From Acidobacteriota bacterium (GTDB taxonomy: Bacteria; Acidobacteriota; UBA6911; RPQK01; JAJDTT01), in contig JAPPLF010000039.1 in NCBI GenBank assembly GCA_028874215.1, positions 1 through 64,000 of the forward strand: a stretch of 64,000 nt of DNA, read 5' to 3'. Positions 1 through 64,000 of the stretch are shown one piece after another (the first letter of the stretch is position 1; the number at the start of each line of letters is the position of its first letter). The notes beneath the pieces were generated by a model. It was not told where the DNA came from. It made no database searches and saw nothing but the letters and a program-made list of their open reading frames with translations. Position numbers and translations under genes: made by a program.

Positions 1-71
<71 letters not shown>

Positions 72-89
72 GGGGAGAGGAAAGTCCCC
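72..89 (-). repeat. REP-like hairpin, copy next to the oxidoreductase stop
   Basis: GGGGAGAGGAAAGTCCCC, differing at one base from the copy at 36914-36931. Read on the minus strand, a GGAG head precedes the stem, and the TAG stop codon of the adjacent oxidoreductase gene (92-94) forms the sequence TAGGAG with that head. The left side merges into the homopolymer tract. Confidence 0.6.
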
Positions 90-91
90 TC

Positions 92-1378
92 CTATCCGGC
101 CAGGATGGTTCGCTTTACCGGGTCGAAGACCATTCGTTCCCCGCTCCAGTAGGAATCGGTCGCCATGATGCAGGCGATGGAATGACCGTAGCCGGCCTCG
201 ACGGGACAATACAGCCGCTTTGAATCTCGACTGCGGACGGCGTCCAGCCAGTTGGCCATGTGGTCGGTCTCTCCGGGGTCCCCTTCAACCGGAACCTTGT
301 CCGCCACTTTGCCGTCGGCCTTCACCCCTTTGCCGGTGAAATGCCAGTCGTCGTCACGGTGGGAAATGGCCTCGCCCTTGAAACTTCCCAGGGTCCCGTG
401 GACCCGGGTGCCGCTGCCGTACCCGTTGATCCAGTTGGTGGAGTAGACGGTCAGGAACTTCCGGTCACCCTTCTTGTACTCCAGGGTGATCTCCTGAGTG
501 TCCGGATTCTCCCGGTAGTCCTTCCACTGGTAGATCCCGCCATGGGCCACGACGGTCGAGGGGTAGGTAACACCCGTGAGCATGTGCGCCAAGTCGATGC
601 CGTGGCTCATCCACTGGTCGATGATGCCGCTGGAAAAGTCCTTGAAGAGCCGGAAACAGCGAAAGATCCGGGGGTCGAAGGGCCGGTGGGGGCGTCCCAT
701 GAGCCAGGTGTTCCAGTCCAGATCGCTCTCCTTGGCCATCAGGATGTCCTTTTCCTTCCGGGCCCAACGATACGGACTGTATTTGCTCCAATGGAAATCG
801 GCCTTGACCACGTCGCCGATGAACCCTTCGGCAATCATGCGGCTGGCCTGGCGATACTTGGGATTGGCACGTCTCTGGGTCCCGATCTGGACGATGGTGT
901 CGGATTGGCGCACCGCGTCCAGGGCCGCGTTGGCCTCCTCCAGCACGTTGGCCATGGGTTTTTCGCAGTAGGCGTCCTTGCCCGCGTCGGCGGCCAACTT
1001 CAGGATCTGAGCGTGGGCGTGGTCGGGGGTGGCGATGATCAGGGCGTCCACCTCGGCATCGGCCAGAATCTCTTCGTGATGGCGGTAGGCCTTGGGGGCG
1101 TAGCCCTGCTCGGCCTTTGCCAACTCCACCGCGTTTTCGCGGCGGTAGCTCCAGAGGTCGCAGACGGCGACGAGCCGGGCGTTGAACCGCCGGTTCATCT
1201 GAAAGAACCGCTTCAGTCGTCCGGTGCCGCGCCCTCCCGGCCCCACGATTCCCAGGTTGAGTCGATTGTTGACGTTGCGGGCGCTGACGATGCCGGGAAA
1301 GCCGGCCAGGGCCAGACCCGCTCCGGCTCCGGCCGAACGGGTCAGAAAGGAACGGCGGTGAATGGATGCTTGGCTCAT
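92..1378 (-). CDS. Gfo/Idh/MocA family oxidoreductase, Tat-exported
   Basis: An NAD(P)-dependent sugar or polyol dehydrogenase-like protein of about 428 residues. The N-terminus has a twin-arginine signal (HRRSFLT followed by an Ala/Gly-rich stretch), so export in folded form with bound cofactor is likely. A Rossmann motif (GIVGPGGRGTGR) follows, then the family's EKPMA motif that carries the catalytic lysine, then the C-terminal alpha/beta domain. The ATG at 1378 is chosen because GAGGAG lies nine bases upstream; a TTG at 1402 is in frame but has no ribosome site of its own. The substrate cannot be told from sequence. Exported members of this family are numerous in Acidobacteriota, Planctomycetes and Verrucomicrobia. 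It stands alone; no sugar isomerase partner is adjacent. Confidence 0.93.
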   Translation of the reverse strand: MSQASIHRRSFLTRSAGAGAGLALAGFPGIVSARNVNNRLNLGIVGPGGRGTGRLKRFFQMNRRFNARLVAVCDLWSYRRENAVELAKAEQGYAPKAYRHHEEILADAEVDALIIATPDHAHAQILKLAADAGKDAYCEKPMANVLEEANAALDAVRQSDTIVQIGTQRRANPKYRQASRMIAEGFIGDVVKADFHWSKYSPYRWARKEKDILMAKESDLDWNTWLMGRPHRPFDPRIFRCFRLFKDFSSGIIDQWMSHGIDLAHMLTGVTYPSTVVAHGGIYQWKDYRENPDTQEITLEYKKGDRKFLTVYSTNWINGYGSGTRVHGTLGSFKGEAISHRDDDWHFTGKGVKADGKVADKVPVEGDPGETDHMANWLDAVRSRDSKRLYCPVEAGYGHSIACIMATDSYWSGERMVFDPVKRTILAG

Positions 1379-1402
1379 GACTGGCGACTCCTCAATGGAC
1401 AA

Positions 1403-1910
1403 ATCCGGTCAGCGGCCGGACCGGACGGCGGACGTGACTGCCGAAACTTGAAAAGTATTGATACGGAAGATGTTACAGGAGGGTTCCGGTTCGGCGCAAG
1501 AGCCATGGAGGCGATCTGGAGGGGCGATTTGGAGGGGCGATTTCCAATCGCCCATTCCTTTCTTGGCCCGTTCCCTTCTTGGCCCGGCGCTGCTCTGGAG
1601 TTCGGCGACTGGAAATCGCCGTTCCTGGCGGCGTGATTCGATCCGAACCAGAGTGTATCAATGTCATCCATCACTCCTCCTAATCGATGTCCGGCCTGCT
1701 ATCGCCAATCAACATTCAAATCCAGGGGTTCCGCACCCGCCTTGGTCCATTCGGCGTGGCTGCTCCTGGGTGGACCTTACGCCGGAGCGATGATCACCCT
1801 CGAGATCGGCAAGAGCTACGGGGCGCCGCCGTTCCCTCACACCGACGGACGGCATCTGGTTCCTGGCCTACCGGACCGAAAACGGACCGGAAAGGGGATG
1901 TCTCGGCGAC
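1403..1910. other. Gene-free stretch with hairpin repeats and a possible gene remnant
   Basis: No intact gene is seen. The first half holds hairpin repeats (1518-1625). Between about 1740 and 1910 the plus strand reads, in two frames, short protein-like stretches (ITLEIGKSYGAPPFPHTDG, then, after a frame change, DGIWFLAYRTENGPERG). These could be the remains of a decayed gene, but the evidence is only that the residues look protein-like. Confidence 0.35.
1518..1625. repeat. Inverted pair of REP-like hairpins
   Basis: Two hairpins face each other. At 1535-1553 an 8-bp stem GGGCGATT/AATCGCCC closes a three-base loop, with GGAG on its left. At 1604-1620 a related stem GGCGAyT/ATCGCC has loop GGAA and GTTCC on its right, so it lies in the opposite orientation. 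A 13-base unit, GGAGGGGCGATTT, occurs twice in tandem (1518-1530, 1531-1543). The inverted pairing resembles BIME clusters of REP elements. Confidence 0.6.
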
Positions 1911-2525
1911 TCAGTCCGCTCCAGTCAACCGCAGCCACTTTCCTTCGTGGAAGTAGTGCACCGTGGAGGCCTTTTCAAGAAAGGCATTGTCGATACCTTG
2001 ATGATCGATCGGCGGTGGCTTCCGTCCTCCGTAGGCGTGGTAGACGGACAGGATGAAATCAGCCCCGGCCGGGCTCAACCAGCGCGAATAGGCGATCTTT
2101 CCGCACCCGATACCTTGTAAATAACTCCGGTCCGGGGCCGAAGCGAGTTTGGCCCGAACTCGCCCGTTTTCATCGATCACAATGATGGCTGATGTTCGAT
2201 TGCGAGAGCAGAGCGCGGCCCACAGCGTCTGGCCGGCTTCCATGAATTCGCCTGAGACGACGTTATGCGGCCGGTCGCTGCCTCGGGGTGGAGGGAGCGA
2301 GCAGCCGTGATCGTTCTTGCCCACTGCGTTGCCCCAGGCCTGAGGGATCGAGCAACCCAGGTCGGAAAGTCCCTTCCGGATCGCCGCCGGAACCTTTTCG
2401 AATGCCGCGGGAGCCAGGCGCACGATCTCCTCTTCCGCGACGCTCCAGCGATCCTGGGTGTGAACCGAGGCACTCGTCGCGCCGAACAACAGCACGAGCA
2501 CCAAGCCACGAGACACTTCCGCCAT
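1911..2525 (-). CDS. Secreted hypothetical protein
   Basis: About 205 residues with a cleavable-looking signal peptide (MAEVSRGLVLVLLFGATSAS). I do not recognise the family. The mature part contains four cysteines (in LGCSIP, HGCSLP, ALCSRN and GIGCGK contexts), compatible with two disulfides in the periplasm, and an internal stretch SAIIVIDENGRVRAKL that reads as a beta hairpin. The start is the ATG at 2525 after GAGGTG; an upstream in-frame extension lacks signal-peptide character. It lies 83 bases downstream of another small membrane protein on the same strand and may be co-transcribed with it. Confidence 0.6.
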   Translation of the reverse strand: MAEVSRGLVLVLLFGATSASVHTQDRWSVAEEEIVRLAPAAFEKVPAAIRKGLSDLGCSIPQAWGNAVGKNDHGCSLPPPRGSDRPHNVVSGEFMEAGQTLWAALCSRNRTSAIIVIDENGRVRAKLASAPDRSYLQGIGCGKIAYSRWLSPAGADFILSVYHAYGGRKPPPIDHQGIDNAFLEKASTVHYFHEGKWLRLTGAD

Positions 2526-2608
2526 CACACCTCGATGTTCTTGATCGCCTTGCCGATTCCACCTTCTCTCAGAGGAAAGCCAAGCCCCTTGCCTCCTGCA
2601 GACTCCCA

Positions 2609-2980
2609 CTAGTCCCCTTTGCGAGAGTCCAGGCCCAAGGGCCGGCCCGGGTCGGAATAGGAACGTACCAAGCCATGCTCCCGCCTGATCGACTCCTCCT
2701 TGCTACGCAGGAATCGGACTCGTCCCAGATATTTTTTCGCCGTCGCGGGATCGGCTGCAGACAGCGCCTTTCGGGACATGGAGAGGTGATGGGTATCCAC
2801 GAGCCAGATCACCCCCCAAATTGTGCCCCACATAGCAACGCTGAGTCCCTGCGAATAGATGAGCTTCGGGCCGAAATGGTGGATCATATAGCTTGCCAAC
2901 ACCACGCCCCCCACAGATCCGCAGACCATGATCGCGCCAATGACGACCAGGGCCTTGAGGCTGACATGCTTCCAGTTCAT
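2609..2980 (-). CDS. Small membrane protein, unknown
   Basis: About 123 residues. Two hydrophobic segments are visible near the N-terminus (roughly residues 8-30 and 42-61), then a charged, basic C-terminal tail of about 60 residues that should lie on one side of the membrane. There is no recognisable domain. The ATG at 2980 is preferred over an in-frame TTG at 2992 because the purine-rich GAGA lies just before it. It is likely the first gene of a two-gene unit with the secreted protein downstream. Confidence 0.55.
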   Translation of the reverse strand: MNWKHVSLKALVVIGAIMVCGSVGGVVLASYMIHHFGPKLIYSQGLSVAMWGTIWGVIWLVDTHHLSMSRKALSAADPATAKKYLGRVRFLRSKEESIRREHGLVRSYSDPGRPLGLDSRKGD

Positions 2981-3189
2981 TTCGGTTCTCAATGGGGGAA
3001 TGTGAATAATGCATAGCGCATGTGGACCGAGAGTGTCAATCAGCCCATCCGGACACGAGGACCCGGGCGAAAAAATCGGCCGGTTGGAATCCCTGGATCC
3101 GGATCTCGAGGCCTATCCCGGCCCTCGATCTCAACCCGCGCACGATGTTTCACTTCCGTGGCGTTATACTGCCAGCGATTCAGATGCAG

Positions 3190-3197
3190 AGGAGGTA
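3190..3197 (+). promoter_or_regulatory. Strong ribosome binding site deciding a GTG start
   Basis: AGGAGGT-type Shine-Dalgarno sequence placed before the GTG at 3202. It is the evidence for choosing this unusual start codon. Confidence 0.6.
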
Positions 3198-3201
3198 GTC
3201 A

Positions 3202-3627
3202 GTGAAAGCCATATCCTTGTTCCTTTCGGTCCTCTTGGTCTCACATACCAGCTTGCAGGCCGGTCCCCTCCCGGCACAGAAAACGGTTCACCTGGTATCG
3301 ATCGAGGAGTTGCGGGACCAGGTCGCGGCACAAACGGCCGAACGCGCCGGCAACATTCGCGAAGTCCAGACGCTGCTCCGTGACCAGGGGGTTCAAGATC
3401 ACGTGGGGCACCTTTTCGACCTGGAGAAAGTCGCGGTTGCAGTCCCCACGCTGGACAACGAGACATTGGCCGAGCTGGCCCGGCAAAGCAGGCAGGTGAA
3501 CGAACAGGCTAGGGCCGGCGGCATGGGAATGATCCTGGTGCTCTTGATTGCTGTTGTCATTGTCATAGTCCTTGCGATCATGTTGGTGAACAAGGCAGAG
3601 GATGTGGCCGAAACTGTGCTCGGCTGA
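3202..3627 (+). CDS. PA2779-like small secreted/membrane protein
   Basis: About 141 residues. A signal peptide (MKAISLFLSVLLVSHTSLQA), a helical middle part and one C-terminal transmembrane helix (about residues 110-130, very rich in Val/Ile/Leu). The middle (NIREVQTLLRDQGVQDHVG, then TLDNETLAELARQS) matches the pattern of the PA2779 family: a short helix, then a LxDEELAxL-type segment, then the membrane anchor. The start is a GTG at 3202, fixed by a strong AGAGGAGG seven bases upstream. In other bacteria PA2779 genes neighbour a C39-peptidase-like gene; none is seen here. Function is unknown. Confidence 0.7.
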   Translation: MKAISLFLSVLLVSHTSLQAGPLPAQKTVHLVSIEELRDQVAAQTAERAGNIREVQTLLRDQGVQDHVGHLFDLEKVAVAVPTLDNETLAELARQSRQVNEQARAGGMGMILVLLIAVVIVIVLAIMLVNKAEDVAETVLG

Positions 3628-3875
3628 CGTCTTTTTCCGCCATGGGCACGCTTGACTGACCAAGCAGGCCCGTGGCCACAAGGACGCGGAACGAGTACGG
3701 CAAGAGAATTTTCGGCTGCTCGTCGCGCCGGGTCCCGGCGCAATCGCTCAGCGTCCCGCGAAGACGGAACTGAGCGATCGATACTGGCGCCGGTAGCGAG
3801 GGACCCCGTCCAGCCGGACGATCAAGTCAGGTCACCCTCCCTGCGTCTTGACTCCCATCTCCCGCTCCGACTCTA

Positions 3876-5900
3876 ATGGCCAGCATGGCACGCCTGTTCA
3901 TCGTCATCTCTTCGCTACTTTTTTCGTTGAGCCCTCTGTGGGCGCGCGTCGTCCGGGTGGAGATCCACGAACGGAATCCGATCCTGGATGGCGAGCCCTA
4001 TCCCCTGGTAGGTCCCTACGAAATAATCACGGGACGGGTGCACTTCGCCGTCGATCCCGAAGTGGGACCCAATCGGATCATCACCGACATCGGGAAGGCG
4101 CCCCGGAACGAGCAGGGCGAGGTTGAGTTCTCCTCCGATCTGGCGCTGCTGAAACCGGTCCAGGTGGAGCGAGGGAACGGCGCCATTTTCTACGAGGTCT
4201 CCAACCGGGGCGGGAAGGCCCTGGTGGCACACTTCAACCTGGCCCGGTACAGCCCGACACCCAAGACCCGCGAGGAGTTCGGAGACGGCTTCCTCATGCG
4301 GCAGGGCTTCACTCTGCTGTGGCTGGGATGGCAACTGGACCCGCCCCACCGGTCGGGGAACATTCGCGTCTACCCGGCCGTCGCCCGGGACCCGGACCGT
4401 CCCATCACCGGCCTGGTGCGATGCGACTTCGTGGTCAAGACCCGCGCCGACCACCACATTCTCTCGGACCGCAGCCACATTCCGTACCCCGTGTCCGATC
4501 CCGACGCCCCCGAGAACTCCATGACGGTCCGGGATGAAGTCGAGGGTGAGCGCCAGCCCGTTCCCAGGAACCGCTGGCGGTTCGCCCGAATGGAGGGGGG
4601 ACAGGCGGTGCCCGACCCGACTCATGTCGTTCTGGAAGGGGGATTCGAGCCCGGCCGGATTTACGAAGTGGTCTACCGGGGCCAGGATCCTCCCCTGGTG
4701 GGACTGGGCCCGACGGCCGTGCGAGACATGATCTCCCACCTCAAGTACGAAGGCGATCCGGACCTGTCCATTCCACGGACCGCCCTGAACCGCGCCCTGG
4801 GGTACGGGAGTTCGCAGAGCGGGCGCTTCCTGCGGACCTTCCTCTACCAGGGTTTCAACGCGGACGAACAGAACCGGCGGGTCTTCGACGGACTCATACC
4901 GCACGTGGCGGGGGCCGGTCGGGGCAGCTTCAACCACCGGTTCGCCCAGCCGTCGCGGGACGCCCAGCCCTTCTCCAACTTCTTCTATCCCACCGACATC
5001 TTTCCCTTCACCGGCAGGGCCCAGACCGACCCGGTGACGGGGAAGACCGACGGACTTCTGATCCACTTCGCCCGGCCCGAGCTTTGCCCCAAGATCTTCT
5101 ACACCAACTCCTCCTACGAATATTGGGGCCGCGCCTCTTCCCTGATTCACACCACCGTGGACGGAACCCGGGACGTGGAGTTCATGGACCAGGTTCGCCA
5201 CTATCATTTTACGGGCAGCCAGCATGGCGTGGGACCCTTCCCTCCTTCCCGATCCAGGGGGCAGCAACTGGACAATCCGCTGGATTTCCGCTGGGCGATG
5301 CGCGCCCTGCTCCTGGCCCTGGATCGGTGGGTGGCCGACGGAGCGACTCCGCCGCCGAGCCGGTATCCCCGCTTGGACGAGGCCACTCTGGTCCCGTTTC
5401 CCGAGTTCGAGTTTCCCCGGTTGCCGGGCATCCGGGTGCCCACCAGAATCCACCGTGCCTACCGGGTGGATTACGGCCCCCGGTTTCGTTCGGAGGGCAT
5501 TGTGAGCTTCCAGCCGCCGCGAGTCGGCGCTCCCTTTCCGATCCTGGTGCCCAAGGTCGACGCCGACGGGAACGAGCTGGCGGGGATCCGCCTTCCGGAA
5601 GTGGCGGTCCCCCTGGCCACGTATGCGGGGTGGAACCTCTTCGGCCCCGGCCAGGGTCCGCCGACGGAAATCTGCAGCTTCCGCGGCTCCTACATTCCTT
5701 TCGCCCGGAGCAAGGAAGAGCGTCTCGAAGCGGGTGACCCCCGGCTCTCCATCGGGGAGAGATACGAGAGCCGTGACGAGTACCTGGGCCGGGTCACCGA
5801 AGTTGCCCTTGAACTCATGGATCAGGGATACCTGCTGTCACAGGATGTTCCCCTGGTCGTCAAGGGAGCCGCTGCCCGCTGGGACTATCTGATGCGCTGA
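3876..5900 (+). CDS. Secreted alpha/beta hydrolase (Abhydrolase_10 type)
   Basis: A 674-residue exported protein. The first ~23 residues form a signal peptide ending at LWA. The rest matches the large alpha/beta hydrolase-domain family of unknown substrate, with the typical opening (ILDGEPYPLVGPYEIITG), the SNRGGKA segment, and the nucleophile region GYGSSQSGRFLRTF near residue 309. A conserved Asp/His-bearing C-terminal half follows (MDQVRHYHFTGSQHG). The family length of about 650-700 fits. It is monocistronic as far as can be seen, with a 248-base gap upstream. An esterase or amidase role outside the cytoplasm is likely; the substrate is unknown. Its last 41 bases overlap an antitoxin-like gene on the opposite strand. 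Confidence 0.85.
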   Translation: MASMARLFIVISSLLFSLSPLWARVVRVEIHERNPILDGEPYPLVGPYEIITGRVHFAVDPEVGPNRIITDIGKAPRNEQGEVEFSSDLALLKPVQVERGNGAIFYEVSNRGGKALVAHFNLARYSPTPKTREEFGDGFLMRQGFTLLWLGWQLDPPHRSGNIRVYPAVARDPDRPITGLVRCDFVVKTRADHHILSDRSHIPYPVSDPDAPENSMTVRDEVEGERQPVPRNRWRFARMEGGQAVPDPTHVVLEGGFEPGRIYEVVYRGQDPPLVGLGPTAVRDMISHLKYEGDPDLSIPRTALNRALGYGSSQSGRFLRTFLYQGFNADEQNRRVFDGLIPHVAGAGRGSFNHRFAQPSRDAQPFSNFFYPTDIFPFTGRAQTDPVTGKTDGLLIHFARPELCPKIFYTNSSYEYWGRASSLIHTTVDGTRDVEFMDQVRHYHFTGSQHGVGPFPPSRSRGQQLDNPLDFRWAMRALLLALDRWVADGATPPPSRYPRLDEATLVPFPEFEFPRLPGIRVPTRIHRAYRVDYGPRFRSEGIVSFQPPRVGAPFPILVPKVDADGNELAGIRLPEVAVPLATYAGWNLFGPGQGPPTEICSFRGSYIPFARSKEERLEAGDPRLSIGERYESRDEYLGRVTEVALELMDQGYLLSQDVPLVVKGAAARWDYLMR

Positions 5901-6192
5901 GGACTCGATCCTCCCGATCTTCGCTAACAGCCTCAGAGAAGCTCCGGCCTCTTCCTATGATCGGCCTGGCGATCGGCGGCACCGGTTTCGCTTGGCCCGT
6001 CACCACGCCCTGCCTCCGTAAACGAGCCGGACGTGCTTCCACAGAACGGCCGTCAAACTCGATCGGCGTCACTTCCGCCACCGGCCGGCCCCGATCGGTG
6101 ATGGTCAGGATGCGCCCTTCGCGTACCCAACCGAGATCAGTTCCCAACCGTGCCTTGAACTCCCGGACCCCAACGACGAGTGGTTCACCCAT
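5860..6192 (-). CDS. Orphan Phd/YefM-type antitoxin
   Basis: About 110 residues. The N-terminal part (VGVREFKARLGTDLGWVREG then LTITDRGRPVAEVTP) is the classical Phd/YefM DNA-binding fold. The C-terminal part (PIIGRGRSFSEAVSEDRED) is the usual toxin-binding tail; the last 15 or so residues after it look like read-through. A VapC toxin would be expected immediately downstream on the minus strand, but that place is taken by the 3' end of the hydrolase gene. It is therefore a solitary antitoxin, probably the remnant of a pair. GTT-poor, GC-rich codon use is as in its neighbours. Confidence 0.75.
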   Translation of the reverse strand: MGEPLVVGVREFKARLGTDLGWVREGRILTITDRGRPVAEVTPIEFDGRSVEARPARLRRQGVVTGQAKPVPPIARPIIGRGRSFSEAVSEDREDRVLSASDSPSGQRLP

Positions 6193-6281
6193 GTAATCTT
6201 TGTGACTACAATTGCCCGGAAAAGCAGGAAGACGTCACTCCCTTTCGTTAGCCTGCACTGCCCGTTTACGGAGGATTTCCG

Positions 6282-8093
6282 ATGCGCCGACTCGGCATTT
6301 TGTTCTTCCTGGCCATCTCTACGCCGGTGCGCTCCGAGACCCGGATCACACTGGACGATCCCATGCCTCCGCCGGCGTGGGCTCTGGCGCAGCGTGCTCT
6401 CCTCGAAGCCAATGCCGAAGAAGCCCAACGGCTCGCCGACAGGTACATGGACGAGCGGGGCTGGCTGGCCATCACGCCCAACTGGGGCGGGATGGACGGG
6501 GCCGACGACGTCATGGAGAGGTTCCGGCACTGGCCGCTGCTCTACATCCTGGGGGGATCCGAATCGGTCCTCGCCACCTACAAGAAGATCTGGGAGGGGC
6601 ACCTGGAGCAGTTCACCGAGGCTCGGGAGCCGCTGGTGGAGGCGACCCGGGATGGGATGTACTACCGGGAGTTCTGTCCTTCCTTCGACTGGGAGCACAT
6701 CGGCGAAGGCATGGCCGGCTGGTACTGGTACGGGATGGCGCGCCCCAAGGATCCCCAGTACCTGATTCGCGCCCGGCGGTTCAGCGCCTTCTACATGGAC
6801 GAGGACCCGTCGGCTCCCAACTACGATCCGGAGCGCAAGATCATCCGGAGCCTCTTCAACGGCAGCCAGGGGCCCCTGCTGGGAGTACCCACCGAGGCCC
6901 ACTGGGCCGGACCTCCCCGGCCCCGGCACGACTCCCGACCGGGCCGGCCCCGAAGGACCCTCCGGTTCTCCCGCCAAGGCTACATGGTGGACCTGAGCGG
7001 CGACCATCCTCTGAACCTGATGGCCACGCACTTGGCCATGACGGCCTACATGCTCACCCACGAGAAGAAGTACCGGAACTGGATCCTGGAGTACGTGGAT
7101 GCCTGGAAGGAAAGGGCCCGGGCCAACGGCGGCAACATTCCCACCAATATCGGCCTGGACGGACAAATCGGGGGCCAGTGGGACGGAAAGTGGTACGGGG
7201 GAGTCTATGGTTGGAACTTTCGTCCCCGTTTCGACGAGTTCACGCCCGATCGCGAGGGGCAACCCAATCCGGGAAACAACATGTTCATTCGGGGATCGCG
7301 CATCGGCTTCGGCATCGCCCTGCTATTGACGGGAGATCGCGAATACCCGGCCGTCATCAGGCGCCAGATGGACAACCTGTATGCGGCCGGCCGGGAGGAG
7401 AACGGACGGATTCTCATTCCTCACAAGCACGGAGACGACGGCTGGTACGGATACACCGAAAACGTCTACCTGGAAGAGCAGGTCGATCTCTATCTCTGGT
7501 CTCTGGACAAACCTGTCGATCCGGTCCAGCGCGGGCGGGTCTCGGCCCACCCCTGGATCCGCTACCTGGAGGGTCGGTACGACAGCTACCCGCTGGAGGC
7601 GCTGCAACAGGATTTCGCCGTCATCGGCCTTCAGATGAAACGTCTGAGAGAGGACGGAGCGACTCGAGACACCCGGTCCTCAACCGGTTTTGCCCGAACC
7701 GTCGCCGTCACCTCGCTGCTGCACCTGATGATGGGAGCCAACTACCCGGGGGGATCGGGGAATGCGCTCCATGCGCAGGTGCGGTATTTCGATCCGGACC
7801 GCCGGCGGCCCGGCCTGCCGCCCGGCGTGGGAGCACTGGTGGAAAAGCTCGGGCCAGGGTCCGTCACCTTGACGCTGGTCAACGTGAGCCCCGTACACGC
7901 ACGGGAAGTGGTGGTTCAAACCGGCGGCTACGCCGAGCACCAATGCCTCTCGGTGAACCACAGGGGCCGGGCGACCCCGGTGAACGACTCCCATTTCCGG
8001 GTCCGGCTGAAGCCGGGGAGCGGCGGACGACTTGTTTTGTCTCTGGATCGTTACTCCCAGAGTCCCACGCTGGCGTTTCCCTGGGATCGCTGA
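6282..8093 (+). CDS. Secreted protein with glycoside-hydrolase-like toroid, unknown
   Basis: A 603-residue protein with a short signal peptide (MRRLGILFFLAISTPVRS). The body has repeated helix-rich segments with aromatic and acidic residues (GMAGWYWYGMARPKDPQYL, HLAMTAYMLTHEKKYRNW, NNMFIRGSRIGFGIALLL), as in alpha/alpha-toroid glycan-processing proteins. The C-terminal ~100 residues look like a beta sandwich (LTLVNVSPVHAREVVVQTGG). I cannot assign a catalytic motif or CAZy family. The start is well supported by GGAGGA six bases before the ATG. A periplasmic or surface role in polysaccharide breakdown is inferred only from architecture. Confidence 0.75.
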   Translation: MRRLGILFFLAISTPVRSETRITLDDPMPPPAWALAQRALLEANAEEAQRLADRYMDERGWLAITPNWGGMDGADDVMERFRHWPLLYILGGSESVLATYKKIWEGHLEQFTEAREPLVEATRDGMYYREFCPSFDWEHIGEGMAGWYWYGMARPKDPQYLIRARRFSAFYMDEDPSAPNYDPERKIIRSLFNGSQGPLLGVPTEAHWAGPPRPRHDSRPGRPRRTLRFSRQGYMVDLSGDHPLNLMATHLAMTAYMLTHEKKYRNWILEYVDAWKERARANGGNIPTNIGLDGQIGGQWDGKWYGGVYGWNFRPRFDEFTPDREGQPNPGNNMFIRGSRIGFGIALLLTGDREYPAVIRRQMDNLYAAGREENGRILIPHKHGDDGWYGYTENVYLEEQVDLYLWSLDKPVDPVQRGRVSAHPWIRYLEGRYDSYPLEALQQDFAVIGLQMKRLREDGATRDTRSSTGFARTVAVTSLLHLMMGANYPGGSGNALHAQVRYFDPDRRRPGLPPGVGALVEKLGPGSVTLTLVNVSPVHAREVVVQTGGYAEHQCLSVNHRGRATPVNDSHFRVRLKPGSGGRLVLSLDRYSQSPTLAFPWDR

Positions 8094-8293
8094 TCGCTTC
8101 TGTGCGCGGGACGACGGGCCGGGGAACCGGTGCGGTTTCGAGCCAGTCCTTCAGGGCCGACGGTCATCCTCTCCCATCGGTCTGAGCTTTCAGGAAAAAC
8201 TCGGCGTCACCCGTTGATCGCGATAGGGAAGTGAATTGACGCCGGGCCGTCGCTGACATACGGTCATCAGATAATTCGTCGAGGATCAAAACC

Positions 8294-9568
8294 ATGAAGA
8301 AGTTCTGGGAAAGACTGCCGGCTCTGGCCGGTTTCGGAACTCTGCTTGCCTTCCTGTCCCTATTGTTCGTGGCCTCAATCGGAGGGTTTCCTGACGGTCG
8401 GAAAATTCCGTTAGCCGGCAGCGTCCTCAACGATCGCGGCTGTTACGTGCCCGGCTGTCACTTTGCTTCCGGCAGCACGTTGAACGAGGCCGGTTCCGTC
8501 TCCTTCAATAATCTGCCCGATAGTTTCGTTCCTGGCGAAACTTACGACTTGGGGATCACGATCACTGGAGGCACGACGTACGGGTTCCAGGTGGCAGCTG
8601 TTTTCTCCGATGGCACGCAGGCGGGCGCCCTTACGGCCGTCACCGAAGACACCACCGTGGTCGACGGGGCGGGGCCGCAGATACTGACTCATACCAACAA
8701 CCTGGATGCCGGGATGGTCGACTTTCAGTGGACGGCGCCGATGGATCCGAAAGAGACAAGCGTGACATTGAGGGTGGCGTCCAATTCCGCCGACGGTAAC
8801 GACAGGCCGACGGGAGATGCGATCAACACTCTCGATGTCTCAATTCCCACCGACAGCGAGATCAATGTCCCGAGTCCCGTCGAGTTGACCGAAAGGCTCC
8901 ATTTCGCGCAATTCGCCAATGGGGCCGGGATTGTCAGCCAGATCTCTCTTCTGAATGGTATTGGGGAAGCTGTCAACGCGAAGCTGGAACTACGGGGCGG
9001 CGATGGGGCTCCCCTGAATGTGGTTCTGAACGGGGAGATGGTTTCGGGAGAAACCGAGGTCTTCAGTATTGCAGGCGGTGGAGGCGCAGTTTACGCAAGC
9101 GACGGCCAGGGGCCGGTCGTTGCAGGATCTTTGACTGTTCATTCCGACGGGCCGCTGAGCGGCGTTGTCTTGTTCGAGGGCGCAACTCTGGGTGTGGCCG
9201 GGGTCGGCAATAGTGAGCCGCTGGCCGGGTTTCGAGCGCCTGCGGAAAACCGTACCGGTGACAAGTTCATCAGAACGGGTGTGGCTGTGATGAATCTGGA
9301 CGCCGAGGAAAAGACCCTTCAAGTGAGGCTCGTCGACCTGGATGGCGCTGAGACAGGAACGGGAACAGTGGCCACAGATCCGTTGTCTGGAAATGGACAC
9401 ATGGCCCGCTTCATCGAGGAGTTCAATTGGGACGATCCTGTCCCCGACTTGACAGATTTCCAGGGTGTTCTGGAGGTCGTTCCGTCACATGGCCAGGTGG
9501 CGGCTACAGTCCTGCGTATAAGTTCCGGAAATAATATGGCAAGCCTTCCCGTTGCACCGATGCAATGA
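8294..9568 (+). CDS. Exported Reeler-domain-like protein with a CX4CH motif
   Basis: A 424-residue protein. A hydrophobic N-terminal segment (about residues 12-30) serves as signal or anchor. It is followed by CYVPGCH, a CX4CH pattern that could bind c-type heme, and then a beta-sandwich stretch (SVSFNNLPDSFVPGETYDLGIT, GFQVAAVFSDGTQAG) matching bacterial Reeler-type domains, which in other proteins follow a CxxCH motif. The C-terminal ~220 residues are beta-rich, Gly-rich and repetitive (VAGSLTVHSDGPLSGVVLF). The ATG follows GAGGATC. The stop overlaps the start of the next gene by four bases, so the three genes up to 11393 form one translation unit. Base composition looks somewhat lower in GC than its neighbours. 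Confidence 0.75.
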   Translation: MKKFWERLPALAGFGTLLAFLSLLFVASIGGFPDGRKIPLAGSVLNDRGCYVPGCHFASGSTLNEAGSVSFNNLPDSFVPGETYDLGITITGGTTYGFQVAAVFSDGTQAGALTAVTEDTTVVDGAGPQILTHTNNLDAGMVDFQWTAPMDPKETSVTLRVASNSADGNDRPTGDAINTLDVSIPTDSEINVPSPVELTERLHFAQFANGAGIVSQISLLNGIGEAVNAKLELRGGDGAPLNVVLNGEMVSGETEVFSIAGGGGAVYASDGQGPVVAGSLTVHSDGPLSGVVLFEGATLGVAGVGNSEPLAGFRAPAENRTGDKFIRTGVAVMNLDAEEKTLQVRLVDLDGAETGTGTVATDPLSGNGHMARFIEEFNWDDPVPDLTDFQGVLEVVPSHGQVAATVLRISSGNNMASLPVAPMQ

Positions 9569-10236
9569 CAACGTGTTCGCGAGTCCTTCATACGAGCGGG
9601 GGACTTACCCTGAAGGTTCCGCGGAGGGTCGTCTCGATCGCCCTCGCAACGACGCTTCTGCCGGCCACCCTCGACTTGGCCGCCGCATGGCCGGCAAGTG
9701 CCGAACAATCCTGGAATCTTACGTCCGGGAATGTGCGGGTCCGCTGCCGCTTCACCGTCGGCGGCAGCTTCGACGCCGCCACGTCGGCGATTTCCGGAAC
9801 CTTGCGGCAAACCGGGCCCGAAGCGTCCTATGCGGGCACGCTCCGGGTCGATCTCGTCCCCCTCGACACCGGCATCGAACTGCGCAACAACCACCTGCGG
9901 GAGACCTATCTGGAGGTGGCCCGCGGTGAGCGGTTCCGGCACGCCGCCCTGACCGGCATCGAACTGGCTGTCCCGCTCCCGCCGGACGCCGCCCGCCACA
10001 AGACGCCGTTCTCGGGAACGTTGTCGCTGCACGGAGTCGAAAGGGCCATCGCGGGCAAGGCGGAACTGAGCCGGCGCGACGGGCGGCTTCACGTGCAGGC
10101 GGCGTTCTCGTTGAGCCTGAAGGTATTCGACATCCCCCCTCCCCGCTATCTGGGCGTCGGTGTGCGCGACGAGGTCGGAATCCTCGTCACCTTCGACGCG
10201 GTCAGCGGCAACTCTCCCGCCGGTGGACCCCAATGA
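9565..10236 (+). CDS. YceI-like periplasmic protein
   Basis: About 223 residues. An N-terminal export signal ends near PASA, followed by the beta-barrel lipocalin-like YceI fold: SWNLTSGNVRVRCRFTVGG at the start, TLRVDLVPLDTGIELRNNHLR in the middle (the usual SI..D..RD.HL region), then the GTLSLHGVERAI segment. YceI proteins bind long isoprenoid or amide-type lipids in the periplasm. The ATG overlaps the preceding stop (ATGA), with no separate ribosome site, so translation is coupled. Its own stop overlaps the next start in the same way. This gene sits between two proteins with heme-type motifs, which suggests a shared envelope function. Confidence 0.85.
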   Translation: MTTCSRVLHTSGGLTLKVPRRVVSIALATTLLPATLDLAAAWPASAEQSWNLTSGNVRVRCRFTVGGSFDAATSAISGTLRQTGPEASYAGTLRVDLVPLDTGIELRNNHLRETYLEVARGERFRHAALTGIELAVPLPPDAARHKTPFSGTLSLHGVERAIAGKAELSRRDGRLHVQAAFSLSLKVFDIPPPRYLGVGVRDEVGILVTFDAVSGNSPAGGPQ

Positions 10237-11393
10237 TCCGTACGGCAACGTTGCGCCGAAGCTTGGGTACGGGTCTCGCAGCCGCCGCTCTCCTCGGCGG
10301 TTGGGGCATGACGCCTGCATCCGCCGAACCGATTTTTCTCTCCAAGCAGTACCCGCGATGCACGGCCTGCCACTACTCGGCATCGGGCGGTGGGTTGCTC
10401 ACGCCTTACGGGCGGTCGCTGTCGCGGGAGGAGATCTCGACTTTCGGCCGGCGCCCAGCGGCCGGCGCGGCATCCCCGGGAGGGACCCGAAGCGAGGAAT
10501 CCTTCCTGTACGGCGCCATTGGGAGCGACTCCCCCCTGCAACTCGGCCTCGACCTCCGGCCCTCGCACGTGAGCGTCACGGTGCCCGGCATCGCCATCGA
10601 CGACCGCAATTTTCTGATGAACCTCGATCTGCAGGCCGCCTGGCAGCGAAACCGATGGACAGCCTACGGGAGCGTTGGTCGAAAGCCCGTAAGGGGCGGT
10701 GAGTTCGTCTCCTACGAACATTGGGTGGCCTACCAGGTCAGCGATGCGCTGAGCGTGCGGGGAGGGCGCTTCCTGCCGGCCTACGGCGTTCGGTTCGCGG
10801 ATCACACCTCATTTACACGCGAGGGGCCGGGCCTCGCGCAGGACGATCAGGTCTACGGGGTCGAGGTGGGGGTGTCGCTCGATCGATCGCTGCTGCAAAT
10901 GTCGGTCGGTCCGGGCCGCGCCGATTCCCTCATCGACGGCAAGGGCCGGGCAGCATTCACCGTGAGCGGCCGGTACCAGTTCGACCTCACCCCGCGCACC
11001 GTCGTCGCGGGGTCGCTGCTGTACCGCGGCGCGACGGATTTCAGCCCCCGAAGCACGCACACCGGCGTGTCCTTCGGATACGCCCCGGTGCGCTGGCTGG
11101 TCACCTGGACCCACGCCGACCGCCGGCTCCAAAGTCTGGCCCGGAGCGATCGGGCGTACATAGTCGCCAACCAGACGTCGGTGGAAGCGTTCCGGGGGAT
11201 CTGGCTGAGAGTGTCGCCGCAGGTGCGCTGGACCGACCAGGACCCTTGGGGTGAAGTGCGCCGCATGGTGTACGGCCTGGACTTCTATCCGCGGACCCAC
11301 TGGCACGTGAGCCTGTCGTACTACCGGGACCACTTCCGGTTCGGCGACCTGCACACGAAAACGCTTCTGGCACAGCTCCACCTCTATCTGTAA
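10233..11393 (+). CDS. Outer-membrane beta-barrel protein with N-terminal CxxCH
   Basis: A 386-residue exported protein. The signal peptide ends at PASA. The mature N-terminus carries CTACH, a c-type heme attachment motif, in the context YPRCTACHYSASGGGLLTPY. The remaining ~320 residues alternate polar and hydrophobic positions with many Tyr, Trp and Arg and end in aromatic/Leu residues (LLAQLHLYL), as expected of an outer-membrane barrel of roughly 14-16 strands. It is the third gene of an ATGA-linked trio with a Reeler-like protein and YceI. A heme motif and barrel in one chain would place redox chemistry at the outer membrane. The function is not known to me. Confidence 0.75.
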   Translation: MIRTATLRRSLGTGLAAAALLGGWGMTPASAEPIFLSKQYPRCTACHYSASGGGLLTPYGRSLSREEISTFGRRPAAGAASPGGTRSEESFLYGAIGSDSPLQLGLDLRPSHVSVTVPGIAIDDRNFLMNLDLQAAWQRNRWTAYGSVGRKPVRGGEFVSYEHWVAYQVSDALSVRGGRFLPAYGVRFADHTSFTREGPGLAQDDQVYGVEVGVSLDRSLLQMSVGPGRADSLIDGKGRAAFTVSGRYQFDLTPRTVVAGSLLYRGATDFSPRSTHTGVSFGYAPVRWLVTWTHADRRLQSLARSDRAYIVANQTSVEAFRGIWLRVSPQVRWTDQDPWGEVRRMVYGLDFYPRTHWHVSLSYYRDHFRFGDLHTKTLLAQLHLYL

Positions 11394-11394
11394 C

Positions 11395-11417
11395 TTGTTG
11401 ATAGTCATATTGTTGAT
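11395..11417. promoter_or_regulatory. Direct repeat upstream of a Phd/VapC pair
   Basis: TTGTTGAT occurs at 11395-11402 and again at 11410-11417, fifteen bases apart, in the short AT-rich gap before the antitoxin start. The position fits an autoregulatory operator of the antitoxin. This is based on sequence and position only. Confidence 0.4.
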
Positions 11418-11430
11418 CTAGTATTTGACC

Positions 11431-11676
11431 ATGATCAAGGCAAACATCGCGCAAGCGAAAGCCCGTCTCTCAGAGTACCTCCAGAGCGTCGAACGGGGTG
11501 AGACGGTGGTCCTGTGTCGACGCAATGTGCCCATTGCCGAGATCCGACCCCTTCCAAAGCTGCCCATGAAGAAACGTCCGATCGGTACCGATCCGGGCCT
11601 GAAGGTGCCTGACAGTTTCTTCGAGCCGCTTCCTGAGGACATCCTCCGGGCTTTCGGAAGTGGTGGCGAGTCGTAG
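11431..11676 (+). CDS. Phd/YefM-type antitoxin
   Basis: About 81 residues. The N-terminal fold (IKANIAQAKARLSEYLQSVERGETVVLCRRNVPIAEIRPL) is a standard Phd/YefM DNA-binding domain. The C-terminal tail (PDSFFEPLPEDILRAFG) is the toxin-masking segment. It should neutralise the PIN-domain product of the next gene and repress the pair. The ATG at 11431 is preferred to the in-frame TTG at 11425. The toxin gene directly downstream has a damaged 5' end, so this antitoxin may be without an active target. Confidence 0.85.
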   Translation: MIKANIAQAKARLSEYLQSVERGETVVLCRRNVPIAEIRPLPKLPMKKRPIGTDPGLKVPDSFFEPLPEDILRAFGSGGES

Positions 11677-12057
11677 TGAGAGGTCGACACCTGCACTTTC
11701 CTCTGGTTGGCGGGTAACGATCCTCGTCTTACGGCCCGGGTTCGTGCTGCTTTCGTGAATCCGGCGAACGCCGTCTACCTCAGCTCGCTCTCTGTGTGGG
11801 AAATCGCCATCAAGCATCGACTGGGGCGGCTGCCGCTACCCGAATCGCCCGGACGCTACGTGGTCAACCAACGGGAGCAACTGCAGATTGAATCGTTGGC
11901 CTTCGACGAAGCCTGCGCGGCACATGACACTCAGCTACCCCCGTATCATTCCGACCCGTTCGACCGGGGTCTGGTGTCACAGGCGATCCTCCACGGGATG
12001 ACCATCGTGACGCCTGATCCGATAATTACCCGCTATCCCGCACCCACACTCTGGTGA
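11676..12057 (+). pseudogene. VapC (PIN) toxin with broken 5' end
   Basis: The PIN-domain frame reads DTCTFLWLAGNDPRLT from 11686, then SLSVWEIAIKHRLGRLPLP, a late acidic stretch and the usual ending PTLW. This is a VapC with the first catalytic Asp at 11686. In that frame a TGA lies at 11677 and no ATG or GTG is present before the Asp. A well-placed GTG at 11676, overlapping the antitoxin stop, is one base out of frame. One extra base between 11679 and 11685 would explain everything. Translation from the in-frame TTG at 11707 would lose the catalytic Asp. It is either a real inactivating frameshift or a sequencing error. Confidence 0.75.
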
Positions 12058-12179
12058 ATTGGACGGACTGCCATGAATCAGTCCACCACACTCTTCCCTG
12101 ACGTTCCCATGGGACCGCTGATCGATGGGAATGGTGGGGCATCGCGGCGGCGGAGTTGCCTCCGGCTAGCGAAGTCCCG

Positions 12180-15113
12180 TCAGGGCCGAGTCCTGGCTTC
12201 TCCCATCAGCGACGCCAGCAGTTCCATGGAGGAGACCGCCTGTCGATCCGTGAAGTGATCGATCTGATGCCGGCAGGAGAAACCGGGCGCCACCACCTCG
12301 GTGCCGGAGGCGGCTTCTCTGAGAGCTGGAAAGAGGCGCAGTTCTCCCACCGCGCGGGACACCTCGTAGTGCTTGCTCTCGTATCCGAACATCCCGGCCA
12401 TGCCGCAGCAGCCGCTGTCCAAAGGTGTGACCTGAACTCCCGGGATTTTCGACAGTAGCCCGACGGCCGCCTCCATTCCCACCAGAGCCTTTTGATGGCA
12501 GTGGCCATGGAGCAGAATCTGTTGGGATTCTGAAGCTCCGTTGCCCAACAGCCTGCCGACCTCCGGTTCCGGCAGACCCTCCAGCGCCTGACCGCACCAT
12601 TCCTCGAAGGTTCGGGCCGCCCGGGCCACGGCTCGAGCCCGTTCCCGCATGGATTCGGACACCAGGTGCGGATGGTCGTCGCAGACGGCCGAATAACAAC
12701 TGGGCTCGCAGAAGACGATCGGGATCCCCCGCCGCGCCAGGGGGATCAGGGTCCGGGTGGTGGCTTCGGCCTGCCGCGCCGCCTGCCGCAGGAATCCCTT
12801 GGAGATGAGGGGCCGCCCGCAACAGACCCGGGCCGGCACCACGACCCGGGCTCCCAGGCGGCGGGCCACCCGCACCGCGGCCACTCCATGCTGCGGCTCG
12901 AAGTAGTTGGTGAAGGTGTCGGCGAATATGGCCACGTCACCCTGGTCCGCGCCCCCAGAGACTCCATTCCGGCGGGTCCACCAGTCCAGAAAGGTCCGGC
13001 CGGCGAATTCGGGAAGCCGGCGCCGGCGGTCCAGTCCCAACAGCTTCTCGTTCAACCAGCGGCTCACGGAGGCGGCCGAGAGCCAATTGGACAGCGGCGC
13101 CAGACGGCTTCCCAGGCGCGCCAGCAGATCCATGCGGGAGGCGACGCGAGCCCCGAGGGGAGCGCCGTGGCGGGCGTGGTAGTGGTGCAGAAACTCGCTC
13201 TTGAGCCGGGCCATGTCCACGCCGGTGGGACACTCGGTCTTGCAGGCCTTGCACTCCAGGCAGAGGTCCAGGACCGGATACAGGTCCTTGTCGGCCAACC
13301 CGTCGGGACCCAATTGACCCGAGATGGCCAGCCGCAGAGCGTTGGCCCGGCCGCGGGTGACGTCCACCTCGTCCCGGGTGGCCCGGTAGGAGGGGCACAT
13401 GGTGGCTCGCAGGCTCTGCCGGCAGGCGCCGACCCCGCTGCACTGCTCGGCGGCCCGTGAAATGCCTCCGTAGTCGGAGAAGTCGAAGACGGTCTCCACC
13501 TCGTGCGTCGTGTATTGAGTCCCGAACTTGAGGTTCTCGGTGATGGGCGGCGCGTCCACGATCTTGCCCGGATTGAAGACGCCGGTGGGGTCGAAGGCCT
13601 CCTTGAGCCGGCGGAAGGCCTGGTACAGGACCGGGCCGTACATCTTCTCCTGAAACGGGCTCCGGACCAGGCCGTCGCCATGCTCGGCGGAAAGGGCGCC
13701 GCCGTACCTCAGGACCAGGTCCGCGACTTCGTTGGCAATGCGGGCGAACTTCTCCACTCCGTCCGCGGTCTTGAGATCCACGACGGGCCGGACATGAAGC
13801 AGGCCGACCGAGGCGTGGGCGTAGAAACCCGCCCGGGTCTGGTGGCGCTCCAACACCTCCATGAAGCGCCGGATGTACTCCTTGAGGTTCTCCGGCGCCA
13901 CCGCCGTGTCCTCCACGAAGGAATGGGCCTTGGCGTCTCCCCGTTGCGACATGGACAGGCCGAGCCCCGCCTTGCGCAACCGCCAGATGCGGGCCTGGGC
14001 ATCCGGCTCCAGCGCCCGGTGAAAGTGGCTGCCCATTTGCCGGCTCGCCAGGTCCGCTTCCAGGCGGTCGACCCGGCCGGCGAGCTCTTCCACCGTGTCC
14101 CCCGTGAACTCCACCAGCAGGACCCCTCCGGGGTCTCCCTGGATGAAGTCGCGCAGCGGTTCATAATCAGTCTTGCCCTTGGTGGTATCCAGGATGAAGC
14201 GGTCCAGGAGCTCCACCGCCGACGGGCCGTGCTCCAGAATGGGCGAAACGGCGTCCAGGGAGTCCAGGACCCCATCGAACTGGACCGAGCAGAGCACCCG
14301 CTGCTTGGGAAGGGGGACCAGGCGCAGCTTGGCCGCCGCGGCCAGTCCCAGCGTCCCCTCCGATCCCACCATGATTCGCGAGAGGTTGAAGGACTCGGCC
14401 GTCGGGACGAAGTCGTCCAGGTTGTAGCCGCCGACCCGGCGCAGAATCTTGGGATAGCGCCGGTCGATCTCGTCAGCGTGGCGGCGCGCCAGGTACCGCA
14501 CCATCCGGTAGCAGTGACCCTCCAGGTCCCCGCTCCGGCAGCGGGCGTCCAGGTCTTCCTTCGCCACGGGTGCGAAGTGGACCACGCTCCCGTCCGAGAG
14601 CACCACGTCCAGCTCCAGGACGTAGTCGATGGTCTTGCCGTAGACCACGGACCGGGTCCCGGCCGAGTTGTTGGCCATGGCGCCTCCCACCGTGGCGCGG
14701 TTTGCGGTGGAGAGGTCCAACGGCAGGACCAGTCCGTGGGGTTTGAGGGCGAGGTTCAACTCGTCCAGGACGATCCCCGGCTCCACCACCACGGTTCGGC
14801 CCTCCACGTCCAGGGCCAGGATCCGGTTCATGTACTTGGAGAAATCCAGTTGGAGACCGCTGCCGATGGCTTGGCCGGCCTGGGAGGTCCCTCCGCCGCG
14901 GGCGGTGATGGGGACGCCGTAGCGGCGGCAGGTGCGGACGGTCCGGATCACGTCCTCAACGCACCGGGGGACGACCACTCCCCGGGGCATGATCTGGTAG
15001 ATGCTGGCGTCGGTGGAGTAGATGGCCCTGGAGATCCGGTCGAAGCGGACCTCCCCCCGGAGGGCGGAGCGGAGGGTCGATTCGAGGGTCTTGCTCAGGG
15101 ATTCGGATTCCAT
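12180..15113 (-). CDS. FAD-linked / Fe-S 2-hydroxyacid dehydrogenase (fused)
   Basis: A 977-residue protein in which a GlcD-like flavin half and a GlcF-like iron-sulfur half are fused, as in YdiJ-type D-2-hydroxyglutarate and D-lactate/glycolate dehydrogenases; the length fits that group. Residues ~45-260 form the FAD-binding PCMH domain (ITARGGGTSQAGQAIG, GTLGLAAAAKLRL). The FAD-oxidase C domain follows (YAHASVGLLHVRP). Near residue 617 is a CLECKACKTECP cluster-binding motif. Two Cys-rich CCG-type segments close the protein (VCCGRPLISKG; DSGCCGMAGMFGY). It oxidises D-2-hydroxyacids and passes electrons to quinone. It is last in a minus-strand run with a class V aminotransferase, a GntP permease and a RidA-like protein. 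Confidence 0.9.
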   Translation of the reverse strand: MESESLSKTLESTLRSALRGEVRFDRISRAIYSTDASIYQIMPRGVVVPRCVEDVIRTVRTCRRYGVPITARGGGTSQAGQAIGSGLQLDFSKYMNRILALDVEGRTVVVEPGIVLDELNLALKPHGLVLPLDLSTANRATVGGAMANNSAGTRSVVYGKTIDYVLELDVVLSDGSVVHFAPVAKEDLDARCRSGDLEGHCYRMVRYLARRHADEIDRRYPKILRRVGGYNLDDFVPTAESFNLSRIMVGSEGTLGLAAAAKLRLVPLPKQRVLCSVQFDGVLDSLDAVSPILEHGPSAVELLDRFILDTTKGKTDYEPLRDFIQGDPGGVLLVEFTGDTVEELAGRVDRLEADLASRQMGSHFHRALEPDAQARIWRLRKAGLGLSMSQRGDAKAHSFVEDTAVAPENLKEYIRRFMEVLERHQTRAGFYAHASVGLLHVRPVVDLKTADGVEKFARIANEVADLVLRYGGALSAEHGDGLVRSPFQEKMYGPVLYQAFRRLKEAFDPTGVFNPGKIVDAPPITENLKFGTQYTTHEVETVFDFSDYGGISRAAEQCSGVGACRQSLRATMCPSYRATRDEVDVTRGRANALRLAISGQLGPDGLADKDLYPVLDLCLECKACKTECPTGVDMARLKSEFLHHYHARHGAPLGARVASRMDLLARLGSRLAPLSNWLSAASVSRWLNEKLLGLDRRRRLPEFAGRTFLDWWTRRNGVSGGADQGDVAIFADTFTNYFEPQHGVAAVRVARRLGARVVVPARVCCGRPLISKGFLRQAARQAEATTRTLIPLARRGIPIVFCEPSCYSAVCDDHPHLVSESMRERARAVARAARTFEEWCGQALEGLPEPEVGRLLGNGASESQQILLHGHCHQKALVGMEAAVGLLSKIPGVQVTPLDSGCCGMAGMFGYESKHYEVSRAVGELRLFPALREAASGTEVVAPGFSCRHQIDHFTDRQAVSSMELLASLMGEARTRP

Positions 15114-15129
15114 GCCTTGGGGGCCCGGG

Positions 15130-15546
15130 TCAAGGAAGGACCGCCACGGCCTTGATTTCCACCAGGGCGTCGGAGCCGCCCAGGGACTCGATGTTGATCA
15201 AGGTGTTGGCGGGATAGTCGGCGTTGGGGTAGAGGTCCACGAAGAGCTCGGACCGCGCTTTCAGGAAGGGCCGCACGGATTCGACACCCACCAGGTAGGT
15301 GGTGAATTCCACCACGTCCCGAAACGAGGCGCCCGCGCTCTTCAGGATGAGTCCCAGATTGGTGAAAACCTGCCGGGTCTGCGCCTCGGCATCCCCCTTG
15401 CCGATGATCTCTCCCTTGGAATTCTGGGCCACCTGTCCGGCGATGAACAGGAAATGACCTCCCCGCGCACGGATGGCCTCGGAGTACTGGCCCGCCGGCG
15501 CCGGAATCCCCTCCGGCTCGATGACGGTTCTGCGTGATGCCTGCAT
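15130..15546 (-). CDS. RidA/YjgF-like protein
   Basis: 138 residues, the normal length of the Rid family (chorismate-mutase-like fold, trimer). Landmarks are GHFLFIAGQVAQNSKGEIIG and the FTNLGLILKSAGASFRDVVEF helix. RidA proper uses a conserved Arg in the SRAxVxVxxLP segment to bind 2-aminoacrylate; here the same place reads ANTLINIESLGG, with no Arg. It is therefore probably one of the Rid subfamilies that do not hydrolyse enamines. The start follows GGAGAG. It is placed between a permease and a 2-hydroxyacid dehydrogenase, 16 bases before the latter, so a catabolic helper role on a reactive intermediate is plausible. Confidence 0.85.
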   Translation of the reverse strand: MQASRRTVIEPEGIPAPAGQYSEAIRARGGHFLFIAGQVAQNSKGEIIGKGDAEAQTRQVFTNLGLILKSAGASFRDVVEFTTYLVGVESVRPFLKARSELFVDLYPNADYPANTLINIESLGGSDALVEIKAVAVLP

Positions 15547-15575
15547 GAAACTCTCTCCTCGTCAACGACGGCCGT

Positions 15576-16940
15576 TCAGAGGATCCCCACCGCCCACAGC
15601 AGATAGACCACGGCGAAGGAGACTCCTCCTCCCACCAGCGTGCCGCCGCCGTAGCCCCAGATGGCTTCTCTCACCGGCAGTCCGCTCAACGACGTGCAGA
15701 CCCAGAAATAGCTGCTGTTGACATACTTGATGATCACGGACCCGCAGGCACCGGCCAGCATGGCGGCTTCGGGCGACAGCGAGAGGTCGTCCAGCATGGG
15801 CGCCACCAGGGACGCCGCCGTGATGACGCCCACCGTGGTGGACCCGGTGATCATGTTCCCGAGAATGCCGATGACGAAGGGCAGAAGAATGGCCGGCAGT
15901 CCCGACGCCGCGAAGGCCTCGGCCAGCACTCCCACCGCCGGCGTCGCCTTGAGGATGGCGCTCAGGGATCCGCCCAGGCCGGTGACCACCAGGATCATGG
16001 CGGAGGCCCGGAGCCCGTCCTCGATCCAACCGGATCTGGCGGACTTCCGGTCCTCGGAACTCCGGATGTTCCACCAGGCCAGGACCAGTCCGATGGAAAG
16101 GGCGATCACGGGCCATCCCAGGTACTCCAGGATCCGGCGCGCCGGGTGACCCTCCTCCAGCAGGAAACGGACCACGCTCTGGCTCGAAATCAACACCACC
16201 GGAATCGCGATGGGGGCGTAGGACCGCAGGGTGCCCGGATAACCCGCGCCTTCCTCCTCCGAGGCCGGATCCTTCGAGAACTCCTCGGAAGGAAGGGTCT
16301 TGAGGCGGGGTCCCACCAGGTACTGGCCCCAGACCCATCCGGCCAGGGAACCGGCCAGGCAGGCGAGGCCGCCGTAGATGATGGTCCGGCCGATGTCGGC
16401 GCCCACCAGGGCCGCGGCCGCCAGCGGACCCGGCGTGGGAGGGACCACGGCGTGCGTCAACTGGATCGCGGACACCAGTCCGATGGACATGACCCCCATG
16501 CCGACGCCCATGACCCGGGCCGCGGAGTGGACCAGGGGGTTCAGGATGACGTAGGCCACGTCCGAGAAGATGGCCACCCCCAGCACGAAGCCGCTCAGGG
16601 TCAGGGCCAAGGGCATGCGGTGGGCTCCCGCCAGGTTCACCATGGACCGGGTGATGACCTGGATGGCCCCGGTGTGCCTGAGGAACTCGGCGATGATCGA
16701 GCCCAGAACGATGACCACTCCGATCTTCCCCAGGGTGTTGCCGAAGCCCTCCTGGAAGGCCTGGATGAAGACGGACCGGTTTACTCCCGGCATCAGGCCC
16801 AGCAGGAGGAGGGGGACCATGAGGGCCAGGAAGACGTGCCACTTCCAGCGGGCCGCCAGGAAGAGGAGCAGCACCACGACGGCGAAGAAGCCGACTAGCG
16901 CGAGGACGGGATCGGAGATGGCCTGCCGGGAAGGATCCAT
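15576..16940 (-). CDS. GntP family permease
   Basis: A 454-residue inner-membrane transporter with about 12 hydrophobic segments. Family landmarks include QEGFGNTLGKIGVVIVLGSI near residue 85, then AIFSDVAYVILNPLV and HAVVPPTPGPLAAA, the half-helix signature of GntP-type gluconate/hydroxyacid proton symporters. The C-terminal half has the repeat GNMITGSTTVGVITAASL. It should import small sugar acids or 2-hydroxyacids. It lies between the aminotransferase (upstream, 12-base gap) and the RidA-like gene (downstream), on the same strand, so it is probably the uptake step for the substrate of this cluster. Confidence 0.9.
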   Translation of the reverse strand: MDPSRQAISDPVLALVGFFAVVVLLLFLAARWKWHVFLALMVPLLLLGLMPGVNRSVFIQAFQEGFGNTLGKIGVVIVLGSIIAEFLRHTGAIQVITRSMVNLAGAHRMPLALTLSGFVLGVAIFSDVAYVILNPLVHSAARVMGVGMGVMSIGLVSAIQLTHAVVPPTPGPLAAAALVGADIGRTIIYGGLACLAGSLAGWVWGQYLVGPRLKTLPSEEFSKDPASEEEGAGYPGTLRSYAPIAIPVVLISSQSVVRFLLEEGHPARRILEYLGWPVIALSIGLVLAWWNIRSSEDRKSARSGWIEDGLRASAMILVVTGLGGSLSAILKATPAVGVLAEAFAASGLPAILLPFVIGILGNMITGSTTVGVITAASLVAPMLDDLSLSPEAAMLAGACGSVIIKYVNSSYFWVCTSLSGLPVREAIWGYGGGTLVGGGVSFAVVYLLWAVGIL

Positions 16941-16952
16941 GGGTTTATCCGC

Positions 16953-18134
16953 TCAAGGGGTTCGGGCCAGGTACTGCAGCGCCGCGCCGACGCCGCCCGC
17001 GCGATGGGGGACGCCCGCCAGATCCAGACCCATCTCCACGCCGCAGAGGGTCCCGGCCAGCATCAACTCGTTGAAGTCGCCCAGGTGTCCGATCCGGAAG
17101 ACCCGCCCCTTCACCTTTCCCAGTCCCGTCCCCAGAGACATGTCGAAACGCTCCAGGATCAGCTTCCGCAGCCGGTCCGCGTCGTGACCGCCGGGGACCC
17201 GCACCGCCGTCAGAGAATCGGAGTATTCGCCCGGGTCGAGCGCCTGGAGTTCCAGACCCCAGCCCTGGACCGCCCGCCGCGTGGCCTCGGCCAACCTGGA
17301 ATGACGGGCGAAGACGTTCTCCAGACCCTCCTCCAGGAGCATGTCCAGGGCCGCGTCCAGCCCGTAGAGGAGATTCGATGCGGGAGTGTAGGGGAAGAAC
17401 CCCTTGGCGTTCTCCTTCAATGCCGGCTTCCAGTCCCAGTACGACCGCGGCGACCGGGCCTGCCCGGCGGCGGCCAGCGCCTTTTCGCTCAGGGCGTTCA
17501 ATCCCAGGCCGGGCGGCAGCATCAGCCCCTTCTGGGAGGCGGCCACGGTCACGTCGACCCCCCACTCGTCGTGGCGGTAGTCGATGGAGCCCAGGGAGGA
17601 GATGGTGTCCACCAGGAGCAGGGCCGGGTGCCCCGCGCGGTCCATGGCTTGACGGATCGCCGCCACGTCGCTGGTGACCCCGGTGGAGGTCTCGTTGTGC
17701 ACCATCCCCACGGCCCGAATTCGGTGGGAGGCGTCCCGGGACAACCGGGACTCGACTTCGGCCGGGTCGACCCCGCGGCGCCAGTCTCCCCGCACCAGCT
17801 CGACCTCCAGCCCCAGGCGGCCGGCCAGTTGGGACCAGAGGACCGCGAAGTGACCGGTCTCGAACATCAGCACGCGCTCCCCGGGAGAGAGCGTGTTCAC
17901 CAGGGCCGCTTCCCAGGCGCCGGTCCCGGAGGAGGGGTAGAGGAGAACCGGGCCCCGGGTCCGGAACACGTCCCGGAGACGGCGCAGGACCCGCAGGGTC
18001 AAGCTTGCCAGTTCCGGTCCCCGATGGTCCTCGGTGGCGCGGGACATGGCGCGCAGGATCCGTTCGGGAACGTTGGTGGGACCCGGAATCTGGAGGAAAT
18101 GGCGACCGGAACGGTGCACCTCGAAGTCAGACAT
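16953..18134 (-). CDS. Class V aminotransferase (serine/alanine-glyoxylate type)
   Basis: 393 residues. The N-terminus (RHFLQIPGPTNVPERILRAM) and the PLP site (VAASQKGLMLPPG, Lys near residue 202) are those of the alanine-glyoxylate / serine-glyoxylate aminotransferase group. LLYPSSGTGAWEAALVN binds the cofactor phosphate, and MVHNETSTGV is the family's substrate-side motif. The open frame continues far upstream, but homology begins at the ATG at 18134, so that start is chosen. It transfers an amino group from serine or alanine to glyoxylate. As the first gene of the minus-strand run with a permease and a hydroxyacid dehydrogenase, it probably uses the oxo-acid made by the latter. Confidence 0.9.
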   Translation of the reverse strand: MSDFEVHRSGRHFLQIPGPTNVPERILRAMSRATEDHRGPELASLTLRVLRRLRDVFRTRGPVLLYPSSGTGAWEAALVNTLSPGERVLMFETGHFAVLWSQLAGRLGLEVELVRGDWRRGVDPAEVESRLSRDASHRIRAVGMVHNETSTGVTSDVAAIRQAMDRAGHPALLLVDTISSLGSIDYRHDEWGVDVTVAASQKGLMLPPGLGLNALSEKALAAAGQARSPRSYWDWKPALKENAKGFFPYTPASNLLYGLDAALDMLLEEGLENVFARHSRLAEATRRAVQGWGLELQALDPGEYSDSLTAVRVPGGHDADRLRKLILERFDMSLGTGLGKVKGRVFRIGHLGDFNELMLAGTLCGVEMGLDLAGVPHRAGGVGAALQYLARTP

Positions 18135-18181
18135 GGGGGCAACAGGATAGCAGCGCCGTCGCCGCGAATACAGTTCAGGAG

Positions 18182-18303
18182 GGGCGAATTCCGGTCGCCC
18201 GCTCCTTTCCTGGTCTATGGGTGTTATGAAGATCGGCGGTTGGAAACCGCCGTTCCTTTTCGGCGGTTGAAAACCGCTCCTTTTCGGCGATTGGAACTCG
18301 CCG
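18182..18303. repeat. Cluster of four REP-like hairpins
   Basis: Four hairpins lie in 122 bases of intergenic DNA between divergent genes. They are at 18182-18200 (stem GGGCGA/TCGCCC, GGAG on the left), 18234-18252 (CGGCGGTT/AACCGCCG, loop GGA), 18263-18277 (GCGGTT/AACCGC) and 18285-18303 (CGGCGA/TCGCCG). Each is followed by CTCC, TTCC or CTCA. The stems differ between copies but both arms change together. The cluster occupies the shared upstream region of the aminotransferase and the CocE-type hydrolase. Confidence 0.65.
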
Positions 18304-18341
18304 CTCACTGTATAGTGCTTGCAACACACGCAGGTAATGCC

Positions 18342-20231
18342 ATGAAGAAAACGATCCTGTTGCTCCCCTTCATTTGGACCCTTCTCCCCCTCTCCGGCCA
18401 ACAGCCGGACCAGAAGGAGTACGTTCGAGCCAACTACAACAAGTTCGAGCACCGGATTCCCATGCGCGACGGAGTCCGGCTCTTCACCGCGGTGTACGCG
18501 CCCAACGACCGCTCCCGGACCTATCCGATCCTGCTCTACCGGACACCGTACAGTTCCCGGCCCTACGGGGCGGACCGCTACCGGTCCTCCCTGGGACCCA
18601 CGCCCCAATTCGCCCGGGACGGATACATCTTCGTCTACCAGGACGTCCGGGGCCGGTACATGTCGGAAGGGGACTTCGTCCAATTGACTCCCCATCTGCC
18701 TGAGAAGAGAACTCCTCAGGACATCGACGAGAGCACCGACACCTACGACACCATCGAATGGCTCGTCACCCACCTGCCGGGACACAACGGACGGGTGGGC
18801 CAGTGGGGCATCTCCTACCCCGGTTTCTATACGGCGGCGGGCATGATCGACACCCACCCGGCCTTGAAGGCGGCGTCTCCGCAGGCCCCCATCGGCGACT
18901 TCTATTTCGACGACTTCCACCATCACGGCGCCTTCTTCCTGGCCCATGCCTTCAGTTTTTTCGCCCGGCACGCCAAACCCCGGCCCCAGCCCACCACCGA
19001 ACCGTTGGTCCCCTTCGAATACGGAACGCCGGACGGATACCAGTTTTTTCTGGACCTGGGCCCCCTGACGAACATCAACCGGGTCCACCTGAAGGGAGAG
19101 ATCGAGTTCTGGAACCAGATGATGGAGCACCCCCGCTATGACGCCTTCTGGAGCAAGCGCGGGATCGTCCGGCATCTCAAGAACGTTCGTTGCGCCGTGA
19201 TGACCGTGGGGGGCTGGTTCGACGCCGAGGACCTTTACGGTCCGCTGGAGATCTACCGCTCGGTGGAGCGGAACAATCCCGAAATCTCCAACGTCCTGGT
19301 CATGGGTCCGTGGGCACACGGCGACTGGGGGAGACGGCCGGGAACGGGACTGGGCAACGCCCGCTTTGGCTTCGACACCTCCGACTTCTACCGGAAGCGG
19401 ATCATCCGTCCCTTCTTCCGCCACCACCTGAAGCAGGCGGGCAAGGCGGACCTCCCCGAAGCCTACGTCTTCGAGACCGGCGCCAACCGGTGGCGGACCT
19501 TCGATTCCTGGCCTCCTCCCTCGCTGCAGCCGTACCGCCTCTACCTCCGGGCCCAGGGGGATCTTTCTGCCCAGCCTCCCGAAACCGGCGAGGAGGGTTC
19601 TGACGAATACGTGAGCGACCCGGCCAAACCGGTCCCCTTCAGCCAGGACATCTCGCCCCAAATGACCCGGGAATACATGACCGACGACCAGAGGTTCGCG
19701 GCGCGGCGTCCCGACGTCCTGGCCTATCAGACCCCGGTCCTGGAGCAGGACCTGACCGTCGCCGGACCGTTGGAGGCGGAACTCTGGGTCTCTACCACGG
19801 CCGGCGACGCCGACTGGGTGGTGAAGCTCATCGACGTTCTTCCCGACTCGGCCCCCGACAACGATCCCAACCCCAGGCGGGTTCGGATGGGGGGCTACCA
19901 GATGATGATCCGGAGCGAGGTGATCCGCGGACGTTTCCGGAATTCGTACGAACACCCGGAGCCCTTTGAGCCGGGCCGTCCGACCCGGGTCCGGCTTCCC
20001 CTGCAGGACGTCTTCCACACCTTCAAGGCGGGCCATCGGGTCATGGTCCAGATTCAGAGCAGTTGGTTCCCCCTCGTGGACCGGAACCCTCAGAAGTACG
20101 TTCCCAACATATTCAAGGCCAGAGCCGAGGACTTCATCCGGGCGACCCACCGGGTCTACCGCTCGCCCCGGCACGCCACCCATCTGAAGCTGGGGGTCAT
20201 GGAGCCATTGGACCCCGGCGGGGGCAATTGA
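18342..20231 (+). CDS. CocE/NonD family hydrolase, exported
   Basis: A 629-residue protein with a signal peptide (MKKTILLLPFIWTLLPLSG). It has an S15-type alpha/beta hydrolase domain: YRTPYSSRPYG near residue 66, DVRGRYMSEGDF forming the oxyanion side, nucleophile Ser at about residue 158 in GQWGISYPGF, Asp in VGGWFDAEDLYGP and His in GPWAHGDWG. A C-terminal jelly-roll domain follows (VAGPLEAELWVSTT, RLPLQDVFHTFKAGHRVMV). Members are acyl esterases, amidases or X-Pro dipeptidyl peptidases; the specific substrate cannot be told. The start is the ATG where the signal peptide begins. The preceding 160 bases hold hairpin repeats. Confidence 0.92.
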   Translation: MKKTILLLPFIWTLLPLSGQQPDQKEYVRANYNKFEHRIPMRDGVRLFTAVYAPNDRSRTYPILLYRTPYSSRPYGADRYRSSLGPTPQFARDGYIFVYQDVRGRYMSEGDFVQLTPHLPEKRTPQDIDESTDTYDTIEWLVTHLPGHNGRVGQWGISYPGFYTAAGMIDTHPALKAASPQAPIGDFYFDDFHHHGAFFLAHAFSFFARHAKPRPQPTTEPLVPFEYGTPDGYQFFLDLGPLTNINRVHLKGEIEFWNQMMEHPRYDAFWSKRGIVRHLKNVRCAVMTVGGWFDAEDLYGPLEIYRSVERNNPEISNVLVMGPWAHGDWGRRPGTGLGNARFGFDTSDFYRKRIIRPFFRHHLKQAGKADLPEAYVFETGANRWRTFDSWPPPSLQPYRLYLRAQGDLSAQPPETGEEGSDEYVSDPAKPVPFSQDISPQMTREYMTDDQRFAARRPDVLAYQTPVLEQDLTVAGPLEAELWVSTTAGDADWVVKLIDVLPDSAPDNDPNPRRVRMGGYQMMIRSEVIRGRFRNSYEHPEPFEPGRPTRVRLPLQDVFHTFKAGHRVMVQIQSSWFPLVDRNPQKYVPNIFKARAEDFIRATHRVYRSPRHATHLKLGVMEPLDPGGGN

Positions 20232-20271
20232 CTCCCTCTTCCGGCCGCTGCTAAATTGTTGAAACGAAAAA

Positions 20272-21633
20272 ATGTTTCGCCTGGACACCCCGCGCGCGGT
20301 CCCCTTCTGTGACGGTCTGAATCGACGGGACTTCCTCCATGCGGGAGCCCTGTCCTGCCTGGGGCTGAGCCTCGCCGACCTCTGCGGCCTCGAGGCCCGG
20401 GGCGCCGTGGACAAGAGCCGCGACGTCAACTGCATCTTTCTCTTCCTGGTGGGCGGCCCCTCCCAGATGGACACCTGGGACATGAAGCCGGAGGCGCCCT
20501 CCGAGATCCGCGGGCCCTACCGGCCCATCCCCACCAACGTCCCGGGGATCCGGATCTCGGAGATCTTCCCCCGCATGGCCCGGCATGCGGACCGCTACGC
20601 CCTGGTGCGGTCCTTTCACCACAATGTCCCCGCCCATCCCCTGGCCCACTACCTGGTGCAGACGGGCCAAGCCTTCTCTCCCGGCATCGTCTACCCCAAT
20701 CTGGGCTCCGCCACCGGTTTTCTGAAGGGCGCCGATTCCGAGTTGCCCCCCCACTTGGTCCTTCCCATCCCGCTGACGTCCCGCAAGGGACAGTCGGCCG
20801 GTTTTCTGGGCAAGACCCATGACCCCTTCCTGATCCACTCGGACCCCTCCCGGGACGATTTCCGGATTCAGGACCTGGTTCCGCCGGAGTATGTCTCCGC
20901 CATCCGGGTGGAACGCGCCCGGTCGTTTCGGAACGTGGTCGACCGCGCTTTCCGGAACTTCGAGGAAGGGAGCACCAGCACGCGGCTCCTGGACTCCGCT
21001 TATCACCAGGCCTACAGCATCGTCTCATCGGCCCGGGCCAGGGAGGCGTTCGACCTGAAGTCGGAGGAAGACCAGTTGCGGGACCGTTACGGGCGGAACC
21101 GGTTCGGCCAGAGCTGCCTCCTGGCGCGGCGCCTGGTGGAGGCGGGAGTCCGCTTCGTGACCATCAACATGTTCGACGACTTCGGCGGCGGTGTCTCCTG
21201 GGACGTTCACGGCTCGTCCCCGTTCAGCCCCATCACCGAGTTGGACAAGCTGGGGCCCATGTTCGACAACGCCTACTCATCCCTGATCGAAGACCTCCAC
21301 GACCGGGGCCTGCTGGAGCAGACGCTGGTGGTGGCCATGGGAGAATTCGGACGGACCCCCAAGATCAACCCGGCCGGGGGACGCGACCACTGGCCCTCGG
21401 TCTCCACCATTATCCTGGCGGGAGGAGGGATTCAGGGCGGACAGGTGGTGGGTTCTTCGGATCGAATCGCGGCGGAACCGCGCGACCGGCCCGTGGGACC
21501 CCAGGAGGTCCTGGCCACCATCTACAAGTCGCTGGGAATCGACCTCCATACCGAGTTGCCCGGTCCCCAGAGCCGGCCCATCCCCATCGTGGACATCGGC
21601 GTGGAGCCGATTCACGAGCTCTTCGGCGGCTGA
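20272..21633 (+). CDS. DUF1501 protein, Tat-exported
   Basis: 453 residues. It has a twin-arginine signal (LNRRDFLHAGALSCLGLSLA) and the sulfatase-like alkaline-phosphatase fold of DUF1501 proteins: IFLFLVGGPSQMDTWDMKP near residue 50, RSFHHNVPAHPLAHYL, and MGEFGRTPKINPAGGRDHW near residue 355, which carries the metal-ligand residues of the fold. Genes of this family almost always pair with DUF1549/DUF1553 genes in Planctomycetes, Verrucomicrobia and some Acidobacteriota. Here its TGA overlaps the next ATG (TGATG), confirming coupling. The role is unknown; the group is often linked with breakdown of complex glycans. Confidence 0.92.
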   Translation: MFRLDTPRAVPFCDGLNRRDFLHAGALSCLGLSLADLCGLEARGAVDKSRDVNCIFLFLVGGPSQMDTWDMKPEAPSEIRGPYRPIPTNVPGIRISEIFPRMARHADRYALVRSFHHNVPAHPLAHYLVQTGQAFSPGIVYPNLGSATGFLKGADSELPPHLVLPIPLTSRKGQSAGFLGKTHDPFLIHSDPSRDDFRIQDLVPPEYVSAIRVERARSFRNVVDRAFRNFEEGSTSTRLLDSAYHQAYSIVSSARAREAFDLKSEEDQLRDRYGRNRFGQSCLLARRLVEAGVRFVTINMFDDFGGGVSWDVHGSSPFSPITELDKLGPMFDNAYSSLIEDLHDRGLLEQTLVVAMGEFGRTPKINPAGGRDHWPSVSTIILAGGGIQGGQVVGSSDRIAAEPRDRPVGPQEVLATIYKSLGIDLHTELPGPQSRPIPIVDIGVEPIHELFGG

Positions 21634-24074
21634 TGACCTGGATTTCCTGTCTCCTGGCGGGGGCGCTTCTTCAAGCCGAGCCCGAGGCTCTCAAGCTGCT
21701 TCCGGAGGAGATCGTCCTCTCGGGACCCAGGACCACCCAACGGTTGCTGGTGGTGGAGCCGGCGGAGGGTGGAGAGTCGGTCCGGGACTGGACGGACGAA
21801 GTGCGTTTCGCCGTCTCCGATCCGGAGGTGGCGGCGGTGGAGGAAAACTCCACCATCGCGGCGGTCTCGGACGGAAGCACCACCCTCTTGGCCCATCTCC
21901 CGGACGGCAGGAAGGCAAGCGCCCGCATCCGGGTTCTGGGGTCCGCGAAACCCGTTCGGTGGAGCTTTCGAAACCACGTGCTGCCGGCTCTTACCAAGGC
22001 CGGATGCAATTCCGGTCCCTGCCACGGGGCGGCCTCGGGACAGAACTACCTGAAGCTGAGCCTGAGGGGCTATGCTCCCGAAGCAGACCACGCGGCTCTC
22101 ACCCGGGAGGGAGCGGGCCGGCGAGTCCTGACCTTGGAACCCGCCCGGAGCCTCGTGCTCCTGAAGCCCACCCTGGCGGTTCCCCACGGTGGAGGCCGGC
22201 GTTTGACGGTGCCGTCCCGAAATTACCAGGTGCTGTCGGAGTGGATCGCCACGGGCGCCGCACCCCCGCGGCCGACGGACCGCCGGGTCGCGAGCCTCCG
22301 GGTGATCCCTTCGCACCTTCGCCTCCAGCCTGGACAACAGCACGGAGTCCTGGTTCAGGCCGTGTTCGATGACGGGTCGCGGGAGGACGTGACCCACTGG
22401 GCCAAGTTCTCCTCCACCGATTCGGGCATTCTCAACGTGGACGAGACGGGACGGGCCCGAGCCTTGGGCCAGGGAGAGGCCCACATCTCCGTCTGGTGCC
22501 TGGATCAGGTGGCGTCGGCCCGGGTCACCATTCCAATGACGGACGGGCACGGTCCCGAAGCCTACGCCCGGGCTCCCCGCCACAACCGGATCGACGATCT
22601 GGTCCTGAAAAAGTTGGAAGACCTGGGATTGCCCCCCTACCGGCTCTCCAACGATCACCATTTCGTCCGCCGGGCCTACCTGGACGCCGCCGGAGTCCTG
22701 CCCAGCGCCCGGGAGGCGCGGCGGTTCGTCGAGGACACGAACCCGGACAAAAGGGTCAGGCTGGTCGATTCGCTGCTGGAGCGGCCGGAGTTCGTGGACT
22801 ACTGGACCTACAAGTGGTGCGACCTGCTCCTGGTTTCCCGCAGCAAGCTGAAATCCCCGTCCCACCGGATCTTCTACGACTGGATTCGCCGGAGCGTGGC
22901 CGAGAACAAGCCCTGGGACCGCTTCGTCCGGGAGATCCTCACGGCCACGGGGAGCAACACCAGCAACGGGGCCGCCAACTACTGGGTGATGCACGACGAG
23001 GCCACCAAGGCGACGGAAAACATCACCCACACATTCCTGGGGATCTCCGTGGCCTGCGCCCGCTGCCACAATCACCCCTTGGACAAGTGGACGCAGGAGG
23101 ACTATTACGGACTCTCCAGCTTCTTCTCCCGGGTGGGGCGCAAACCGGGAGACCGGGGAGACGTGATCATCTTCGAGAGCCGTAGCGGTGAAGTCCCCTT
23201 CCCGGGACGGCAAGACCCTCTCCCGCCACGCCCTCTGGAGGGAAACCCCATCGCCGAGGACGCCCCCGGCAGCCGGCGCCAACATTTCGCCGCCTGGCTG
23301 ACCTCGCCGGAGAACCGCTACTTCCTGCGAGCCACCGTGAACCGGATCTGGCACCACTTTCTGGGACGGGGACTCGTGGAACCGGTGGACGACCTCAGGC
23401 AGACCAACCCCGCATCCAACGAAGACCTGATGGACGCGCTGGTCCGGGACTTTACGGAACACGGCTTCGACCTCCGCCACCTGATCCGGACCATCATGAA
23501 CTCGGCGACCTACCAGGCCAGCGCCGGAGGCGCCGGTTCTCCCGAACTGGCGGAGAAATACCACTCGCGCTTCGGTGTCCGCCGGTTGCCCGCGGAGGTG
23601 ATCCTGGACATGATCTGCCAAGTGACGGGCGTCCCGGAGCGCTTCCACGGATTCCCCTCCGGCACCCGGGCCCTTCAGCTCCCGGACACCCGGGTGGCCT
23701 CCAACTTTCTCTCCACCTTCGGCCGCCCGGCACGGGAGATCAACGCCCATGCCGAGCGGGTCAAGGAGCCTACGGTCAACCAGGCGCTTCACCTGATCCA
23801 CGGGGAAGGGCTGCACCGGAAGCTCCAGTCCGAATCGGGGTTTCTGAGCCGGTCCCTGGCTGAAGGACGGTCCCGGCAGGAGGTGATCCGGAACCTGTAT
23901 TGGGCCGCTCTCAGCCGCCCTCCGACCGATGAGGAGATGAGGGAGCTGCTGGAAACCCTGGGTCCCGCCCCTTCCCCATCCTCCAGCGGCGAGATCATGG
24001 ACGCCGAGCGGAACGGACTGGCGGATCTGGCCCACGGAATTCTCACCAGCAAGGAGTTTCTCTTCAACCACTGA
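21633..24074 (+). CDS. DUF1549/DUF1553 protein with Ig-like domains and CX4CH
   Basis: 813 residues. The order is: signal peptide; a bacterial Ig-like (BIG2-type) region (DEVRFAVSDPEVAAVEE); a CNSGPCHG motif near residue 123 that could be a heme site of CX4CH type; a second Ig-like segment (QAVFDDGSREDVTHWAKF); then DUF1549 (IDDLVLKKLEDLGLPPY, RRAYLDAAGVLP, ACARCHNHPLDKWTQ near residue 470) and DUF1553 (FAAWLTSPENRYFLRATVNR, LRHLIRTIMNSATYQ, NQALHLIHG). CARCHNHP is a second, classical CxxCH. This is the usual partner of DUF1501. Start and stop overlap the neighbouring genes (TGATG at both ends). Confidence 0.92.
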   Translation: MTWISCLLAGALLQAEPEALKLLPEEIVLSGPRTTQRLLVVEPAEGGESVRDWTDEVRFAVSDPEVAAVEENSTIAAVSDGSTTLLAHLPDGRKASARIRVLGSAKPVRWSFRNHVLPALTKAGCNSGPCHGAASGQNYLKLSLRGYAPEADHAALTREGAGRRVLTLEPARSLVLLKPTLAVPHGGGRRLTVPSRNYQVLSEWIATGAAPPRPTDRRVASLRVIPSHLRLQPGQQHGVLVQAVFDDGSREDVTHWAKFSSTDSGILNVDETGRARALGQGEAHISVWCLDQVASARVTIPMTDGHGPEAYARAPRHNRIDDLVLKKLEDLGLPPYRLSNDHHFVRRAYLDAAGVLPSAREARRFVEDTNPDKRVRLVDSLLERPEFVDYWTYKWCDLLLVSRSKLKSPSHRIFYDWIRRSVAENKPWDRFVREILTATGSNTSNGAANYWVMHDEATKATENITHTFLGISVACARCHNHPLDKWTQEDYYGLSSFFSRVGRKPGDRGDVIIFESRSGEVPFPGRQDPLPPRPLEGNPIAEDAPGSRRQHFAAWLTSPENRYFLRATVNRIWHHFLGRGLVEPVDDLRQTNPASNEDLMDALVRDFTEHGFDLRHLIRTIMNSATYQASAGGAGSPELAEKYHSRFGVRRLPAEVILDMICQVTGVPERFHGFPSGTRALQLPDTRVASNFLSTFGRPAREINAHAERVKEPTVNQALHLIHGEGLHRKLQSESGFLSRSLAEGRSRQEVIRNLYWAALSRPPTDEEMRELLETLGPAPSPSSSGEIMDAERNGLADLAHGILTSKEFLFNH

Positions 24075-26488
24075 TGCGGACTCACACCGGTTGCCTGACA
24101 CTCAGTCTCCTGCTCCAGATTCCGGGGTTCCCGGCCGGAGAACGCGCCGCCGGTCTGGAGTTCTCCCCCTCCCCCATCGTCTACCGGGTCAGCCCCCTGG
24201 GGGCCCAGGCCGGCGCCTCCACCTGGATCACCGTGGAGGGGATCAACCTGGAGGATTCGCCTCGCCTCATCTTCAGCCGAGAGGGGGTTGACGCCTCAGT
24301 CACGGGAATCGAACCGGCTCCCAATCCTCCCTATCGAACCCCCCGGCAACGGGTCCGGATTCGCCTGGACGTGGATCCCCAGGCGGAAATCGGAAGCCAT
24401 GGATTCCGGGTGCAGACCCGTTACGGCACCAGCAACTGGGTGCGCTTCGCCCTGGGAGGGCTGCCCCAGATCGAAGCCATGAAGCCGGAGGAGAAACCTG
24501 CCGGCGGCCGGGAGATCACGCTTCCCGTCACCGTCGAGGGGCGGCTCGGCCGGGGAACCCGGGGAGACCTCTTCCGGTTTCGCGGCGAGTCGGGACAGGA
24601 ACTGGTTTTCCGGGTGGAAGCGTCCTCCCTGGGATCGCGGCTGGACTCGGTGCTGGAGTTGATGGACGGCGAGGGGCGGCTCCTGGCTCGAAACGACAAC
24701 TTCTTCCCCGGAAGCGTCGACTCGGTGTTGGGCTACACGTGCCCTCGGGACGGCGAATACCGGATTCGCATCTCCGACCGGGCGGGTCGGGGAGGCCGCA
24801 CCTTCGCCTATCGCCTGACCGCGGGTGAGCTCCCCTTCCTGACGGGTGTTTTCCCCTTGGGTTTGAGGCGCGGGAGCCGGGACGAACCGGCCGTCACCGG
24901 ATACAACCTGGGGACCCGGAGAACCATCCGCTGGGAAGACCTCTCTCCGAATTCAGGGAAGGACACTCACCAGCTCCGGCTCCGGACCCCTCAGGGACCG
25001 ACGCTCAACACCCTGCCTCTCGCCTTGGGGGACAACCCCGAGGTCCGGGAGAAGGAACCCAACGACGCACCCGAAACGGCCCAGAAGGTGCCGGTTCCGG
25101 TGACGGTGAACGGCCGCACCGGCGTTCCCGGGGACGGGGACCTGTTCTCTTTTCCGGCGCGCCGGGGCGAGACCCTGGTTCTGGAAGTCCGGGCCCGCCG
25201 CCTCTTGTCTCCTCTGGACTCGGTTCTCCAGGTGCTGGACGGGGAGGGACGGCCGGTTGCCGGAGCCGTCCTGGAAGTGTTGTCCGAGGACTTTCACGAC
25301 AGCAAGTTCGCCGCGGGCGCCCTCTTGCTGAACCGCTTCGGACTGAAGGACGACACCCGCTACTACCCGCTGGATTTCGTTTTCCTGGACGGGCGGGAGT
25401 TGATCCGGCTGGAGCGCTCCATTCGCCGGGCGGACCACTTTTCGGTGGCCCAGGGCATTCTGGGAAAGCGGATCAGTTGGCTGGGGACGGACCCTCAGAA
25501 CCACCCCGTCAACGGAAGCGTCCACAAGGTCCTGGTGCGGGACCCCGGCACTCCCGTGAACCAGGAACTCTATCCCGCCGTGACCCTCCCTTACCGGAAC
25601 GACGACGGGGGCCCCCTGAGGGGGAAGGACTCCTACCTCCTGTTCCGGCCACCCGAAGACGGAACCTACCTGGCCCATTTGAGCGGCCTGGGGGGCGCCG
25701 GAGGGCCCCGGCATGCGTACCGCCTCACCATCCGGCCGGCCGAGCCGGACTTCCGGCTCTTTCTGGACGACGGATTCCTGCTCTACGTGGACGGGAGGGC
25801 CACCGGCGCCAGAAACCCCAACGTCCCCCGGGGAGGAAGCGTGCCCCTGACCGTTTCCGCCGCCCGCATGGAGGGGTTCGAGGGACCTGTACGGGTCCGG
25901 GTGGAGGGTCTGCCTCCGGGATTTCACGCCACCCGGGGACTGATCCGGCCACAGGAGTTGGTCACCACATTGGTTCTCTCGGCCCTGGAAACCGCCCGGG
26001 AGCCGGAAGAGCCGGTGCACCTCCGGGTAGTGGGGGAAGCCGTCATCGGGGAGCGCACCGTCAGCAGAGTCGCCGCCGACCCCGCGGAGCCACTGAACCT
26101 GGTGTCGCTGGCGCCCAGCCCTCCCATCGTTCCCCGGATCGAACCGCCCGATCCGGTGATCCGGCCCGGCGAGAACGTCCGGTTGACGATTCACATCCAA
26201 CGGAATCACGGTTTCCGATTGGATGTGCCCTTCATCCTCCAGAACCGGCCGGCCGGAATCTGGGTCGAGGACAGCGGTTCCAACGGAATCGTAATCTCGA
26301 AGGACGAGACAAGCCGGACCCTGAAGCTGAGAGCGGACCCCTGGGTCGAGCCCATGACCTTCCCGATCCTGGCCGTGGGGCGGGTCAAGAGCGAGGCCGT
26401 CCGCCGGCGGAGGAGCGGCGCCAAGGCGGAATCGGCCGACTACACGACTCTGCCCGTTTCGGTCACGGTGGCGCCGGCGTCAGACTGA
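24074..26488 (+). CDS. Secreted PPC-domain protein, third gene of DUF1501 operon
   Basis: 804 residues, exported. It opens with an IPT/TIG-like domain (SPLGAQAGASTWITVEGINL). At least two bacterial pre-peptidase C-terminal (PPC) domains follow (LFRFRGESGQELVFRVEASS with LDSVLELMDGEGRLLARNDN; then DLFSFPARRGETLVLEVRAR with LDSVLQVLDGEG), and then beta-sandwich domains. No catalytic motif is visible, so it probably binds carbohydrate or anchors a complex at the cell surface. PPC proteins of this length commonly follow the DUF1501 and DUF1549 genes. The ATG overlaps the preceding stop. It converges with a minus-strand gene 16 bases downstream. Confidence 0.85.
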   Translation: MRTHTGCLTLSLLLQIPGFPAGERAAGLEFSPSPIVYRVSPLGAQAGASTWITVEGINLEDSPRLIFSREGVDASVTGIEPAPNPPYRTPRQRVRIRLDVDPQAEIGSHGFRVQTRYGTSNWVRFALGGLPQIEAMKPEEKPAGGREITLPVTVEGRLGRGTRGDLFRFRGESGQELVFRVEASSLGSRLDSVLELMDGEGRLLARNDNFFPGSVDSVLGYTCPRDGEYRIRISDRAGRGGRTFAYRLTAGELPFLTGVFPLGLRRGSRDEPAVTGYNLGTRRTIRWEDLSPNSGKDTHQLRLRTPQGPTLNTLPLALGDNPEVREKEPNDAPETAQKVPVPVTVNGRTGVPGDGDLFSFPARRGETLVLEVRARRLLSPLDSVLQVLDGEGRPVAGAVLEVLSEDFHDSKFAAGALLLNRFGLKDDTRYYPLDFVFLDGRELIRLERSIRRADHFSVAQGILGKRISWLGTDPQNHPVNGSVHKVLVRDPGTPVNQELYPAVTLPYRNDDGGPLRGKDSYLLFRPPEDGTYLAHLSGLGGAGGPRHAYRLTIRPAEPDFRLFLDDGFLLYVDGRATGARNPNVPRGGSVPLTVSAARMEGFEGPVRVRVEGLPPGFHATRGLIRPQELVTTLVLSALETAREPEEPVHLRVVGEAVIGERTVSRVAADPAEPLNLVSLAPSPPIVPRIEPPDPVIRPGENVRLTIHIQRNHGFRLDVPFILQNRPAGIWVEDSGSNGIVISKDETSRTLKLRADPWVEPMTFPILAVGRVKSEAVRRRRSGAKAESADYTTLPVSVTVAPASD

Positions 26489-26504
26489 ACCGGCCTGAAC
26501 GTGT

Positions 26505-27131
26505 TCAGAAGCCGACGGTCCGGTTTCCGGGCAGCCGGACGTGGCCGCCGATGAGGCGGTTTCCGCTCTTCTTGGTCTTCAGGTAGAAGAAACCCTCGAT
26601 GGTTTGGCCGGGAGCCACGGCGGCTGCTTGGATCTCGTACCGTTCCAACAGTTCCCGGAGTTCCTTCACCTTTCCCACATGGATGATCCCGGGGCCACCG
26701 CCGCCGCCGATCGTGGTCCGCCTCTCGCCGTAAGGACGCTGGCGGGGATTGAAGACGGGTCCGCCGGCCGAGGTCGACAGGCTGACGCCCGGGCCGCCTC
26801 CTCCGCCCTGGTAGTACTTGACCACCTTGGGAGTGAGCTCGGCAGCGCTGACACGTTTGATGGTCTTTCCCTTGGGTTCGTGCACGGTCATCCGTGCCGG
26901 GTCCAGCGAGAAAACATCGGCGGAAGAAGAGTTGCGGACCTGAACCCGGACCACGGCAAATCCCTCGTGGAAGACCTGGTAGGGGAAATCGTCGGGAAGG
27001 TCCCGCCGGACCAGGGAGGCGGCCGAAATGAAGATCCCTTTCTCGATCTCCACTTCGTCCGCTTGGACGGTCCCGGACAGCAGAAAAAGTGCGGCGGCGA
27101 ACATCGGGCCCACGGACAGTGATTTTCTCAT
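26505..27131 (-). CDS. Secreted hypothetical protein with Gly-rich loops
   Basis: 209 residues with a signal peptide (MRKSLSVGPMFAAALFLLSGTVQA). The mature part begins with a beta-sandwich-like stretch (YQVFHEGFAVVRVQVRNSSS) and contains two glycine-rich loops (QGGGGGPG and IGGGGGPG). The closing part (VAPGQTIEGFFYLKTKK) resembles the ending of small periplasmic beta-sandwich proteins. No family is recognised. It begins five bases after the stop of the sialidase-like gene, with GGAGGAAT inside that gene's end as ribosome site, so it is co-translated with it. Confidence 0.65.
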   Translation of the reverse strand: MRKSLSVGPMFAAALFLLSGTVQADEVEIEKGIFISAASLVRRDLPDDFPYQVFHEGFAVVRVQVRNSSSADVFSLDPARMTVHEPKGKTIKRVSAAELTPKVVKYYQGGGGGPGVSLSTSAGGPVFNPRQRPYGERRTTIGGGGGPGIIHVGKVKELRELLERYEIQAAAVAPGQTIEGFFYLKTKKSGNRLIGGHVRLPGNRTVGF

Positions 27132-27136
27132 GGCAT

Positions 27137-28294
27137 TTATTCCTCCACCGTCAACCGGGCGCAGCGTATGTGGGTGATGCAGGCTTGGGTGCACCACCAG
27201 CTTGCCAGGAGGTCTCCTCCCGGCAGACGAACCAAATTGGGCTTGCCGAAGGCGATGTTGTCATGACTGGCCGGGTATTCCGGCTTGTGATCGACACCCA
27301 GAAACTCCTGGCCGACGGCGTCCCAGACCATGACCTGGTGATCCAGGTCCCAACTCCGGCCCCCGTCTTCGCTGAGGGTCACCAGGACACCCGGCTTCAT
27401 CCTCTCCCGAATCGAATAGGCCGCCGCCAGCACTCCCTCTCCCAGATCCGCGGCCCAACTGGTCTGGGCCGGGATGGTGGTGGGACGGGGCGTCTCCCAG
27501 CGGGTCCCCGCCGTGTCGGAGCGGACGAAATGGAGGGGGAAATTCTCCTGGCCGCCGATGCTCTGGGTCCATTGAAGGGCGCAGACGCGGCCGTCCAACA
27601 TCCGGCTGTAGCGGCTGTGAGAGAACATCCGGGACGGGTCGCAAGCACTGGGGAAATCGATCTCCTCTCCCCACGTCGACCCGCCGTCCCGGGAGAACAG
27701 GGCAGAGCCCCTGATGTGCAGAGGAGAAGTGTCGTCCCACGATTTCCAGCGCTCCAACGCCAGGAACAGGGAACCGTCACTGAGTTCGATCACATTGGAC
27801 GGAGCGTCCGCCACTCCCCCGCCTCCCACTTGGATCGCCTGGGGAGGGGCCCAGGTTCGGCCCAGGTCCGAGGACCGGAACAGCACCAGCTCGAAGGGTT
27901 TCAGGCCTCCTGTCTCGGGATTGAACCGGAACAATTGATCCTGCGTGGCTCGAAACCGGTGGGCCACCAGGAGCAGGGTCCCGTCCCGGAGCAGCGTCCC
28001 ATGGGGCGCGCTGTAGGAATGGGGCGCGGTCTCCTGTTGCGGGTCCCAGAGGTCCCCCTCCTCGACCCAGGTTTCGCCGCCGTCCCGGGAGCGGAGCACG
28101 GCCAACCTTCCGTCCAGGGAGTAGAACGCCTGGCCCAAGCGGTAGAAACAGAGCAGTTCCCGTTCCGAGATGGGGACCACGTTGGGGAGATAGGCGCAGA
28201 CGGCCTGGTGTCCAGGATGAGGATTGCGGTAGAGAATGGATTCGAAAACGATTCTCAGCCGCCTCACCCCAACACTATGACCGAGAGGCCGCAT
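27137..28294 (-). CDS. Sialidase/BNR-repeat beta-propeller protein
   Basis: About 385 residues. Four Asp-box (BNR) motifs are visible: SRDGGETW, SSDLGRTW, SRDGGSTW and SEDGGRSW, spaced as in a six-bladed sialidase propeller. No signal peptide is apparent, so it may act in the cytoplasm. The catalytic Arg triad and Tyr of true sialidases cannot be confirmed by eye. The ATG at 28294 is preferred to an in-frame TTG at 28303. It lies in a minus-strand run with a second propeller protein, a racemase-like enzyme and a sodium symporter, which suggests uptake and processing of an acidic sugar or related acid. Confidence 0.8.
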   Translation of the reverse strand: MRPLGHSVGVRRLRIVFESILYRNPHPGHQAVCAYLPNVVPISERELLCFYRLGQAFYSLDGRLAVLRSRDGGETWVEEGDLWDPQQETAPHSYSAPHGTLLRDGTLLLVAHRFRATQDQLFRFNPETGGLKPFELVLFRSSDLGRTWAPPQAIQVGGGGVADAPSNVIELSDGSLFLALERWKSWDDTSPLHIRGSALFSRDGGSTWGEEIDFPSACDPSRMFSHSRYSRMLDGRVCALQWTQSIGGQENFPLHFVRSDTAGTRWETPRPTTIPAQTSWAADLGEGVLAAAYSIRERMKPGVLVTLSEDGGRSWDLDHQVMVWDAVGQEFLGVDHKPEYPASHDNIAFGKPNLVRLPGGDLLASWWCTQACITHIRCARLTVEE

Positions 28295-28595
28295 CACGGT
28301 CAACGATGGGCTCGGAATCCAACATCGAGAACCGAAAACGATTCGTTCAGACGGATTCCTCGCGCATTTCCGGCATAGGCGACCCTATCGGAGAAAGATC
28401 CGTGCGGTACTGAAACAATATTGTGAGTCGAGTAGAATAGATTCCGGTTGGCTTTTCCACCGGCGCAGGACGAGTCAGCCTAGAGCCCGCCGGGCGCCCC
28501 AACGCTCGGCGGGTTTGATTCGGGAAACCGTCACCGCGACCGCGCCGAGCCGGGACGGCGGGCGATTGCCGTCCCAATCCCACACCTCACGGTCA
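28295..28595. other. Gene-free gap between two propeller genes, with one hairpin
   Basis: No gene is seen. An inverted repeat CCCGCCG (28486-28492) / CGGCGGG (28507-28513) with a 14-base loop is the only structure. It has TTT on its plus-strand right side but no T-run on the minus strand, where the flanking genes lie, so it is not a convincing terminator for them. Confidence 0.4.
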
Positions 28596-30026
28596 TCAGG
28601 GAACGAACCGGAAGGCGTACAGGTGGGCGTCACGGATTCGGACCCGGAGGCGCACTGTCTTGCCGGCATGCCGAGAGAGGTCTAACCCTCCCCTCCACCT
28701 GGCGATACCGGCGATCTTGTTCCCCACCAGGGGTGCGCAGTCCTCCAGACTCAGGCCCTCCAGTGGGTCCCCGTCCTGGTCCTGCAGCTCCACCAGGAGA
28801 CTGCCTCCGCCGGAAGTGGCGTAGTTGAGTTCCAGACCCCGCCCCTGGAACCGGATGGGCCGGGTGGTGAACTCGCCGAAGCCGGAATCGGGTCCCTGCA
28901 CCGAGACGAAGCCGTCGGTCCGGAGGGTGCAGCGGCGGATCCGGGTTCTCTCCGAACGGAGCAGATCCGAGTAGTACATGGAGATCTCGCCTGGACCGGT
29001 GGGCACCACTCCGTGGCCCATGATGGGATTGCGGTCCACCCAGTTTTCCGGGTCCAGGTCCGGAGAGAGGAACGGCTTCCGGAATAGGCGGTCCCAGCGG
29101 ATCCCGTCCCGGCTGGAGGCGAACACGATATCGGCGAGTCCGGGGAGAGGCGCGTCTTCGTTTTCCCTGCGGTCCGGGTACAAGACCATGGGAAACATGA
29201 GGAAGGCCCGGGCCGCACGAAAATATTTGACGGCCGCATTGGTATAGAAGTGGAGGTCCTTCGGATCCCGCTCGTCGGCCGCGACCACCAGTTCCGGTTC
29301 CGACCAGTGCAGAAAGTCGGTGGATTCGGTCCGGCGGATGGCTCGGCGGCCCCCCTTGAAGGGGCCTTCCACCGATGAATCGACGCCCCTCAGATAGATG
29401 ACGAAGCGCCTCCTCTCGTCGTCCCAGAGCAGCGTGTTGTGGCTGTCGAAGGGACCCTTCCCGGGAGGGAGCAGTGGATTCGTGCGAACCGGCTGCCAAT
29501 GGATGCCGTCCCTCGAGACGAAACCGGAAATCCCCCCCACGCGGGAGATCATCTTGTAACGGGCCGAACTGCCCGGTTGCTGATTCGGATCCACGATGAC
29601 GCTGACGTTGGTGAAGTCCTTGGGGTCCCCGATGATGTTGTTCCGTGTCGAGCCCTTGCGGGAATAGACCCCCAGGTTCCGCCGGGTCCAAGTGATGCCG
29701 TCCCGGCTCTCGGCGTAGCAGGTCCAGACCGGATAGGGGGGCTCTTTCTCCGCGACCCGGTACCACATGCGATAGAGGCCCCGGTCCCGGACCACGCTGC
29801 TGTAGTGGAGTTCCTTGCCCTCCCACGGTTCAACACAGGAGAGAGAGACCTCCCGGGGTTGAGGCGGGTGGCGGGTGAGGCGGATCCCCTGCCGGGAGTC
29901 GAACCAGAAATCGTCCAGGAAGAGCTGGCGTTCGCTTCCCACGTCGACAACGGCTTGGCCCGGAAGCGATGGAATGGCGGCCAGGATCAGCAGGATCGTG
30001 CAGACCGCCGCGCCCGGATGTCTCAT
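28596..30026 (-). CDS. Secreted five-bladed-propeller, glycosidase-like protein
   Basis: 476 residues with a signal peptide (MRHPGAAVCTILLILAAIPSLPG). Repeated blades of the form SRDGIxW are seen three times (AESRDGITW, VSRDGIHW, SSRDGIRW), together with LFLDDFWFDSRQGI and LLWDDERRRFVIYLRG. This is the pattern of GH32/GH43-like five-bladed propellers that are common in Planctomycetes and Acidobacteriota. The last ~120 residues form a small beta-sandwich (LELNYATSGGGSLLVELQDQ). The ATG at 30026 follows GAGAG. A glycan-cleaving role is inferred from the fold only; catalytic acids were not assigned. Confidence 0.75.
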   Translation of the reverse strand: MRHPGAAVCTILLILAAIPSLPGQAVVDVGSERQLFLDDFWFDSRQGIRLTRHPPQPREVSLSCVEPWEGKELHYSSVVRDRGLYRMWYRVAEKEPPYPVWTCYAESRDGITWTRRNLGVYSRKGSTRNNIIGDPKDFTNVSVIVDPNQQPGSSARYKMISRVGGISGFVSRDGIHWQPVRTNPLLPPGKGPFDSHNTLLWDDERRRFVIYLRGVDSSVEGPFKGGRRAIRRTESTDFLHWSEPELVVAADERDPKDLHFYTNAAVKYFRAARAFLMFPMVLYPDRRENEDAPLPGLADIVFASSRDGIRWDRLFRKPFLSPDLDPENWVDRNPIMGHGVVPTGPGEISMYYSDLLRSERTRIRRCTLRTDGFVSVQGPDSGFGEFTTRPIRFQGRGLELNYATSGGGSLLVELQDQDGDPLEGLSLEDCAPLVGNKIAGIARWRGGLDLSRHAGKTVRLRVRIRDAHLYAFRFVP

Positions 30027-30045
30027 GCAACTCTCAAATCCGGAA

Positions 30046-30807
30046 TCAATCCCCCGCCAGGACGCCTCCGGCGAAGAGCCTTCCGCGCCCTTCAAGACAG
30101 GGTTCGATTCCCATCAACTGCAAGGCGTGCCAGGAGGTGACCTGATTCGCCGTGAGGACCGGCTTCCCCAGACCGGCCTCCATCTCGTCCAGGTGCAGAG
30201 CCAGCTTCTGACCGGTGCAACCGACGAAGACGGCGTCCGACTCCCCGACGTTGGAGGTCTCGGCCAATCTCCGGATGCGCTCGGGCGGGACGATGGAGTG
30301 GTCTTTCGGCAGGTTCAGAGCCAGGCTGTTCAACACCCGGACCCCATGATCCTGGATGAACTGGATGAAACGTCCCTCCACGTCGGGCATGTAGGGGCTG
30401 GCCAGGGTGACGCTGGAAATTCCCAGGGACTTGAAGGCCCGGATCATGGCGGTGCTGGTGGTGGTGGCCGGCTTGCCGGTCATGCGGGCGATCCGATCCG
30501 AGATGTCCAGATCTCCTCCCACGCCCCGGACGAAGCTGATGGTGGTGCAGTAATACGCGTAGCAATCGGGATCGTACTTGGAGAGCCTCCGGGCCGATTC
30601 CTCGATGTCGCCGTTTTCCGCCAGTTCGATTCCGGCGGGCACATGGGCTTCCTTGTCCCGGATGGGAGTGGCGCTGGACATGAGGCGAACTCCGCGCGGC
30701 ATGAACCGCCGGAACTCGTCCACCACCGCGTCGGCCTCAACGTCCACCCAGGCATCGTCGGGATAGACGGCCCCGAGCAACGGCTTCCGGTCTACCGAAT
30801 CAGTCAT
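30046..30807 (-). CDS. Asp/Glu racemase-superfamily enzyme (maleate isomerase-like)
   Basis: 253 residues. Two catalytic cysteines in the expected places, YYCTTISFVRG near residue 90 and VFVGCTGQK near residue 195, define the cofactor-independent racemase/isomerase superfamily. The closest pattern is the maleate cis-trans isomerase / arylmalonate decarboxylase group (SATPIRDKEAHVP; TTTSTAMIRAFKSLGI; TANQVTSWHALQLMGI). It would isomerise or decarboxylate a small dicarboxylic acid in the cytoplasm. It follows a sodium/solute symporter gene (86-base gap) on the same strand, which may bring in its substrate. Confidence 0.88.
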   Translation of the reverse strand: MTDSVDRKPLLGAVYPDDAWVDVEADAVVDEFRRFMPRGVRLMSSATPIRDKEAHVPAGIELAENGDIEESARRLSKYDPDCYAYYCTTISFVRGVGGDLDISDRIARMTGKPATTTSTAMIRAFKSLGISSVTLASPYMPDVEGRFIQFIQDHGVRVLNSLALNLPKDHSIVPPERIRRLAETSNVGESDAVFVGCTGQKLALHLDEMEAGLGKPVLTANQVTSWHALQLMGIEPCLEGRGRLFAGGVLAGD

Positions 30808-30893
30808 GAGTCACTCTCCCTTGGTTCCTGATGGTGAGGCGAATCTTAACAAGTCGGGGCGAAAGTCTCTACGATCCGGCCAGGCTCCCAGGA

Positions 30894-32387
30894 TCAGGAA
30901 CGCTTTGACGGCGCCGGGCCCAGGACCGTCGTGGCGCCGACCGCCACCCCCACCGTCACCGTGGTCGAGACCGGAATGACCCACATCCAGGCCAGCTCGG
31001 GAAGGCCGAACAGCCAATGGCCCTGGGCCCAGAGAAATCCCACCAGGATTCCGCAGAGCGCGCTCCCCATGGCCACCCGGGCGCTGCAGCGGATCCCCAG
31101 CATGGCGATGAGCATGAGTCCTCCCAGGCTTCCCACCAGAAAACTGGTGACCCGCCCCTGGATGTCGAACAGGTTCCCCCTCTGCTCCTCGGGGATCCGG
31201 TACAGGAGCAGGCAAAGGGCCATTGCCAGTCCGCCCACCGCCGCGGTGACCACCCGGGCCAGGAACAGCTCCCGGCGCGGCGTGGGAACGGCGCTCCTGA
31301 ACCGGCGGTAGAAATCGGTGACCACCACCGAGGAGATGGAGTTCATCCCCGAGTCCAGGCTGGACATGGCGGCCGAAAAGAGGGCCGCCACCACCAGTCC
31401 CGCCAGCCCCCGGGGCAGGATGTGCCGAATGAAGTGGGGGAAGACCAGGTCGGGGTCGTCGGGAATGGCGGCCTGGTAGTAGGAGTAGAGGGCGATTCCG
31501 CAGAGGGAGAGGATCAAGGTCAGGACGACCCCGCCGGCCAGGTTGCACAGGAAGGCCCGGCGGGAGGCCTGAAGCGACTCGGTGGCCAGGAACCGCTGGA
31601 CCGCCACCTGGTCCGAGCTGGCGGTGGCCAGCCACCAGAACAGGGTCCAGCAGCCCATGCCCACCAGGCTCAGCCGAACCGTGGGGTCGAAGCTGAAGAC
31701 CGGTTGCGACGGCGTGTCGGCCGCCATCATGTCGTTCCACCACGTCGCCGGACCGGTGCCCGAGTCGACGGCCACATAGATGACGGTGAAGATGGCGCCG
31801 CCCAGGAGAATGAAGAACTGGACCACGTCGGTCCAGATGACCGCCCGCAGGCCTCCCAGGACCGTGTAGAAGACGCCGATGGCCACCAGGCCCAGGACCA
31901 CGGTGCTGAAGGAGAGTCCGCAGATCTTGGACAGGGCCAGCGAGGCGGTGAACAGGACCATCCCCATCCAGGCGGTCCGGATCAAGACGAAGAGGGACGC
32001 GCCGAAGAGCCGGGTGGCCAGGTCGAACCTCCGCTCCAGGTACTCGTAGGCGGTGGTCAACCGGAGCCGCATGAGATAGGGGAGGATGAGATAGCTGACC
32101 AGGAAGAAGACCAGAGGGTAGGAGAGGAACTGGGCGTTGGCTCCAACGCCGTTCTTGATCATCTCTCCCGGCGTGGAGAGGTAGGTGACGGTGGAGAGAA
32201 CCGTGGCGACGATGCTGACGCCGACGGAAAACCAGGGCAGGCGCCGTCCCGCCAGGAAGTAGTCCTCGGTGCTCTTCTGGCGCCGCCCGTAGTAGAACCC
32301 GACCCAGATCACCACCGCGAAGTAGGCGGCGATGGCGGCAAAGTCGACGGCGTGGAGGCTCTGAAAACGGTCCAGGACGGGAGTCAT
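30894..32387 (-). CDS. Sodium:solute symporter (SSS family)
   Basis: 497 residues with about 13 transmembrane helices. Family marks: DYFLAGRRLPWFSVGVSIVA near residue 43, the LTTAYEYLERRFD segment after helix 3, YTVLGGLRAVIWTDVVQFF near residue 175, and SSLDSGMNSISSVVVTDFYR near residue 340, where Ser residues form the sodium site. It is a sodium-driven importer; the substrate is unknown. It is the first gene of a minus-strand set with a racemase-like enzyme and two propeller proteins, so a carboxylated compound released by the hydrolases is a fair guess. Confidence 0.92.
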   Translation of the reverse strand: MTPVLDRFQSLHAVDFAAIAAYFAVVIWVGFYYGRRQKSTEDYFLAGRRLPWFSVGVSIVATVLSTVTYLSTPGEMIKNGVGANAQFLSYPLVFFLVSYLILPYLMRLRLTTAYEYLERRFDLATRLFGASLFVLIRTAWMGMVLFTASLALSKICGLSFSTVVLGLVAIGVFYTVLGGLRAVIWTDVVQFFILLGGAIFTVIYVAVDSGTGPATWWNDMMAADTPSQPVFSFDPTVRLSLVGMGCWTLFWWLATASSDQVAVQRFLATESLQASRRAFLCNLAGGVVLTLILSLCGIALYSYYQAAIPDDPDLVFPHFIRHILPRGLAGLVVAALFSAAMSSLDSGMNSISSVVVTDFYRRFRSAVPTPRRELFLARVVTAAVGGLAMALCLLLYRIPEEQRGNLFDIQGRVTSFLVGSLGGLMLIAMLGIRCSARVAMGSALCGILVGFLWAQGHWLFGLPELAWMWVIPVSTTVTVGVAVGATTVLGPAPSKRS

Positions 32388-32433
32388 GCAGGTGGGGCCA
32401 CGTCAATCACGGAGAGTTTGGAGGCGGGCCTCT

Positions 32434-32838
32434 TCACGTCCGCAATACCATTCCATCCGGAATCCGAAACCCAAGCGTCTTTGCCACGAACGCTTGCTGT
32501 TTGTCGAGTGTGACGAAAGAAACACGGCTGGGATCGATAGCCACAAACAAAGCCGTCGCGACGTGCCAGAGATCGGCACCCTTCAAGTAACCAGCTTGCA
32601 GGGCTGTTGAGTATTCCGGCGTCAAGGGCCGCTCCGGCAAAACCCAGTCGATACGGGTGATGAGACTCGGCGAAAATTCGACCTTCTCCCGTGAGAACAC
32701 AGCCCGCAGTTCCGCCTCCAGGAGGTTGGAAGAATGCAGACGATCGAATCCTCGCAGCCGGTGGTCCAGGGTCAACGCGCCTGGCTCGCCTAAGGCGATG
32801 GCGGCTACCGCGGAAGTGTCTACGTAAGCGACGCTCAT
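32434..32838 (-). CDS. VapC-type PIN-domain toxin
   Basis: 134 residues. The PIN acidic residues are in place: AYVDTSAVAAIAL at the N-terminus, LLEAELRAVFSRE near residue 45, and KGADLWHVATAL near residue 87 followed by SFVTLDKQQAFVAKTLGF. It should be a magnesium-dependent RNase acting on tRNA or other RNA. Its start overlaps the stop of the upstream antitoxin by four bases on the same strand. Unlike three other VapC genes in this window it looks intact. Confidence 0.9.
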   Translation of the reverse strand: MSVAYVDTSAVAAIALGEPGALTLDHRLRGFDRLHSSNLLEAELRAVFSREKVEFSPSLITRIDWVLPERPLTPEYSTALQAGYLKGADLWHVATALFVAIDPSRVSFVTLDKQQAFVAKTLGFRIPDGMVLRT

Positions 32839-33116
32839 TCGCCCCGTTCCGCCAGAAAGCGTTTGAGTGCACCAGGACGCCGGGCCACTGTCGTGATCGG
32901 TTCCGCCGGCGCAGTCGAGCGCACCAGGACACCCCGCCGTTCGAGCTCTTCAAGCCGCTCCTCAATGGTCGTGGGTTCAGGGGCGATCGGCCGAATCTCG
33001 GCCACGGGCTTTCCTCGATAGGAGACCATGATCGTCTTACCGGCGCGCACCTGGCGAAGAATCTCGGAGAAGCGCGCCTTCGCTTCATAGGTGGAATAGA
33101 TTGTCGGCATGAGCAT
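32835..33116 (-). CDS. Phd/YefM-type antitoxin
   Basis: 91-93 residues. TIYSTYEAKARFSEILRQV and KTIMVSYRGKPVAEIRPI form the Phd/YefM DNA-binding domain; the tail (TVARRPGALKRFLAERGE) binds the toxin. Two start codons are possible: ATG at 33116 or ATG at 33110, neither with a clear ribosome site. The family pattern favours 33110. It directly precedes and overlaps the intact VapC gene on the minus strand. Confidence 0.88.
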   Translation of the reverse strand: MLMPTIYSTYEAKARFSEILRQVRAGKTIMVSYRGKPVAEIRPIAPEPTTIEERLEELERRGVLVRSTAPAEPITTVARRPGALKRFLAERGE

Positions 33117-33252
33117 AGCATAACCGGTCAGACTAGTCAGAACAAACCAAGAAATTGCCCGTTGAAAAAAACCAGCGACTGCCAGGGCGCCAGATCATAC
33201 GGGGGGCCCAAATTAAACTCCTATTTCCTTAACGAACGCCGCTGGAAATCCG

Positions 33253-34251
33253 TTACTCCTTCCAGACCCGCTCGAAGAGCCGGTAGACGTTGAGCCCCAT
33301 GATCTTCTGCACGTCTTCCCCGGAGTAGCCCCGGCCCGCCAGGCCCGCCGTCAGGTTCGGCATCTCGTCGGCCCGGGTGATCCCGTCGGGCAGGGGAATG
33401 GGATAGGGAAGCGGAAACACGGTGGAGCCCTTGAGCTTGCCGGCCATGAGCCAGTGGAACCACTCGGCAGTATGCAGCTCGGTGAAATCCAGGCCGATGC
33501 CCACCGAGTCGATGCCCACCAGGTCGACCCAGTAGTCGACCACGTCCAGCACGTCCTCCAGAGTCGAATCGTAGCCGCGGGCCAGGAAGGTGGGGAAGCT
33601 GTTGGCGCCGACGATTCCTCCCGTGGCCACCAGGGCCTTCACCTCCTCGTCGGTCTTGTTCCGGGGATGATCGCACAGGGTCCGGGGATTGGTGTGGCTG
33701 AACCAGACCGGGTCGTCGGAGGTCTCGATGGCGTCCATGGTGGTCCGGTGGCCCACGTGGGACAGGTCGACGACCATGCCCAGGCGGTTCATCTCGGCCA
33801 CCAGGTCCACCCCGAACTGGCTCAGGCCCACGTCCCGGCGCTCGTAGCAGCCGGCCCCCACCAGGTTCAGGTCGTTGTAGGTGATCTGGATCGCCCGGAC
33901 CCCGAGCCGGTGGAAGACCTCCACCAGGTCCAGGTCGTCCTCGATGGGGGAGGAGTTCTGGAAGCCGAAGATGACCCCCACCCGGCCCTCCTCCTTGGCT
34001 TTCCGGATGTCGTCGAGACAGGTCACCTGCCGGATATACCGGGAGTAGGTGTCGAAGTCCTTGTAGAAGCGGGCGATGTTTCGCAGGGTCCCGTGCGTCC
34101 CCTCCCAGACCGCCACCGTGGCGTTGATGGCGGTGAGCCCGCCCTCGTGGAGATGGCGGTAGACCGCTTCCTCCCCCCAACGGCTGACGTTGAGGCCGTC
34201 GATCACGATGGACCGCTCATGGATTTCCCTTGCCCTCGATTCGGTTGCCAT
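33253..34251 (-). CDS. Renal-dipeptidase (M19) family protein with altered metal site
   Basis: 332 residues of the M19 membrane-dipeptidase fold (TIM barrel). The His ligands in VDLSHVGHRTTMDAIE and VWFSHTNPRTLCDHP, and the Asp in GIGLDFTE, are present. The first metal motif, HxD in classical members, reads DGLNVSRW here, so both ligands are replaced. Related uncharacterised M19 proteins share this opening, so it is a subfamily trait rather than a mutation. Dipeptidase activity is therefore doubtful. The ATG at 34251 is fixed by AAGGAGGAT; a GTG further upstream reads through this ribosome site. No signal peptide is seen. Confidence 0.85.
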   Translation of the reverse strand: MATESRAREIHERSIVIDGLNVSRWGEEAVYRHLHEGGLTAINATVAVWEGTHGTLRNIARFYKDFDTYSRYIRQVTCLDDIRKAKEEGRVGVIFGFQNSSPIEDDLDLVEVFHRLGVRAIQITYNDLNLVGAGCYERRDVGLSQFGVDLVAEMNRLGMVVDLSHVGHRTTMDAIETSDDPVWFSHTNPRTLCDHPRNKTDEEVKALVATGGIVGANSFPTFLARGYDSTLEDVLDVVDYWVDLVGIDSVGIGLDFTELHTAEWFHWLMAGKLKGSTVFPLPYPIPLPDGITRADEMPNLTAGLAGRGYSGEDVQKIMGLNVYRLFERVWKE

Positions 34252-34293
34252 TGACCTATCCTCCTTCACGATCCCTCTCCCTCTCCGCTCGCT

Positions 34294-34683
34294 TCAATTC
34301 CGGCTTCGCGGTCCCGATTCCCGAACCGCTTCGCAGACGTCCTTGACGATGTTGCCGGAACTGCGGACTCCGCCTCGGGAATACACCAGATTGCCTTGCG
34401 CGTCCCACAGCAGCACGAAGTGCCTCCCCTCGAACTCGAACCAGGCAGTGAAGTCTGCGAGATCCTCCCTGGAGGTCGGCAAGACACCGAGACACTCTTT
34501 CCGGTCAAAATTCATGACGTACTCACACCGGGTCGGGCCCTCATCGTCGTCCGGCGCAAAGTCGGAAATCGGCGCCACGAAAACCCGATATTGCTTCTGT
34601 GCCGCGGGCGGCGTCGACAGTAAGGAAAGGCCTTGCAGGACCGTGAACCCAGCGATCCACCACATCCAGGACAACTTTTTCAT
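34294..34683 (-). CDS. Small secreted hypothetical protein
   Basis: 129 residues with a signal peptide (MKKLSWMWWIAGFTVLQGLS). The mature part has three cysteines and a beta-rich core (AWFEFEGRHFVLLWDAQGNL) that reads like a small redox or binding domain, but no family is recognised. It lies 42 bases upstream of the M19-family gene on the same strand, so co-expression is possible. GGAGGTA stands before its ATG. Confidence 0.6.
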   Translation of the reverse strand: MKKLSWMWWIAGFTVLQGLSLLSTPPAAQKQYRVFVAPISDFAPDDDEGPTRCEYVMNFDRKECLGVLPTSREDLADFTAWFEFEGRHFVLLWDAQGNLVYSRGGVRSSGNIVKDVCEAVRESGPRSRN

Positions 34684-34990
34684 GGAAATACCTCCTGTTC
34701 GCCGGTTGGCCTCCTCTTCGCCAGATAACGTCCGGCCAGCTCCCGGCAGCCGCGACGGCCGGGCCGCGCGCGCGGCCTACGCTGCATCGTGGATCCGGAC
34801 CGCCCGGCAGCGCCGAAACCGGCTGACCACCGGAACAACGGCTCGACTATAGCAGTCTCCGGTGCAAGTCCCACGCAGGCCCGAGACCGGCATGGACACC
34901 AGCCGATTCGGGAGCTTTGGGGGGAGGACGACGAGCCGGCATTCCTTGATTGAAGGGGGTATCTTGGATATAGTTCGCCGTCATCAATGC
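34684..34990. other. Gene-free stretch before tRNA-Asn, with a GC palindrome
   Basis: No gene is seen in these 307 bases. A perfect 16-base palindrome, GGCCGCGCGCGCGGCC, lies at 34762-34777. The last part, rich in A and T just before the tRNA, may hold its promoter, but no clear -10/-35 pair can be named. Confidence 0.4.
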
Positions 34991-35068
<78 letters not shown>

Positions 35069-35248
35069 CCTCCCGTTGCGCACTTCCGCGGCGATCCAAT
35101 CCACGAAACACCACGGCGGGTGATTCCTTCGGGCGAATTCTGCAACTGGATCGGCCGACCCGGTTCTCCAGCCCGAGGAAGGGTCTGTTCCGACCGATAA
35201 ACATGAAAATCAATATCTCCACTTCTGATTTTCCCGTATAATGGCCGA

Positions 35249-36406
35249 GTGATATCCCGTCAAGAACACAGGAGGGAGGTTCGCGCGCTGCTCGACCAGT
35301 TCCCCGTCGTTGGGTTGGTCGGCGCCCGGCAGGTCGGCAAGACGACTCTCGCCCGTGACCTCATCAATGACGCCGCGGAGCCGGTCACCGTCTTCGACCT
35401 TGAAGATCCCACCGACGAAAGGCGGCTCGCCGATCCCAAGCTGGCCCTCGAGCCGCTGCGGGGCCTGGTCGTCATCGACGAAGTCCAACGCAGCGAGGGG
35501 TTGTTCCGCCTCCTGCGGGTTTTGGTGGACCGGCCCGCCAATTCGGCGCAGTTCCTGGCATTGGGTAGCGCCGGCCCCGATCTGCTGCGCCAGTCCTCCG
35601 AGACCCTGGCGGGACGAATTGCCTACTACGAACTTCCTCCATTCCGGATCAGCGAAACCGGGACCGGAGCCGGCGCTGTCCGAAGACTCTGGTTGCGAGG
35701 GGGCTTCCCTCGATCTTTTCTCGCCGACGGTGACGACAGGAGCTTCAGATGGCGAACCGAGTTCATTCGCACGTTTCTTGAACGTGATCTGCCCCAGTTG
35801 GGAGTCTCCGTGCCGGCGGCTACCATGCGCCGGTTCTGGACCATGCTGGCCCACTACCACGGCAATCGCTGGAACAGCGCCGAACTCGGCCGCGCGCTGG
35901 GGGTCACCGCCCCTACGATCAACAGATACTTCGACGTCCTCGTCGATGCGTTGATCGTGCGCCGGCTCCAACCCTGGTACGAGAACCTGAAGAAGCGGCA
36001 GGTCAAAGCTCCCAAGGGTTACGTCGCCGACACCGGGATGCTGCATGCGCTGTTGGGTGTGGACTCGGAGTCCGCCCTCATGGGACACCCGAAGTCGGGG
36101 GCATCCTGGGAAGGATTCGCGATGCAGGAGATGGTCCGCATCCTCGGAGTCGACTGGGACCGATGCTACTACTGGGCAACACACCAGGGGGCAGAATTGG
36201 ATCTACTGGTGTTTGACGGCAGCTGCCGGGTCGGATTCGAATTCAAGCGCACCAGCGCGCCGGCCATGACCCGCTCCATGCACTCCGCGTTGTCCGACTT
36301 GAAGCTCGACCGGCTCTTCGTCGTTTATCCCGGCGATGCCCGGTTTCCCCTCCATGATCGGGTGGAGGCCGTCGGCCTCATCCCGGCCTGTTCCGAAGGG
36401 CTTTGA
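35249..36406 (+). CDS. AAA ATPase with DUF4143
   Basis: 385 residues. Walker A GARQVGKTTLARD near residue 25, Walker B LRGLVVIDEVQRS near residue 75, then the DUF4143 C-terminal half with its winged-helix (NSAELGRALGVTAPTINRYFDVL) and restriction-nuclease-like end (GAELDLLVFDGSCRVGFEFK). Proteins of this type are frequent, often mobile, and of unknown role; toxin-antitoxin or defence functions have been suggested for some. The start is a GTG at 35249. The position directly after a tRNA gene is typical of inserted DNA, but no attachment-site repeat was found. Confidence 0.9.
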   Translation: MISRQEHRREVRALLDQFPVVGLVGARQVGKTTLARDLINDAAEPVTVFDLEDPTDERRLADPKLALEPLRGLVVIDEVQRSEGLFRLLRVLVDRPANSAQFLALGSAGPDLLRQSSETLAGRIAYYELPPFRISETGTGAGAVRRLWLRGGFPRSFLADGDDRSFRWRTEFIRTFLERDLPQLGVSVPAATMRRFWTMLAHYHGNRWNSAELGRALGVTAPTINRYFDVLVDALIVRRLQPWYENLKKRQVKAPKGYVADTGMLHALLGVDSESALMGHPKSGASWEGFAMQEMVRILGVDWDRCYYWATHQGAELDLLVFDGSCRVGFEFKRTSAPAMTRSMHSALSDLKLDRLFVVYPGDARFPLHDRVEAVGLIPACSEGL

Positions 36407-36554
36407 CCAGGTGCCACACGGGACTTCGGAATGAGACCGGAACGGCCTACCCCAGCCCCGCCACGCCGATAACGACATCCGTTCGCGGCCCCATCCCCTC
36501 GACCCGTTATCTGCATGTCACTATTCTTGAACCTTGCGGTTCGGAGTTGTTGCC

Positions 36555-36797
36555 ATGAAGAACGTGAGAATCACCGTTTCTGACGACTTGGCCCGGTGGC
36601 TGCGCCTCAAGGCGGCCGGGGACGACCGCAGCGTATCCCGATGGATCGCCGAGTTGTTGGAGCGAATGCGGCGCCGGGAAGAGGACTACCAAGAGGCGAT
36701 GAAGAGCTACTTGGCGATGAAACCGCGCGAGATTGATTGGCCCGATGGCCGCAAGCCGACGCGCCATGAGTTGTATGACCGGCCCGGTCTTGGTTGA
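36555..36797 (+). CDS. Ribbon-helix-helix antitoxin
   Basis: 80 residues. KNVRITVSDDLARWLRLKAA and SVSRWIAELLERMRRREEDY form a CopG/Arc-like ribbon-helix-helix DNA-binding domain; the acidic/aromatic tail (PREIDWPDGRKPTRHELYD) is the toxin-binding part. The toxin reading frame starts inside its 3' end at 36775 but is interrupted, so this is an antitoxin without a working partner. Confidence 0.8.
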   Translation: MKNVRITVSDDLARWLRLKAAGDDRSVSRWIAELLERMRRREEDYQEAMKSYLAMKPREIDWPDGRKPTRHELYDRPGLG

Positions 36798-36879
36798 CAC
36801 CCACGTATTCGTCGATCAGCACGATGTGTCCGACGCAACGTAGAAGGCGAGCGTCGAGCAGTGGGTCGGTGTTGAAGAC
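36775..36879 (+). pseudogene. VapC toxin remnant cut by hairpin repeats
   Basis: An ATG at 36775 opens a PIN-domain start, MTGPVLVDTHVFVDQHD, overlapping the antitoxin gene by 23 bases as in normal pairs. A TAG follows at 36841 (codon 23), the frame then continues as KASVEQWVGVEDGD, and coding similarity ends where the first hairpin repeat begins at 36880. The rest of the ~130-residue toxin is missing. Insertion or deletion at the repeat has truncated the gene. Confidence 0.75.
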
Positions 36880-36931
36880 GGGGACAAGAATGTCCCCGCT
36901 CCCATGAAGAAAAGGGGACAGGAAAGTCCCC
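36880..36931. repeat. Two REP-like hairpins at a truncated vapC
   Basis: GGGGACAAGAATGTCCCC at 36880-36897 (7-bp stem, AGAA loop), followed by GCTCC, and GGGGACAGGAAAGTCCCC at 36914-36931, followed by TCTCC. On the minus strand the first has the GGAG head next to the stem; in the second the head is GAGAG-like. They form the boundary between the vapC remnant and the 3' side of the isocitrate dehydrogenase gene. Confidence 0.7.
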
Positions 36932-36959
36932 TCTCCCAGGTGGAGGAATCGGGCGGGGG

Positions 36960-38300
<1,341 letters not shown>

Positions 38301-38516
38301 GCGATTCCTCCTGAAGACTCCGCTGTCGAGTGTTTTTGCCCGCCGAGTAACTGCCGCGGGCGGGTTGCAGGGAACTCCATTTTACGCCGTCAACCCTCGC
38401 CTTGGCCACTTTTCGGGGAAAGTTTTTCCGCAACGACAGGAACGCGCAGCGGGTAACAATTCCGGGAGTCGCGCGTTTGGTTGCCAGTATCCCGGTCATG
38501 TGTTTCCATTTCTCCC

Positions 38517-39419
38517 ATGAATCAGGAAAGAGTGGCGTATGTGAACGGCCGGATCGTCCCCGAGAGCGAGGCCAGCGTCTCCATCCACGACCACGGCTTC
38601 GTCCGGGGCGACGCCGTGTTCGACACGACCCGGACCTTCGGACACAAGATCTTCCGTCTCGACGAGCACCTGGACCGGCTCTTCGACTCCCTCCGCTACA
38701 CCCGCATCGATCCGGGCATGAGCCGGGACCGGTTGGCGGAGTTGACCATGCAGGTGCTGGAGGCCAACCTGCCCCTGCTGGACCCGGAGGACGACTATTG
38801 GGTGACTCAGCGGATCACCCGGGGCTGCCCCGGCGGGGACGGGGGATTCGATCCCACGGTGATCGTCGACTGCCTGCCCCTCCCCTTCCTGCAACGCTCC
38901 CGTTTCTTCCGGGACGGACTGCCGATCCGGACCCCCTCGGTGCGGCGGACCCCGCCCGAGTCCATGAGCCCGCGGGCCAAGACCCACAACTACCTGAACC
39001 TGGTGATGGGCGACCTGGAGGTGAAGGCGGCGGACCCCCAGGCCCTCTCCATTCTCCTGGACCTGGACGGCAACCTCTGCGAGGGGCTGGGCAGCAACAT
39101 CTTCGTCGTCCGGGGCGGCGAGCTGGCCACGCCCCGGGACCGGTTCGTCCTGGCCGGCATCAGCCGGAACGTCACCTTCGAGCTGGCCGAGGGCCTGAAT
39201 TTGCCGGTCCGTCAGATGGACATCGACCTGTACGACGCCTACGCGGCGGACGAGGTCTTCATCACCTCCACCAGTTGGTGCGTCTGTCCGATCTCGACCA
39301 TCAACGGGTCTGTCGTGGGCTCGGGCCGGATCCCGGGACCGGTGACGCAGCAGCTTCAGGAAGCGTACAGCGAGCTGGTGGGCATCGACATCGTCCGGCA
39401 GTACACCCGCTGGCTGTAA
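38517..39419 (+). CDS. Class IV aminotransferase (branched-chain/D-amino acid type)
   Basis: 300 residues of the fold-type IV PLP family. Marks: YVNGRIVPESEASVSIHDHGFVRGDAVFDTTRTFGHKIF at the N-terminus, the PLP lysine in SPRAKTHNYLNLVMG near residue 157, and NLCEGLGSNIFVVRGG near 185 for phosphate binding. It could be a branched-chain aminotransferase, a D-amino acid aminotransferase or an aminodeoxychorismate lyase; the sequence alone does not decide. The start at 38517 is where homology begins. It is divergent from icd, sharing a 216-base upstream region. Confidence 0.88.
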   Translation: MNQERVAYVNGRIVPESEASVSIHDHGFVRGDAVFDTTRTFGHKIFRLDEHLDRLFDSLRYTRIDPGMSRDRLAELTMQVLEANLPLLDPEDDYWVTQRITRGCPGGDGGFDPTVIVDCLPLPFLQRSRFFRDGLPIRTPSVRRTPPESMSPRAKTHNYLNLVMGDLEVKAADPQALSILLDLDGNLCEGLGSNIFVVRGGELATPRDRFVLAGISRNVTFELAEGLNLPVRQMDIDLYDAYAADEVFITSTSWCVCPISTINGSVVGSGRIPGPVTQQLQEAYSELVGIDIVRQYTRWL

Positions 39420-39457
39420 CCCGCGTCGCTCACCGGGGCCGGTGCCTCAAGTCGGGC

Positions 39458-40387
39458 ATGAGAGTCCTCTATCTCACATCTCCGGGCGAAGATTACCTCC
39501 AGGACCAGATCCTGCTGGGACTGCGGCAGTCCCTGGGGGCGCAGGTTCTGGACTATCCCCGAAAGAGCGTCCTGTACCGGAACTGCCCGGTCCCCCGCGG
39601 GGAGCTCTACGGCCGGGGATTCACCGTCTGGAAGCTGCTGGACGACATCCAATTGGATCGGGGGGACCTGAACCGGCGGATCGAAGACGGCGAGTTCGAG
39701 ACGCTGATCTTCGGCAACATCTGGCGCCAACAGCGGGAGTTCCGGGAATTCCGCGCGAGGCGTTACCTGCGCCGCGGTTTCCGCCGGGTGGGGTTCCTGG
39801 ACGGCGAGGACCACAAGCGGACTTACCTGCCGGCCCTTCCTTACGGCCGTTACTTCAAGCGGGAGATCAGGTTGCCGCTTGCTCTCCCTCGCTCCCGAAG
39901 GATCAACTTTTCCATCCCCGGATCCAAGCTTCGGACCCGGCCCCTGGAGAAGGACCAGGTCTTCGCCCGGCACGTCCAGTGCGAGGAGGCGTACGAGTTG
40001 GAGGTCATTCGCAGGCACTGCCGGAAGTCCTATCTGTTCGAAAAGGAGGAGGACTACTACCGGGACCTGGCCCGTTCCCGGTACGCGGTCACCATGAAGA
40101 AGATGGGCTGGGAATGCCAGCGGCACTACGAGATCGCCGCCAATCACACGGTCCCCTGTTTTTTCCGCCTGGGCCGCAAGCCGCGCCGGTGCGCGCCTCA
40201 CGGCCTGATCGACGGAGAGAACGTCCTGGCCTTCGAATCTGCCGGTGAACTGCAGGAGAAGATCGAGGAGGTCCGGCGCAACGGGAGGTACAACCAACTC
40301 CAGCAAGGAGCATTTCGATGGGCCGCCCGGAACACCTGCCGCCGGGTGGCGGAGAGGTTGTTGAACGCTCTTGAAGCGGTAGACTGA
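39458..40387 (+). CDS. Glycosyltransferase-like protein, unknown
   Basis: 309 residues. The opening MRVLYLTSPGEDYLQDQILLG and the strand-helix pattern of the first 120 residues (DYPRKSVLYRNC, FETLIFGNIWRQQREFR, VGFLDGEDHKRTYLP) fit a GT-B type glycosyltransferase. The last third has the family-like ending GWECQRHYEIAANHTVPCFFR and ENVLAFESAGELQEKIEEV seen in CgeB-like proteins. No donor-binding motif was confirmed. It starts 38 bases after the aminotransferase stop, so the two may be co-transcribed. Confidence 0.65.
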   Translation: MRVLYLTSPGEDYLQDQILLGLRQSLGAQVLDYPRKSVLYRNCPVPRGELYGRGFTVWKLLDDIQLDRGDLNRRIEDGEFETLIFGNIWRQQREFREFRARRYLRRGFRRVGFLDGEDHKRTYLPALPYGRYFKREIRLPLALPRSRRINFSIPGSKLRTRPLEKDQVFARHVQCEEAYELEVIRRHCRKSYLFEKEEDYYRDLARSRYAVTMKKMGWECQRHYEIAANHTVPCFFRLGRKPRRCAPHGLIDGENVLAFESAGELQEKIEEVRRNGRYNQLQQGAFRWAARNTCRRVAERLLNALEAVD

Positions 40388-40396
40388 GTGGGCACG

Positions 40397-41737
40397 ATGC
40401 GGAGATTGGCAATACGGCCGGGAACGGCGATTCTTCTACTTCTGGCATCCACTTGGGTGCTCCCCCAGTCCAGTTTCGACCAGGATCTCCTGAATATGGC
40501 CGGGAAGGGACAGACGGCCATCGTCAAGGTGTTGACCGGCGCAGGAGCTGATCCGAACGCACGGGACGACCAGGGCCGGACACCCTTGATGCTGGCGGCG
40601 GCCAACGGCCACCGGGAGACGGTCCTGTTCCTGATCGACGCCGGCTCCGAGGTGGGAGCCGCCGACTCTGCCGGAATGACGGCCAAGGCGATGGCGGAAG
40701 CCGCCGGCCACAAGGTGATCGCCGAGCTGCTGGGAGCCGCAGGCGGCGGCGACAACCCCTGGAACGAGGACAAGGAGCAGAGCCTGGTCCGGGCCACCAG
40801 CCTCTTCGACCTGGCCGAAATTCAACGGGAGCAACGCAACTACGCCGAGGCCGAACCCCTCTACCAGAGGGCGCTGGACATCTACGAGCGGGTTCTGGGG
40901 CCGGAGCATCCGGACGTCGCCGCCAGCCTCAACAACCTGGCGCTGATCCACCGGGCCCAGGGGGACTATTCCAAGGCGGAAGGGCTCTACACCCGGGCCT
41001 TGGCCATCGTCGAAAAGGAACTGGGACCGGAGCATCCCGACGTGGCCACCAGCCTCAACAACCTGGCGTTCCTGCACCGGCATCAGCACCGGTACGCCCA
41101 AGCTGAAGCTCTCTACAACCGGGCCATCGAAATCTACCGGAAGGCGCTGGGAGGGGAGAACCGTCAGGTCGCGGCGGGTCTGGAAAATCTGGCCGACCTG
41201 CACCGGATCCAGGGGAAACCGGATCGGGCCGAGCCCTACTACCGGCAGGCCCTGGCCATCTACGAAAAGATCCTGGGACCGGAACACCTTCAGACGGCTC
41301 CCAGCCTCTTCTCCCTGGCCGAACTCCATCGAGTCCAGGGCAGGTACGGCGAGGCCGAGCCCCTCTACCGGAGGGCCATCGCCATCTACGAGAAGGTCCT
41401 TGGACCGCAGCATCCCGACGTGGCCAGGAGCATGGGCGGCCTGGCCGAGCTCTTTCGGGCTCAGGGCAGGCTTTCCGAAGCCGAACCGCTCTTCAAGCAG
41501 TCACTGGAGATATCCAAGAAGGCTCTGGCGCCGGGACATCCACAGGTGGCCTGGAGCCTCGGAAACCTGGGATTCCTCTATCGCGACCAGCAACGGTACG
41601 CGGAAGCGGAGCCGCTCCTCCGGGAGGCCCTGGAGATCGGCAAGCGGAGCCTGGGGCCCGGCCACGCCCTGGTGACGGCGATCCAAAGAGCCTATTCGCA
41701 GCTTCCGCAGCAGGGTCGGGGCGGCACAACGCAGTAG
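40397..41737 (+). CDS. Secreted ankyrin / tetratricopeptide repeat protein
   Basis: About 446 residues. A hydrophobic N-terminal signal (RPGTAILLLLASTWVLPQSS) is followed by two to three ankyrin repeats (ADPNARDDQGRTPLMLAAAN, GHRETVLFLIDAGSEVGAAD). Then come about seven 42-residue TPR repeats of kinesin-light-chain type, each of the form AEPLYxRAL-IYEKxLGPEHPDVAxSLxNLAxLHRxQGxY. These are protein-binding scaffolds; no enzyme domain is visible. A GTG at 40388 is an alternative start. It begins ten bases after the glycosyltransferase-like gene. Confidence 0.8.
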   Translation: MRRLAIRPGTAILLLLASTWVLPQSSFDQDLLNMAGKGQTAIVKVLTGAGADPNARDDQGRTPLMLAAANGHRETVLFLIDAGSEVGAADSAGMTAKAMAEAAGHKVIAELLGAAGGGDNPWNEDKEQSLVRATSLFDLAEIQREQRNYAEAEPLYQRALDIYERVLGPEHPDVAASLNNLALIHRAQGDYSKAEGLYTRALAIVEKELGPEHPDVATSLNNLAFLHRHQHRYAQAEALYNRAIEIYRKALGGENRQVAAGLENLADLHRIQGKPDRAEPYYRQALAIYEKILGPEHLQTAPSLFSLAELHRVQGRYGEAEPLYRRAIAIYEKVLGPQHPDVARSMGGLAELFRAQGRLSEAEPLFKQSLEISKKALAPGHPQVAWSLGNLGFLYRDQQRYAEAEPLLREALEIGKRSLGPGHALVTAIQRAYSQLPQQGRGGTTQ

Positions 41738-41756
41738 GCGCCGGGAATCCTCCGGG

Positions 41757-42944
41757 CTATCCCACCAGAGAGGCGGCGACGGCGTTGGAGACGATTCCCA
41801 GCTCCCGGTCGCTGTAGGGCTTGTTGCTGAACAGGGTCATGAAGAGGCCGGTCTCCGGGTCGGCCCACACCGAGCAGCCCGTCACACCGTAGTGGCCGTA
41901 GGACTGCGGCGAGACCAGGCTTCCCATGAACTTGAAGTGCCCGTTGTCCCGCAGTTGCCAACCCAGGCCCGTGGCGTGGGCGATCCGGTGAGCCTGGCTC
42001 AAGCCGGGAAGCCGCGGGATCTGGTTGCCGGTCATCATCCGGACCGTGGCCGGGCTGAAAACGCGAACTCCCCGGTACTCTCCGCCGTTGAGGAGCATCT
42101 GGAGAAACCGGCTGTAGTCGCGCACCGTGGAGAAGATCCCGCCCCAGGGGTTGGCCAGGCGGTGGAAGTAGTCGGTGTTCCAGTTGCTCACCGCCGCCGC
42201 CAGCTCGGGGGGCAGGACACAGTCTGAGATCCGGCTCCGGTCCTGGTCGGTCCGTCCCAGGAACGAGTCGGGCATACCCAGGGGCCGGAAGAACTCCTTT
42301 TTCAGGAAATCGGGGGTGGACATGCCGCTAGCGCGGCGGATCGCTTCACTCAGGAGGAGGAAGCCGGCGTTGCAGTACTTGACACCGGTGCCGGGCGGGA
42401 AGTCGGACGTTCGCCGTTTGAACATCTCGCGAAGGAACCGGTCCAGGGGTTGACGAGTAGCCCGGAATTCCTGGTTGCGGGGGATGGAGCCGAAACCGGA
42501 GGTGTGGGTCATGAGGTGGATGAGGCGGATTCCGTGCTGCTCTTCCGCGATTTCCGGAATGATCTCGTGGAGCGGTTGGTCGAGTTCCAGGAGGCCCCGT
42601 TCGATCAGGAGGCAGGCGGCGCTGGCGACGATGGGCTTGGTGCAGGAGGCGATGAGGAAGATGGTGTCGGGACGCACTTCCGGAGCGTCGAGGGTGCCCA
42701 TTCGGCCGAAGGCGCGGGGAGGGAGGATGCGGTCGCGCCGGCCGGCCAGGATGGCGGCGCCGTATTCGGGGCGGGGGGAGAGCATGCGTTGGACCAGGGC
42801 GTAGGCGCGATCGAGGCCCAGGTCTTGGGGGTGGGTGTGGGGTGCTGGTTGGGATGTGACCCGGAGGGGCGGCGCGGCTGAGAGGAGGGCGCCGGCGCTC
42901 AGGTGGGTGAGGAAGCTTCGTCTGTTGGAGGGCGGTGGGGGCAT
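41757..42944 (-). CDS. Serine hydrolase of the beta-lactamase class C type, Tat-exported
   Basis: 395 residues. A twin-arginine signal (SNRRSFLTHLSAGALLSAAP) precedes the penicillin-binding fold: SxxK in IASCTKPIVAS (Ser near 100, Lys near 103), YxN as YCNAGFLLLSEAI near 190, and the third motif in GHYGVTGCSVW near 357. Class C-like members are often esterases or D-amino peptidases, not antibiotic-degrading enzymes. The open frame extends upstream, but the Tat signal begins at the ATG at 42944, so that start is used. Hairpin repeats lie just upstream. Confidence 0.88.
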   Translation of the reverse strand: MPPPPSNRRSFLTHLSAGALLSAAPPLRVTSQPAPHTHPQDLGLDRAYALVQRMLSPRPEYGAAILAGRRDRILPPRAFGRMGTLDAPEVRPDTIFLIASCTKPIVASAACLLIERGLLELDQPLHEIIPEIAEEQHGIRLIHLMTHTSGFGSIPRNQEFRATRQPLDRFLREMFKRRTSDFPPGTGVKYCNAGFLLLSEAIRRASGMSTPDFLKKEFFRPLGMPDSFLGRTDQDRSRISDCVLPPELAAAVSNWNTDYFHRLANPWGGIFSTVRDYSRFLQMLLNGGEYRGVRVFSPATVRMMTGNQIPRLPGLSQAHRIAHATGLGWQLRDNGHFKFMGSLVSPQSYGHYGVTGCSVWADPETGLFMTLFSNKPYSDRELGIVSNAVAASLVG

Positions 42945-43047
42945 GGTGGTGCTGGGGAGAGAGTAAAGGGGAGAGAGCAAAGAGGGAAGAGGTGGGGTTT
43001 GGGGAATTGCGATGGGCCGGGGTTTTTTCGGTTGTTTGAAGCGCGGA

Positions 43048-43103
43048 GGGGGGCTATCGCCCCCCTGCACCCCCCAGTCGGGGACTAACAGTCCCCGCTC
43101 CTA
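43048..43103. repeat. Two REP-like hairpins at the dnaE2 stop
   Basis: A 7-bp stem GGGGGGC/GCCCCCC at 43048-43065, and GGGGACTAACAGTCCCC at 43080-43096 followed by GCTCCTA. The CTA at 43101-43103 is the TAG stop of the dnaE2 3' part; on the minus strand the gene ends TAGGAGC directly before the stem. The same arrangement is seen at 92-94 and 56700-56702. Confidence 0.65.
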
Positions 43104-44252
43104 TTGGAAGTCTCGGCTTTTGAGGCGGATTGAGGTTTTGTCCAGCTTGGGCCTCCAGATCTTGTCGACCACCAGGTGGGTGACTCCCTCTGCCGCCTGG
43201 AGGTTGCCGGTGACCCCCATGCAGGAGAGGGTCTTGGCCAGGACGGAATAGCGCTGGAAGGTCTGTTGCCAGATGACCAGGTTCACGAACCCCGTCTCGT
43301 CCTCCAGGGTCATGAAGGTGACGCCCCGGGCGGTCCCCGGGCGCTGGCGGCAGATGACCATGCCCGCGTAGCGGACGCGGCGGCCGTCCGGCATCCGGTT
43401 GAGTTGGAGGGCGGTGGGCAGTCCCCAGGCGGTCAGAACGGGCCGCAGCGGTTTCAGGAGGTGGGCCTGGGAGCTGTGGCTGGTGACCCGATGGTCCCAG
43501 ACGATGCTCTCCAGCCGGCTCAGAGGAGGGAACGGGGGCGGAGAAGCGCGGCTGCTCAACGGCAACCGGGGGGGCCGCCGGCCGGCGAGGCCCTGGATCT
43601 GCCAGAGCGCGCTCCGGCGGTCCAGGCCGAAGCACTCGAAGGCGCCGGCCTCGGCCAGGGTCTCCAGCTTGTCCTGGCGGAGTCCGCTCCTCCGGACGAC
43701 GTCCGGGAGATCGCTGAAGGGGGACTGCCGGGCGGCTTCGTCCAATCCGTCCCAGTCCCCCTCTCCCATCCCCTTGACGTAGCGCAACCCCATGCGGACC
43801 GCGAATTTGGCGGACCGTCCGGGAGCGGCCGGAGCCGGGACCAGGCTGCAGTCCCAGCCACTTTCGAGAATGCTGACGGGGTGAATCCCGATCCCATGAA
43901 TCCGGGCGTCGTTGACGATGGTGGAGGGAGAGTAGAACCCCATGGGCTGGGCGTTCAGCAGGGCGCAGGTGAACTCCGCCGGATAGTGGCACTTGAGATA
44001 GGCGGTGGCGTAGGCGATATGGGCAAAGCTGGCGGCATGGCTCTCGGGGAAACCGTAGTCGCCGAATCCACGGATCTGCTGAAAGACGCGCTCGGCGAAC
44101 TCCTTCCGGATTCCCTTCCTCACCATGCGGGACACCAGCCTTTCATGGTGCCGCTCGATCCGTCCCGAACGCCGCCAGGCCGCCATGTCCCGCCGCAACT
44201 GGTCGGCCTCGCCCGGCGTGTAGTCGGCGGCCACCATGGCCAGTTGCATCAC
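43101..44252 (-). CDS. dnaE2: Error-prone DNA polymerase DnaE2, C-terminal part (frame-shifted)
   Basis: About 383 residues (to ~400 if read back to the frame change near 44300). It begins within the conserved stretch [21 protein letters not shown] and runs through [40 protein letters not shown] and the helix-hairpin and OB-fold regions ([20 protein letters not shown]). This is the finger/C-terminal region of DnaE2 polymerases. Together with the upstream part the total is about 1,050 residues, normal for the family. The upstream frame is separated by a lost short segment near 44292-44305. Confidence 0.85.
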
Positions 44253-46272
44253 CTGCTCCTGGAACAGGGGAATCCCCAGGGTCTTCTTCAGGACGGGGAT
44301 GGGGATATTCGACCGCTTCCTCCCCTTTGCGCCGCCGCAGGTAGGGATGCACCATGCCTCCCGTGATGGGTCCGGGACGGACGATGCTGATCTCGATCAC
44401 CAGGTCGTAGTAGTTGCGCGGCTTGAGGCGGCCCAGCATAGCCATCTGGGCCCGGCTCTCGATCTGGAACACCCCCACCGTATCGGCGCGGCAGACCATG
44501 TCGAAGGTGGCTGAATCCTCCCTGGGGAGGGTGGCCAGGGAAAGGCTCAGGCGGCGGTGCCGGCGCAGGAGATCGAAGCAGAGGTGCAGATGGGTGAGGG
44601 CGCCCAGCCCCAGCAGGTCCACCTTGAACAGGCCCGCCTGTTCCACGTCCTCCTTGTCCCACTGGATGACGGTCCGGCCCTCCATGGAGGCGTTCTCGAT
44701 GGGCACCAGGTCGTGAACGGGCCGGTGGCCCAGCAGGAAGCCGCCGGGATGGATGGAGAGATGGCGGGGGAAATCCTGGATCTCCTGCACCAGATTCACC
44801 AGGTGGCCCAGGGCCGGGCTCCGGGAGTCGAGTCCTGCCTGTCCCACCAGTTCTTCGCCCCAGCGCTCGTGGAAAACCAGCTTGGCCAGACGGTCCAGGC
44901 TGGTGGCCGAGACTCCCAGCACCTTTCCCACTTCCCGGATGGCGGACCGGTAGCGGTAACGGACCACGTTGGACACCATGGCGGCGCGGTCGCGCCCGTA
45001 CTTCCGGTACACGTGCTGGATCACCTCTTCCCGGCGGTTGTGCTCGATGTCCAGGTCGATGTCGGGCGGCTCGGCCCGCTCCCGGGACAGAAAACGCTCG
45101 AAGAGGAGGTCCACCTGGGTCGGGTCCACGCTGGTGATTCCCAGGGCGAAGCAGACGGTGGAGTTGGCGGCCGACCCCCGGCCCTGGCAGAGGATGCCGT
45201 GGCGGCGGCAGTACTCGACGAGCTCGTGCATGGTCAGGAAATAGCCCTCGTACTCCAGCTCCCGGATCAGGTCCAGTTCCTTCTGCAACTGCGGGATCTG
45301 GCTGCGGAACTTCCCTCCCAGGCGGTGCTCGGCTCCTTCGAAGGTCCGCCGGCGCAGGTACCGGCTGGAGTCCATTCCTTCCGGCAGGCGTTCCAGCGGA
45401 TAGCGGTAACGCAGTTCCTGGAGCGAGAAGGAACAGCGGGCGGCCACTTCACGGGTCCGCTTGACCGACTCGGGATCGTCGGCAAAGAGGCGGGCCAGAT
45501 CGTCCGGACTCTTCAGGGCGTGCTGATCATTGGGCCGGATGAGGCGGCCGGCCGCCGGCAGGGTCACTCCTTCCCGGATGCAGGTCAGGACGTCCTGCAG
45601 GCGGCGTCGGCCGGGACAGTGGTAGAGCACCTCCACGGCGGCCACCGTGGGCAGCCCGAAGCGGTCCGCCAACTCCCGGAGCCTGGCCTCCCGCATCACC
45701 TCCTCCGCCCGGCGGTGCCTGGGAATCAAGACGTGGAGGCGATCCTGAAAAGCGGCTTGGAGCCGCTCCAGGACAGGTTCCGGTTCGGTCCGGGCGTGAG
45801 ACCCGGAGTCTGGCGGTGGGATCCCCCAGAGGGCGATCAGGCCGGGGCTGTGCCGGCAGACCTCCCGCCAACCCAGCCGGCACTCCCCCTTGGAGGAACG
45901 GAGGTGCCCGCCGGTCAACAGGCGGCAGAGATTGCGGTAGCCCTCCTGGTCCTGGACCAGCAGCAGAAGCTCCGATCCGTCCCGGAGGTCGACCTGGGAG
46001 CCCACGATCAGGTGGACGCCCAGGCGGCGGGCGCGGACGTGGGCGCGGACGATCCCGTACACCCCGTTGCGGTCGGTGAGGGCCAGGGCGGAAAGCCCCT
46101 GCTCCCGGCAGGCCTCCACCAGTTCCTCGGGGTGGCTGGCCCCCTCCAGGAAGGAGTAGTTGCTCTTGCACCAGAGGGGGACGTAGGGCTGAGGAGCGGC
46201 GGCTTTCTTGCCGCCGGACTCCGGAGTCACGACAGGACAGTGGGAGACGGGAGAAGGAGAAAATGGGCGCAT
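44143..46272 (-). CDS. dnaE2: Error-prone DNA polymerase DnaE2, N-terminal and catalytic part (frame-shifted)
   Basis: 709 residues in this frame, of which about the first 655 are genuine. An N-terminal PHP-like domain ([19 protein letters not shown]; metal His residues replaced, as usual in DnaE2) is followed by the palm with the catalytic Asp triad [15 protein letters not shown] near residue 400, [39 protein letters not shown] and [17 protein letters not shown]. After VEYPH the frame is lost: the family pattern PHPSLEPVLKRTLG is reduced, about eleven bases are missing, and the correct continuation is in another frame. It is the last gene of the lexA-imuA-imuB-dnaE2 operon. If the deletion is real, mutagenic translesion synthesis is lost. 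Confidence 0.88.
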
Positions 46273-46296
46273 CAGGGAATCAGGGGGGAAAAGAAT

Positions 46297-46316
46297 GGGC
46301 GGTAGGAAAACCGCCC
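46297..46316 (-). repeat. REP-like hairpin between imuB and dnaE2
   Basis: Stem GGGCGGT/ACCGCCC with loop AGGAAA, followed on the plus strand by CTCC and the imuB stop (TCA = TGA at 46321-46323). On the minus strand the imuB gene thus ends TGAGGAG directly before the hairpin. Confidence 0.6.
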
Positions 46317-46320
46317 CTCC

Positions 46321-47790
46321 TCACTCGACTCGGCCCTGCGAGTACCAGCGCCGCCTTTTCTGGTCGTAGTAGACCCAGAGGATCTCGCCCCGGCCGGTGT
46401 TGACGAACCGGTAGTCCCGCCGGACTTCCCGGCTCCACCACCCTCCGTTGATGAGATAGCCCAGTAGACGTCCCAGTCCCGGGGATCGCTTCCACCGGCC
46501 CGCCGACTCCAAGAGAGACCGTTTCAGGGGCCGGGGGCGGGCGTGGGCGCGCCGCACCAGGGGGCGCAGGGAGACCGAACGGGGATTGGCCGCCTTGAGC
46601 TTCTCCAAGGGCCGCCACTCGGAACGGGCTTCCGGCAGATGCCCCGATTTGAGCCGGGCCGAGAGCACCGAATCGGGGCCGAACTCGGCCCGGACCCGGG
46701 CCAGGGCGCGCAGGGCCGCCTCCAGGTTCCGGCGCGGATTCCGTTGCAGGAGGCTCAGCACCTGGGGAGAGGCGGACACCCCCTCCACTTCCAGGGAGAG
46801 CTCCACCGGAGGAACCGGCAGGGAGAGGCTCTCCAGGCGCAAACGGACCAGATCCAGCAGGACCGAAACCTTCAAGGTGGGCCGGGCCGGCTGGATCTGC
46901 TCGAGGCGGCGGTCTCCATCCTCCAGCAGAAGCTGCAACCGGAGGACGGACACCTTTTGGTTCCTGTCCGCCGCCGCCATCAGCAAGGGGTCCAGCAACT
47001 GCTTGATCCGGAAAAGGAGTCTTGCCGCGTTGGATTCAGGCTCCTCCAGTTCCGTCCGGACACGGAGAGGCTCGGGGATCATTCGGGGCTGGAGCGGCAA
47101 CGAAAGCTCGCCCGCCGCCAGACGGTACAGTGCCCAGGCCTCCTGGCCCAGATGCCGGACGATGCCGCCTTGGGGAAGATCCAGAAAGTCTCCGACGGTG
47201 TGAATCCCCAGCTTCTCCAACCGGTCGCGCAAGCTCGGATTGATCCCCAGATGCTGCAGGCGCACCTTGCGGCTGCAGACCTCCTCCATCTCGAAGGAGG
47301 GGAGCACCGTCACCCGGTTCTCCGCCTTGGCGATGGCATAGCTGCCGAAACGGCTGAAGCCCACCACGATGCTCGCCGGCAACTCCTCCCGGGAGAGGCG
47401 GACGGCCATCTGCCGGGTCCAGTTCTCGAAAGAGCCGTAAAGCTTGTCGAGTCCGCTGGCATCGATCCAGAAGACCCCGGGCTCGTCTTGGGAGGGCTCG
47501 ACCCCGGGACTGAAATCGGCCAGCAGTTCGTGCACCTGCCGGACCGCGGACTCGATCTCCTTCCCGGACACCGTGCCCGCACACAGGTTCCGATCCAGGG
47601 AGAGGCCGGAGGCATAGCGCATCCCCGGCCGAATGCCGGACCCCGCAGCCGCGGAGTTGACCCAGAGGATGGGGCTCTGGGGTTTCTCCTGCTCCACCAC
47701 CGCCACCGGCCTCTGCCTCCACTCCGGATGCCTCCTCATCAGGAGCTGCAGCGGCAGGGCCCGGATGTTAATGCAGGCCTTCCGGTCCAC
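46321..47790 (-). CDS. imuB: ImuB, catalytically silent Y-family polymerase
   Basis: About 489 residues. It has the Y-family fold: ACINIRALPLQLLMRRHPEW at the start, RPVAVVEQEKPQSPILWVNS, FWIDASGLDKLYGSFENWTR in the palm, a helix-hairpin-helix region (LGIHTVGDFLDLPQGGIVRHLG) and a little-finger-like C-terminus. The first catalytic acidic motif is changed (INI instead of D-x-D), as in ImuB proteins, which act as clamp-binding hubs for DnaE2. A GTG at 47790 preceded by GAGGT is preferred; a GTG-less extension to 47823 is also open. The start overlaps the imuA stop. Confidence 0.9.
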   Translation of the reverse strand: MDRKACINIRALPLQLLMRRHPEWRQRPVAVVEQEKPQSPILWVNSAAAGSGIRPGMRYASGLSLDRNLCAGTVSGKEIESAVRQVHELLADFSPGVEPSQDEPGVFWIDASGLDKLYGSFENWTRQMAVRLSREELPASIVVGFSRFGSYAIAKAENRVTVLPSFEMEEVCSRKVRLQHLGINPSLRDRLEKLGIHTVGDFLDLPQGGIVRHLGQEAWALYRLAAGELSLPLQPRMIPEPLRVRTELEEPESNAARLLFRIKQLLDPLLMAAADRNQKVSVLRLQLLLEDGDRRLEQIQPARPTLKVSVLLDLVRLRLESLSLPVPPVELSLEVEGVSASPQVLSLLQRNPRRNLEAALRALARVRAEFGPDSVLSARLKSGHLPEARSEWRPLEKLKAANPRSVSLRPLVRRAHARPRPLKRSLLESAGRWKRSPGLGRLLGYLINGGWWSREVRRDYRFVNTGRGEILWVYYDQKRRRWYSQGRVE

Positions 47791-48403
47791 GGCAGACCTC
47801 GGTGTGGCTCCAACCCGGTCCATGACTCCTGTCCTTCAAGATCTCGATCCGGTACTGGAAGCGGTCGACCTCCAGACGCCGGCAGGAAGTCTGCCCCCGC
47901 AGCGAGACCATGGTCCCCAGCGAAGGCGCCCCCCGGGCCTTGGAGGTCAGGCAGAGGAGGGCGGCACCGTGAGTCCGCGCCTGCTGGACCAGGCGCGTCT
48001 GCAACGGCACCGAAATGGTGGGATTGAAGTTCAGATCCATCACGATCAGTCCGAAGGCTCCCGACCGCAAGAGCCGGTCCGCCGCGCGTCCCGCGGACTG
48101 GGCGTCCGGGACGCGAATCACCACCAGGGCGTTCAGGTCCACGCCGTTCCCGGCCGCATCCGGGGCGAAGAAGGTGTCCGGCCCGGCTGCGACCCAGGCC
48201 ACCGGCTCGCCCTCCATCTGTGCATCCAGCACCAGGCGAAAGGCGGACGTCAGCAGCGCGGCTCCGGACCTGGAGGAGAGCTCGCAGAGGCGGCCGGCCA
48301 AGTGCTCCCGGGACCAGAGCGGCGTTTCCGTCCGCGGCGTCGCCGCCGCCCAATCGAGATGGGTCCTGAGACCCCGCAGATCGATGGCTTGCAAGGCTGA
48401 CAT
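47768..48403 (-). CDS. imuA: ImuA-like RecA-fold protein without Walker A
   Basis: 211 residues. The beta-alpha pattern RLVLDAQMEGEPVAWVAAG, VDLNALVVIRVPDAQSAGRA, LRSGAFGLIVMDLN and ARTHGAALLCLTSKA matches the RecA core in order and spacing. The P-loop position reads SSRSGAALLT, without the GKT/S, so ATP binding is unlikely. Such degenerate RecA homologues (ImuA/SulA-like) sit between lexA and imuB in SOS mutagenesis cassettes and help load the DnaE2 complex. The ATG at 48403 follows AGGAGGGAAC. It overlaps the start of imuB. Confidence 0.82.
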   Translation of the reverse strand: MSALQAIDLRGLRTHLDWAAATPRTETPLWSREHLAGRLCELSSRSGAALLTSAFRLVLDAQMEGEPVAWVAAGPDTFFAPDAAGNGVDLNALVVIRVPDAQSAGRAADRLLRSGAFGLIVMDLNFNPTISVPLQTRLVQQARTHGAALLCLTSKARGAPSLGTMVSLRGQTSCRRLEVDRFQYRIEILKDRSHGPGWSHTEVCRGPEGLH

Positions 48404-48476
48404 GTTCCCTCCTTTATCAGTCCGTGGTGAAAGTCCCGCGAGCACCGAGACCGTTCCTGCGCCCGCCGGACAAGGC

Positions 48477-48515
48477 GCTATGGGCGCGCATACCGGGAGT
48501 ATGTGCGCCCATAGC
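48477..48515 (-). repeat. Long hairpin between lexA and imuA
   Basis: Arms of 17 bases (48477-48493 and 48499-48515, GCTATGGGCGCGCATAC against GTATGTGCGCCCATAGC) with one mismatch and a five-base loop CGGGA. It is in the 172-base gap inside the SOS operon. It has no T-run, so it is not a normal terminator; mRNA processing or attenuation is possible. Confidence 0.65.
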
Positions 48516-48575
48516 AACGCCGTCCGCGCCTGTGCAGGGACGGTCGAATGCCGTGATGACTTTTGCCACGGGCTG

Positions 48576-49193
48576 TTACTCCAGGTTCCTTCTGACTTCG
48601 ATGACCTTGCCCAGGATCGAGAACGGCTCTCCGTCCTCCCGGGGGACGATGGGCTCGAAGGCATCGTTTTCGGGATGCAGCTCGACCCGGCCCTTCTTTT
48701 CCCGGTACCGCTTGACGGTCGCCTCCTCCCCCACCAGGGCCACCACGATCTCCCCCGGCCTGGCGGCCGGCTGCCGGCGGACGATCACGGTGTCTCCCGG
48801 CAGGATGCCGGCCTGGAGCATGCTCTCCCCCCGAACGGTCAGGGCGAAGAGCTCCCGGTCGTCGAAACGGGTCTTCTGCACCAGGAGATAATCGCCCGGG
48901 TCCTGCAGGGCCGTGGTCAACTCCCCCGCCTGGACGCGGCCCAGCATGGGGATCAGGTGGGAGGAGCGAACCCGCCCCAACTCCGGCAGGCGGTGGGACC
49001 GGGCCTTGCCCGAGTCCTTGACCAGCTTCCCCTCGGCCACCAGCGCCTCCAGGTGCTGCCTCGCCGACTGGACCGCCCGGAACCCGAAGGCCCGCTGCAC
49101 CTCCCGGACGGTGGGCGACGATCCGTTCAGGATCCTCTCCCGCACGAACTCGTAGACCTTTTTTCGCGTCTCCCCAGGCGGCGTATAGGCCAT
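48576..49193 (-). CDS. lexA: LexA repressor
   Basis: 205 residues. A winged helix (TRKKVYEFVRERILNGSSPTVREVQRAFGF) binds DNA. The autocleavage site is AG in GRVQAGELTTAL (Ala89-Gly90), the nucleophile Ser is near residue 124 in RGESMLQAGILPGDTV, and the Lys near residue 161 in EEATVKRYR. All features of a self-cleaving S24 repressor are present. The ATG at 49193 follows GGGAG. It controls its own operon, lexA-imuA-imuB-dnaE2, through a palindrome at 49244-49265. Confidence 0.94.
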   Translation of the reverse strand: MAYTPPGETRKKVYEFVRERILNGSSPTVREVQRAFGFRAVQSARQHLEALVAEGKLVKDSGKARSHRLPELGRVRSSHLIPMLGRVQAGELTTALQDPGDYLLVQKTRFDDRELFALTVRGESMLQAGILPGDTVIVRRQPAARPGEIVVALVGEEATVKRYREKKGRVELHPENDAFEPIVPREDGEPFSILGKVIEVRRNLE

Positions 49194-49243
49194 TTCTCCC
49201 TCCCTGACCGGCCAAGTGACCGGAAAAACCAGGAACGGAGAGA

Positions 49244-49265
49244 ATAACAGACATTTGTCTGTTAT
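49244..49265. promoter_or_regulatory. Predicted LexA operator
   Basis: A perfect palindrome with 10-base arms ATAACAGACA and TGTCTGTTAT around TT, centred 62 bases upstream of the lexA start. It is the only such palindrome noticed in the region. It does not match the Gram-positive (GAAC-N4-GTTC) or E. coli (CTGT-N8-ACAG) consensus closely, although the inner part has CTGT-like ends. It is the likely site for autorepression. Confidence 0.72.
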
Positions 49266-49335
49266 GTCAAGCGTCTTTTCATCTCGAGGATTTTTCCCAG
49301 CCCCAGACAACTGGAACTTCTAGAGCCGTAGCCCC

Positions 49336-49405
49336 ACCGGTATCCTTACTTTATTGATATTAGTAAGGTAATACTCTATATTGTAAGTCAATATTGGATA
49401 TTGCC
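49336..49405. promoter_or_regulatory. AT-rich promoter/operator region of an AbrB/VapC pair
   Basis: About 70 bases are markedly AT-rich compared with the surrounding DNA, with repeated ATATT and TATTG words (TATTGATATTAG, CAATATTGGATATTG). It directly precedes the antitoxin ATG and is a fair place for an autoregulatory operator; no exact site can be fixed. Confidence 0.45.
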
Positions 49406-49639
49406 ATGATTGAATCTTCCATTACCAAGAAGGGCCAGACGACACTTCCCAAGCCCGTGCGGGAGGTGCTCGGCCTGCGGGCCGGGGACCGGGTGCGCTA
49501 CGTCATTTCCGAGGGCAACGTGCGAATTCTGCCGGTCCGGCCCATCGGCCGGTTGTATGGGGTGCTCCGGCATGAAGGGCCCGCCGTTACCGTGGAGCAA
49601 ATGGAGCAGGCCGTAGCCGACGGGGCAATTGTGGAGTGA
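49406..49639 (+). CDS. AbrB/MazE-type antitoxin
   Basis: 77 residues. SSITKKGQTTLPKPVREVLGLRAGDRVRYV is the swapped-hairpin AbrB DNA-binding domain; the acidic tail (VTVEQMEQAVADGAIVE) binds the toxin. An ATG at 49406 is used, with an in-frame TTG at 49394 as a weaker choice. Its stop overlaps the GTG of the next gene, a VapC toxin, so it forms a two-gene unit. Confidence 0.9.
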   Translation: MIESSITKKGQTTLPKPVREVLGLRAGDRVRYVISEGNVRILPVRPIGRLYGVLRHEGPAVTVEQMEQAVADGAIVE

Positions 49640-50061
49640 TCGCACTCGACACCAACGTCCTCGTCCGTTATCTGGTTCGCGACGACGCCAATCAGGCGGA
49701 AGCCTCCCGTTCGTTGCTGGATTCGCTCACGGCAGACCGACCCGGTTACGTCTGCCGCGAAGTGGTCGTCGAACTCGTCTGGGTGTTGGAACGGGCCTAT
49801 GGCCATTCCCGCGACCGGATTGCGGCAGTGCTGGAGGAACTGGTGGCCACCGAAGGGATCGTGGTCGAGGCGGACGGCGATGTGGCCCGGTCGGCGTTCC
49901 GTTATCGGACAGGCGGAGCGGGTTTTTCCGACCTGATGATCCTGGCTGCGGTCGAACGATCGGGAGCCCATCCGCTGTACACCTTCGACCGGAAGCCAGC
50001 CCGGCTCGCAGGGGCGACGCTGCTCACCCGCAAGCATGGAGAGAGGAGACGAATTGTCTGA
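49636..50061 (+). CDS. VapC-type PIN-domain toxin
   Basis: 141 residues. IALDTNVLVRYLVRDDANQA holds the first Asp, REVVVELVWVLERAYG the Glu, and GAGFSDLMILAAVERSGA with LYTFDRKPARLAG the late acidic residues. It is an apparently intact RNase toxin. The GTG start at 49636 overlaps the antitoxin stop by four bases. Its 3' end overlaps the first codons of the next gene, an amidohydrolase, by 26 bases. Confidence 0.92.
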   Translation: MIALDTNVLVRYLVRDDANQAEASRSLLDSLTADRPGYVCREVVVELVWVLERAYGHSRDRIAAVLEELVATEGIVVEADGDVARSAFRYRTGGAGFSDLMILAAVERSGAHPLYTFDRKPARLAGATLLTRKHGERRRIV

Positions 50062-51112
50062 TCGGAGTGAGTCTCCTTCCACCACCGGCAGCGCGTCCGT
50101 TCCGGGCCTGGCGACTGGCGAGCGGGTGCGGACGGACGCGAACCTCTTCCGCATCGACGTCCAAAGTCACATGGTCCCGCCTCCCGTCCTCGAGTTCATG
50201 ATGACCCGGGACACCCTCCCCCGGGCCTACGAGCAGGAGGGCGCCTACTACACCCTCACGGGGGAATGGCGCCGGCGCGTCCGGCCGCAACACCTGGACG
50301 TGGACGCCAAGATCGCCGACATGGACCGGGCCGGCATCCGGACCTCGGCCCTCAGCATCAACGACCCCGGACCCGAGTGCTTCGGCGCCGACGGCCCCAA
50401 GGTGGCCAAGCTGGCGCACGACTTCATCGGAGACGCCGCCGAGTCGTATCCGGGACGTTTCTTCGGGCTGGCGACACTGCCGCTCCATCACATGGAGGAG
50501 TCGCTCCGGGAACTGGACCGCTGCGTCGACCAGCTCGGGTTCCGCGGCATCCTGCTCTACTCCAATCTGGCGGGCCGTTTTCCCGACGAAGAGGAGTTCC
50601 GGCCCCTGTTCAAACGGGCCGAAGAGATGGGCATTCCCATATTGCTCCATCCCGCCTACCCCATGACGTACGACGCCGTGAAGGGACGCTCCCTGGTGGG
50701 CGGCCTGGGCCTGATGTTCGACACCACCATCGCCCTGGCCCGGATCATCCTGGCCGGGATCCTGGACCGGCACCCCCGGCTCAAGCTGCTTTGCCCGCAC
50801 GTGGGCGGGGCGCTGCCCTATCTGATCGGGCGCATGGACCATCAGACCCAGGTGCTCAAGCGGGGCGCGGAGAACATCCACCGGCCGCCCAGCGAGTACC
50901 TGCGTCAGATCTATTTCGATACGGTCTCGCCCATCGCCATGGCCATCCGTTACGGCTACGACTTCGCCGGTCCGGACAGGCTGCTCTACGCCAGCGACCA
51001 TCCGTGGGTGGACCCCAATCTGATCGTGTCGAAAATCGACAGCCTCGGCCTGCCGGCCGCGGATCTGGAGAAAATTTATACCGGCAACGCGAAGACGCTC
51101 TTCCAGCTATGA
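50036..51112 (+). CDS. Amidohydrolase 2 family (ACMSD-like) protein
   Basis: 358 residues, TIM-barrel metal-dependent hydrolase or decarboxylase. Marks: FRIDVQSHMVPPPVLEFMM near residue 39 (first metal motif, HxH in the classical enzymes, here QxH), HPAYPMTYDAVKG near 205, CPHVGGALPYLIGRMDHQ near 258 and LLYASDHPWVDPNLIV near 320 with the Asp. Members decarboxylate or hydrolyse aromatic or furan acids. The start at 50036 overlaps the VapC gene; a later start is possible, as the first ~30 residues are unlike the family. It overlaps the next gene by ATGA, so the two are coupled. Confidence 0.88.
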   Translation: MERGDELSDRSESPSTTGSASVPGLATGERVRTDANLFRIDVQSHMVPPPVLEFMMTRDTLPRAYEQEGAYYTLTGEWRRRVRPQHLDVDAKIADMDRAGIRTSALSINDPGPECFGADGPKVAKLAHDFIGDAAESYPGRFFGLATLPLHHMEESLRELDRCVDQLGFRGILLYSNLAGRFPDEEEFRPLFKRAEEMGIPILLHPAYPMTYDAVKGRSLVGGLGLMFDTTIALARIILAGILDRHPRLKLLCPHVGGALPYLIGRMDHQTQVLKRGAENIHRPPSEYLRQIYFDTVSPIAMAIRYGYDFAGPDRLLYASDHPWVDPNLIVSKIDSLGLPAADLEKIYTGNAKTLFQL

Positions 51113-52071
51113 ACCCGGTGTCCGGCCGTTCCCAGGCAGGGTCTGAAGGAAGAACTCCCCGCAAGCCCGCCGGCTACCGATTCCGCCTCGCCGTCTGCAG
51201 CGGGACGTTCCAGGGCTGGAGCTTCACCGAGGCCTGCAAGGGGGCGGTCCGGACCGGATACGAGGGGATCGAGATCGCGCCGCACCTGCTCTCGGACGAT
51301 CCCAACTCCCTCTCCGCCGCCCGGCGCAGAGAGCTGCGGGACATCCGCAAATCGGAAGGACTCCTCTACGCCGGGCTGCACAACATGCTCAAGGCCCCCC
51401 GCCGGCTTCACCTGACGACGCCGGACCGGACCCGGAGGGAGAGAAGCTGGGACTACTTCCGGGGCCTCGTCGACCTGTGCGGCGACCTGGGCGACGCCGG
51501 CCTGATGATCCTGGGCTCGGCCCGCCAGCGCGGCACGGTGGACGGAGCAACGCAACGGGAGGCCAGGCGCCGCCTGGCCGCGGGGCTGGCCAAGGTGGCT
51601 CCCGATGCCGAGGCGCGCCGGGTGCGGATCCTCCTGGAGCCCCTGGCGCCGCATCTCTGCGACGTGGTCAACAACCTGGGGGAGGCGACCGCCATCGTGG
51701 AGCAGATCGGCAGCCCGGCGGTGCAATCCATGTTCGACACCCACAACGCCGTCGCCGAGACCCTGCCTCACGGTGAAGCGATCCGGAAATACGACCGCTA
51801 CATCAAGCACATCCACGTCAACGAGCTGGACGGCCGCCATCCGGGGACCGGCGACTACGACTTCAAGGCGGTCCTGCAGGCGTTGAAGGATCTCGCCTAT
51901 CCGGGCTGGGTGTCGCTCGAAGTCTTCCACTTCGAACACGGCCCCGAAAACATCGCGCGAGATTCGGCGAGATTCATCAGGGATCTGGAGAAGAAGCTGG
52001 TCTACGATACAGACTGCGATACGGTCCAAAGCTCCCCAAAGTCCTCCGTCAGAACTTGCTCCAGTTCCTGA
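51109..52071 (+). CDS. Sugar phosphate isomerase/epimerase (AP endonuclease 2 family)
   Basis: 320 residues. A xylose-isomerase-like TIM barrel: RLAVCSGTFQGWSFTEACKG, GYEGIEIAPHLL, ILLEPLAPHLCDVVNNLGEA, SMFDTHNAVAE and KHIHVNELDGRHPGTGDYDF carry the His, Glu and Asp ligands of the metal site. The C-terminal ~27 residues after EKKLV (TDCDTVQSSPKSSV...) do not resemble the family, and the true ending is probably EKELG, which is preserved in a duplicated fragment at 53424-53695. The gene was therefore altered at its 3' end when the intervening Fic segment arrived. It is coupled to the amidohydrolase by ATGA. Confidence 0.85.
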   Translation: MNPVSGRSQAGSEGRTPRKPAGYRFRLAVCSGTFQGWSFTEACKGAVRTGYEGIEIAPHLLSDDPNSLSAARRRELRDIRKSEGLLYAGLHNMLKAPRRLHLTTPDRTRRERSWDYFRGLVDLCGDLGDAGLMILGSARQRGTVDGATQREARRRLAAGLAKVAPDAEARRVRILLEPLAPHLCDVVNNLGEATAIVEQIGSPAVQSMFDTHNAVAETLPHGEAIRKYDRYIKHIHVNELDGRHPGTGDYDFKAVLQALKDLAYPGWVSLEVFHFEHGPENIARDSARFIRDLEKKLVYDTDCDTVQSSPKSSVRTCSSS

Positions 52072-52112
52072 GAGACGCAGACGGGGCCCACGCCGCGAGT
52101 TCGCCTACCGGC

Positions 52113-53231
52113 TCATGATGTCGAAGTTTCGACCAGACTGTAGCTCGTGCTTCGGCCCCCTCCCGGATTGCGGGCGAGGAGACCGCGCCGGACCAGATCG
52201 GTAATGTCCCGCAGGGCCGTATCCTGGGAACATTTGGCGAGCTTGGCCCATTTCGAAGTGGTCAACTTCCCCTCGAACTCACCCAGGAGGCGGTCGAGGA
52301 CCCGTCTCTGGCGCCGGTTGAGAGGAACATCGGCAACACGTTTCCAGAATCGTGCTTTTTTATGGACCGTCGCCAGCGTCCTCCGTGAATTCTCGATGGC
52401 ACGGCCCAGGCAGACCAGGAACCAGACCAACCAAGCCGTGATGTCCGTCGTACCCTTCTGCGTCCGTTCGAGGACGTCATAGTAGTCGGCGCGTTCCTGC
52501 CGAATTTGCGACGACATGCTGTAGTAGCGTTGCGAACTCCCCTCGGAGCGGGCCAGGACCATGTCCGCAATCGCCCGCGCCATGCGGCCATTGCCGTCGT
52601 CAAAGGGGTGAAGGGTGACGAACCAGAGGTGGGCAACCCCGGCCTTGACCACTTCATCGGTGTCGGCAGGCGCATTGAACCAATCCAGAAAGGCCTCCAT
52701 TTCCCGGGCAAGGCGGACCGCGGGCGGGGCCTCGAAATGCACCCGCTCACGACCGATGGGACCGGACACGACCTGAATCGGGCCGGTGCGGTCATCGCGC
52801 CAACCTCCCACCCTGATCCGCCGCCGGCCGCTACGGCCAGACGGAAACAGAGACTCGTGCCAGCCGTGGAGTCGAGTTCCGGTCAGCGGCTCCTCATGGC
52901 GTCCGGTGGCATCCAGCATCATTTCCACGATCCCCTCGACCCTGCGGTCGGCGTGCCTGAGACCGCCGAGGTCGAGACCGAGATGTCGGGCAACCGAGGA
53001 GCGGACCTGATCCGCGTCGAGTCGTTCCCCTTCGATATCGCTCGTCTTCAGCACGTCCTCCGTAAGGGTTTCGAATACCGCCTCCTGCCGTAGATCGAAG
53101 CCGAGGGCCTCCATCTGACCGATCAACCGTCCCTGTCGATACCGGACGGTCGCCAGCATTTCGATCAGGCTGTCATTCTTCCAGTGGAGATGGGGCCAGT
53201 CGGGATGTTCGTAGATGTACATTCTCCGCAT
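52113..53231 (-). CDS. Fic family protein (DUF4172 type)
   Basis: 372 residues. The N-terminal DUF4172-like region (YIYEHPDWPHLHWKNDSLIE) is followed by an inhibitory helix with TSDIEG (Thr63...Glu67-Gly68, the (S/T)xxxE(G/N) motif) and the catalytic Fic loop HPFDDGNGRMARA from His208. A winged helix closes the protein (NRRQRRVLDRLLGEFEGKLTTSKWAKLAKCS). It should transfer AMP to hydroxyl groups of target proteins, held inactive by its own helix. An operator-like palindrome overlaps its start. It lies between the isomerase gene and a duplicated fragment of the same gene, so it is likely a recent insert. Confidence 0.93.
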   Translation of the reverse strand: MRRMYIYEHPDWPHLHWKNDSLIEMLATVRYRQGRLIGQMEALGFDLRQEAVFETLTEDVLKTSDIEGERLDADQVRSSVARHLGLDLGGLRHADRRVEGIVEMMLDATGRHEEPLTGTRLHGWHESLFPSGRSGRRRIRVGGWRDDRTGPIQVVSGPIGRERVHFEAPPAVRLAREMEAFLDWFNAPADTDEVVKAGVAHLWFVTLHPFDDGNGRMARAIADMVLARSEGSSQRYYSMSSQIRQERADYYDVLERTQKGTTDITAWLVWFLVCLGRAIENSRRTLATVHKKARFWKRVADVPLNRRQRRVLDRLLGEFEGKLTTSKWAKLAKCSQDTALRDITDLVRRGLLARNPGGGRSTSYSLVETSTS

Positions 53232-53317
53232 AATTCGCGGAGATTGTAGGACATAATCGCCGCAGAAGGCAATTTATCGCCGCATTTGTGCGTCGAATAC
53301 TGCCGACAATCGCCGCA
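53223..53317. promoter_or_regulatory. Operator-like repeats upstream of fic
   Basis: An inverted repeat TCTCCGC (53223-53229) / GCGGAGA (53237-53243) overlaps the fic ATG. Upstream, ATCGCCGCA is repeated at 53256-53264, 53276-53284 and 53309-53317. The arrangement fits a repressor, perhaps the winged helix of the Fic protein itself. Inferred from position only. Confidence 0.55.
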
Positions 53318-53348
53318 GTCTCCAGGCACGCACGACATGTATACCTCT

Positions 53349-53377
53349 TGTGGAAAAGTCTGTGGGAAAAATGTGAG
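53349..53377 (+). repeat. 29-base repeat, copy 1
   Basis: Begins TGTGGAAAAGTCTGTGGGAA. A second copy at 55413-55441 differs at two positions. It contains TGTGGAAAA, a DnaA-box-like word. It lies 20 bases before the hairpin and the duplicated isomerase fragment. Confidence 0.6.
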
Positions 53378-53396
53378 CGATCAGGTCGGCTGGACT

Positions 53397-53415
53397 GGGG
53401 AACAAGACTGTCCCC
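53397..53415 (-). repeat. REP-like hairpin at the edge of the duplicated fragment
   Basis: GGGGAACAAGACTGTCCCC, followed by TCCTGTC and then, without any gap, by the first base of the duplicated isomerase fragment at 53424. The repeat marks the left border of the duplication. Confidence 0.65.
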
Positions 53416-53423
53416 TCCTGTCT

Positions 53424-53695
53424 TCGACACCCACAACGCCGTCGGCGAGACCCTGCCTCACGGTGAAGCGATCCGGAAATACGACCGCTACATCAAGCAC
53501 GTCCACGTCAACGAACTGGACGGCCGCCATCCGGGGACCGGCGACTACGACTTCAAGCCGGTCCTACAGGCGTTGAAGGATCTCGCCTATCCGGGCTGGG
53601 TGTCGCTCGAGGTCTTCCATTTCGAACACGGCCCCGAAAACATCGCGCGAGATTCAGCGAGATTCATCAGGGATCTGGAAAAAGAGTTGGGCTAG
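53424..53695 (+). pseudogene. Duplicated 3' fragment of the sugar isomerase gene
   Basis: About 272 bases align with 51734-52003, with about 13 differences, mostly silent (roughly 95% identity by eye). It encodes FDTHNAVGETLPHGEAIRKY to EKELG and a stop. The copy lacks the first two thirds of the gene and any start. Its ending, EKELG, looks like the family's natural one, while the full-length gene ends in an unrelated tail. Fic and its upstream region lie between the two copies. Confidence 0.88.
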
Positions 53696-53812
53696 CAACT
53701 CGCGGTACATGCCATTCGACGGGCGCTGCGTCCCGGCAGACTACTTGTTTCCTCCTTAGCCGGCAGACAGAGGGGATCTCGCCAGGAGCCAGTCGCAAAA
53801 CTCATGCGATTG

Positions 53813-53836
53813 AAGTCATATGTAATGAAAGTCATA
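53813..53836. promoter_or_regulatory. Direct repeat before a HigB-type toxin
   Basis: AAGTCATA occurs at 53813-53820 and 53829-53836, sixteen bases apart, in an AT-rich gap. The position suits an operator of the toxin-antitoxin pair and supports a toxin start at the GTG of 53846. Confidence 0.45.
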
Positions 53837-53845
53837 ATTTTGTCG

Positions 53846-54214
53846 GTGAGCTGGGAAGTCCGATTCGACCCGGTCTTTGACACGGAATTCGATAGCCTGT
53901 CGACCATTGTGCAGGATGAGCTACTTGCGTTAGCAATGCTACTTGAAAGATTCGGTCCGACCCTGGGGCGCCCCCGCGTGGATACCCTCAAAGGATCACA
54001 CCACGCCAACATGAAAGAACTGCGGTTTCAGGTCGACAACGGTGTCTGGCGAGTCGCTTTTGCCTTCGATCCTGAGCGAAAGGCCATACTGCTTGTGGCT
54101 GGGGACAAATCCGGATCAAACACGAGGCGATTCTACAAACGGCTGATCAAGACGGCGGACCAAAGGTTCGATGCGCACCTCGACAGATTGACAGACGAAA
54201 GGAGGGCAAAATGA
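53846..54214 (+). CDS. HigB/RelE-type toxin (Gp49-like)
   Basis: About 122 residues. SWEVRFDPVFDTEFDSLSTI, LLERFGPTLGRPRVDTLKGS, ANMKELRFQVDNGVWRVAFAFDP and LLVAGDKSGSNTRRFYKRLI match the Gp49/HigB-2 toxin group, mRNA interferases that act on the ribosome. The family pattern begins with WEVEFD, so the GTG at 53846 is taken as start; an ATG at 53804 is also open. The gene is toxin-first: the antitoxin follows with a four-base overlap. Confidence 0.88.
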   Translation: MSWEVRFDPVFDTEFDSLSTIVQDELLALAMLLERFGPTLGRPRVDTLKGSHHANMKELRFQVDNGVWRVAFAFDPERKAILLVAGDKSGSNTRRFYKRLIKTADQRFDAHLDRLTDERRAK

Positions 54215-54549
54215 AGACTCTCACTGAGAGATTGACCAAACTCCCCGCGTCGCGCCGGCAAAAGGTTGAGGAGCGGGCGAAGGCGCTGATCGCTGAAGAG
54301 ATGTGTCTCCGAGATCTCCGCAAGGCTCGGAGACAGACACAGGTACAGGTCGCAAAAGAACTCGGGATCAACCAAGAAAACATTTCCCGTATCGAGAAAC
54401 GTACCGATCTGTTGATTTCCACCCTCAGTGGCTACGTCCAGGCAATGGGCGGGAAGTTGAGCTTGGTGGCGGAATTCCCCGATCGTCCACCCATAGCAGT
54501 GACTGGTATTGCTGCTCTAGGGGATGAAACCCCTACAACCAAGTCATAG
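54211..54549 (+). CDS. HigA-type antitoxin, XRE family
   Basis: 112 residues. A helix-turn-helix of the XRE/Cro type: LRKARRQTQVQVAKELGINQENISRIEKRTD, then ISTLSGYVQAMGGKLSLVAEFPD. It binds and neutralises the upstream HigB-type toxin and represses the pair. The ATG overlaps the toxin stop (ATGA). The last ~20 residues extend beyond the usual end of the family. Confidence 0.9.
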   Translation: MKTLTERLTKLPASRRQKVEERAKALIAEEMCLRDLRKARRQTQVQVAKELGINQENISRIEKRTDLLISTLSGYVQAMGGKLSLVAEFPDRPPIAVTGIAALGDETPTTKS

Positions 54550-54732
54550 TCCTACTGGGAGATCCGGGCAAGATCCCATTCCGCACTCTCGCCTGCCATC
54601 TCACCGTACCGGTCCCGTCTGTCTGCGGCCTTCGAGTCGGGTGAGGGCACCCAGAGGCAAGCCTTGCGAACGAGCACGCATGCCGCTGACAATGCTGGAC
54701 TTTACTGTATTTTGCTTTCATATCCATGTCTA

Positions 54733-54751
54733 TGCAGTCATAATGACAGCA
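54733..54751. promoter_or_regulatory. Palindrome just before a FitA-type antitoxin
   Basis: TGCAGTCATAATGACAGCA, an imperfect 19-base palindrome with core GTCAT-A-ATGAC, ending at the first base of the antitoxin ATG. Binding here by the antitoxin ribbon-helix-helix would block transcription or translation. Predicted from symmetry and position. Confidence 0.5.
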
Positions 54752-54987
54752 TGCCGGTACAGATCACCATCCGGCGTGTCCCCGAAAAGGTGCGGGACGA
54801 ACTCGCGGCGCGCGCCGCGTTGCGGCGCCAATCCATGCAGGAATTTCTGCGTCACGAGTTGGAACGGATCGCCTCCCGGCCGTCCCTCGACGATTGGCTC
54901 CAACGCGTTCGCGAGCGGAAGGCGGCGGCGGGCACTCGCGTTCGCCCCTCCAGCATTTTGCGCGTCCGGGATGCGGACCGGATGTGA
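54751..54987 (+). CDS. FitA-type ribbon-helix-helix antitoxin
   Basis: 78 residues. VQITIRRVPEKVRDELAARAALRRQSMQEFLRHELE is the FitA/VapB ribbon-helix-helix; the tail (SLDDWLQRVRERKAAAG) is the toxin-binding helix. The ATG at 54751 is where the family pattern begins. Its TGA overlaps the GTG of the next gene, a VapC toxin. Confidence 0.88.
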   Translation: MPVQITIRRVPEKVRDELAARAALRRQSMQEFLRHELERIASRPSLDDWLQRVRERKAAAGTRVRPSSILRVRDADRM

Positions 54988-55382
54988 CCATCGTCGTCGA
55001 TGCGTCCGTGTTGGTTGCGGCCCTGGTCGACTCGGGACGCGAAGGGGTGTGGGCGGAGTCGTTAATGGCCCAGGACTCTCTGGCCGGTCCGGAATTGCTC
55101 CTGGCGGAGGTGAGCAACATCTTGCGCCGGTTGGAAGGGATCGGGAAAATTTCGAGGCTCGAGGCCAACAGTGCACAGCGCGATCTGCTTCGGCTCGATC
55201 TGGACCTGTTCCCGTTCGCGCCATTCGCTGACCGGGTGTGGGCACTTCGGAGCAACCTGACCAGCTACGATGCGTGGTACGTGGCGCTGGCCGAAGCGTT
55301 GGGGTGTTCGCTGGCGACACTTGACCGGAGGCTCGAGCGGGCCACGGGTCCTGCCTGCGAGATCCTCATTCCAACCGGTTAA
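54984..55382 (+). CDS. VapC/FitB-type PIN-domain toxin
   Basis: 132 residues. IVVDASVLVAALVDSGREG has the first Asp, LLLAEVSNILRRLEGIG the Glu, and SYDAWYVALAEALGCSLATLDRRL the late Asp residues. It is an apparently intact magnesium-dependent RNase. The GTG start overlaps the antitoxin stop. It lies close to a damaged third VapC gene. Confidence 0.9.
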   Translation: MTIVVDASVLVAALVDSGREGVWAESLMAQDSLAGPELLLAEVSNILRRLEGIGKISRLEANSAQRDLLRLDLDLFPFAPFADRVWALRSNLTSYDAWYVALAEALGCSLATLDRRLERATGPACEILIPTG

Positions 55383-55412
55383 CTTGTTTCGAAGGGCAAA
55401 TTCGCTGATTCC

Positions 55413-55441
55413 TGTGAAAAAGTCTGTGGGAAAAGTGTGAG
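55413..55441 (+). repeat. 29-base repeat, copy 2
   Basis: Matches 53349-53377 at 27 of 29 positions. It lies directly before the truncated VapC gene, as copy 1 lies before the duplicated isomerase fragment. Confidence 0.6.
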
Positions 55442-55901
55442 TTTCCACGTTATCTGGTGTGGAAAGGTTGCAATCTGCATTTCTCACCGAGTCGCCTTTA
55501 GTGCGTACCGACGTCTTCTTGCGCATCAGGACCCTGGGGCGCCATCGGGTGTCGCTTTCCTGTCCGAACACCAAGATCTGTGGGTTTCCGCCATCGCGTT
55601 ACACGAGTTGGAATTCGGCTTGCGACTGCTGCCGCTGGGACAGCGCCGCGACCGCTTGCGTGCGACGCTGTCGGAATTCATCACCGGATATGAAGACCGC
55701 GTCCTTCCTCTGGAGAGGATGGGCGCGGAATGGGCCGCCCACTTTCGCGCGCAGGCGCATCGCGCCGGGCGCATGTTGGACTTGGGAGATGCACTGATTG
55801 CCGGCACCGCCAGGGCCCACGACTTGGCGCTTGCAACCAGGAACGTCGCCGACTTCAGCAGCTTGGACCTCGGCGTTGTCAATCCCTGGGAGACGCTGTA
55901 A
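55437..55901 (+). pseudogene. VapC toxin lacking its 5' end
   Basis: The PIN domain is recognisable from about residue 25: LWVSAIALHELEFGLRLLP, RVLPLERMGAEWAAHFRAQA, MLDLGDALIAGTARAHDLAL and ATRNVADFSSLDLGVVNPW. The usual opening, a hydrophobic strand with the first catalytic Asp, is absent. The first ~25 codons (SFHVIWCGKVAICISHRV) do not resemble the family. No antitoxin is upstream. The gene was probably cut at the 29-base repeat, and the product should be inactive. Confidence 0.78.
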
Positions 55902-55954
55902 CGGGGGTCAGCGCTCGTACCGGTCAACCACGTCTGCGGCCATCGTTTCCCGTT

Positions 55955-56491
55955 TCAGGTGCAGGGATAACATCCGAAACAGCTACCGTGCGAGCCACCG
56001 ATAGAACCCGACAACAGGAAGAACCTTTTTTTGAACTCTGGTTTCAGTCGGGCCGAAATCGAATGCGAGTCCAGCGCCGCCGAATCGTGCCGCGCCACGA
56101 CGGCGAACACCAGCTTTGTGCAGCAATCGGCCCGATATGTTGTCGACGACCATTCTCCTGTCGCTGGATCTATGGAAATCGGTTGATCATCCATGTCCGC
56201 TAACTCTTGAAGCTTATCGATGTCTCGTTTGTAACGCGCAAACCGGTGAGGAACAAACTTGATCTCGACAATGGCACTGACGCGAGTGTCCTCGCAGATT
56301 ACGAGATCCGGCCGATACTTTTTGGACCGAAGGGAAAGTTCCGGCTCGACAAACGTGTCGAGTTCCCCCGGTGCATGCAATCTGAACGCGCGGTACATCG
56401 AGGCCTGCAAACAACGCTCTGAGTTCAGCAGGCCTCCCTTATAGTCCTTCTCGACTTCCACCCACGATTGCGAAAGCAAGTCCACCTCCAT
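55955..56491 (-). CDS. PD-(D/E)XK nuclease-like protein, unknown
   Basis: 178 residues. The segment KKYRPDLVICEDTRVSAIVEIKF has the PD...(E)xK arrangement (Asp62, Glu76, Lys78) of restriction-endonuclease-like folds. An upstream helix (GLLNSERCLQASMYRAFRLH) fits the first helix of such proteins. A role in defence or repair is possible. The ATG at 56491 is fixed by AGGAGGGG. It lies at the edge of the toxin-antitoxin-rich segment and next to hairpin repeats. Confidence 0.65.
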   Translation of the reverse strand: MEVDLLSQSWVEVEKDYKGGLLNSERCLQASMYRAFRLHAPGELDTFVEPELSLRSKKYRPDLVICEDTRVSAIVEIKFVPHRFARYKRDIDKLQELADMDDQPISIDPATGEWSSTTYRADCCTKLVFAVVARHDSAALDSHSISARLKPEFKKRFFLLSGSIGGSHGSCFGCYPCT

Positions 56492-56552
56492 AAAGCCCCT
56501 CCTTGCATGATCAATCCCAATTGTCCCCGTAACGCCTTCGTTGAAGCCAATT

Positions 56553-56695
56553 GGGGGCAAGACTGTCCCCCATTCGGAGGAAAATGAGCGGTGGTTTCCA
56601 ATCGCCCAGTCTTCGTCGCCAAGTTTGTTACACCGGAGTTCGGCGGTTAGGAAACCGCCGCTCCTTGAGGAGTTGCGGGGGACAGGAATGTCCCC
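56553..56695. repeat. Cluster of four REP-like hairpins
   Basis: GGGGGCAAGACTGTCCCCC at 56553-56571; an imperfect plus-oriented copy around 56586-56607; CGGCGGTTAGGAAACCGCCG at 56641-56660, followed by CTCCTT; and GGGGACAGGAATGTCCCC at 56678-56695, followed by ACTCCTA. The last CTA (56700-56702) is the TAG stop of the adjacent DUF1549 gene, which on the minus strand reads TAGGAG before the stem. Confidence 0.65.
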
Positions 56696-56699
56696 ACTC

Positions 56700-59654
56700 C
56701 TACCCGATATAGAGGAACTCGTTGGTGAGGAACAGCAGGTGGCAGAGGCTCTCCAGGGCTTTCTTCTCGGCCTGTGCCTCTTCGGCGTTGGCCTTGAGAT
56801 AGAGATCTTTCTGGCGAGCCAGATGCGCCCGGGCGATCTGGGCTTCCTCGGCTGAGGGCGGGCGGGAGAGGGCCAGCAGGTAGGCCTTCTCGATCGCCGC
56901 GTCCGGATCGCCGTTGGACAGGGCGGCGACCCGCTGGGCGAAGGCCTGGGCGTTCTCCACGACGAAATCGTCGTTCATCAGCGTGAGCGACTGGAGCGGC
57001 GAGACCGAGTTCAACCGCCGGCTGCAGTTGGTCTGCATGATGGGAGCGTCGAAGGTCTCCAGGAATCCCAACGGGAAGTAGCGCCGGGCCAGCAGGTAGA
57101 CGCTGCGCCGCCAGACTCCCGTGGCCTGGGCGTCGGCAATCTCACCCGGCGAATCGGTGTGCGGGTTCAGCGTCTTCAGGCCGTCGGCCATCAGCGGGCC
57201 CTCGACCGGAGGTCCACCCATGGTCCAGTCCAGCTTGCCGCTGGCGGCCATGATGGAATCACGCAGGATTTCCGCTTCCAACCGGCGCAGGTTCATGCGC
57301 CACAAGAGCCGGTTTTCCGGATCCGCCCGGAGCGCGACGGAGCCGGCGGCAGGTCCCTCGGACGATTGCCGGTAGGCCGTGGAGGTCATGATCAGCTTGT
57401 GGAGCTTCTTGACGCTCCAGCCCTGGCGCACGAATTCCACCGCCAGCCAATCCAGCAGCTCGGGATGGGACGGGGGCTTGCCCTGATTGCCGAAGTTGTC
57501 CTGAGTCTCGACGATGCCTCGCCCGAAGTGGTGCTGCCAGACTTGGTTCACGAACACCCGGGCGGTAAGAGGGTGGTCGGTCCGGGTCAGCCAATGGGCG
57601 AAGGCCAGACGGTGGCCGCTGGTCTCACCCTGCGTCTCCGGCGGCCGGACCGCATCGGTCCCTCCGGGCCGGCTGACCACCTCCAGGAAGCCCGGCCGGA
57701 CCGGCGGCCCCGGGCGCTCGACCTCGCCGCGCTGCAGCAGACGGATCTTGGGCGGCGCCGCCAAGTCCCACAGGGCCTGGATCTTGTCCCAGGAACGGCG
57801 GTAGCCGTCCAGGATCCGGAGCCGTTCGGTCAGCTTCTTGTGGGCCGCGAGATGCTCCTCGTTCAGGGCCTTGACCACGTCCTCCGGGGAGACGGTCAGT
57901 TGCTCCTCGAATTTGGAGGCCAGGAACTTCTGCACTTCGTTCCGGTCGGCTTCGGGCGTGGCCAGAGCCTCTTTCGTCTCGGGGCGGATGTTTTCCGGCA
58001 GTTCCTCTAGCTTGCCGTCCAGCAGTTTGTCGCGGTAGGGACGGTGGATGGCCTCGAGCCGCTCCTTGAGCTTGGCCGCGGGCTTGTCGATTTCGGCGTT
58101 GTGGCGCTCGATTGCCTCCTGTTCCCGTTTGGAGACGCTGGGCAGGTGATGGTTCTTGGGCTGCAGCCAGCGCACCGGGTTGTACCCGGTGGCAAAGACC
58201 GACAGCAGGCGGTAGTAGTCCCGCTGCGGGATGGGATCGTACTTGTGGCTGTGGCAGCGGGCACAGCCCATGGTCAGTCCCATCAAACCGGTGGAGACCT
58301 TCTCCATCAGGTGGAAGAGCACGTCGTACCGCTCTCCCACCAGGTTCACCACGTCCTGGTCGGTGCGGTCGAAGACGGATCGGAGATAGCCGGTGGCGAC
58401 GAGCTTGTCCAGCATTTCCGGGGTGTAGGTCTCGGCCGAGCGCCAGTCCACGAGTTCGTCACCGGCCAATTGCTCCACCAGGAATTGATCGTAGGGCATG
58501 TCCTGGTTGAAAGCCCGGATCACCCAGTCGCGGTAGCGCCACATCCCGTCGACGACGATCACGTTGTCGACGGCGGAGTCGAACCCGGAGACGTCACTGT
58601 AGCCGGCCGCATCCAGCCAATGGCGGCCCCAACGCTCACCGTAGTGCTTCGACTCCAGCAGCGAGTCGATGAGCCGCTCGTATGCATCGGGCCTCTTGTC
58701 GTCGAGGTAGGCCCGGATATCCTTCGGAGAAGGAGGGACTCCGATCAGGTCCAGCCAGGCGCGGCGCAGCAACGTGAGCTTGGAGGCCTCGGGCGAGAAA
58801 CCGAGCCCTTCGGATTCGAGCCTCGCCAGCAGGAAGGCGTCAATCGGCGTGCGGATCCGGTTTCGATTCTCCACCTTCGGGACGGGTGCGGCCTCAGGCT
58901 TCCGGAAGGACCAGAACTGGCGGTCCTCGTCGGTCACCGGCGGCGCTTCGGCCGGGTTGAAGGTGGTGCGCTCGGCGTGAGGCCGCAGAAGCCGGAAGTC
59001 CGAAGTGTCGATCCAGCGGGCGAGCGTCCGGATCTCGCCGTCGCCGAGCGGCCGGCCCATGCCCGGGGGCGGCATCTCGCCAGAGGTCACCTTTCGGATC
59101 AGGATGCTCTTGATGGACCCGAGATCGGAGATCACGGGACCGCCTTCGCTTCCCTTCAACACCGACTGCACCGTGCGCAGGTCCAACCCCCCCATGGGCT
59201 GGTCCGAGGCGTGACAGGCGAAGCAGCGGTCCTCGAAGATGGGAAGCGCCAGATCCCGGAACCGCGCGGTCTCCTCTTCCCTCTTGGCGGCGATAATCGC
59301 TTCCTCGTCCGAGGGGGCGCCCGCCTCGATCCAGCGCCGGACGGTGTCGATCTCCGAGTCGGTGAGCTTCAGGTTGAACGCAGGGGGCGGCATCAACCGC
59401 TGGGAGACCTTCCGGTAGAGCAGACTGTCTGCGGGCGCGTGCTTCGCCACCACCGGCCCCTCGTGGCTGCCGCGCAGAACGGAGGTGGCCGTGCGCAGAT
59501 CCAGCCCGACCATGGCGGTGCCGCCATGGCAACTGTAGCAATTGGTCTTGAAGATGGGCTCCACGTCCCGCTCGAAGCTGGGTTGACCGAAGACGGCCGC
59601 CGTCGACAGCGCACCCAAGATTGCAAGCGGAGCCAGGAGACGTGAAAGCCGCAC
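56700..59654 (-). CDS. PSD1 / planctomycete cytochrome c / DUF1549 / DUF1553 protein
   Basis: 984 residues, exported (signal LLAPLAILGALSTAAVFG). The order is: two cytochrome-c-like segments, CYSCHGG near residue 41 and CFACHASD near residue 147; then DUF1549 (IDAFLLARLESEGLGFSP, RRAWLDLIGVPPSP, CARCHSHKYDPIPQRDYY near residue 465); then DUF1553 (FAHWLTRTDHPLTARVFVNQ, TAYRQSS, LTLMNDDF). It is therefore a putative three-heme protein of the PSD1 group. The start is a GTG at 59654 after GGGAGG; the open frame reads far further upstream but through another gene. Two bases separate it from the DUF1501 gene, so they are co-translated. Confidence 0.93.
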   Translation of the reverse strand: MRLSRLLAPLAILGALSTAAVFGQPSFERDVEPIFKTNCYSCHGGTAMVGLDLRTATSVLRGSHEGPVVAKHAPADSLLYRKVSQRLMPPPAFNLKLTDSEIDTVRRWIEAGAPSDEEAIIAAKREEETARFRDLALPIFEDRCFACHASDQPMGGLDLRTVQSVLKGSEGGPVISDLGSIKSILIRKVTSGEMPPPGMGRPLGDGEIRTLARWIDTSDFRLLRPHAERTTFNPAEAPPVTDEDRQFWSFRKPEAAPVPKVENRNRIRTPIDAFLLARLESEGLGFSPEASKLTLLRRAWLDLIGVPPSPKDIRAYLDDKRPDAYERLIDSLLESKHYGERWGRHWLDAAGYSDVSGFDSAVDNVIVVDGMWRYRDWVIRAFNQDMPYDQFLVEQLAGDELVDWRSAETYTPEMLDKLVATGYLRSVFDRTDQDVVNLVGERYDVLFHLMEKVSTGLMGLTMGCARCHSHKYDPIPQRDYYRLLSVFATGYNPVRWLQPKNHHLPSVSKREQEAIERHNAEIDKPAAKLKERLEAIHRPYRDKLLDGKLEELPENIRPETKEALATPEADRNEVQKFLASKFEEQLTVSPEDVVKALNEEHLAAHKKLTERLRILDGYRRSWDKIQALWDLAAPPKIRLLQRGEVERPGPPVRPGFLEVVSRPGGTDAVRPPETQGETSGHRLAFAHWLTRTDHPLTARVFVNQVWQHHFGRGIVETQDNFGNQGKPPSHPELLDWLAVEFVRQGWSVKKLHKLIMTSTAYRQSSEGPAAGSVALRADPENRLLWRMNLRRLEAEILRDSIMAASGKLDWTMGGPPVEGPLMADGLKTLNPHTDSPGEIADAQATGVWRRSVYLLARRYFPLGFLETFDAPIMQTNCSRRLNSVSPLQSLTLMNDDFVVENAQAFAQRVAALSNGDPDAAIEKAYLLALSRPPSAEEAQIARAHLARQKDLYLKANAEEAQAEKKALESLCHLLFLTNEFLYIG

Positions 59655-59656
59655 GG

Positions 59657-61093
59657 TCAGGCCTCCCGCGGAGGATTCTCGAGGATGTCCGAGACGATGC
59701 GCGCGCCCGTGATGCTGGCGTTGGTGGGGGTTTCCGCCCGGCCCTCGTGGAGGACGGTCAGCCGTTTGTGATCGATTCCGAGCTGCTGCAGCAGCGTGGC
59801 CTGCAAGTCGGCGACGCCGACACGGTTCACCGTGGACCGGTAGCCGAACTCGTCGGTCGCTCCGTAGATCAGGCCCTTCTTGAAGCCGCCGCCGGCCAGC
59901 CAGAGGCTGAACGCGTTCCGGTTGTGATCCCGGCCGTCGGAGTTCTGGGTGGTGGGAAGGCGTCCGAATTCGCCCGCCCACAGCAGGACCGTGCTCTCCA
60001 GCAACCCGCGGCTCTTCAGGTCCTTCAGCAATCCGGCCACCGGCTGGTCGGTCTTGGCGCAGATCCGGCTCAATTTCTCCCTGAGCTTGGCGTGATTGTC
60101 CCAGGGCTGTCCTGGTCCCGGATGGATTTGGACGAACCGGACGCCGGCCTCGATCATGCGGCGGGCCATCAGGCAGCGCAGGCCGTAGCCGGCGGAGACG
60201 GGGTTGTCCATCCCGTAGAGCTTCTTCGTCGCTTCCGACTCCTTGGAGACGTCCAGGACGTCCGTGGCGGCCAGTTGCATGCGCGCGGCCAGCTCGTAGT
60301 TCTGGATGCGAGCCTCCAACTCCGAGTCGCCCGGGTGGCGGCCCAGATGCAACCGGTTCAGCTTGGCCAGCGTGTCCAGCTCCGCCCGCTGGGCGCCGGG
60401 CGGCGGCGGCACCCGGGGATGCAGGTGCCGGACCGGGGTCCCGGTGGAGCTGAACTCCACGCCCTGATGGAGGGCTGACAGGAAGCCGCTGGTCCAGAGC
60501 TGCTTGCCCAAGGTCGAATACCCCTCCGGATCGCGCAACACCACAAAGGCGGGGAGGTTCTGATTTTCCGTTCCCAGCGCGTAAGACACCCAAGACCCCA
60601 GCACCGGCCGGCCGGAGAAGATATGGCAGGTCAGCAGCATGTGCAGACCTTCCGAGTGGTTGTTGTGCTCGGTGTGCATGGAGCGAATGAGGCAGATGTC
60701 GTCGGCGACGGTCGCCAGGTGGGGAAGGGTCTCGCCCAGATCCATGCCGCTCTGGCCGTGCTTGCTGAACTGGAACGGGCTGGCCAGCAGCACGTTGGCG
60801 TTGTTGGGCTGATGGATCTCGACGCCGTCCGGATGCGGTTTGCCGGACCACTTCGTCAGCTCGGGCTTGGGATCGAACAGGTCCATCTGGCTGGGGCCGC
60901 CGTTCTGGACGAACTGGATCACCGCTTTCGCAGGGGCGGGAAAGTGGCCCTTGCGCGGTTTCAGGTCGTTGTAAACGCGGCGATCCTCTTCGGCTTTCAG
61001 CATGCTGGCGAGAGCCACGCTGCCCATGCCGAGACCGCTGATTTCCAGAAGCTTGCGGCGGGAGACGGTATGCGGAAGAACGTCCCGGATCAT
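59657..61093 (-). CDS. DUF1501 protein, Tat-exported
   Basis: 478 residues. A twin-arginine signal (VSRRKLLEISGLGMGSVALAS) and the DUF1501 phosphatase-like fold: VIQFVQNGGPSQMDLFDPKP near residue 60, SMHTEHNNHSEGLHMLLT near 140, and WAGEFGRLPTTQNSDGRDHN near 375. It pairs with the PSD1 gene downstream, as in Planctomycetes. The ATG at 61093 is preferred to an in-frame TTG at 61099. The two-gene unit is the second DUF1501/DUF1549 set of the window and differs from the first in having no PPC partner. Confidence 0.93.
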   Translation of the reverse strand: MIRDVLPHTVSRRKLLEISGLGMGSVALASMLKAEEDRRVYNDLKPRKGHFPAPAKAVIQFVQNGGPSQMDLFDPKPELTKWSGKPHPDGVEIHQPNNANVLLASPFQFSKHGQSGMDLGETLPHLATVADDICLIRSMHTEHNNHSEGLHMLLTCHIFSGRPVLGSWVSYALGTENQNLPAFVVLRDPEGYSTLGKQLWTSGFLSALHQGVEFSSTGTPVRHLHPRVPPPPGAQRAELDTLAKLNRLHLGRHPGDSELEARIQNYELAARMQLAATDVLDVSKESEATKKLYGMDNPVSAGYGLRCLMARRMIEAGVRFVQIHPGPGQPWDNHAKLREKLSRICAKTDQPVAGLLKDLKSRGLLESTVLLWAGEFGRLPTTQNSDGRDHNRNAFSLWLAGGGFKKGLIYGATDEFGYRSTVNRVGVADLQATLLQQLGIDHKRLTVLHEGRAETPTNASITGARIVSDILENPPREA

Positions 61094-61206
61094 GCTCAAG
61101 TCCCTGAGTCCAGTGGATTTGATCTGGCCTAAATGTTACGCCGAGGAGCGTTGACTTTCCAGCCGCCGCATGGGAGTGGGGGTTGTTAACCCGATTCCGG
61201 GGGGTT

Positions 61207-61277
61207 GGGGGAGGCGGAAAGCCCCCCTTCACGCTATTCCGTGGTAACGCGGAAGAGTGGGGGACTAACCGTCCCCC
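61207..61277. repeat. Two REP-like hairpins in a divergent promoter region
   Basis: An imperfect GGGGG...CCCCC element near 61207-61227, and GGGGGACTAACCGTCCCCC at 61259-61277 (7-bp stem), followed by CTCCTGTC. They lie between the DUF1501 gene and a lipoprotein gene on opposite strands. Confidence 0.55.
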
Positions 61278-61331
61278 CTCCTGTCGCTCGCTGGTACACT
61301 ACGGGGCAACCGCCTGTCTCGGAGAAACGTG

Positions 61332-62084
61332 ATGAAACAAGCTCTACAATTCCTTGTCCCCTTGTGTTCGCTGTGGCTGGCCGCCTGCAATGTGCCGGTC
61401 ACCAACGGCCCCTCCCAGTCCGATCCTCCGGAACGCGGGCCTCGCGTTCAGCCGGGCACTGCCATGGGGATCTATGCGCCCGAGCAGCACGACCTGTACG
61501 ACGGCCGATTCATCATCTCGGGAAGCCGCATCTACCAGGTCGGCACGCTGAACGACGAGAGCCCGTGGGACCACATGGGAAATGACGGGACCAATCTGCG
61601 GCCGGTGGAGGGCACCGTCGAGTTCGACGTGGACGAGATCAACAACACGGGGACCTTCCGCGCCGATCTCCAACTCCCCGAAGGCCGCTACGTCATCGAC
61701 CTGGAAGAGTTCAAGGAGTTCTCACCCTGCCAGGACGGCGGCATCGCATCGTGGCTGTTCGAGCACGGCGATTCCGGTTGCGGCGACGCCAATTGGCCCA
61801 AGAGCATTCTCTACGTGGCCGGTTGGGGGATCGGCTCCGCCACCCTGAACGGAGAGCCGCTCTACCAGGACTACCAGATCCACTTCATGGTCACCCAGGG
61901 CATGCGCGACCGGAACCTGGTGGTTCGCTTTCCTCTTGAAGGGAAGAGTTCGGAGGCGGGCGCCGTCAACCCGGCCCTCCAGCAGTTGGATTTCTACATC
62001 CGGAGTCCCGAGACCAACGAGGCCAACCATCCCCAGCGGGAGGTGTTCGACCACTTCTTCGCCATGGAGGTCACCTGGAAATAG
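61332..62084 (+). CDS. Lipoprotein, unknown
   Basis: 250 residues. A signal with lipobox LWLAAC at the N-terminus predicts lipid attachment at Cys20. The mature part is beta-rich, with four further Cys in one segment (FSPCQDGGIASWLFEHGDSGCGD). No family is recognised. The ATG at 61332 is used; a GTG three bases earlier is in frame. Confidence 0.65.
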   Translation: MKQALQFLVPLCSLWLAACNVPVTNGPSQSDPPERGPRVQPGTAMGIYAPEQHDLYDGRFIISGSRIYQVGTLNDESPWDHMGNDGTNLRPVEGTVEFDVDEINNTGTFRADLQLPEGRYVIDLEEFKEFSPCQDGGIASWLFEHGDSGCGDANWPKSILYVAGWGIGSATLNGEPLYQDYQIHFMVTQGMRDRNLVVRFPLEGKSSEAGAVNPALQQLDFYIRSPETNEANHPQREVFDHFFAMEVTWK

Positions 62085-62142
62085 CCTCGCCGACGGCTCC
62101 GCATGCGGCCGCTGACCGCTGATTCATCATGTCGCGAAAGAG

Positions 62143-64000
62143 ATGAGATTCGCATTACTCCTTGTCTTTTTTCTTCCTCCGGTGTTGGCCTCCGGGCAGA
62201 CCGTCGAGCAGGTGGGTGCGATCCTCGAACTGCCGGTTCAATCTCCCGAGATCGTCGAATTTCAGTTGCGCCAGTACCTGATGAAACGGGTGCCGCCGCT
62301 GCCTACTCCGCAGAACGCCCGGGAATGGGAGATCGAAGCTCGGACCATTAGAGAACGGGTACTGGAAGACGTGATCTTCCGCGGTTGGCCTTCCGACTGG
62401 GTGGAAGCGGAGCCCAAATTTGAAGATTTGGGAATCATCGCCTCGGGGAAGGGCTACCGGCTACGCGGGCTTCGCTACGAGATCATCCCCGGTTTCCAGA
62501 CGACGGCCCTCCTCTACGAGCCGGAGAGCCTGACCGGAAAGGTCCCGGCCATCGTCAACGTGAACGGCCACACGCCCGTCGGAAACGCCACCGGTTACAA
62601 GCAGATCCGGTGCATCAACTACGCACTGCGAGGCATGCTGGCCCTGAGCCTGGAATGGTTCAACTGCGGGGAACTGCACCTTCCCGGGAACGACCATTGG
62701 TACGGCGGCCACATGAATCTGGCCGGCATGAGCGCTACCGGACTGTTCTACCTGGCCATGCGCAAGGGCTTGGACTACCTGGAGCGCCACCCCCATGTCG
62801 ACGGGCGCCGCCTGGGGGTCACGGGCCTGTCGGGGGGAGCCTGGCAGACCGGAGTCTTGAGCGGACTGGATGAACGGGTTGCCGCCGCCGCACCGGTCTC
62901 CGGGTATTTCGCCTTCCTCTCGGCCATCGAGCGGAATGCCGACGTGGGGGACATGGAGTACAACCCGCCCGACCTGGGCATCGACTACGCTCATCTCACC
63001 GCCCTGCGGGCGCCGCGCCCCACCCTGCTGATGTTCTCGGCCGAGGACAACTACTACGTGGGCCGGGCGGTTCTCACCAAGCCCTATCTCTACGACCAGA
63101 TCATGCCATTCTTCGCGCTGTTCGGAAGAGAGGAGGCCTTCGAATGGCACGAGAACACCGACCCGGGAACGCACAACTACGAGTTGGACAATCGCCAACA
63201 GTCCTACCGCTTTTTCAGCCGCCATTTCGGGCTGCCGGCGCAGCCGGAGGAGATCCCGGTGGACGCGGAGGTCAAGACCGCCCGGGAGCTGCATCTGGGA
63301 ATCCCGGAGGACAATCTCACCATCCTGGGTCTGGCGCGAAAGCTTGCCGCTGAGATCGAACATGAGGATCCACCCGGCAACCCGGGGAGGAGACGAGCCT
63401 GGGCCGGACGCAAGAGAGAACGGCTCCGGGAACTGGTGCGTTATCGCTCACGGAGAGTCGAACACCCCTGGGGCGTGGCCAACACCAAGAAGAGGGGGCT
63501 TGAGAGTGTTTCCTACCGTCTCCAATTCGACAACGGGCTCAGCGCCTCGGCAATCTGGCTGAAGGCGATTGCCAGCCCGCCCGATGCGCCTGCAACCATC
63601 GTTCTGAATGACCGAGGCTATGCGGCAGCGGGGTCACAGGTCTCCGGTCTCTTGAATCAAGGTGGCCAGGTCCTGGCGTTGGACCTGATCTTCTCGGGCA
63701 ACGCCGCTCCAGAAGGCCCGTTGAGGCCCGAGGGTTCACGGGCCAACGACCCTGCCCTCAACCAGCTCTTGGAGGAAAGTAAGAATAAATCGATGGCCTC
63801 CTGGATGGTCAGCCGGCCTCCTTCGGCTCTGTACGGACAACTGCTGGCCCCCCTGGGAGAGCGTCCGCTCGGCATCAGGGCCGCCCAACTGGTGGCCACG
63901 ACCCGCTGGCTGGAGGAGACGACAGGAACCCGCCGCGTCCGTCTGGAGAGCAGCGGCATCCGCTGTCAGGTGGTCGCCTTGATCGCGGCGGCGCTGAAGC
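62143..64000 (+). CDS. Exported alpha/beta hydrolase, esterase-like, cut by window end
   Basis: At least 619 codons, open to the last base, so the C-terminus is missing. A signal peptide (MRFALLLVFFLPPVLASG) is followed by a cap-like region and an alpha/beta hydrolase core: VPAIVNVNGHTPVGNATGYK, nucleophile Ser in VTGLSGGAWQTGVL, an Asp in LLMFSAEDNYYVGRAVL and a His in DPGTHNYELDNRQQ. This pattern is seen in acetyl-xylan-esterase-like proteins. A second, less clear domain follows from about residue 460. Likely periplasmic or surface esterase; substrate unknown. Confidence 0.8.
   Translation, partial: MRFALLLVFFLPPVLASGQTVEQVGAILELPVQSPEIVEFQLRQYLMKRVPPLPTPQNAREWEIEARTIRERVLEDVIFRGWPSDWVEAEPKFEDLGIIASGKGYRLRGLRYEIIPGFQTTALLYEPESLTGKVPAIVNVNGHTPVGNATGYKQIRCINYALRGMLALSLEWFNCGELHLPGNDHWYGGHMNLAGMSATGLFYLAMRKGLDYLERHPHVDGRRLGVTGLSGGAWQTGVLSGLDERVAAAAPVSGYFAFLSAIERNADVGDMEYNPPDLGIDYAHLTALRAPRPTLLMFSAEDNYYVGRAVLTKPYLYDQIMPFFALFGREEAFEWHENTDPGTHNYELDNRQQSYRFFSRHFGLPAQPEEIPVDAEVKTARELHLGIPEDNLTILGLARKLAAEIEHEDPPGNPGRRRAWAGRKRERLRELVRYRSRRVEHPWGVANTKKRGLESVSYRLQFDNGLSASAIWLKAIASPPDAPATIVLNDRGYAAAGSQVSGLLNQGGQVLALDLIFSGNAAPEGPLRPEGSRANDPALNQLLEESKNKSMASWMVSRPPSALYGQLLAPLGERPLGIRAAQLVATTRWLEETTGTRRVRLESSGIRCQVVALIAAALK

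Follow-up and report, generated by a model that had tools for sequence, protein, structure and literature searches.

By sequence comparison, the conserved core of a three-gene locus in an Acidobacteriota genome is a pair of genes rather than a trio, encoding a YceI lipocalin and a predicted outer-membrane barrel with a heme-type CxxCH motif. We favour the view, at slightly less than an even chance, that these two genes are a translationally coupled pair specifying an outer-membrane redox conduit with a single heme; gene architecture, adjacency and overlap are observed, whereas we infer heme attachment, membrane location, ligand and electron direction.

Locus organization and gene 1

The window, the whole stretch of DNA analysed, is 64,000 nt of contig JAPPLF010000039.1. 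Its three open reading frames (Table 1) lie exactly where a preliminary description of this DNA had placed them, and both junctions are ATGA overlaps as it had claimed, but the gene 1/gene 2 overlap is not kept in the genus, being absent in G001 and replaced in G002 by GTGA following a TAG. The gene 2/gene 3 overlap is present as NTGA at all 17 loci with the YceI-barrel order (17/17). The order of genes 1, 2 and 3 is shared by four same-genus genomes (the window and G001-G003) in one syntenic block, with gene 1 frameshifted in G002, and dN/dS values within the genus are 0.24-0.47 across all three genes, reflecting purifying selection. Because of this selection, the same-genus order and the presence of CxxCH in 21/21 barrel homologs, the three-gene arrangement is not attributable to chance.

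Table 1. Features of the locus, in window positions.
Feature	Position	Strand	Details or basis
Gene 1 ORF	8294..9568	+	424 aa
CYVPGCH heme-type motif (CX4CH), gene 1 residues 50-56	8441..8461	+	sequence
Reeler-like beta-sandwich, gene 1 residues 68-186	8495..8851	+	AF2, Foldseek 2zot/2zou/3coo, TM by target 0.61-0.67
Gene 1 C-terminal domain, residues 199-424	8888..9565	+	25 further occurrences in this genome
Gene 1/gene 2 ATGA overlap	9565..9568	+	gene 1 stop (TGA) shared with gene 2 start (ATG)
Gene 2 ORF	9565..10236	+	223 aa
Gene 2/gene 3 ATGA overlap	10233..10236	+	gene 2 stop (TGA) shared with gene 3 start (ATG)
Gene 3 ORF	10233..11393	+	386 aa
Gene 3 heme-motif domain, residues 32-72, EPIFLSKQYPRCTACHYSASGGGLLTPYGRSLSREEISTFG	10326..10448	+	most conserved part; in register with Cyc2 heme domain
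CTACH motif, gene 3 residues 43-47	10359..10373	+	C43, C46, H47 invariant 21/21
Predicted 16-stranded outer-membrane barrel, gene 3 residues 102-386	10536..11390	+	AF2, Foldseek

Gene 1 belongs to the choice-of-anchor-V proteins, matching NCBIfam choice_anch_V (NF041895) with E 4.6e-23 and 81.9 bits, above the curated cut-off of 42; the match to Pfam Reeler is weak (E 0.006) and under the cut-off. In its AF2 model (pLDDT 82) a signal helix at residues 2-27 is followed by an ill-defined stretch around CYVPGCH, the beta-sandwich and more beta domains beyond, and Foldseek matches the model to F-spondin reeler domains with a probability of 1.00. A CX4CH motif ahead of a Reeler-like domain is thus borne out as first described. 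C50, C55 and H56 are invariant among 13 homologs, and C(x2 or x4)CH is kept by every gene 1 homolog scanned across the phylum, where the family is present in 26 of 199 genomes. Gene 1 has no C-terminal sorting or anchor signal: it terminates in MASLPVAPMQ, and no membrane segment is present at this end.

Members of this family are also associated with DUF5777 barrels. A gene 1 homolog adjoins a DUF5777-barrel gene in five genomes (G007, G008, G011, G018 and G022), and a CxxCH Reeler-like domain is fused to such a barrel in four others (G006, G012, G028 and G030); four of the nine sequences in our DUF5777 model came from these adjacent or fused loci, and Pfam confirms four of the fusions. DUF5777-barrel fusions of choice-of-anchor-V proteins are seen at loci L072, L073, L076-L079 and L096, and the combination with YceI and a Cyc2-like barrel is found only in the genus of gene 1. 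Gene 3 itself is not a DUF5777 protein, with no PF19089 match and an hhalign probability of 0.2%.

Gene 1 lies next to the YceI-barrel pair only in this genus. The closest relative, L028, has genes 2 and 3 at 77-83% identity and lacks gene 1, and a conserved three-gene unit is therefore rejected outside the genus; the trio first proposed holds as an order kept within the genus, but what is conserved elsewhere is the YceI-barrel pair only.

The YceI-barrel pair and its heme-motif domain

Gene 2 is a YceI lipocalin with a signal peptide and the subfamily motif LDTGIELRNNHLRETYLEV, and its match to Pfam YceI (PF04264; E 5e-10, 40.4 bits, gathering cut-off 23.7) agrees with its initial assignment to that family. 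It is the sole YceI found in this genome. We scanned the genome collection with YceI as the only query; leaving the barrel out of the query made the scan an unbiased test of whether its CxxCH is conserved. At every Acidobacteriota locus among the 29 loci returned, a CxxCH-barrel gene directly adjoins YceI, and the pair is present in every Acidobacteriota species in which this YceI subfamily was found (21/21, comprising scan loci, the window and G151); L025-L027 duplicate the contigs of G003, G002 and G001 and each is counted once. By contrast, a CxxCH-barrel neighbour was found at 0 of 30 ordinary YceI loci, the best 30 fetched from the same phylum. YceI precedes the barrel in 17 of the 21 species and the barrel comes first in four (L023, L038, L040 and L053).

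The 21 species share ancestry and do not represent 21 independent events. Nonetheless, a functional link between YceI and the barrel is supported by the swapped order, by the exact overlap and by the fact that barrels of the swapped type share just 18-19% identity with gene 3. Most of the phylum lacks the pair, whose role is therefore not general there. Gene calls in the relatives, which are mostly metagenome bins, are our own readings of open reading frames.

Gene 3 lies above no family cut-off among the Pfam and NCBIfam profiles. With an alignment of 21 sequences (19 barrels of the pair and the related barrels of L024 and L045), AF2 predicts 16 strands within residues 102-384 (pTM 0.69), and Foldseek returns porins including AlgE, OmpM1 and OmpU. 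In a profile comparison, the barrels of L024 and L045 match gene 3 across 326 aligned columns (E 1e-20). As the earlier proposal had it, a CxxCH motif and a predicted barrel share a single chain, with CTACH preceding the predicted strands.

The heme-motif domain has a mean pairwise identity of 0.65, compared with 0.43 for the barrel. Among likely ligands, only C43, C46 and H47, plus Y59, are invariant over the 21 aligned barrels; for the species of the pair the motif was read in 19 of 21, because contig ends truncate L035 and L040. The two findings that could have overturned the preliminary description, loss of CxxCH among barrel homologues and lack of a conserved gene order elsewhere, are thus not what is seen, the order being conserved as the YceI-barrel pair. 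No second axial heme ligand is conserved in all 21 barrels; H191, located in the long loop that connects strands 5 and 6, and M129 are each conserved in 17. The mini-domain is short and similar to the GGG..N.FG motif seen in Temptin_C proteins, and in the AF2 model, which holds no cofactor, the heme region has a pLDDT of 36-59. The genome encodes cytochrome c assembly proteins (three PF01578 matches). A tblastn search of plasmids with gene 3 gave no matches. A heme-motif pattern run over 396 genomes was one residue short and missed the window, so that its lack of other matches carries no weight; its single match, L014, is a small CxxCH protein whose tail resembles calcium repeats, and we rejected it as it is not a barrel.

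The neighbours of the pair vary. A Rieske gene is directly upstream in four relatives (L036, L037, L039 and L041), and a PSCyt1-like lipoprotein is encoded downstream in seven (L029-L034 and L042), with CxxHH instead of CxxCH in all sequences displayed. The L024 barrel is adjoined by a cytochrome c and a CX4CH lipoprotein. There is no obvious redox neighbour at the four swapped-order pairs, and a search of the present genome for an ortholog of the PSCyt1-like lipoprotein gave only matches inside long frames. The Rieske, PSCyt1-like and L024 cytochrome c neighbours support the original suggestion of an envelope redox module, but the conserved unit consists of two genes and not three.

Comparison with Cyc2 and other systems

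In Cyc2 a monoheme cytochrome and a 16-strand porin are joined in one protein (PMC8406198), and we fetched six relatives (L054-L059) from plasmids with a consensus peptide of the published Cyc2 motif. Gene 3 likewise has a single N-terminal CXXCH after a signal peptide and a predicted 16-strand porin in the same chain, and its 386 aa fall within the length given for Cyc2 (at least 365 aa). Profile comparison places 43 columns in register, covering the heme domain only (93% probability, E 4e-7), and A-x-P-x-F ... C-x-x-C-H ... L-T-P-[FY]-G-R is common to both heme domains. The motifs that define Cyc2 are AXPXFAR[QK][TY] and PXL (PMC8406198). At the first of these gene 3 reads AEPIFLSKQ, with A, P, F and K in register and AR and T/Y missing, and FAR is absent from all 21 barrel homologs; the PXL four residues after CXXCH is not in gene 3 (YSASGGGLLTPYG), which instead carries a GGG insertion after CxxCH. 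The barrels are not alignable, which is a weak criterion since Cyc2 porins are themselves poorly conserved. The partner of gene 3 is YceI whereas that of Cyc2 is a periplasmic cytochrome c; a c-type cytochrome gene adjoins cyc2 at most of the six plasmid loci, none is next to gene 3, and no Cyc2 locus paired with YceI was found. Since the defining motif AXPXFAR[QK][TY] is lacking we reject gene 3 as a canonical Cyc2; judged from its sequence, it has the Cyc2 architecture and a related mini-domain and probably works like Cyc2 without being classed as one.

A YceI lipocalin is also genetically paired with a heme membrane protein in the BcnA-LcoA system, in which BcnA (YceI) and LcoA (cytochrome b561) protect envelopes against lipid peroxyl radicals, and ubiquinone-8 or other isoprenoids are bound in many YceI crystal structures (PMC9113575). 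LcoA is an inner-membrane b-type cytochrome, whereas the window has a predicted outer-membrane barrel with a c-type motif, and no cytochrome b561 is seen among the neighbouring genes scanned, those of gene 2 being the choice_anch_V gene and the barrel. In Cbp2D a YceI domain is fused to c-type cytochrome domains; Cbp2D/Cbp2E, candidate electron donors to LPMOs, resemble the pair in that a YceI-like (X158) ubiquinone-binding domain and c-type heme domains together serve a redox function outside the cytoplasm (PMC8981238), but are single secreted polypeptides with carbohydrate binding and no barrel. MtrAB, PioAB and MtoAB have a multiheme cytochrome plugged in a large separate porin, and gene 3, with one CxxCH and 16 strands in a single chain, is not of this type.

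A further relationship is seen in Ignavibacteria/Bacteroidota, where the same YceI search found a CX4CH lipoprotein, YceI, a DUF5777 barrel and a Temptin_C CxxCH protein side by side (L049-L051, with parts in L044, L048 and L052). The part types are like those of the window, but here the CxxCH mini-domain and the barrel are separate genes, and the DUF5777 barrel is unrelated to that of gene 3. Because the same part types cluster in other arrangements, the CX4CH protein, YceI, barrel and CxxCH mini-domain look like parts that recur together, of which the trio in the window would be one combination. A literature search covering few subscription journals and preprints found no description of choice-of-anchor V, no paper on the DUF5777 cluster and none describing a pair of YceI and a heme-motif barrel. 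The preliminary description's impression of a kind not yet described thus stands for the pair, within the literature searched, but not for the fusion of a monoheme cytochrome to a 16-strand porin, which is known from Cyc2.

Possible roles of the pair

A plausible scenario is that heme c is attached to the CxxCH of gene 3 by the cytochrome c assembly machinery of the genome and would lie within the barrel or at its mouth on the periplasmic side, a placement also suggested for Cyc2. YceI would ferry a redox-active isoprenoid (quinone) or another lipid across the periplasm, and this lipid would trade electrons with the gene 3 heme. A third, exchangeable redox protein may join the pair to other carriers: some relatives would use Rieske for this, others the PSCyt1-like lipoprotein, and the present genus gene 1, although gene 1 may instead be at the surface. 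Electrons could leave the cell for an acceptor or enter it from a donor. We favour this lipocalin-coupled conduit because of isoprenoid carriage by YceI, the heme links in BcnA-LcoA and Cbp2D, and the cytochrome c assembly proteins. The constant adjacency of YceI and barrel, the NTGA overlap, the invariant CxxCH in a domain better conserved than the barrel, the predicted porin fold, the alignment with Cyc2 heme domains and the redox neighbours also speak for it. Against it are the lack of a second conserved heme ligand, the CxxHH of the PSCyt1-like proteins, the variable third gene, the swapped-order pairs with no obvious redox neighbour, the absence of the pair from most genomes of the phylum and the low AF2 confidence in the modelled heme region.

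We rank three other explanations below it. The next, which we regard as unlikely although deserving some weight, is an envelope antioxidant in which YceI carries reduced quinone or scavenges lipid radicals, and the heme-barrel recycles the YceI cargo or removes lipid peroxides at the outer membrane; Rieske, the PSCyt1-like protein or gene 1 would be a helper, and the pair a functional stand-in for BcnA-LcoA. That precedent (PMC9113575), YceI as the conserved partner here too and a heme that could be catalytic as it has no conserved sixth ligand are consistent with such a role, but there is no b561 gene among the neighbours scanned, peroxide removal needs no membrane-spanning 16-strand barrel, and Rieske partners fit electron transfer better. 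Less probable again is a heme-free pair that moves a lipid or small substrate, with the gene 3 CxxCH forming a disulfide or metal-binding porin plug and YceI acting as periplasmic carrier. The short, low-confidence, Temptin_C-like mini-domain would fit this, as would the loss of the second Cys in the neighbouring PSCyt1-like family and the missing second axial ligand. It is countered by C, C and H all being invariant (21/21), which is more than a disulfide requires, by the in-register alignment with Cyc2, a family regarded as c-type cytochromes, by the Rieske and cytochrome neighbours and by the cytochrome c assembly genes. Quite improbable is a Cyc2-type iron oxidase of Acidobacteriota, with gene 3 taking electrons from dissolved Fe(II) outside the cell: the architecture, strand number and aligned heme domain with AxPxF and TP[FY]GR are those of Cyc2, but the two defining motifs are lacking, the barrels do not align, and the locus has YceI, found at no Cyc2 locus, in place of the c-type cytochrome gene.

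It is possible, though we hold it more tentatively than the conduit itself, that the pair represents a distinct, undescribed class of outer-membrane electron conduit, in which a quinone-carrying YceI, produced in fixed ratio through translational coupling, passes electrons to a single heme in a 16-strand porin with interchangeable Rieske, cytochrome-like or Reeler-fold heme partners, together with a wider modular system in Acidobacteriota and Bacteroidota that uses different barrel families. If the conduit is real, a lipocalin would bring quinone or lipid carriers to the outer membrane, where they would couple to a monoheme porin, cytochrome-porin fusions would extend beyond iron oxidation, and YceI, a widespread family of uncertain role, would gain a defined redox partner. 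The YceI-barrel NTGA pair with AEPxFLSKQYxRCxxCHxSxxGGG also provides a searchable marker of what may be an envelope redox pathway in Acidobacteriota that have been little studied.

Gene 1 and the region after gene 3 in the window's genus

The C-terminal domain of gene 1, the choice-of-anchor-V/Reeler-fold gene (window 8888-9565), is found at 25 further sites in the same genome, often in tandem and within very long open frames. In the same-genus genome G002 (also recorded as CATOST010000022.1) a frameshift breaks gene 1 in two (L016 near 8494, equal to L026 near 4880), which would reflect either a pseudogene or an assembly error. The ORFs that directly follow gene 3, the heme-barrel gene, look like a toxin-antitoxin pair, and the PIN-domain match scores 25.2 bits against a cut-off of 23.6. 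G002 has part of another PIN copy close by, at L016:3445-3627. Locus L025 is labelled Candidatus Aminicenantes, but is probably a mislabelled bin, because its genes are 87-98% identical to those of the window and its contig is one of the same-genus genome G003.

Features of the window and of related loci (L-numbers)
Feature	Position	Remarks
Small antitoxin-like ORF, then PIN-domain ORF	window 11431-12057	directly 3' of gene 3; PF01850
Choice-of-anchor-V (CxxCH, Reeler-like) domain fused to DUF5777 outer-membrane barrel	L072:1554-2873	
Same fusion	L073:83-1444	
Same fusion	L096:1321-2853	
Same fusion	L076, L077, L078, L079	
Temptin-like CxxCH mini-domain fused to DUF5777 barrel	L098:3-1427	CATCHINPAGGGPRNDFG
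PSCyt1-like lipoprotein with CxxHH	L029:7762-8256	3' of heme-barrel gene
Same	L032:7716-8213	3' of heme-barrel gene
Same	L034:7698-8210	3' of heme-barrel gene
Same	L030, L031, L033, L042	equivalent position, 3' of heme-barrel gene

DUF5777 barrels and PSCyt1-like lipoproteins

The choice-of-anchor-V/DUF5777 fusions often have as neighbour another Reeler-like gene with CXnCH, of gene 1 type, and the Temptin-like fusion adjoins a gene 1-like protein with CX4CH. In Ignavibacteria/Bacteroidota (L049-L051) a CX4CH PSCyt1-like lipoprotein, YceI, a DUF5777 barrel and a Temptin_C CxxCH protein are clustered, an arrangement of which we found no description in the literature searched; L044, L048 and L052 contain parts of it. 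All of the PSCyt1-like lipoprotein sequences displayed from L029-L034 and L042 have histidine in place of the second heme cysteine (CVVHHG, CVSHHG, CVAHHG or CVEHHG, the site being CX4CH in relatives), a motif that could possibly serve for single-cysteine heme attachment or as a metal site.
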